In this document: piece by piece, positions 1-16,840 of the stretch | Numbering within the stretch: position 1 is the first letter of the stretch | Layout: each line of letters starts with the position of its first letter | NCBI GenBank assembly: GCA_030044045.1 | Contig: JASHWO010000006.1 | Coordinates: 1-16,840 of the forward strand | Direction of reading: 5' to 3' | Length of the DNA: 16,840 bases | From: Acidimicrobiales bacterium | GTDB lineage: Bacteria > Actinomycetota > Acidimicrobiia > Acidimicrobiales > RAAP-2 | Translations under genes and position numbers: made by a program | The notes under the pieces: generated by a model | Databases searched by the model: none | Told to the model about the DNA's origin: nothing | The model's input: only the letters and a program-made list of their open reading frames with translations

Positions 1-711
1 GGTTCGACCACCCGGTTCAGCGTCGCCGTGCATGACAAGGTGACCGAGCTCGTGGGCGACGTCGAATCGTTGGCGGTAGTAGTCACGCTTGATCGGGTTG
101 AGGACCACCACGGGTCGGAGCGCGCTCGTAAAGGAGTAGGCATCCACGGATGCTGCTTGTGCAGGGCTAAAGACGACGAGGACGCCGTGGTTCTCAAAGA
201 GACGTACGAGGTGTCCGGCAGGGCCACTCCCTATCTCCCAGCGCTCACGGACAAGACGAGCGGCCTCTTCCGGCCCGTCGAAGTCCCTCTGGCTAGTGCT
301 GACGGGGAAGCTCGGGAGGTCGAGTTCGGGGAGTTCAACGTGTCGCTCAAGGCTCGCAGTGATGTCGACTGCTAGCTGCCCATAGGCAAAGGCTTGATCG
401 CGAGCGAGCTGGCTCGTCGACCGAAGCGAGCGGAAGTGGGGGGTAGCGCTGGTGATGGTCATGTCGTTAGGTCGAACAACGAAGAACCCGGGATCAACAG
501 ACAGACCCAGCGCCAGCTCGGCGACAGTGGCAGGGGTCGGCCGTTTCGCACCAGATTCCCACGCTGCGACGGCCGTGGGACTCTTGCCGATCCTGCCGGC
601 GAGGTCGCTCTTGCGAAGGCCTGCCAAGTGGCGGGCAAGCGTCAGCCTGGACCCGTCGAAGAGCATCGCAACCTCCGCCGTCCGGTCTCGGGGACCCAGA
701 TGATCGATCAC
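1..711 (-). CDS. XRE-family HTH plus ImmA/IrrE zinc metallopeptidase (3' end outside window)
   Basis: The minus-strand frame is open from 711 to the window edge, so the C-terminus is missing. The N-terminus is an XRE helix-turn-helix (ARHLAGLRKSDLAGRIGKSP, then a recognition helix with AVAAWESG). About 130 residues later comes the ImmA/IrrE hallmark RFDVAHELGHLVMHGD, with the zinc motif HELGH at residues 220-224 counted from the GTG. Proteins of this type sense a signal and cleave or derepress a partner repressor; here the HTH and protease lie on one chain, as in COG2856-like regulators. The GTG at 711 overlaps the stop of the upstream gene as GTGA, which implies translational coupling. An ATG at 666 behind GGCGGAGG is the alternative start and would give just the HTH-protease core. 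It is the last visible gene of the restriction-modification operon, and probably a regulator of it or the sensing half of a pair with the preceding protein. The family call is firm; its target is inferred. Confidence 0.9.
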   Translation of the reverse strand, partial: MIDHLGPRDRTAEVAMLFDGSRLTLARHLAGLRKSDLAGRIGKSPTAVAAWESGAKRPTPATVAELALGLSVDPGFFVVRPNDMTITSATPHFRSLRSTSQLARDQAFAYGQLAVDITASLERHVELPELDLPSFPVSTSQRDFDGPEEAARLVRERWEIGSGPAGHLVRLFENHGVLVVFSPAQAASVDAYSFTSALRPVVVLNPIKRDYYRQRFDVAHELGHLVMHGDAEPGGRT

Positions 712-1517
712 CGTCGCCCACCTGTCGCGCTGGTAGCACCTTCCTCTTGAGGTTTGCGTCGAAGGCGGACTGGGGCGTCCGGCACGCTCTGAGGGCCGGC
801 GGGCGTCGGGGCGTCGTCGACACGACGGCCGCCACTCGAGGGTTGGGAACTGAGAAGGTCGTGGCGCCAATACCATGCCGAGCCGCCGCCGGTGTTGAGG
901 CGGGGACGCCCGAGCACCGCCTCGCGTTCGTCGTGTTCGACATCCTGGGCATGCGCGACAACCAGCGTTTGGAGGTCAAGCGGGATCTCCGCGCTGGCCA
1001 ACAGCTCCAGGCCGGGGCCCTCTACATCGGGAAGCCCTTCGAACAGGGTGGGTTGAGCGGACCCTGGGTTCGGCTGGCGAGCGACTTGCTGCTTGGTCGG
1101 GCTCTTCTGGGGCCAGGGGAGCTGGTCGATCTGCCCATACGTGCATGAGGCGAGGAGCCATCTCCAGCCCCCCCAGGCCCACCCCGGGCTCCCATTGAGA
1201 TCAGCGCGTATTACAAGGTCGGAGGCGAGGACCGGCATCGTCGCGATGTCGCCTTCGGACAGCTCGGCGTGCAGCAGGTCAAGGCTGACCGATCCATCGG
1301 CACCGTCAGCGAGGGCGTACTTACCGCAGGCGAAGACGCGGTCCAGCCGGTCTCGGAGAAGGGTGAAGCGCGTCATCCCCGCCCACGTGGCGTCGTGCCC
1401 GGCAGCCTCGGAGTAGTCGTCGGCCACACGGTCAACGGCCGACACATACGCCCAGCGGATGCCGTCGAGGATCCCGGCCTCTCGGAAGGTATCGATCACC
1501 TGCTGTTGTTCGCTCAC
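708..1517 (-). CDS. Hypothetical protein, partner of the XRE/ImmA protein
   Basis: I do not recognise this family. The 269-aa product has a soluble, acidic, tryptophan-containing N-terminal region (residues 1 to about 190, e.g. GWAWGGWRWLLAS) and a C-terminal tail of about 65 residues rich in Gly, Ser, Pro and Arg that is probably disordered. There is no signal peptide or membrane segment, and I see no catalytic motif. The start is GTG at 1517 with a weak GGTGG-type ribosome site. The stop overlaps the GTG of the XRE/ImmA gene by four bases, so the two are very probably made together and may act together. A 49-bp gap with a good palindrome separates it from vsr, so it may have its own promoter. 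By position it could be an effector or toxin-like protein released by the protease, or an accessory to the restriction system; neither is shown by the sequence. Confidence 0.7.
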   Translation of the reverse strand: MSEQQQVIDTFREAGILDGIRWAYVSAVDRVADDYSEAAGHDATWAGMTRFTLLRDRLDRVFACGKYALADGADGSVSLDLLHAELSEGDIATMPVLASDLVIRADLNGSPGWAWGGWRWLLASCTYGQIDQLPWPQKSPTKQQVARQPNPGSAQPTLFEGLPDVEGPGLELLASAEIPLDLQTLVVAHAQDVEHDEREAVLGRPRLNTGGGSAWYWRHDLLSSQPSSGGRRVDDAPTPAGPQSVPDAPVRLRRKPQEEGATSATGGRR

Positions 1518-1539
1518 GCCACCAAAACTACCCCATAGA

Positions 1540-1561
1540 CAGTATCTAGTGCGTGATACTG
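1540..1561. promoter_or_regulatory. Candidate operator: CAGTATC-N8-GATACTG palindrome
   Basis: Two perfect 7-bp half sites sit in the 49-bp gap between the vsr stop and the start of the hypothetical gene, 23 bp upstream of its GTG. A second, overlapping symmetry (TAGA-N5-TCTA) covers the inner half. Size and position fit an XRE-type dimer, so the HTH/ImmA protein two genes downstream is the obvious candidate ligand. That link is inference. Confidence 0.5.
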
Positions 1562-1566
1562 AACCG

Positions 1567-2046
1567 TCAGCCGAGTTTGACGCCTCCCGATGTACTTACA
1601 GTGGCCTTGGATCCAGCTGCGTTGTCCAAGACGGCGCCGGCAACACGGTCGGCAGCCGCATCGGGATCCTCATGCTCCCAGATCCTGACTGGGAGCCACC
1701 CTGCGGCACGCAACTGCTCGTCGGTATCTCGATCACGATCCTTGTTTGCCGCGATCTTCTTCGGCCAGTACCAGCCGTTGGTGCGGTGCTCTCGACGACC
1801 GTGCCGAGGACAGCCGTGCCAGAAACAGCCGTCGACGAAGACAGCGACCTTGGCGCCCTGAAACACGATGTCGGCTTGCCGAGGAAGGTCCGGTAGCGGG
1901 CGTCGATGGACGCGATAGCGTAGGCCCCGCCGGTAAAGGACACGCCGGAGCGCCAGCTCCGGCCCGGTGTCCCGTCGGGCGAGGGTGCTCATTTTTCGTT
2001 GGACCACCTCGCTGGAGGCGAACGGCGTGCGCCAGCGCTCCGGCAT
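1567..2046 (-). CDS. vsr: Very short patch repair (Vsr) mismatch endonuclease
   Basis: The 159-aa length is normal for Vsr. The family signature is clear: RRDTGPELALRRVL at residues 24-37, then QADIVF with the catalytic aspartate D59, then FVDGCFWHGCPRH at 70-82 with the W76-H77 pair and the Cys/His zinc-site residues, and VRIWEHE at 120-126. In E. coli Vsr a histidine (H64) stands where this protein has D72; many actinobacterial Vsr proteins share this change. The enzyme nicks 5' of the T in T:G mismatches produced when 5-methylcytosine deaminates, and so limits C-to-T mutation at sites methylated by the adjacent C5 methyltransferase. The ATG lies 5 bp past the methyltransferase stop, with its ribosome site inside that gene, so the two are co-expressed. 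Longer readings of this frame up to 2322 run through the methyltransferase gene and are not real. Confidence 0.95.
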   Translation of the reverse strand: MPERWRTPFASSEVVQRKMSTLARRDTGPELALRRVLYRRGLRYRVHRRPLPDLPRQADIVFQGAKVAVFVDGCFWHGCPRHGRREHRTNGWYWPKKIAANKDRDRDTDEQLRAAGWLPVRIWEHEDPDAAADRVAGAVLDNAAGSKATVSTSGGVKLG

Positions 2047-2051
2047 GTCCC

Positions 2052-3170
2052 CTACTGTCGGATAGCTTGCGCCACGCGGTCGGCGACCTGGTGAGCAAGC
2101 AGCGGGGGGACGGCGTTGCCGACCTGAACCTGGACCGATGCCCGACGACCGACGAAGGTGAAGTCGTCGGGGAAGGTGAACAACCGACGCAGCTCGGGGA
2201 CGCGGAGACGCCGGTTCTCCCAATGGAAAGGCCCGACGTTCGGGCCGGGCTGGGCCTGGATCGTCGGCGAGGGCCGGTCCGGCGACAACTTGAGCAGGAA
2301 CGACCAGTAGCGGCTTCGCCACTCAAAGACCGGGTCAGGATGGCCCCGCTCAGCCGTGTAGTACAGATAGTTGTCGCCGGGTGGGATGTCGGCGAGCAGG
2401 TGGCCCCAGCGGCCTCGCACGGTCTCCTCAGGCTCCGGCGCGGTGACCAGTCCGGCTAGGGCCTCGCCAGCGGTCACGTGCGGGCGGTCGCCCGCGCCGC
2501 TCCTCCGGCGTTCCCATTGCCCCGAGCGGGTCGGCTCGGGTAGCTCGGGCGACGGAGTGCCCTTCGGGGTGCCGACAACGAAGAGCCGAGGCCGCAGCTG
2601 CGGGACGCCATGGTCAGCAGCATTGAGGACCCTCCACTGGCAGTGGTAGCCGGCCTTGTCGACTTCCTGGAGGAGGCGCTGGAAGGCGGGGCGGCTGGCC
2701 TTGTTGCGGTAGGTCAGGGCGTAGACGTTCTCCAGGATGAAGGCTCGGGGGCGGGCCTCGGCGAGGACGCGGGTGTAGCACTGGAGCAGGCTGGCGTCGG
2801 GGTCTAGCCCGGCGCGCTTCCATTCCAGCCAGAAGCCCGACTTGGAGAACGGCGTGCAAGGCGGACCGCCGATGAGCAGCTCGGGCCGCTCTCTGCCCTT
2901 GAGGCCGGCTGCCCGGAGCAGCTCCCGGGTCGGGACGTCGAGGATCGACTGGCGGACGACTGGGCTGACCAGGCCGGGGAAGTTCTTCTCCATCGTGTCC
3001 GCGGCGTCGTCGTTCACCTCGACTGCGGCGGCGGTCCGGAACCCGGCCTGCTCGGCACCGAGATCGAGGCCGCCCGCGCCGGAGAAGAGGGAGATCGCGA
3101 CTCCGCGGACCATCACGCGCTCGATCCTGCCAGGTTCGCTCACCGCGGCGGTGGACCAGAGATCGAACAT
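2052..3170 (-). CDS. DNA C5-cytosine methyltransferase (type II modification enzyme)
   Basis: 372 aa with the standard motif order of C5 methyltransferases. Motif I is FSGAGG (29-34, AdoMet binding). Motif IV is GGPPCTPFSK (101-110) with catalytic Cys105. Motif VI is ENV (147-149), motif VIII is QLRPR (191-195), the variable target-recognition region lies at about 205-310, motif IX is RPSPT, and motif X includes VGNAVPP (350-356). It methylates the host's copies of the site cut by the endonuclease encoded 27 bp upstream. The ATG at 3170 gives about 20 extra residues before motif I and has little of a ribosome site. A GTG-ATG pair at about 3116-3113 behind AGGATCGAGC is a plausible alternative start. 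A 10-bp inverted repeat joins its first codons to the end of the endonuclease gene. The enzyme class is certain; the target sequence cannot be read from the protein. Confidence 0.96.
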   Translation of the reverse strand: MFDLWSTAAVSEPGRIERVMVRGVAISLFSGAGGLDLGAEQAGFRTAAAVEVNDDAADTMEKNFPGLVSPVVRQSILDVPTRELLRAAGLKGRERPELLIGGPPCTPFSKSGFWLEWKRAGLDPDASLLQCYTRVLAEARPRAFILENVYALTYRNKASRPAFQRLLQEVDKAGYHCQWRVLNAADHGVPQLRPRLFVVGTPKGTPSPELPEPTRSGQWERRRSGAGDRPHVTAGEALAGLVTAPEPEETVRGRWGHLLADIPPGDNYLYYTAERGHPDPVFEWRSRYWSFLLKLSPDRPSPTIQAQPGPNVGPFHWENRRLRVPELRRLFTFPDDFTFVGRRASVQVQVGNAVPPLLAHQVADRVAQAIRQ

Positions 3171-3211
3171 GAGCTCGATAGTAAGTCGAGGGTGTGACTA
3201 CGTTCGATCTC
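3159..3211. repeat. Inverted repeat spanning endonuclease stop and methyltransferase start
   Basis: GAGATCGAAC at 3159-3168 and GTTCGATCTC at 3202-3211 are perfect reverse complements separated by 33 bp. One arm lies in codons 1-4 of the methyltransferase and the other holds the last codons of the endonuclease. A shorter CTCGA/TCGAG symmetry lies in the loop. In mRNA it could sequester the methyltransferase start; in DNA it could be an operator. It may also be chance. Confidence 0.45.
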
Positions 3212-3965
3212 CCTGTTCGCGTAGTGCCTTCTGGAGCTGGCGCTCGACCGCCTTGGGCACCCGGAACGGGTAGGCACGCCAGTACTTGTAGAAGGCGTCC
3301 TCGGTGTCGAACTCGCCTCTCCCCTCCCGCAGCGCGGCTACGTCGACCACTGCGCCGAGGTACTCGCGAGTCGTACTGGAGCGCTCCTTGGAGGCGATGC
3401 GCCACGGCTCGTGGACGAACAGCTCGAGATCGCGGACCCGGCCGCGGTAGGAAACGTCGAGACGGTAGACGCCGATAATGTCGAGGTGGGAGGCATAGTC
3501 ATCGAAGGGCCGGAACATCCCGGGCCAGCGGATGGTCGGCCATTTGAAGTAGGTGTTCCCGGTGTAGAGGGTGCAGCGTGACTGGGTCTTCGTCCCGTTC
3601 TTGGCGAGGCGGGCCATCTTGACGTCGACGGCGTGGAAGGTCCCGCCGAACGCCTCCCCGCCGATCTCGAGGTCGGGGTAGCTGCGCTCCTCGCCCCGCC
3701 GGCCCGTCGCCCCGGGGGTTCGATCGAGCCGCTCCAAGAGGAAGTCCACGAGGGCCACCTCAATAACGTTGGCGAGCGCCGCTGACTCCTTTGGCAATGG
3801 CGAGAGATGGCCGCCTTCGTCGAGCCTTGCGGTGAGGTCGCCCGGATCCTTCGCGACGAGTGGCCAGTCGTGCTCGCCCTGCTCGACATACACGCCGGCG
3901 GGCAAGAAAACGAACTCCACGCACTGGGCGCGGAGCCATTCGAGCAGGTCGAGTCCAGTTACCAC
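3198..3965 (-). CDS. EcoRV-fold type II restriction endonuclease
   Basis: The 255-aa product matches the EcoRV layout along most of its length. An early acidic residue E69 (NVIEVAL) sits where EcoRV has E45. YPD with D98 corresponds to EcoRV D74, and VDVK (D114, K116) corresponds to D90-I-K92, giving a PD-(D/E)XK active site. Further on it has TLYTGNTYF, then RPFDDYASHLDIIGVYRL (EcoRV: PFDQYIAHWIIGYVY), a segment ending EPWRIAS (EcoRV: DKWVIAG), and GRGEFDTEDAFYKYWRAY (EcoRV: GKGIFDSEDEFLDYWRNY). It should cut unmodified foreign DNA with Mg2+ and is the first gene of the operon. The start is GTG at 3965; an in-frame stop lies just upstream and the ribosome site is weak. EcoRV itself is protected by an adenine methyltransferase, while this one sits with a C5 enzyme, so its recognition site is probably not GATATC. 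The NlaIV/NgoBV group, modelled on the EcoRV fold and paired with C5 enzymes, may be closer. Confidence 0.88.
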   Translation of the reverse strand: MVTGLDLLEWLRAQCVEFVFLPAGVYVEQGEHDWPLVAKDPGDLTARLDEGGHLSPLPKESAALANVIEVALVDFLLERLDRTPGATGRRGEERSYPDLEIGGEAFGGTFHAVDVKMARLAKNGTKTQSRCTLYTGNTYFKWPTIRWPGMFRPFDDYASHLDIIGVYRLDVSYRGRVRDLELFVHEPWRIASKERSSTTREYLGAVVDVAALREGRGEFDTEDAFYKYWRAYPFRVPKAVERQLQKALREQGDRT

Positions 3966-4105
3966 CAGCGGTCACCATAGGTCCCAGTGACCCAGGCAGG
4001 GCGGAACCCGGGCACGCAGGTTGGCCGCGGCCACAGGTGGCGCCGGCAGCGAGCCTTACCAGCGGTTGGTACCGGCAAGCCACCCTTGAAGGTTCGCTTC
4101 GATGA

Positions 4106-4429
4106 CTACGCCTCTGGGACACCCCAGACAACGCGATACCGATTGACGGCCGCCCGCTCAAGCTGCAGGTACGGCGGGCGCCGGGCCGGCCGGGTCATCC
4201 GCGACATCGTGTGGGCGATCGTCGCCCGGGACCAGCGGGATCCGGACGAGGCCATCGCCGCATGGACCGCCTTCACGGTGAGCACCGGCCCTCCCCCACC
4301 GGCGGCCAGCGCCTCGACGGCCGCGGCCACGTCGTCCCGGCAGGTGGCGACGCCGGGCTTCCGCTCCCCACGTAGATCGGCGGCCCGGCGATCGTCAGGC
4401 GCCGTTGGCCATTCGAGGCACCACCACCA
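4106..4429 (-). pseudogene. Frameshifted copy of the small winged-helix-like gene (copy A)
   Basis: The C-terminal part (RKPGVATCRDDVAAAVEALA, continuing through a TVKAVHAAM segment to LERAAVNRYRVV) closely matches the intact copy at 6703-7044. The N-terminal part (GGGASNGQRRLTIAGPPIYV) is also present but in another frame. Copy A has one base fewer in the C/G run near 4371-4376 than copy B near 6963-6970, which shifts the frame between the two halves. The open frame to 4444 therefore starts with unrelated residues. I treat it as a decayed paralogue. A sequencing error in the run is possible and would restore the gene. Confidence 0.7.
4126..4429. repeat. ~305-bp direct repeat, copy A
   Basis: This stretch aligns with 6723-7027 in the same orientation, with scattered substitutions and a single one-base indel (I judge roughly 90% identity by eye). 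Homology fades outside these limits. It contains most of the small winged-helix-like coding region and no terminal inverted repeats, so it resembles a duplicated gene segment rather than an insertion sequence. The AbiE operon at 4557-6541 lies between the two copies. Confidence 0.85.
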
Positions 4430-4497
4430 CGAGATTGATGACACGAAAAGCCAACCAATCGGAGCCCATTGTCCCTAGTGGCGCCGTCGAGATTATG

Positions 4498-4523
4498 AAA
4501 GGTGTCCTTGAGTAAGGAGCACC
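4498..4523 (-). terminator. Rho-independent-type terminator after the first AbiE operon
   Basis: Read on the minus strand, 34 bases after the toxin stop there is a hairpin: GGTG/CACC and TCCTT/AAGGA paired across an ACTC loop with a one-base bulge. It is followed directly by TTTCATAATC. Position and orientation fit the end of the AbiE transcript, and it separates that operon from repeat copy A. Confidence 0.6.
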
Positions 4524-4556
4524 GTTCGGTATCCAATATGAGGGCGCCGGCTCAGA

Positions 4557-5732
4557 TCAGAACTCGATCCGGTACTTGGGGGTGAACTGGGTGGCCGTCG
4601 GTCGGATGCGTGCGATCCGGTCGACTCGGTAGCTTCGCAGCGCTCCGTGGTCGTTCGCGACGAACAGGACGATGTTGCCGTCTTGGGTTCGCCGGAGGGA
4701 GTACGGCTCCACGAGACGTGGTCCCTGCCTCCCCAGTTCCGCTCGGTAGTCGACCTCGACCATGAGCCGGTTCGCGCCGGCGTAGCGCAGTAGCTCGAGG
4801 GGAACCCGTCGGCGCCACGACGTGATCGCCTTCGGCGCCTCCCAGGCGGCGTCGAGCTTCCCGCGCTGAGCCCGGGGAAGCACCGGCGTCCGGAGCGTGC
4901 CGGCAAGCCAGGAGAAGACGTCGTCGAGACTGGCCCAGAACCCCTCGAAGGGGACGAGCGGCTGGGGCAGCTGATGCCCGAGCATGTTCTCCCACTCGCT
5001 CTCGATCTCGGCCCGGAACGGCGAGGAGCGGACGGTCTCCGCGGTCGGCACCTCGATGCCGGCGTGGGCGCACTTTCGTTCGAGCACACGGCGTACGTCC
5101 CGGTCGAGACCGATGAGATCCGGGTGGCGGTGCATATGGACGACGTCGTAGAGATCGCGTGGGCGGCAACGCTCGGCGAGCGCCCGGAGCTTCTCGCCGA
5201 ACAGCTCGGCAATGGAGTAGCAGAGCACGCCCTCGACGGCGAGCCGGTCGCTGTACGGATGTCCGATCCGGCGGAGCACAGGGCGGTCGACCAGGACCTC
5301 GTCGGCGGTGAGGTCGAGCTTCACCCTGGGCATCGTCGGGTTGCCGTTCGGCCCCCGATAGGCAATCCGCGCCTGGGCCGTGGGGTTTCCCCGTTTGTTG
5401 CGCATGCGCCGGAAGGACTTGTCATCGAGGACCAGCTCGATACCGGACTCCTCCCGTACCCATCCGGCGATCTCCTCGAAGATGGGCATCAGTGCGTCGG
5501 GCTCTTCGGGCCCACCGTCGACGATGGTGAAGTCGAGGTCCTCGGAGAACCGGAACGTCTCGTAGTAGCACTTGCGGAGGCACGTGCCCCCCTTGAAGAT
5601 CCAGGTGCGGCGCAGCTCGGCATGGTTGGCGATGCCGGCGAGGAGCCATCCGAGGACGTAGTCCTTCTCGATGACGCCCTGGTCGAGCGTCCATTCGGCC
5701 CGCAGCGCGGCGAGCTCCCGTTGGGGGATCAC
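4557..5732 (-). CDS. abiEii: AbiEii-family nucleotidyltransferase toxin with WYL-like C-terminal domain
   Basis: 391 aa from GTG 5732. The nucleotidyltransferase core is at the N-terminus: FKGGT-CLRK (46-54) is the GG-containing motif, and FSEDLDF (62-68) carries the two metal-binding aspartates D65 and D67. GEKLRALAERCRPRDLYD (179-196) is the later Lys/Arg-Asp motif of AbiEii/MenT enzymes. Such toxins transfer nucleotides, on to tRNA or other targets, and halt growth on phage infection. Residues about 310-391 form a second domain (LELLRYAGANRLMVEVDY, then LVEPYSLRR and SYRVDRIARIR) that looks like a WYL fold; typical AbiEii proteins are nearer 300 aa. The GTG overlaps the antitoxin stop as GTGA, so the two genes are coupled. 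A longer open frame to 6398 is only the antitoxin gene read in another frame. The family is firm; WYL is inferred from sequence pattern. Confidence 0.9.
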   Translation of the reverse strand: MIPQRELAALRAEWTLDQGVIEKDYVLGWLLAGIANHAELRRTWIFKGGTCLRKCYYETFRFSEDLDFTIVDGGPEEPDALMPIFEEIAGWVREESGIELVLDDKSFRRMRNKRGNPTAQARIAYRGPNGNPTMPRVKLDLTADEVLVDRPVLRRIGHPYSDRLAVEGVLCYSIAELFGEKLRALAERCRPRDLYDVVHMHRHPDLIGLDRDVRRVLERKCAHAGIEVPTAETVRSSPFRAEIESEWENMLGHQLPQPLVPFEGFWASLDDVFSWLAGTLRTPVLPRAQRGKLDAAWEAPKAITSWRRRVPLELLRYAGANRLMVEVDYRAELGRQGPRLVEPYSLRRTQDGNIVLFVANDHGALRSYRVDRIARIRPTATQFTPKYRIEF

Positions 5733-6541
5733 GACGCACCCTCCTGGACCACGGCCACGTTCACCCGTAGTCCCCACCTCATGGCTCGACGGCCTCCGGA
5801 CGGTCCGTCGGGGTCGAGGTTCGAGATACCGGACGACACGCGCTCCTCGCATGCCGACAGGAGCTCCGGCTGGTCGAAGCCGAGGGCCTCCACGAGGTAG
5901 CCGAGCCGCTTGAACACCGCGCCGTTCCCGAGTCGATCGCCGGCGGCGACCACCAGCGTCGGGTCGTACTCGTCGAGGTAGGCCCCGAGCACGTCGGCGA
6001 CGTGGCGGATGCCGCCCCCGATCTTCGGGCGGTCCAAGGTGTCGACCACCGTACGGGCAGGGTCGGCGAAGCGGAGCCGGGCACCGTCCCGCCACTCGCT
6101 CCTCAGCCCCCACGAGAGCAAGCCCAGATCGACGTGCCCGACCAGGTAGTCGTGGTCCAAGAGCCGCACCGCCGCAGTCCGCACCCGCTCGGAAGTCTTG
6201 AGCACCGTCGTACGGAAGACCTGCTCGGTGAGCGCCCAGTGGTGGGCGGCGGTCCAACCGGTGAAGTAGCACGGGCTCCACACCTCGGCTGCGACCACCA
6301 GCGCGTCTTCCGACCACGACGACGGGTTCGGCGCCTCCACCGGCACGCCGATGTACAGGCCCCGCCGCACCCGGCGCACCCAACCGTCCTCGGCCCACCG
6401 GGAGAGCTTCTTCGCCGCCGCGTCCGCGTCGACGCCGAGCGCTTCGACCACGTCAGTGGGCGTGACGAAACGCCGGCCCAACCCGAGCACCGTGGCCAGC
6501 TCGGCGCGGCCCCGGCTGCTGATCCCCGCTGCCTGCGACAT
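5729..6541 (-). CDS. abiEi: AbiEi-family antitoxin/transcriptional repressor
   Basis: 270 aa. An N-terminal winged helix at about residues 12-64 (TPTDVVEALGVDADAAAKKL, with a wing of the form RRVRRGLYIG) is followed by the AbiEi core, recognisable by CYFTGWTAAHHWALTEQ and by VLKTSERVRTAAVRLL. AbiEi proteins neutralise the nucleotidyltransferase toxin without tight binding (type IV) and repress their own promoter through the winged helix. The ATG at 6541 has GGAG five bases upstream. The gene precedes and overlaps its toxin. A pair of near-identical motifs flanks the likely promoter just upstream and is a good candidate binding site. Confidence 0.9.
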   Translation of the reverse strand: MSQAAGISSRGRAELATVLGLGRRFVTPTDVVEALGVDADAAAKKLSRWAEDGWVRRVRRGLYIGVPVEAPNPSSWSEDALVVAAEVWSPCYFTGWTAAHHWALTEQVFRTTVLKTSERVRTAAVRLLDHDYLVGHVDLGLLSWGLRSEWRDGARLRFADPARTVVDTLDRPKIGGGIRHVADVLGAYLDEYDPTLVVAAGDRLGNGAVFKRLGYLVEALGFDQPELLSACEERVSSGISNLDPDGPSGGRRAMRWGLRVNVAVVQEGAS

Positions 6542-6565
6542 CGGTACTCCAGTACATCTATTTGG

Positions 6566-6639
6566 AATGGAAGTTCTGGATCTAGGTTATCACTATTATT
6601 GCAACGCCAGCAACTCCCGCACAATGGAAGTTCCTGGAT
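6566..6639 (-). promoter_or_regulatory. AbiE-1 promoter flanked by paired operator-like repeats
   Basis: This AT-rich stretch upstream of the antitoxin holds AATGGAAGTTCTGGAT at 6566-6581 and AATGGAAGTTCCTGGAT at 6623-6639, identical but for one extra C. Between them, on the minus strand, are a TTGCTG -35 (6613-6608) and, 18 bases on, a TAACCT -10 (6589-6584). One repeat sits upstream of the -35 and the other over or just after the start site, as expected for cooperative autorepression by AbiEi. The repeats are seen directly; promoter and function are inferred. Confidence 0.6.
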
Positions 6640-6702
6640 GACAGATACCGCGCCCTGGGACGTCGCGAGCCCGGGCGACGGCCGGCATCGGCCGACCCGT
6701 GC

Positions 6703-7044
6703 CTACCCCCGACGGGCATCCCGGACGACCCGGTACCGGTTGACGGCCGCCCGCTCGAGCTGCAGGTACGGCGGCCGCCGTGCCGGGCGGGTCATCCGCG
6801 ACATCGTGTGGGCGACCGTCGCCCGGGACCAGCGGGATCCAGACGAGGCCATCGCCGCGTGGACCGCCTTCACGGTGAGCACCGGCCCTCCCCCACCGGC
6901 GACCAGCGCCTCGACGGCTGCGGCCGCGTCGTCCCGGCAGGTGGCATGGCCGGGCTTCCGCTCCCCCAGGTAGATCGGCTGCCCGGCGATCGTCAGGCGA
7001 CGTTGGCCGTTCGAGGCACCTCCACCAGCTGGCGTTAGCGACAC
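6703..7044 (-). CDS. Small winged-helix-like protein (intact copy B)
   Basis: 113 aa with no family name I can give. The N-terminus is Gly-rich and includes the phrase RRLTIAGQPIYLGE. The main body (RDDAAAAVEALVAGGGGPVL, then TVKAVHAAM, a serine-rich turn leading into TVAHTMSRM, and PYLQLERAAVNRYRVV) has the helix-helix-helix-strand rhythm of a compact winged helix: a T-V-K-x-V helix, an S-R-A-T-V-x-x-x-M recognition-type helix, then a YLQLER...NRYRV wing. It could bind DNA. The start is uncertain; GTG 7044 is the longest. The gene lies 160 bp upstream of the AbiE-1 antitoxin on the same strand and is duplicated, with a frameshift, beyond the toxin. Its role in the island is unknown, possibly a regulator left from recombination. 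Confidence 0.6.
   Translation of the reverse strand: MSLTPAGGGASNGQRRLTIAGQPIYLGERKPGHATCRDDAAAAVEALVAGGGGPVLTVKAVHAAMASSGSRWSRATVAHTMSRMTRPARRPPYLQLERAAVNRYRVVRDARRG
6723..7027. repeat. ~305-bp direct repeat, copy B
   Basis: Same orientation as the copy at 4126-4429. It starts near a shared GGAC/AGAC block before TTGACGGCCGCCCGCTC and ends at the GGCACC-CCACCA run. It holds the undamaged reading frame, having one base more than copy A in the C/G run near 6963-6970. Confidence 0.85.
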
Positions 7045-7473
7045 CGGATGTGTAGACGCAGCCTCGCTCTACCGGAACGAGGCAAGCGTCGCAGGCACCG
7101 CCATAGGAAGCCCGTCACCATTGGCATGGCCGCCATCATGCGTCGGCTGCTCGCTGTTGCCGATCCTCGACCAACGGGGACCAGCGAATCCGTCATCACC
7201 TCTCCCGGGCATCGCGTGCTCGCCACCGCGCACGTAGCCGTCGTCGGCTTCACCGGAGGACGCCGAGCAAGGTGCGTCCCGCCGAACGACACGCCGTGAT
7301 AGCGACAGCGACAACCCGCGGGTCAGCGTCCGCCTCGACATCGCGCTACGGCGGTTAGGACAAAGCCTGGATAGGGACTCCTACCTACGAATTTCAGGTC
7401 TTGCCTTATCCGATGGTTAGTGTTATACCTGGATTCGTACCGATTTCAACGAGTTCCAGGCTGGATATCAACC
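7045..7473. other. Non-coding gap between the winged-helix-like gene and the second AbiE module
   Basis: About 430 bp in which I see no convincing gene; the open frames here (for example plus 7048-7299 and minus 7035-7341) overlap one another, lack family likeness and are Arg/Pro-rich. Near its left end is a hairpin, GCCTCG at 7061-7066 with CGAGGC at 7078-7083, just upstream of the winged-helix-like gene. The right end, from about 7360, becomes AT-rich and holds the promoter of the second AbiE module. Confidence 0.6.
7386..7439 (+). promoter_or_regulatory. AbiE-2 promoter with flanking inverted repeat
   Basis: A near-consensus promoter is present: TTGCCT at 7401-7406, a 17-bp spacer, and TATACC at 7424-7429. 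It is framed by TACGAATTTCAGG (7386-7398) and CCTGGATTCGTA (7428-7439), which are reverse complements apart from one mismatch or gap. The likely transcript start near 7436 favours ATG 7474 over the upstream GTG 7420. A further TTCCAGGCTGGATA lies in the leader. The CTGGAT word is shared with the AbiE-1 operator motifs. AbiEi autorepression is the expected use. Confidence 0.65.
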
Positions 7474-8367
7474 ATGACCCGCCAAGTACAACCCCTCACG
7501 CCACGAGTCGCACCGGGCCGCCGCATCCCCGGCTACTTGGCCGCCCTCCTGGCGGCCCTGGCCCGGAACCGGCCCCAGGTAGTGACTCGCCGAGACCTCG
7601 AAGCGCTCATCGACGAGCACGGCTGGGAGCTCGACACCGAGCGCACGGCCCGGCAACTGCAGCGGCTGGGCTGGCTCGCGCCCGTCCACCTCAAGGGAGT
7701 CTGGGCGTTCTTGCCAGCCGGTGAAGACGAGGTCACCGACCCTTACATCGACCTGCGAGGGTGGCGGGCGAAAGAGCCCGAGGCCGCCTTCGCCCTCGCC
7801 GGCGAAGCCGCCGCCTGGCATCTGGGCTACCTCGACCGCCGCTTCGGCGGCCCCGTGGCCGTTTGGGTCCCCACCCATGAACGCCTTCCCTACGGGCTAC
7901 GCGCCCACCTCTCGGTGGTCACCCTCGGCTGGCAAACCGAAGACGCATCCCACCTCGGTCCGACCCCAGCCCTCCTCCTACGCCGGCACCTCGACCTCAC
8001 CGACTGGGCCGGCGGACTCCCCGCGTTCGGACCCGAGGCACTCGTCGTCCAGCTGGCCGCACGACCGGCCTCGTTTGGCCCCTGGGCCGACCTCGTCGCC
8101 CACCTCGACCAGTTGGCCGCTGACGTCGACGTCGACCGCCTAGCCGGGCTGCTCGCCTCCCGGTCCATTTCCGCCTGGCAGCGGGCCAGCTACCTCCTGG
8201 ACCAAGGCGGCCGCCACGACGACGCCAGCCAGCTGCTCGAACGACGGCCGGTCGAGGCCATGCCCAAGATCCAATTCGGCACCGGCCGGAGCGGCGTCTG
8301 GGCACCCGAGTTCCGCCTCACCGACCACCTCATCGCCCCGTTGCGCGACAGCCTCGCCAAGGCATGA
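7474..8367 (+). CDS. abiEi: AbiEi-like antitoxin of the second module
   Basis: 297 aa. An N-terminal winged helix spans residues about 18-80 (YLAALLAALARNRPQVVTRR, then QLQRLGWLAPVHLKGVWAFL). The AbiEi-like middle part follows (FALAGEAAAWHLGYLDRRFG, then VAVWVPTHERLPYGLRAHL). It is clearly different in sequence from the antitoxin at 5729-6541. The start chosen is ATG 7474, because the in-frame GTG at 7420 lies upstream of the predicted transcription start; the ribosome site is weak (AGGCTGG). The toxin gene starts one base after its stop, so the pair is an operon. Expected role: neutralise the adjacent nucleotidyltransferase and repress the promoter. The assignment rests on domain order and neighbour as well as on sequence. 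Confidence 0.82.
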   Translation: MTRQVQPLTPRVAPGRRIPGYLAALLAALARNRPQVVTRRDLEALIDEHGWELDTERTARQLQRLGWLAPVHLKGVWAFLPAGEDEVTDPYIDLRGWRAKEPEAAFALAGEAAAWHLGYLDRRFGGPVAVWVPTHERLPYGLRAHLSVVTLGWQTEDASHLGPTPALLLRRHLDLTDWAGGLPAFGPEALVVQLAARPASFGPWADLVAHLDQLAADVDVDRLAGLLASRSISAWQRASYLLDQGGRHDDASQLLERRPVEAMPKIQFGTGRSGVWAPEFRLTDHLIAPLRDSLAKA

Positions 8368-8368
8368 C

Positions 8369-9265
8369 ATGCCGCCGGTAACGCTCAACCGTGCCCTGGT
8401 CCTCCGTCACGGCGCCGGACGCTCCGACACCTACGACGCCGCCCTCCTCGACGTGGCCCAGGATCACCTCCTCTGGCTGCTCGCCGAGACGGGCCTGTTC
8501 GACGACCACGACCTGGTCTTCAAGGGCGGAACGTCGCTGCGCAAATGCCGGCTCGGCGGCGCCGGCCGGTTCTCCACCGACCTGGACTTCGCCGCTCCCG
8601 ACGACGACACCGTGCTGGCCGTCTGCGAGATCGTCGATGGGGCCGCCGTCTCCGGCTTCCGGTTCTTTCTCACCGCCACCCGCGGCGACGGCCGGCACTG
8701 GAACCTGACCGTCGACCACTCCGACCTCGGCCGACCCGCCATCGGCGCGTCCATCGAGTTCGCCCGGCGGCCGTTGATCCTGACCCCCGAGCGGCTCCCT
8801 ACCATCTCGCTCCCCATCCACAAGGCCTACGGCATCACCCTCCCCACTCTGCCGGTCATCGCCGAAGCCGAGGCGTGCGCCGAGAAGCTCGCCCGCTATC
8901 GCCGGACCGCTCTCGGACGTGACGTCTACGACCTGGCCCAGTTCGCCGGCCGACCCATCGACGAGCGACTGGTCCGACGCCTGTGGGTGCTCAAGGTCTG
9001 GGCTGACGTCGTCGACGACGGGCGCGGGAGCGGGCCGATCGATCCTCACGACGTGCTCGTGCCCCGCGGCGAACGAGACTTCGCCCCCGACTCCGTCGGT
9101 GCCCTCACCCGACCCGTGGAGCTGACGGTGTGGGAACGCCGAGTGAGAGATCGTTTCGGCTTCCTGGCCGACCTCGACCAGGACGAACGGCGCTGGACGG
9201 CCTGTGATCCCCGCCACCGCGACGAGATCCAGATCGCACTCTCCAACCGAGGCTTCCCGCTGTGA
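8369..9265 (+). CDS. abiEii: AbiEii-family nucleotidyltransferase toxin of the second module
   Basis: 298 aa, a normal family length. VFKGGTSLRKC (50-60) and FSTDLDF (68-74), with metal-binding D71 and D73, mark the nucleotidyltransferase core. AEKLARYRRTALGRDVYDLAQF is the downstream Lys...Arg-Asp-x-x-Asp motif. The C-terminal part (ERRVRDRFGFLADLDQDERR) is helical and has no WYL-like addition, unlike the toxin at 4557-5732. The ATG at 8369 follows the antitoxin TGA by one base, with AAGG a few bases upstream inside the antitoxin gene. Predicted to arrest growth by nucleotide transfer when the antitoxin fails during phage infection. A long nested hairpin lies directly downstream. Confidence 0.92.
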   Translation: MPPVTLNRALVLRHGAGRSDTYDAALLDVAQDHLLWLLAETGLFDDHDLVFKGGTSLRKCRLGGAGRFSTDLDFAAPDDDTVLAVCEIVDGAAVSGFRFFLTATRGDGRHWNLTVDHSDLGRPAIGASIEFARRPLILTPERLPTISLPIHKAYGITLPTLPVIAEAEACAEKLARYRRTALGRDVYDLAQFAGRPIDERLVRRLWVLKVWADVVDDGRGSGPIDPHDVLVPRGERDFAPDSVGALTRPVELTVWERRVRDRFGFLADLDQDERRWTACDPRHRDEIQIALSNRGFPL

Positions 9266-9274
9266 AAGGGACTC

Positions 9275-9325
9275 GAAGCGCCGAGACTTGCGGGTGGTCA
9301 GATATCGACCCGCGCCCGGCGCTTC
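9275..9325 (+). terminator. Nested stem-loop after the second AbiE operon
   Basis: The outer arms GAAGCGCCG (9275-9283) and CGGCGCTTC (9317-9325) pair perfectly over 9 bp. Inside them GCGGGT (9290-9295) pairs with ACCCGC (9308-9313), with GGTCAGATATCG at the tip. It starts 9 bp after the toxin stop. There is no T-run, so it is not a classical Rho-independent terminator, but transcript-end or mRNA-protecting function is the simplest reading. Confidence 0.55.
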
Positions 9326-9437
9326 CGGTGATCGGCGGTCCGGCTCGGCGTCACACCCACGATCTACCCTGGCGGTAGGCACGGAGCAGCAGTGGCCGGG
9401 ATCGGCGCGTCGGCGCCCGCAGCAAGGAGATCACCTG

Positions 9438-9485
9438 ATGACAACGAGCCCGACCACCGCCAGCAGACCTCCCCGGTTCGCCTGA
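9438..9485 (+). CDS. Possible 15-aa leader peptide upstream of the helicase stump
   Basis: ATG 9438 has the best ribosome site in this area (AAGGAG, 7 bases upstream) and encodes MTTSPTTASRPPRFA before TGA at 9485. The helicase GTG follows 16 bases later with a poorer site. It may be a short leader that couples translation into the helicase, or the original helicase N-terminus put out of frame. No family can be assigned. Confidence 0.35.
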   Translation: MTTSPTTASRPPRFA

Positions 9486-9501
9486 GCAAGGGCGGGGCCC
9501 G

Positions 9502-10095
9502 GTGGACGTCTTCGAGCTGCGTGACTCGGTTATCGAGGACTACCAGCGCTTCATCCAGGGCTTTCTCCACATCCGCGACAAGCGGGTCCGTGGCGTCGTC
9601 GAGGAGACCCTGGCCGACGGGCTGCTGTGGCCTGAGCCGTGGCTGAGCCTGAACCCGAAGTTCACCGTCAGTGGCACCGTGGACGAGCTGGCCGATACGG
9701 GGCTACTCGACGCCGAGTGCAAGCGGGTGTTCCGGATCGGCAAGGAGGCCGACCCCAGCGGTACGGGGTCGCCGCTCTCCCTCTACCGCCATCAGGTCGA
9801 GGCGATCGAGGCAGCTCGGGCGGCCGACAACTACGTGCTCACGACCGGGACCGGGTCGGGCAAGAGCCTCGCCTACATCGTCCCGATCGTCGACCTGGTG
9901 TCCGCCGGCTCCGGCCGGCACTTCGACGAGGACGACGTGGCCTGGGCCGAGCAGCTGGCCGCCACCCTGATGGCCGGCTCCGTCACGGGCTGGCCGCCCT
10001 GCTCTGCGAGGACCCCTCCCCCGCGCCGGCCATCGACCGGCTGCGGGAGTTCACGCACCGTTCGGGCACGAGCCGGTTGGCCACCGTCCTGGTGA
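9502..10095 (+). pseudogene. 5' fragment of a large DEAD/DEAH-box helicase, truncated after motif I
   Basis: Residues 1 to about 139 resemble the N-terminus of large DEAD/DEAH helicases found in defence loci: LRDSVIEDYQRFIQGFLHI, LWPEPWLSLNPKF, TVDELADTGLL, then LYRHQVEAI, and Walker A TTGTGSGKS at 114-122, followed by LAYIVPIVDLV. Homology stops near nucleotide 9,920. The full enzymes run to 1,000 residues or more with motifs II-VI and often a C-terminal DUF1998 domain, all missing here. The open frame continues to 10095 only as out-of-frame reading of the phosphatase remnant. The protein cannot be an active helicase. It marks the right edge of the island, where a deletion or insertion joined it to other DNA. 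Confidence 0.8.
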
Positions 10096-10468
10096 CGACC
10101 GTCGACCTGGCCCGGGGCACGGCCCGCATGGCGTCGGCCGGCCACCCGCCCCGGTGCTCCGCCGGCCCGGTCACAGGTCGACCCTGGTGCCGGTCACCCT
10201 GGTCCGGCCGCTCGGGATCTGCACCGACGAGGCCACGGAGACCTCGGTCACGTGCGCCGGCTCGCTCCTGGTCATGGTCACCGACGGCCTGCTCGAACAG
10301 ATCCGCAGCACGCTCGACGACCGCCTCGGGCTCCTGGTCTCGGCGGCCGATGCCGCACCGGGCGCGGCCGGCAGCACCTGTGACTACGTTCTCGACCGGA
10401 TACTCGGCACGGCGGCGCCCCTCGACGACGTGGCCATCATCGGCGCCCTGGTGGGCCAGCGCACCTAA
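9984..10468 (+). pseudogene. 3' remnant of a SpoIIE/RsbU-type PP2C phosphatase, frameshifted
   Basis: From about 9984 a second frame reads LAALLCEDPSPAPAIDRL, then TSRLATVLVTTVDLARG, then MASAGHPP, the late part of a SpoIIE-type phosphatase. Near 10,150 the frame must change by one base, after which it reads VLRRPGHRSTLVPVTLVRPL, then LLVMVTDGLLEQI (the TDG metal motif) and PLDDVAIIGALV (final Asp motif), to TAA 10468. About the first half of the catalytic domain and any sensor domain are missing. RsbU-type phosphatases dephosphorylate STAS anti-anti-sigma factors; the STAS and RsbW-like genes lie directly opposite. The single-base shift in CCCGCCCCGG could be a sequencing error, but the 5' truncation is not explained that way. 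The ~60 bp between helicase and phosphatase homology are of unclear origin. Confidence 0.78.
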
Positions 10469-10947
10469 CGTGCCGGGCCGCTCGCCTGGGCTCCCGGCCC
10501 GGCACGATCGTGGTGGCCCGGCGCGGCGGCGTCGGCGGCGAGCAGTTCGAACCAGACCTCCTTGACCCTGCCGGTCGAATGGGCTCCCCAGCAGGTCGAG
10601 AGGGCATCCACGATGGAGATGCCGCGACCGTGCTCGCGGGTGAGGCTCTGGCCCAGGACCCGCGGCATGGCGGTGCTGGCGTCGGCCACCGACACCCGGA
10701 GGCGGTCGTCGACGAGGTCGAAGGTGATCGCGCAGGGTTCGTGGCCGTGGACCACGGCGTTCGTGACGAGCTCGTCGGTCAGCAGGGCTGCCGTCTCGAC
10801 GAAGCGCTCGTCGCACCCGTCGAGGAGACCCCGGACGGCCTCCCGAACACGCCCCACCGACTGGGTGTCGCTCCCAAACCGCATGACCGTGTGCTTGCTC
10901 AGGCCCACGTACCGCTCCCGGTCCCCGACCCCGCTTTCCGACCACAC
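10465..10947 (-). CDS. RsbW-like anti-sigma factor / serine-protein kinase (HATPase)
   Basis: 160 aa from GTG 10947. This is a compact GHKL ATPase: N-box ELVTNAVVHG (59-68), VADAS (87-91) in the G1 position, and HGRGISIVDAL (106-116) as the glycine-rich lid. There is no transmembrane or sensor domain. Such proteins bind a stress sigma factor and also phosphorylate a serine in their STAS antagonist. A GTG at codon 14, behind GGGAG, is an equally good start because the domain proper begins at about TVMRFGSD. It is the last gene of the STAS operon. Its stop (TAG) overlaps, tail to tail, the stop of the phosphatase remnant. No sigma factor gene is in the window. Confidence 0.88.
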   Translation of the reverse strand: MWSESGVGDRERYVGLSKHTVMRFGSDTQSVGRVREAVRGLLDGCDERFVETAALLTDELVTNAVVHGHEPCAITFDLVDDRLRVSVADASTAMPRVLGQSLTREHGRGISIVDALSTCWGAHSTGRVKEVWFELLAADAAAPGHHDRAGPGAQASGPAR

Positions 10948-10983
10948 GGTCCCCGCCAGGTCGTCCCGCTCTCTCCGTTCCCG

Positions 10984-11115
10984 TCAGGTGCGGCCGCCAA
11001 ACATCGTCACCCGGCGGGCGAACGCATGGTCCACCTCGCCCAGCTGCTCGGCCATCGGCGCGTCCCCGTCGCCGGCGGTGGCGTCGATCGACGCGAGGGT
11101 GACGGCGTCGGTCAC
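10984..11115 (-). CDS. 43-aa small ORF between the STAS and RsbW-like genes
   Basis: Starts at a GTG that overlaps the STAS stop as GTGA and ends at TGA 10986-10984, 36 bp before the kinase gene. The product is soluble and partly acidic (VTDAVTLASIDATAGDGDAP, then AEQLGEVDHAF and a basic end RRVTMFGGRT). The tight overlap and the intact frame suggest it is translated, but I know no family for it. It might tune the partner switch, or merely bridge ribosomes between genes. Confidence 0.45.
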   Translation of the reverse strand: MTDAVTLASIDATAGDGDAPMAEQLGEVDHAFARRVTMFGGRT

Positions 11116-11477
11116 GCCGGCTGGAGCGCCGTGTCGAGCGACGAGTGGATGGGGAATACGCTGGTCAGCCCGGTGATCTCAAAGACCCGACGGACCTTCG
11201 ACTCGGCGATGACCAGCCGCAGCTCGCCGCCCTCGTGCCGGCAGCGCCGGGAGGCGCCCACCAGGATCCCCAGCGCCGTCGAGTCCAGGAACGTCACGCC
11301 CAGCAGGTCCACCACCATGTGCGGATGCCCGGCCAGCTGGAGGTCGTGCAGCCGCTGGCGCAGCTCAGGCGCGGTGACGGCGTCGACCTCCCCGGAGACC
11401 CGCAGGATGGGGATGTCACCCTCCGTCCCGCCGAAGTCGATCGTGCTGTGCGCATCGGTGCTGTATCCATCGCTCAT
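11112..11477 (-). CDS. STAS-domain anti-sigma factor antagonist (RsbV/SpoIIAA-like)
   Basis: 121 aa, almost all one STAS domain. ILRVSGEVDAVTAPELRQRL (24-43) is the first strand-helix pair. VDLLGVTFLDSTALGILVGA (56-75) contains the DSTAL motif with the phosphorylatable Ser66. GELRLVIAESKVRRVFEITG follows. When unphosphorylated it binds the anti-sigma kinase and frees sigma; phosphorylation by the RsbW-like kinase turns it off, and an RsbU-type phosphatase turns it on. The ATG at 11477 is chosen because of GAGGAGG seven bases upstream; readings up to 11651 extend into non-coding leader. First gene of the operon, behind a SigB/SigF-type promoter. Confidence 0.93.
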   Translation of the reverse strand: MSDGYSTDAHSTIDFGGTEGDIPILRVSGEVDAVTAPELRQRLHDLQLAGHPHMVVDLLGVTFLDSTALGILVGASRRCRHEGGELRLVIAESKVRRVFEITGLTSVFPIHSSLDTALQPA

Positions 11478-11893
11478 GGCCGTGCCTCCTCGGGGACCGG
11501 CTCCCATCGGCCCGACCGCCCCAGGGCCTCGACGCCCTCCCCGCCGGTGGCGCTCGCCGGCCGCTGGCCCGGCGGGCCGGCACCGTGGAGACCGTTCGGA
11601 GCGCTTGGCCGCTCGTCGTGGGGGTATGTACCCGGCAGGGGTGCCGTGCAAACGGCCGGGGGCTCATCCCAGCCCTCGAGCGGCCTGGGCGCACTCGGCT
11701 GGCCCCTGGCCGGCGCCGGCATCGGCTTCGATCGCCCTCGCCCCGGTCACCTCGACGGTCCTGACGGAACCCCGCTGAACCTGTGCCCGCTCGCCTTGGG
11801 ACCTTCGGCACTGGACCGACCGGGCGCCGGCCCGCACAATCGTCCCAGGGCCGCCGGTCGGCAACCGGTTACGGGCGGGCGGCGGGAGGTGCG
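11478..11893. other. Divergent intergenic region between the STAS operon and the kinase-family gene
   Basis: About 415 bp of very GC-rich DNA with no gene I can defend; open frames on both strands are Arg/Pro/Gly-rich shadows. The left part is the ~140-nt leader of the STAS transcript, and the SigB/SigF-type promoter lies at 11628-11653. I see no clear housekeeping promoter for the rightward gene. Confidence 0.6.
11628..11653 (-). promoter_or_regulatory. SigB/SigF-type promoter of the STAS operon
   Basis: On the minus strand GTTT (11653-11650) and GGGTAC (11633-11628) are separated by exactly 16 bases, matching the GTTT-N14-17-GGGTA consensus of actinobacterial and Bacillus general-stress sigma factors. 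Transcription would start near 11620, giving a leader of about 140 nt before the STAS ATG. It fits the usual arrangement in which the sigma factor activates its own regulators. Confidence 0.7.
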
Positions 11894-11977
11894 ATGGACG
11901 GCACGACGGTCGGCCGGGGGTCCGAGCCCGGCGCGGCGCCCCCCAGGACGGCCCGCCGCGCCGGTACCGGCCCCTGA
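11894..11977 (+). CDS. 27-aa upstream ORF coupled to the kinase-family gene
   Basis: ATG 11894 stands behind a strong GGGAGGT site and reads MDGTTVGRGSEPGAAPP and 10 more residues to TGA 11975-11977. That TGA shares its A with the ATG of the next gene (TGATG). The next gene lacks its own ribosome site, so translation of this short frame probably delivers ribosomes to it. The peptide itself shows no domain. Confidence 0.45.
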   Translation: MDGTTVGRGSEPGAAPPRTARRAGTGP

Positions 11978-13359
11978 TGGCAGCACCGGCGACCGTCACC
12001 TCCGCCCGGCCGCCGCCGCTGGCCCCCCGGGTCCTGGCCTGGGTGTCCCTGCTGGCCACGACCGCCCTGGTGGTGATCGTCATCGCCTTCGTGATCAAGA
12101 ACCTGGCGTACGTCGTGACCGGGCTGGCCGGACTGCTCATCACCGTGGCCGGCTGCTGGTGGGTGGTGGCCGCCGGCATGCCGCGCCGGGCCGCCGGCGT
12201 GATGGCGGGGGTCCTGGGCTGCGCCCTGCTGGTGTTCGCCGTGGTGGAGACGGGGAGCGGCGCGGCCGACCGGGTCCTGCGATCCCTGCTGGTGGTGGCC
12301 TTGGCGGTGGCCGCCGTGGTGACCGGCCGGCGGGCGTTGCTCGACGCCACCCGGGAGCGGGTCGGCCATTACTTCCACCAGGGCGCGCTGCCGCACCACC
12401 CGGTGCTGATCTGCAACCCGGCGGCCGGCGGTGGCCAGGCGGTGCGCGACGACCTCGCCGGCGAGGCCGCCGCCCTGGGAGTGGAGGCCGTGCTGCTGGA
12501 GCGGGGCTCGGACCTGGCCGAGGTGGCCCACGCCGCCGTCGAACAGGGCGCCGACTGCCTGGGGATGGCCGGGGGCGACGGCTCCCAGGCCCTGGTGGCG
12601 TCGGTCGCCGTGGACCAGGGGATCCCGTTCCTTTGCGTGTCCTCCGGCACGCGGAACCACTTCGCCCTCGACCTCGGGCTCGACCGGCGCGACCCCCGCT
12701 CCGGGCTGGACGCCTTCCGCGACGCCATGGAGCGGCGGGTGGACTACGCCACGGTGAACGACCGCCTCTTCGTGAACAACGTCTCCCTCGGCGTGTACGC
12801 CTCCGTCGTGCGGGACCCCGCCTACCGCGACGCCAAGCTCGAGACGTCACGGACGCTCCTGCCCGACCTCCTGGGTCGGCAGAGCGAGCCGTTCGACCTC
12901 CAGTTCACCGCGCCGGACGGTACCGAGGTGGACGACGCCTTCCTGGTCATGGTCTCGAACAACCCCTACGTGCTCGGCCCCTCCCTCGACCTCTCCCGAC
13001 GCCGCCGGCTCGACTCCGGCCGGCTGGGGGTGTTCGCGGTCACTGCCCGGTCGGGGGCGGCAGCGGCCGACGCCGTGGCCCACGTCCTGTTCGGCGGCGG
13101 CACGGCGACCGGCCACGTGTACCGCTTCACGACCGACGTGCTCGAGGTGCGGTCGCGTGCCGGGACGGCAGCAGCCGGGGTGGACGGCGAGCCGGTGGAC
13201 CTACCCACGCCGCTGCGCTTCCGGATCGAACCGCTCGGCCTGCGCCTCCTGGTCCCGCGGGGCAACGAAGAGGCCGCCGTGCACCGCGAGGTCCGCGACG
13301 TCGGCGTGGGACACCTCCTGGCCGTGGCCCGCGGGGCCGCGCCGCCGGGCCGGGCGTGA
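11977..13359 (+). CDS. Membrane-anchored diacylglycerol kinase-family protein (YegS/BmrU/LCB5-like)
   Basis: 460 aa. Four hydrophobic segments at about residues 19-40, 43-66, 72-92 and 100-118 anchor the N-terminus. A catalytic DAGK domain begins near 140: VLICNPAAGGG (143-153), GMAGGDGSQALVASV (196-210, the GGDG nucleotide-binding motif, with Ser where Thr is usual), and CVSSGTRNHFALDL (220-233), the family's GTxNDFA motif with His for Asp. FVNNVSLGVYASVV and DAFLVMVSNNPYVLG follow, then a C-terminal beta region with VDGEPVDLPTPLRFRI. Such enzymes phosphorylate diacylglycerol or a related lipid, or act on glycolipids such as phosphatidylinositol mannoside precursors. The substrate cannot be read here. 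It starts at ATG 11977 in a TGATG overlap and converges on the SPFH gene. Confidence 0.88.
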   Translation: MAAPATVTSARPPPLAPRVLAWVSLLATTALVVIVIAFVIKNLAYVVTGLAGLLITVAGCWWVVAAGMPRRAAGVMAGVLGCALLVFAVVETGSGAADRVLRSLLVVALAVAAVVTGRRALLDATRERVGHYFHQGALPHHPVLICNPAAGGGQAVRDDLAGEAAALGVEAVLLERGSDLAEVAHAAVEQGADCLGMAGGDGSQALVASVAVDQGIPFLCVSSGTRNHFALDLGLDRRDPRSGLDAFRDAMERRVDYATVNDRLFVNNVSLGVYASVVRDPAYRDAKLETSRTLLPDLLGRQSEPFDLQFTAPDGTEVDDAFLVMVSNNPYVLGPSLDLSRRRRLDSGRLGVFAVTARSGAAAADAVAHVLFGGGTATGHVYRFTTDVLEVRSRAGTAAAGVDGEPVDLPTPLRFRIEPLGLRLLVPRGNEEAAVHREVRDVGVGHLLAVARGAAPPGRA

Positions 13360-13373
13360 CGGACGCGGTACGG

Positions 13374-13406
13374 CGGCCGGGATCGCCGGTGCCGTCCGGC
13401 CGATCC
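13374..13406. terminator. Candidate bidirectional terminator between convergent genes
   Basis: CGGCCGG (13374-13380) pairs with CCGGCCG (13396-13402), and alternatively GGATCG (13380-13385) pairs with CGATCC (13401-13406). These GC-rich hairpins lie in the 82-bp gap where the kinase-family and SPFH transcripts meet. There is no T-run, so it is weak as an intrinsic terminator. Confidence 0.4.
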
Positions 13407-13441
13407 GTAGTGACACGACGGGGCCCCGCCGCGCCTCGCCG

Positions 13442-14470
13442 CTACGACGAAGCGCCGCCCCCTGGCAAGCCGGCACCGTTGGTGGCCGCCGCGCCGGCTC
13501 CGCCGGACCCGCCGCCGGCGGCCTTCAGGGCTTCGACCAATACCCCGGCCCCGCCGGCCAGGCCCGCCGCCTCGTAGGGGACCACCAGCTTGGCGTTCGG
13601 CGCCGAGGCGACGTCCTGGAGGGCGCGAAGCTGCAGCACGGCCAGGGTGTTCGGGTGGATGGTCGCCTGGTCGATAGCGGTGAGCGCTGCCGCCTCGCCC
13701 TCGCCCCGCAGCAGGCGCGCCTTCTTCTCGCCCTCGGCCTGCAGCTCCAGGGCCTTCATCTGAGCCTCCGCCGCCAGGATGACGGCGGCCTTGGCGCCCT
13801 CGGCCTCCAGCACGGCCGCCTGCTTGCGGCCGCCGGCGCTGTTGACCGCCGCCTGCTGCTCGCCCTCCGACTTCAAGATGGCCGCCCGCTTGTGCTGCTC
13901 GGCCTCCTTCTGTTCGGACATGGCCTGCAGCACGTTGTTCGGCGGGGTGATGTCGAGGATCTCGATCCGGTTCAGCCGCACGCCCCACTTCATGGCGGCG
14001 TCGGCCATGTGGTCCTGCATGCGGGTGTTGATGGTCTCCCGCTCGGAGAGCGACTGGTCCAGGGTGAGCTCGCCGAAGACCGCCCGCAGGGCCGTCCGGG
14101 AGAGCTGGTCCACGGCCAGCGAGTAGTCGGCGATCTCGAACAGCGCCGCCTTCACGTCGATGACCTGGCAGAAGATGGTGGCACTGACCCAGAGCGACAC
14201 ATTGTCCTTGGTGATGACCGCCTGCTGGTCGCCGGTCATCGGGAACTCCCGCATGTCCACCTTTGTCATGCGGTCGACGAAGGGCATCAACACGTGGAGC
14301 CCGGGCTGGCGCACCGCCTGGAACCGGCCCACCCGCTTGACCACCCCCACGCTCCCCTGCTGGACGATCTTGACCGCCCGCCCGAAGAGGTAGAGCGCCA
14401 ACAGGACGACGGCCGCCACGACCACGATCGCCACGACCACGGCGGCTCCGGTTCCGGCACTGGCAAGCAT
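13442..14470 (-). CDS. SPFH/Band 7 (stomatin/QmcA-like) membrane scaffold protein
   Basis: 342 aa from ATG 14470, preferred over ATG 14485 because AGGGGAG sits seven bases before it. A single N-terminal membrane segment (AAVVVAIVVVAAVVLLALYL) is followed by the SPFH core: VQQGSVGVVKRVGRF, then QPGLHVLMPFVDRM and DNVSLWVSATIFCQVID. RIEILDITPPNNVLQAM comes next, then a long Ala/Glu/Gln/Lys coiled coil (EQKEAEQHKRAAILKSEGEQ onward), ending in a Gly/Ala-rich tail. These proteins oligomerise at the membrane, organise microdomains and often modulate proteases. The NfeD-like gene lies just upstream on the same strand, the common NfeD-SPFH operon. Substitutions at key positions are not evident. Confidence 0.93.
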   Translation of the reverse strand: MLASAGTGAAVVVAIVVVAAVVLLALYLFGRAVKIVQQGSVGVVKRVGRFQAVRQPGLHVLMPFVDRMTKVDMREFPMTGDQQAVITKDNVSLWVSATIFCQVIDVKAALFEIADYSLAVDQLSRTALRAVFGELTLDQSLSERETINTRMQDHMADAAMKWGVRLNRIEILDITPPNNVLQAMSEQKEAEQHKRAAILKSEGEQQAAVNSAGGRKQAAVLEAEGAKAAVILAAEAQMKALELQAEGEKKARLLRGEGEAAALTAIDQATIHPNTLAVLQLRALQDVASAPNAKLVVPYEAAGLAGGAGVLVEALKAAGGGSGGAGAAATNGAGLPGGGASS

Positions 14471-14494
14471 GGGCACTCCCCTCATCGGTTGTCG

Positions 14495-14707
14495 CTACTG
14501 CAGATCGGTGGCGTACACGACCAGCAGGCCCCGCACCACGTCGGCCACCACCACGTCGGTACCCGCCTGGATCGTCTCGGACGGGTCGAGCGGGATGGCC
14601 AACCACTCCTCCCCACGGGCCCGGATCGAGCCCGGATGGTGGGCGCCGTCGATGGCCTTGGTCACGAGGGCGGTCTCGCCGATCATGCCCTGGACCCCGC
14701 TCTGCAT
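14495..14707 (-). CDS. Short NfeD-like OB-fold protein, partner of the SPFH protein
   Basis: 70 aa from ATG 14707, chosen because GGAGGGAGG lies about eight bases upstream; a longer start at 14782 adds only an Arg/Gly-rich stretch. The sequence (MIGETALVTKAIDGAHHPGS, then RARGEEWLAI, then IQAGTDVVVADVVRGLLVVY) has the repeated strands of the C-terminal OB domain of NfeD. The membrane segments and protease domain of full-length NfeD are absent, so this is a soluble minimal form. The SPFH gene begins about 25 bp downstream, and the two probably act together at the membrane. Weak similarity makes the name a context-supported call. Confidence 0.72.
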   Translation of the reverse strand: MQSGVQGMIGETALVTKAIDGAHHPGSIRARGEEWLAIPLDPSETIQAGTDVVVADVVRGLLVVYATDLQ

Positions 14708-14799
14708 GCCGGCACCTCCCTCCTGCCGAGCCGGTGCCCGTCCCGCCCGCCGGCTCCTCCCGGCAGTGGAACCTTCGTGCACCGCGTCGCCTCCAACCG

Positions 14800-14805
14800 A
14801 CTATA
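14800..14805 (-). promoter_or_regulatory. Possible -10 element (TATAGT) for the NfeD-SPFH operon
   Basis: A TATAGT hexamer on the minus strand, about 95 bases upstream of the NfeD-like ATG, is one of very few AT-rich words in the region. No matching -35 is visible at the normal distance, so the call is tentative. Confidence 0.3.
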
Positions 14806-14929
14806 CGACCAGCGGGGCGCCCCCGTTGCCGGCACGGCCGGCAGCACCGCGGGCACCGCCACCGGCGGGCGGGAGCTGCCGGCAGGTCCGCACCGGCGGG
14901 CAGCCGGCACCGTCGGGCGAGTGGCGCCG

Positions 14930-15712
14930 TCAGCGCCCGACGAAGCGCGGCTCCCGCTTCTCCACGAAGGCGGCCAGGGCCTCAGCGGTGTCCTCGCTGC
15001 CGAAGTTGACGGACTGGCAGCGGGCCTCTGCCTCGACCGCTTCGGCCATGGAAAGGGCCAGCGACCCGTTCAGCAGAGTCTTGGTCATCGACAGGGCGAG
15101 GGGCGGGCCGGCGGCCAGCGTCCGGGCCCAGCCGTCGACGAACCCGTCGAGCTCGTCCACCGGCACCACCCGGTTCACCAGCCCGAGGTCGAGGGCGGCC
15201 CGGGCGTCGTAGATATCGCCGAACAGGGCCACCTCCTTGGCCCGGGCCATGCCGATCAGGCGGGGCAGGAGGTAGGAGGCGCCGTTGTCGAGCGAGAGCC
15301 CCCGGCGGGAGAAGATCATCGACAGGCGGGCCCGCTCGGAGGCCACCACCAGGTCGCAACCGAGGGCCAGGCTCAGGCCGGCGCCCACCGCCACCCCGTC
15401 CACCTTGGCGATGGAGGGCTTGGTCACCCGGTGCAGCGCCAGGGCCACGTCGCCCAGCCGGCGCATCCAGGTGAGGCCTGATCCGGCGCCGTTCCCCGCC
15501 GGCCCGTCCGGGTCCACCAGGTCGGCGCCGGAGCAGAAGTCGCCCCCCGCCCCGGTCACCACCAGGACCCGGTCGTCGGCGCGGCGCTCCACCTCCTCGA
15601 AGGTGGCCCGGAGCTCGGCCAGCATCCGGGCGGTGGCGGCGTTCTTCCGCTCCGGGCGGTGCATCGTGACCGTCACCACCCCGCTGTCACGCTCCACGAC
15701 CAGGGTCTCCAC
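14930..15712 (-). CDS. Enoyl-CoA hydratase/isomerase (crotonase) family protein
   Basis: 260 aa, the normal length of the family. It has RPERKNAAT near the N-terminus, then GAGGDFCSGADL (first oxyanion-hole loop), and VDGVAVGAGLSLALGCDLVV (second oxyanion-hole segment). RRGLSLDNGASYLLPRLIG follows, in which the usual catalytic Glu is replaced by Asp-Asn, as in PaaG-like isomerases rather than true hydratases. MTKTLLNGSL and a typical C-terminal helix (ALAAFVEKREPRFVGR) complete it. It probably acts on an enoyl-CoA in fatty-acid or aromatic degradation in the cytoplasm. The GTG at 15712 follows GAGGAG. It stands alone, downstream of no other gene in the window; substrate unknown. Confidence 0.93.
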   Translation of the reverse strand: METLVVERDSGVVTVTMHRPERKNAATARMLAELRATFEEVERRADDRVLVVTGAGGDFCSGADLVDPDGPAGNGAGSGLTWMRRLGDVALALHRVTKPSIAKVDGVAVGAGLSLALGCDLVVASERARLSMIFSRRGLSLDNGASYLLPRLIGMARAKEVALFGDIYDARAALDLGLVNRVVPVDELDGFVDGWARTLAAGPPLALSMTKTLLNGSLALSMAEAVEAEARCQSVNFGSEDTAEALAAFVEKREPRFVGR

Positions 15713-15934
15713 CCGCGCTCCTCTCTCTCCTCATGCCTGCTGACGCCGGGGACGTACTGCGCCTGCCGGGGCCACGCCGGACCGCCGGGGCGGACGGCCC
15801 GGCCCAGACGAGCCGGGCCGCCACCCTACGGCCGGGGCCGCCAGCCTGCCAACACCGGCCGGTGGGCTGGCCGGGTCCGGACGTTTCCGCGGAGGCGCTG
15901 TGTGCGGTGACACACCCAACGCTAAGAGGGAGTG

Positions 15935-15948
15935 CTACTGATGAGTAG
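15935..15948. repeat. 14-bp palindromic direct repeat, left copy
   Basis: CTACTGATGAGTAG, in which CTACT and AGTAG are reverse complements around GATG. It covers the start codon (ATG 15941) of the small Cys-rich gene. An identical copy ends that gene. Confidence 0.8.
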
Positions 15949-16342
15949 TACCACTACCTCATTGAGCCAGGAGAATGCCCAGGATGCTCCTTCCCGAGAA
16001 TGGTGGGAAGGAGACGGTCCGTGTGATGACTGCGGAGGTCCCAGTATTTGTTGGCGAGCTTCCCATGAGCTGTGGGAATCCGTCATGGAGTGCTCGCCGG
16101 GGGCTGGCGGCTTTTTGTGCGTGACGTGCTTCATAAAGCGCGCCGAGGCCAAAATCGGCCATCGGTGGTGCTGGTTGGTCACGCCGACGCCCCCAGACAT
16201 GGACCCCGACGTACCAACGTCCGGCCGCGTTACCCCTACCTACCGACGCTTTGTGGGGCCCCCGCTAGAACTCGTCAAGCAATGGTATGCCTGCTATCTA
16301 AGGAATGACGGCACCTGGTGCAGGTGGCCTACTGATGAGTAG
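15941..16342 (+). CDS. Small cysteine-rich, probably zinc-binding protein, phage-like
   Basis: 133 aa from ATG 15941, with AGAGGGAG eight bases upstream. Two CxxC pairs, CDDC (28-31) and CVTC (60-63), frame a segment with WRASHELWESVM, the pattern of short zinc-ribbon proteins common in phages and environmental plasmids. The C-terminal half (RRFVGPPLELVKQWYACYL) is unrecognised. The GC content and codon use are visibly lower than in the genes to the left, so the gene is probably of foreign origin. It is convergent with the 46-aa gene, two bases apart. The function is unknown; metal binding is inferred from the cysteines. Confidence 0.7.
   Translation: MSSTTTSLSQENAQDAPSREWWEGDGPCDDCGGPSICWRASHELWESVMECSPGAGGFLCVTCFIKRAEAKIGHRWCWLVTPTPPDMDPDVPTSGRVTPTYRRFVGPPLELVKQWYACYLRNDGTWCRWPTDE
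16329..16342. repeat. 14-bp palindromic direct repeat, right copy
   Basis: Exact copy of CTACTGATGAGTAG. It encodes the last codons and includes the TAG stop of the Cys-rich gene, 394 bp from the first copy. Confidence 0.8.
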
Positions 16343-16344
16343 CC

Positions 16345-16485
16345 TTACTTCTTTCCAGCGCATACCTCGCAAAGGACGCGAGTCACCTTGTCCTTGGCTT
16401 CGATCTTCTTTCCCTCTGAACAGTTGGAGTCAGTGTGATACACCTTCTTGACCTCAGACGTGACGGTGTAGTAGATGGTCGTCAT
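16345..16485 (-). CDS. 46-aa cysteine-containing small protein
   Basis: ATG 16485, behind GGAAAGGGAAC, to TAA 16345. The product begins MTTIYYTVTSEVKKVYH and has Cys22 in NCSEGKKI and a CxxC pair at Cys39/Cys42 (RVLCEVC); with His17 these could bind one zinc ion. Codons look normal, and the frame is the only one open on this stretch. It packs two bases from the convergent gene and has a TATAGT hexamer about 45 bases upstream (16533-16528). Short knuckle proteins like this are common in phage genomes. No named family is assigned. Confidence 0.65.
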   Translation of the reverse strand: MTTIYYTVTSEVKKVYHTDSNCSEGKKIEAKDKVTRVLCEVCAGKK

Positions 16486-16573
16486 TGTTCCCTTTCCTCT
16501 CTATGTTCCCTATGGGCGCTGGAGGTTACTATACCATCGAACGCCTCGGCACGTGCTGATGGTACGTGGTGTT

Positions 16574-16602
16574 ACCCAACACGTGTCGTGTTTTCGTTGG
16601 GT
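16574..16602 (-). terminator. Stem-loop after the double zinc ribbon gene
   Basis: ACCCAAC (16574-16580) and GTTGGGT (16596-16602) form a perfect 7-bp stem with a 15-base loop, 18 bp past the stop of the zinc-ribbon gene on the minus strand. It may end that transcript or be an operator for the 46-aa gene; there is no T-run on the minus strand. Confidence 0.4.
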
Positions 16603-16619
16603 CACGCTCCCGTTTCCTC

Positions 16620-16832
16620 TTACTGCGCCATCACCCCACAAGACCTACAGAACTTGTCGTTGGCGTTCAGTATTGCTCCACATTCTCCACATTCCTCAAG
16701 GTCGTAAGTTGAGCCACAATCCGAACAGAATCGAGACCCCTTACGGCGTTCAGCCCCACAGTTGGGACATGCGACGCCGAGCTGCCGTTCCTCTATTTCA
16801 AATGCGATCCTATATTGGTGCCGGTCATACAA
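16620..16832 (-). CDS. Double zinc ribbon protein (5' end may lie beyond window)
   Basis: At least 70 aa. Two zinc ribbons stand in tandem: CPNC...CSDCG (Cys22, 25, 36, 39) and CGEC...CRSCG (Cys48, 51, 62, 65), each with the C-x2-C-x10-C-x2-C spacing of the DZR family. The first 20 residues (RIAFEIEERQLGV) are probably the end of a helix. The only starts are a TTG at 16832, or one beyond the edge: the frame stays open to 16840, so the gene may be larger. Such ribbons usually act as protein- or nucleic-acid-binding modules. It is the third Cys-rich protein in this low-GC segment. Confidence 0.8.
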   Translation of the reverse strand: MYDRHQYRIAFEIEERQLGVACPNCGAERRKGSRFCSDCGSTYDLEECGECGAILNANDKFCRSCGVMAQ

Positions 16833-16840
16833 ATAAAATG

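Follow-up and report, generated by a model that had tools for sequence, protein, structure and literature searches.

In the window analysed here, a 16,840-nucleotide stretch of an Acidimicrobiales bacterium (contig JASHWO010000006.1 of assembly GCA_030044045.1), a truncated gene for a defence helicase, which lies at one edge of a defence island, runs directly into the broken gene of a GAF-SpoIIE (RsbU-like) phosphatase. We consider it rather probable that a deletion brought the 5′ end of the YprA/DruE-like helicase gene up against the GAF domain of the phosphatase gene, that the ancestral phosphatase gene lay tail-to-tail with an RsbW-like kinase gene, and that a further internal loss of about 86 codons together with two frame changes finished the phosphatase. 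What would be left is a STAS–kinase pair without a neighbouring phosphatase; such a pair might depend on another of the cell's SpoIIE proteins, or its antagonist might be mostly phosphorylated and the sigma factor, which is not encoded in the window, held back. The locus looks like ordinary gene decay, an ordinary pseudogene with tidy anatomy. Anatomically it is a clear example of a break at a defence-island edge in which a defence helicase and a signalling phosphatase were both lost. It also led to intact counterparts in relatives, namely kinase–STAS–sigma clusters and multi-sensor phosphatases, some of the latter facing a kinase.

The helicase side of the junction (9502–9894, + strand) holds the first approximately 131 of about 1,715 residues of a YprA/DruE-like DEAD/DEAH defence helicase, as judged from the starts of its relatives and from PADLOC. 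The stump shares 51% identity over 9502–9915 with a 1,715-aa helicase of a Rhodococcus plasmid and 50% over 9502–9900 with a 1,741-aa helicase of a Nocardioides plasmid; it matches PADLOC DruE4 at 1.6e-13 and Pfam DEAD at E = 1.8e-5, with 25.0 bits, slightly below the 26-bit cut-off. Missing from the window are more than 1,580 helicase codons and both partner genes: the genes that follow the intact Rhodococcus and Nocardioides helicases, a helicase-related gene and then a DNA methyltransferase, are absent after the window stump, and the helicase start alone is present. PADLOC 2023 assigns the Rhodococcus helicase as DruE-like and its neighbour (the second gene of L153) as DpdE-like, and the Nocardioides helicase is preceded by DISARM genes. 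According to a preprint (PMC12458937), the ARMADA Type I gene order is helicase, second helicase and DNA methyltransferase; the stump resembles this system in matching the start of plasmid helicases that stand in Type I order, and differs from it in that only about 131 residues are kept and the other two genes are absent. An ARMADA label for the stump would derive from the gene order of its relatives; PADLOC calls the stump itself DruE-like.

On the other side, alignment with relatives demonstrated that helicase homology and GAF homology abut at approximately 9895, where phosphatase homology begins in the helicase frame. The first phosphatase piece (9895–9966, +), recognized by ORF ranking and by alignment with four relatives, is the end of a GAF domain. 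The translation of 9895–9963 in the helicase frame, LVSAGSGRHFDEDDVAWAEQLAA, resembles the GAF end of GAF-SpoIIE relatives, which supplied the four top-ranked records (two proteins, each present twice) among 12,446 ORFs, at E values of 5.9e-5 to 4.5e-4; against Pfam GAF_2 alone, the same piece gave E = 0.11. A 29-residue stretch that contains this piece and six residues of the helicase end is 62% identical to L156, and the window reads LVSAGSGRH where the four aligned relatives (L155, L156, L202 and L205) read LVSAGSGRR. The preliminary description had placed the end of the helicase near 9,920, followed by about 60 bp and then the phosphatase in another frame. The abutment of defence-gene DNA and phosphatase is confirmed, with the helicase N-terminus ending near 9,895, but the spacer is ruled out, being itself the GAF end. 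The helicase–GAF fusion forms an in-frame ORF of 197 aa (9502–10095). That a single deletion removed a defence operon and a stress-response phosphatase, with selection against the one thereby rewiring the other, and that the hybrid helicase–GAF small protein may even be expressed, is in our view a very long shot.

Two further pieces complete the remnant. The middle of the SpoIIE/PPM domain lies in a second frame (9975–10148, +; collinear with L155 and L156 from residues 771 and 764, respectively), and its last part lies in a third frame with its 3′ end and stop codon intact (10148–10468, +; collinear with L155 828–928 and L156 834–921). Pfam SpoIIE (PF07228) is matched by both, at 1.2e-6 over 9984–10160 (profile 32–84; 29.0 bits) and at 9.6e-8 over 10154–10468 (profile 87–187; 32.6 bits), each above the 25-bit cut-off. 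All three pieces are collinear with L155 and L156, with matches that run from 9895, resume at 9975 for the second piece and end at 10447 for the third; within a 1.1-kb target, the two SpoIIE pieces matched at E values of 1.8e-18 (L155) and 7.1e-17 (L156) and the GAF piece at 1.6e-6 (L155) and 4.6e-7 (L156). In place of the single one-base shift described previously, two frame changes separate the pieces, near 9,972 and 10,150.

A complete PF07228 catalytic domain in one frame does not occur here: in addition to the frame changes, approximately 86 residues are absent between the GAF and middle pieces, comprising the linker and the opening third of the phosphatase domain, together with the GGDWYD and GDVxGH stretches. 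The lost aspartates of the PPM domain bind metal. With these motifs and the linker gone and the remainder in separate frames, no working PPM phosphatase is expected, and the destruction of the phosphatase gene that had been proposed is borne out; compared with intact homologues, the gene is truncated and changes frame, which makes it a pseudogene. In PMC12143880, RsbU activation is located in the linker and the adjoining switch element, so control at this level would be lost here irrespective of frame. The same paper describes GAF/PAS-sensor PPM phosphatases (Clostridioides difficile RsbZ, Streptomyces coelicolor OsaC and Mycobacterium tuberculosis Rv1364c) whose sensors are N-terminal to the SpoIIE/PPM domain, as they are in L155, L156 and L202; the window copy differs in that its sensors, its linker and the beginning of its PPM domain are gone, and L155 and L156 differ in carrying an N-terminal HATPase.

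We weighed whether the junction or the frame changes might be assembly or sequencing artefacts, which we regard as highly improbable. The kinase entry has one member from one contig, and both frame changes fall in G/C-rich DNA, as this reading would have it. However, elsewhere in the window six genes (cytosine methylase, AbiEi, two AbiEii, SPFH and enoyl-CoA hydratase) are unbroken and near full length, indicating that the frame changes do not reflect a contig-wide error, and an internal loss of about 86 residues is not a base-call error. The GC3 of the SpoIIE pieces (97% and 93%) also argues against an artefact, as it is similar to that of intact genes and of the neighbours on both sides. Their GC2 (62% and 54%, vs 42–52% in the intact genes compared) counts against our preferred reading of the locus. 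Codon-position GC would fit limited decay and gives no date. The event had been called recent: the readable pieces and the preserved GC3 pattern agree with this, but no close intact orthologue was found by which to date it.

Defence-type genes are plentiful in the left part of the window, where an RmrA-like gene, Vsr, a cytosine methyltransferase, a possible restriction enzyme (2.5e-6) and two AbiEi/AbiEii pairs precede the helicase stump. The RmrA-like gene (1–876, −; PADLOC 3.8e-73) is incomplete, as the window begins inside it. A direct repeat of approximately 327 bp (4103–4429 and 6700–7027; two parts, 90% and 92% identical) flanks one AbiEi/AbiEii module (4557–6541) and may mark a duplicated or mobile cassette. 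Both the wealth of defence genes and the repeat, which suggests that modules may move, would suit a different history, in which an island of defence genes inserted into a phosphatase gene that was still intact, with the helicase being trimmed afterwards. We consider this unlikely. The junction falls inside both genes; the approximately 86-residue internal loss and the missing helicase partners would require deletions anyway; and a SpoIIE search of the window gave matches at 9972–10450 alone, with no sign of the phosphatase's left part on the other side of the island. A clean insertion is likewise not favoured, given the truncation of the helicase and the absence of the genes that usually accompany it. 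The preliminary description had allowed for either an island insertion or a deletion. Because helicase and phosphatase are both truncated, the former equally so (about 131 of about 1,715 residues), a fusing deletion fits better, and it would be the simplest cause of the junction.

Facing the remnant on the − strand are an apparently intact RsbW-like kinase gene (10465–10947; Pfam HATPase_c_2, 1.4e-8; start codon uncertain) and an apparently intact STAS anti-sigma-factor antagonist gene (11112–11477; Pfam STAS, 4.9e-22; closest to P0123, 78% identity), a kinase beside an antagonist as in a partner switch. The kinase stop codon (10465–10467) overlaps that of the phosphatase (10466–10468), for which reason the tail-to-tail junction looks native. 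The previously described arrangement of a STAS antagonist and a kinase facing the phosphatase therefore holds, as does that of a SigB/SigF-type promoter before STAS: a pattern scan found GTTT-N16-GGGTAC upstream of the STAS gene (11628–11653, −). This is the sole match in the window to GTTT-N14..17-GGGTAY, which we take to be the SigF/SigB-type promoter consensus, compared with about 0.017 expected (one match in 60 first-order Markov copies), the pattern having been set after a looser scan had already revealed the site. Such a promoter-like site occurs in one of 12 loci of relatives (L142), where it is aimed at a SpoIIE-RsbW fusion gene. A weaker site, GCTT-N15-GGGTAT (11603–11629, +), overlaps the STAS-side site and points to a diacylglycerol-kinase-like (DAGK) gene at 11977. 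Between STAS and kinase lies a 43-codon ORF (10984–11115, −) whose GTG overlaps the STAS stop codon; it had no tblastn match at E ≤ 0.05 in L137–L162.

In a tree of 29 kinases, the window kinase sits with P0003 and P0004 (98/98), the latter at 63% identity, this clade is joined with the sigma-cluster kinases of relatives (90/82), and the L202 kinase branches next outside on a long branch (86/78). Kinase searches returned a match in 13 of 17 genomes, in 51 of 397 genomes of the order at E ≤ 1e-15 and in 5 of 172 genomes of the G003 family at E ≤ 1e-19, with identities of at most 46% among the matches listed.

No sigma match was found among the ORFs of the window, where the gene order is STAS and then kinase; linkage of a SigB/F/G sigma gene to such a pair is common but not obligatory, and its absence here counts against our preferred reading. 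A SigB/F/G-like sigma gene lies within about 0.6 kb of STAS in 16 of 17 STAS loci of relatives, that is, in 14 of 15 distinct STAS loci (the exception being L146) and in L202 and L206; L169–L171 were chosen because a sigma gene was already listed there, and 13 of 14 STAS loci have one when these are set aside. The order kinase–STAS–sigma occurs in six loci (L137–L140, L165 and L166).

The same locus in relatives was approached through the SPFH protein (13442–14485), which is 91% identical to that of L003 over residues 31–321 and 70–85% identical to those of 38 further loci; the 43 SPFH loci thus comprise 39 at 70–91% and four at 38–40%. By title, 28 of the 39 belong to Acidimicrobiaceae or Acidimicrobiales and 11 to 'Actinomycetes bacterium'. 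The host would accordingly be an uncultured lineage allied to these, within or close to the G003 family. NfeD adjoins SPFH at 34 of these 39 loci, with enoyl-CoA hydratase just past it at 12 (one partial). Downstream of SPFH, 6 of 11 inspected loci share some gene with others. None of the 43 loci, many of the 39 ending a few kb from SPFH, gave a DAGK, STAS, kinase or phosphatase match at E ≤ 1e-3. The prediction of an intact phosphatase at the same locus in relatives was accordingly not borne out in the 39 loci with a 70–91% SPFH match, which counts against the deletion account. DAGK searches found matches in 136 of 298 genomes at identities of at most 50%, with no usable synteny around them.

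Intact relatives of the remnant were found elsewhere. The closest are PAS-GAF-GAF-SpoIIE proteins, two of which have an extra N-terminal HATPase: by Pfam, L155 (6127–8925, 933 aa) and L156 (4123–6915, 931 aa) are single HATPase-PAS-GAF-GAF-SpoIIE proteins, a kinase-like domain being joined in one chain to the PAS, two GAF and SpoIIE domains. The GAF-SpoIIE part of L155 is matched at E ≤ 1e-30 in 32 of 172 genomes of the G003 family, and the last phosphatase piece of the window found matches in 12 of 38 genomes, with a best E of 1.6e-6. A set of 5.8 billion proteins yielded 2,539 candidates but none at E ≤ 1e-3, a result that counts against our preferred reading and is a weak test, as the query was the last piece in one frame and the candidates were 274–873 aa long.

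An intact phosphatase gene convergent with an RsbW-like kinase gene had also been predicted for relatives, and this was found in part. Within a flank of about 1.5 kb, a kinase converges on a SpoIIE gene in 3 of 30 loci (L175/L202, L194/L203 and L197/L204), and the others lack the arrangement. In L202, a 743-aa PAS-GAF-GAF-SpoIIE gene faces an RsbW-like kinase at a distance of 421 bp, with STAS–sigma about 6 kb further; it gives the best score seen against the middle piece (41.5 bits) and a weak one against the last (13.6). In the more distant L203 and L204 (PAS-GAF-SpoIIE), the SpoIIE and kinase open frames end 16 bp apart, and their kinases match the window kinase weakly (5e-10 and 1e-8) and form a separate branch of the tree.

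That the lost phosphatase once served the STAS–kinase pair of the window is what we infer. An alternative accepts the loss and disputes only the partnership, so that it overlaps our preferred reading: the phosphatase would have been one of several multi-sensor phosphatases and never the dedicated activator of the pair, and its loss would have had little specific effect. We give this a substantial chance, somewhat short of even. It is favoured by the closest type to the remnant, L155 and L156, which lies near neither STAS nor sigma in G015 and G016, and by the SpoIIE genes of sigma loci, which match the remnant less: L167 scored 33.2 summed bits, L168 31.1, the L171 gene (L198) 22.6 and the L169 gene (L200) 19.6, vs 76.4–84.0 for the L155/L156 type. 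These genes come from L166–L171, where a SpoIIE gene lies 7–11 kb beyond STAS–sigma on the same strand; five of the six loci were fetched because SpoIIE and sigma were both already listed there, and the scores cover the SpoIIE genes of L167, L168, L169 and L171. Orthology of the remnant with the near-sigma phosphatases of relatives is not favoured, their scores being lower where scored. Also in line with a non-dedicated phosphatase, 14 of the 17 close genomes, whose completeness is unstated for each, carry 1–11 strong SpoIIE matches (E ≤ 1e-16). Against it stand the overlap of the phosphatase stop codon with that of the kinase, the convergent kinases of L202, L203 and L204, the GAF-SpoIIE gene that in L206 immediately precedes STAS and sigma on their strand, and three genomes (G003, G011 and G014) with one weak C-terminal SpoIIE match each and no strong one; when weak matches are included, 17 of 17 genomes have 1–12. 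A SigBFG match above the cut-off occurs in 13 of the 17, G003 not being among them.

Returning to the reading in which the phosphatase faced its own kinase, it is plausible that the pair lost its dedicated activator. A resulting change in basal stress-sigma activity, as put forward in the preliminary description, is speculation, because the window shows no sigma gene and other phosphatases are present in most close genomes: with strong matches in 14 of 17, one loss need not change basal sigma activity. The weak matches of G003, G011 and G014 leave room for the earlier view in G003, the closest genome by SPFH.

Natural rsbU lesions are described in PMC10135042 for SigB-deficient Staphylococcus aureus. 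The rsbU-defective strains treated there (NCTC 8325 lineage, V8) resemble the window in having lost an RsbU-type phosphatase through a natural lesion, with kinase and antagonist still in place; they differ in that the SigB defect was measured and the sigB operon is canonical, whereas the window offers genes alone, no sigma in view and a lesion that fuses the phosphatase to a defence gene. Provided that the phosphatase was the only activator of the pair, this lineage would represent a naturally occurring equivalent of the rsbU-defective S. aureus strains.

SpoIIE and RsbW are joined in single genes in two relatives, L141 (6022–9774) and L142 (7765–12717), with open frames of 1,251 and 1,651 aa that are divergent from a STAS–sigma pair; against the remnant, these fusions scored 35.8 and 31.1 bits, respectively.
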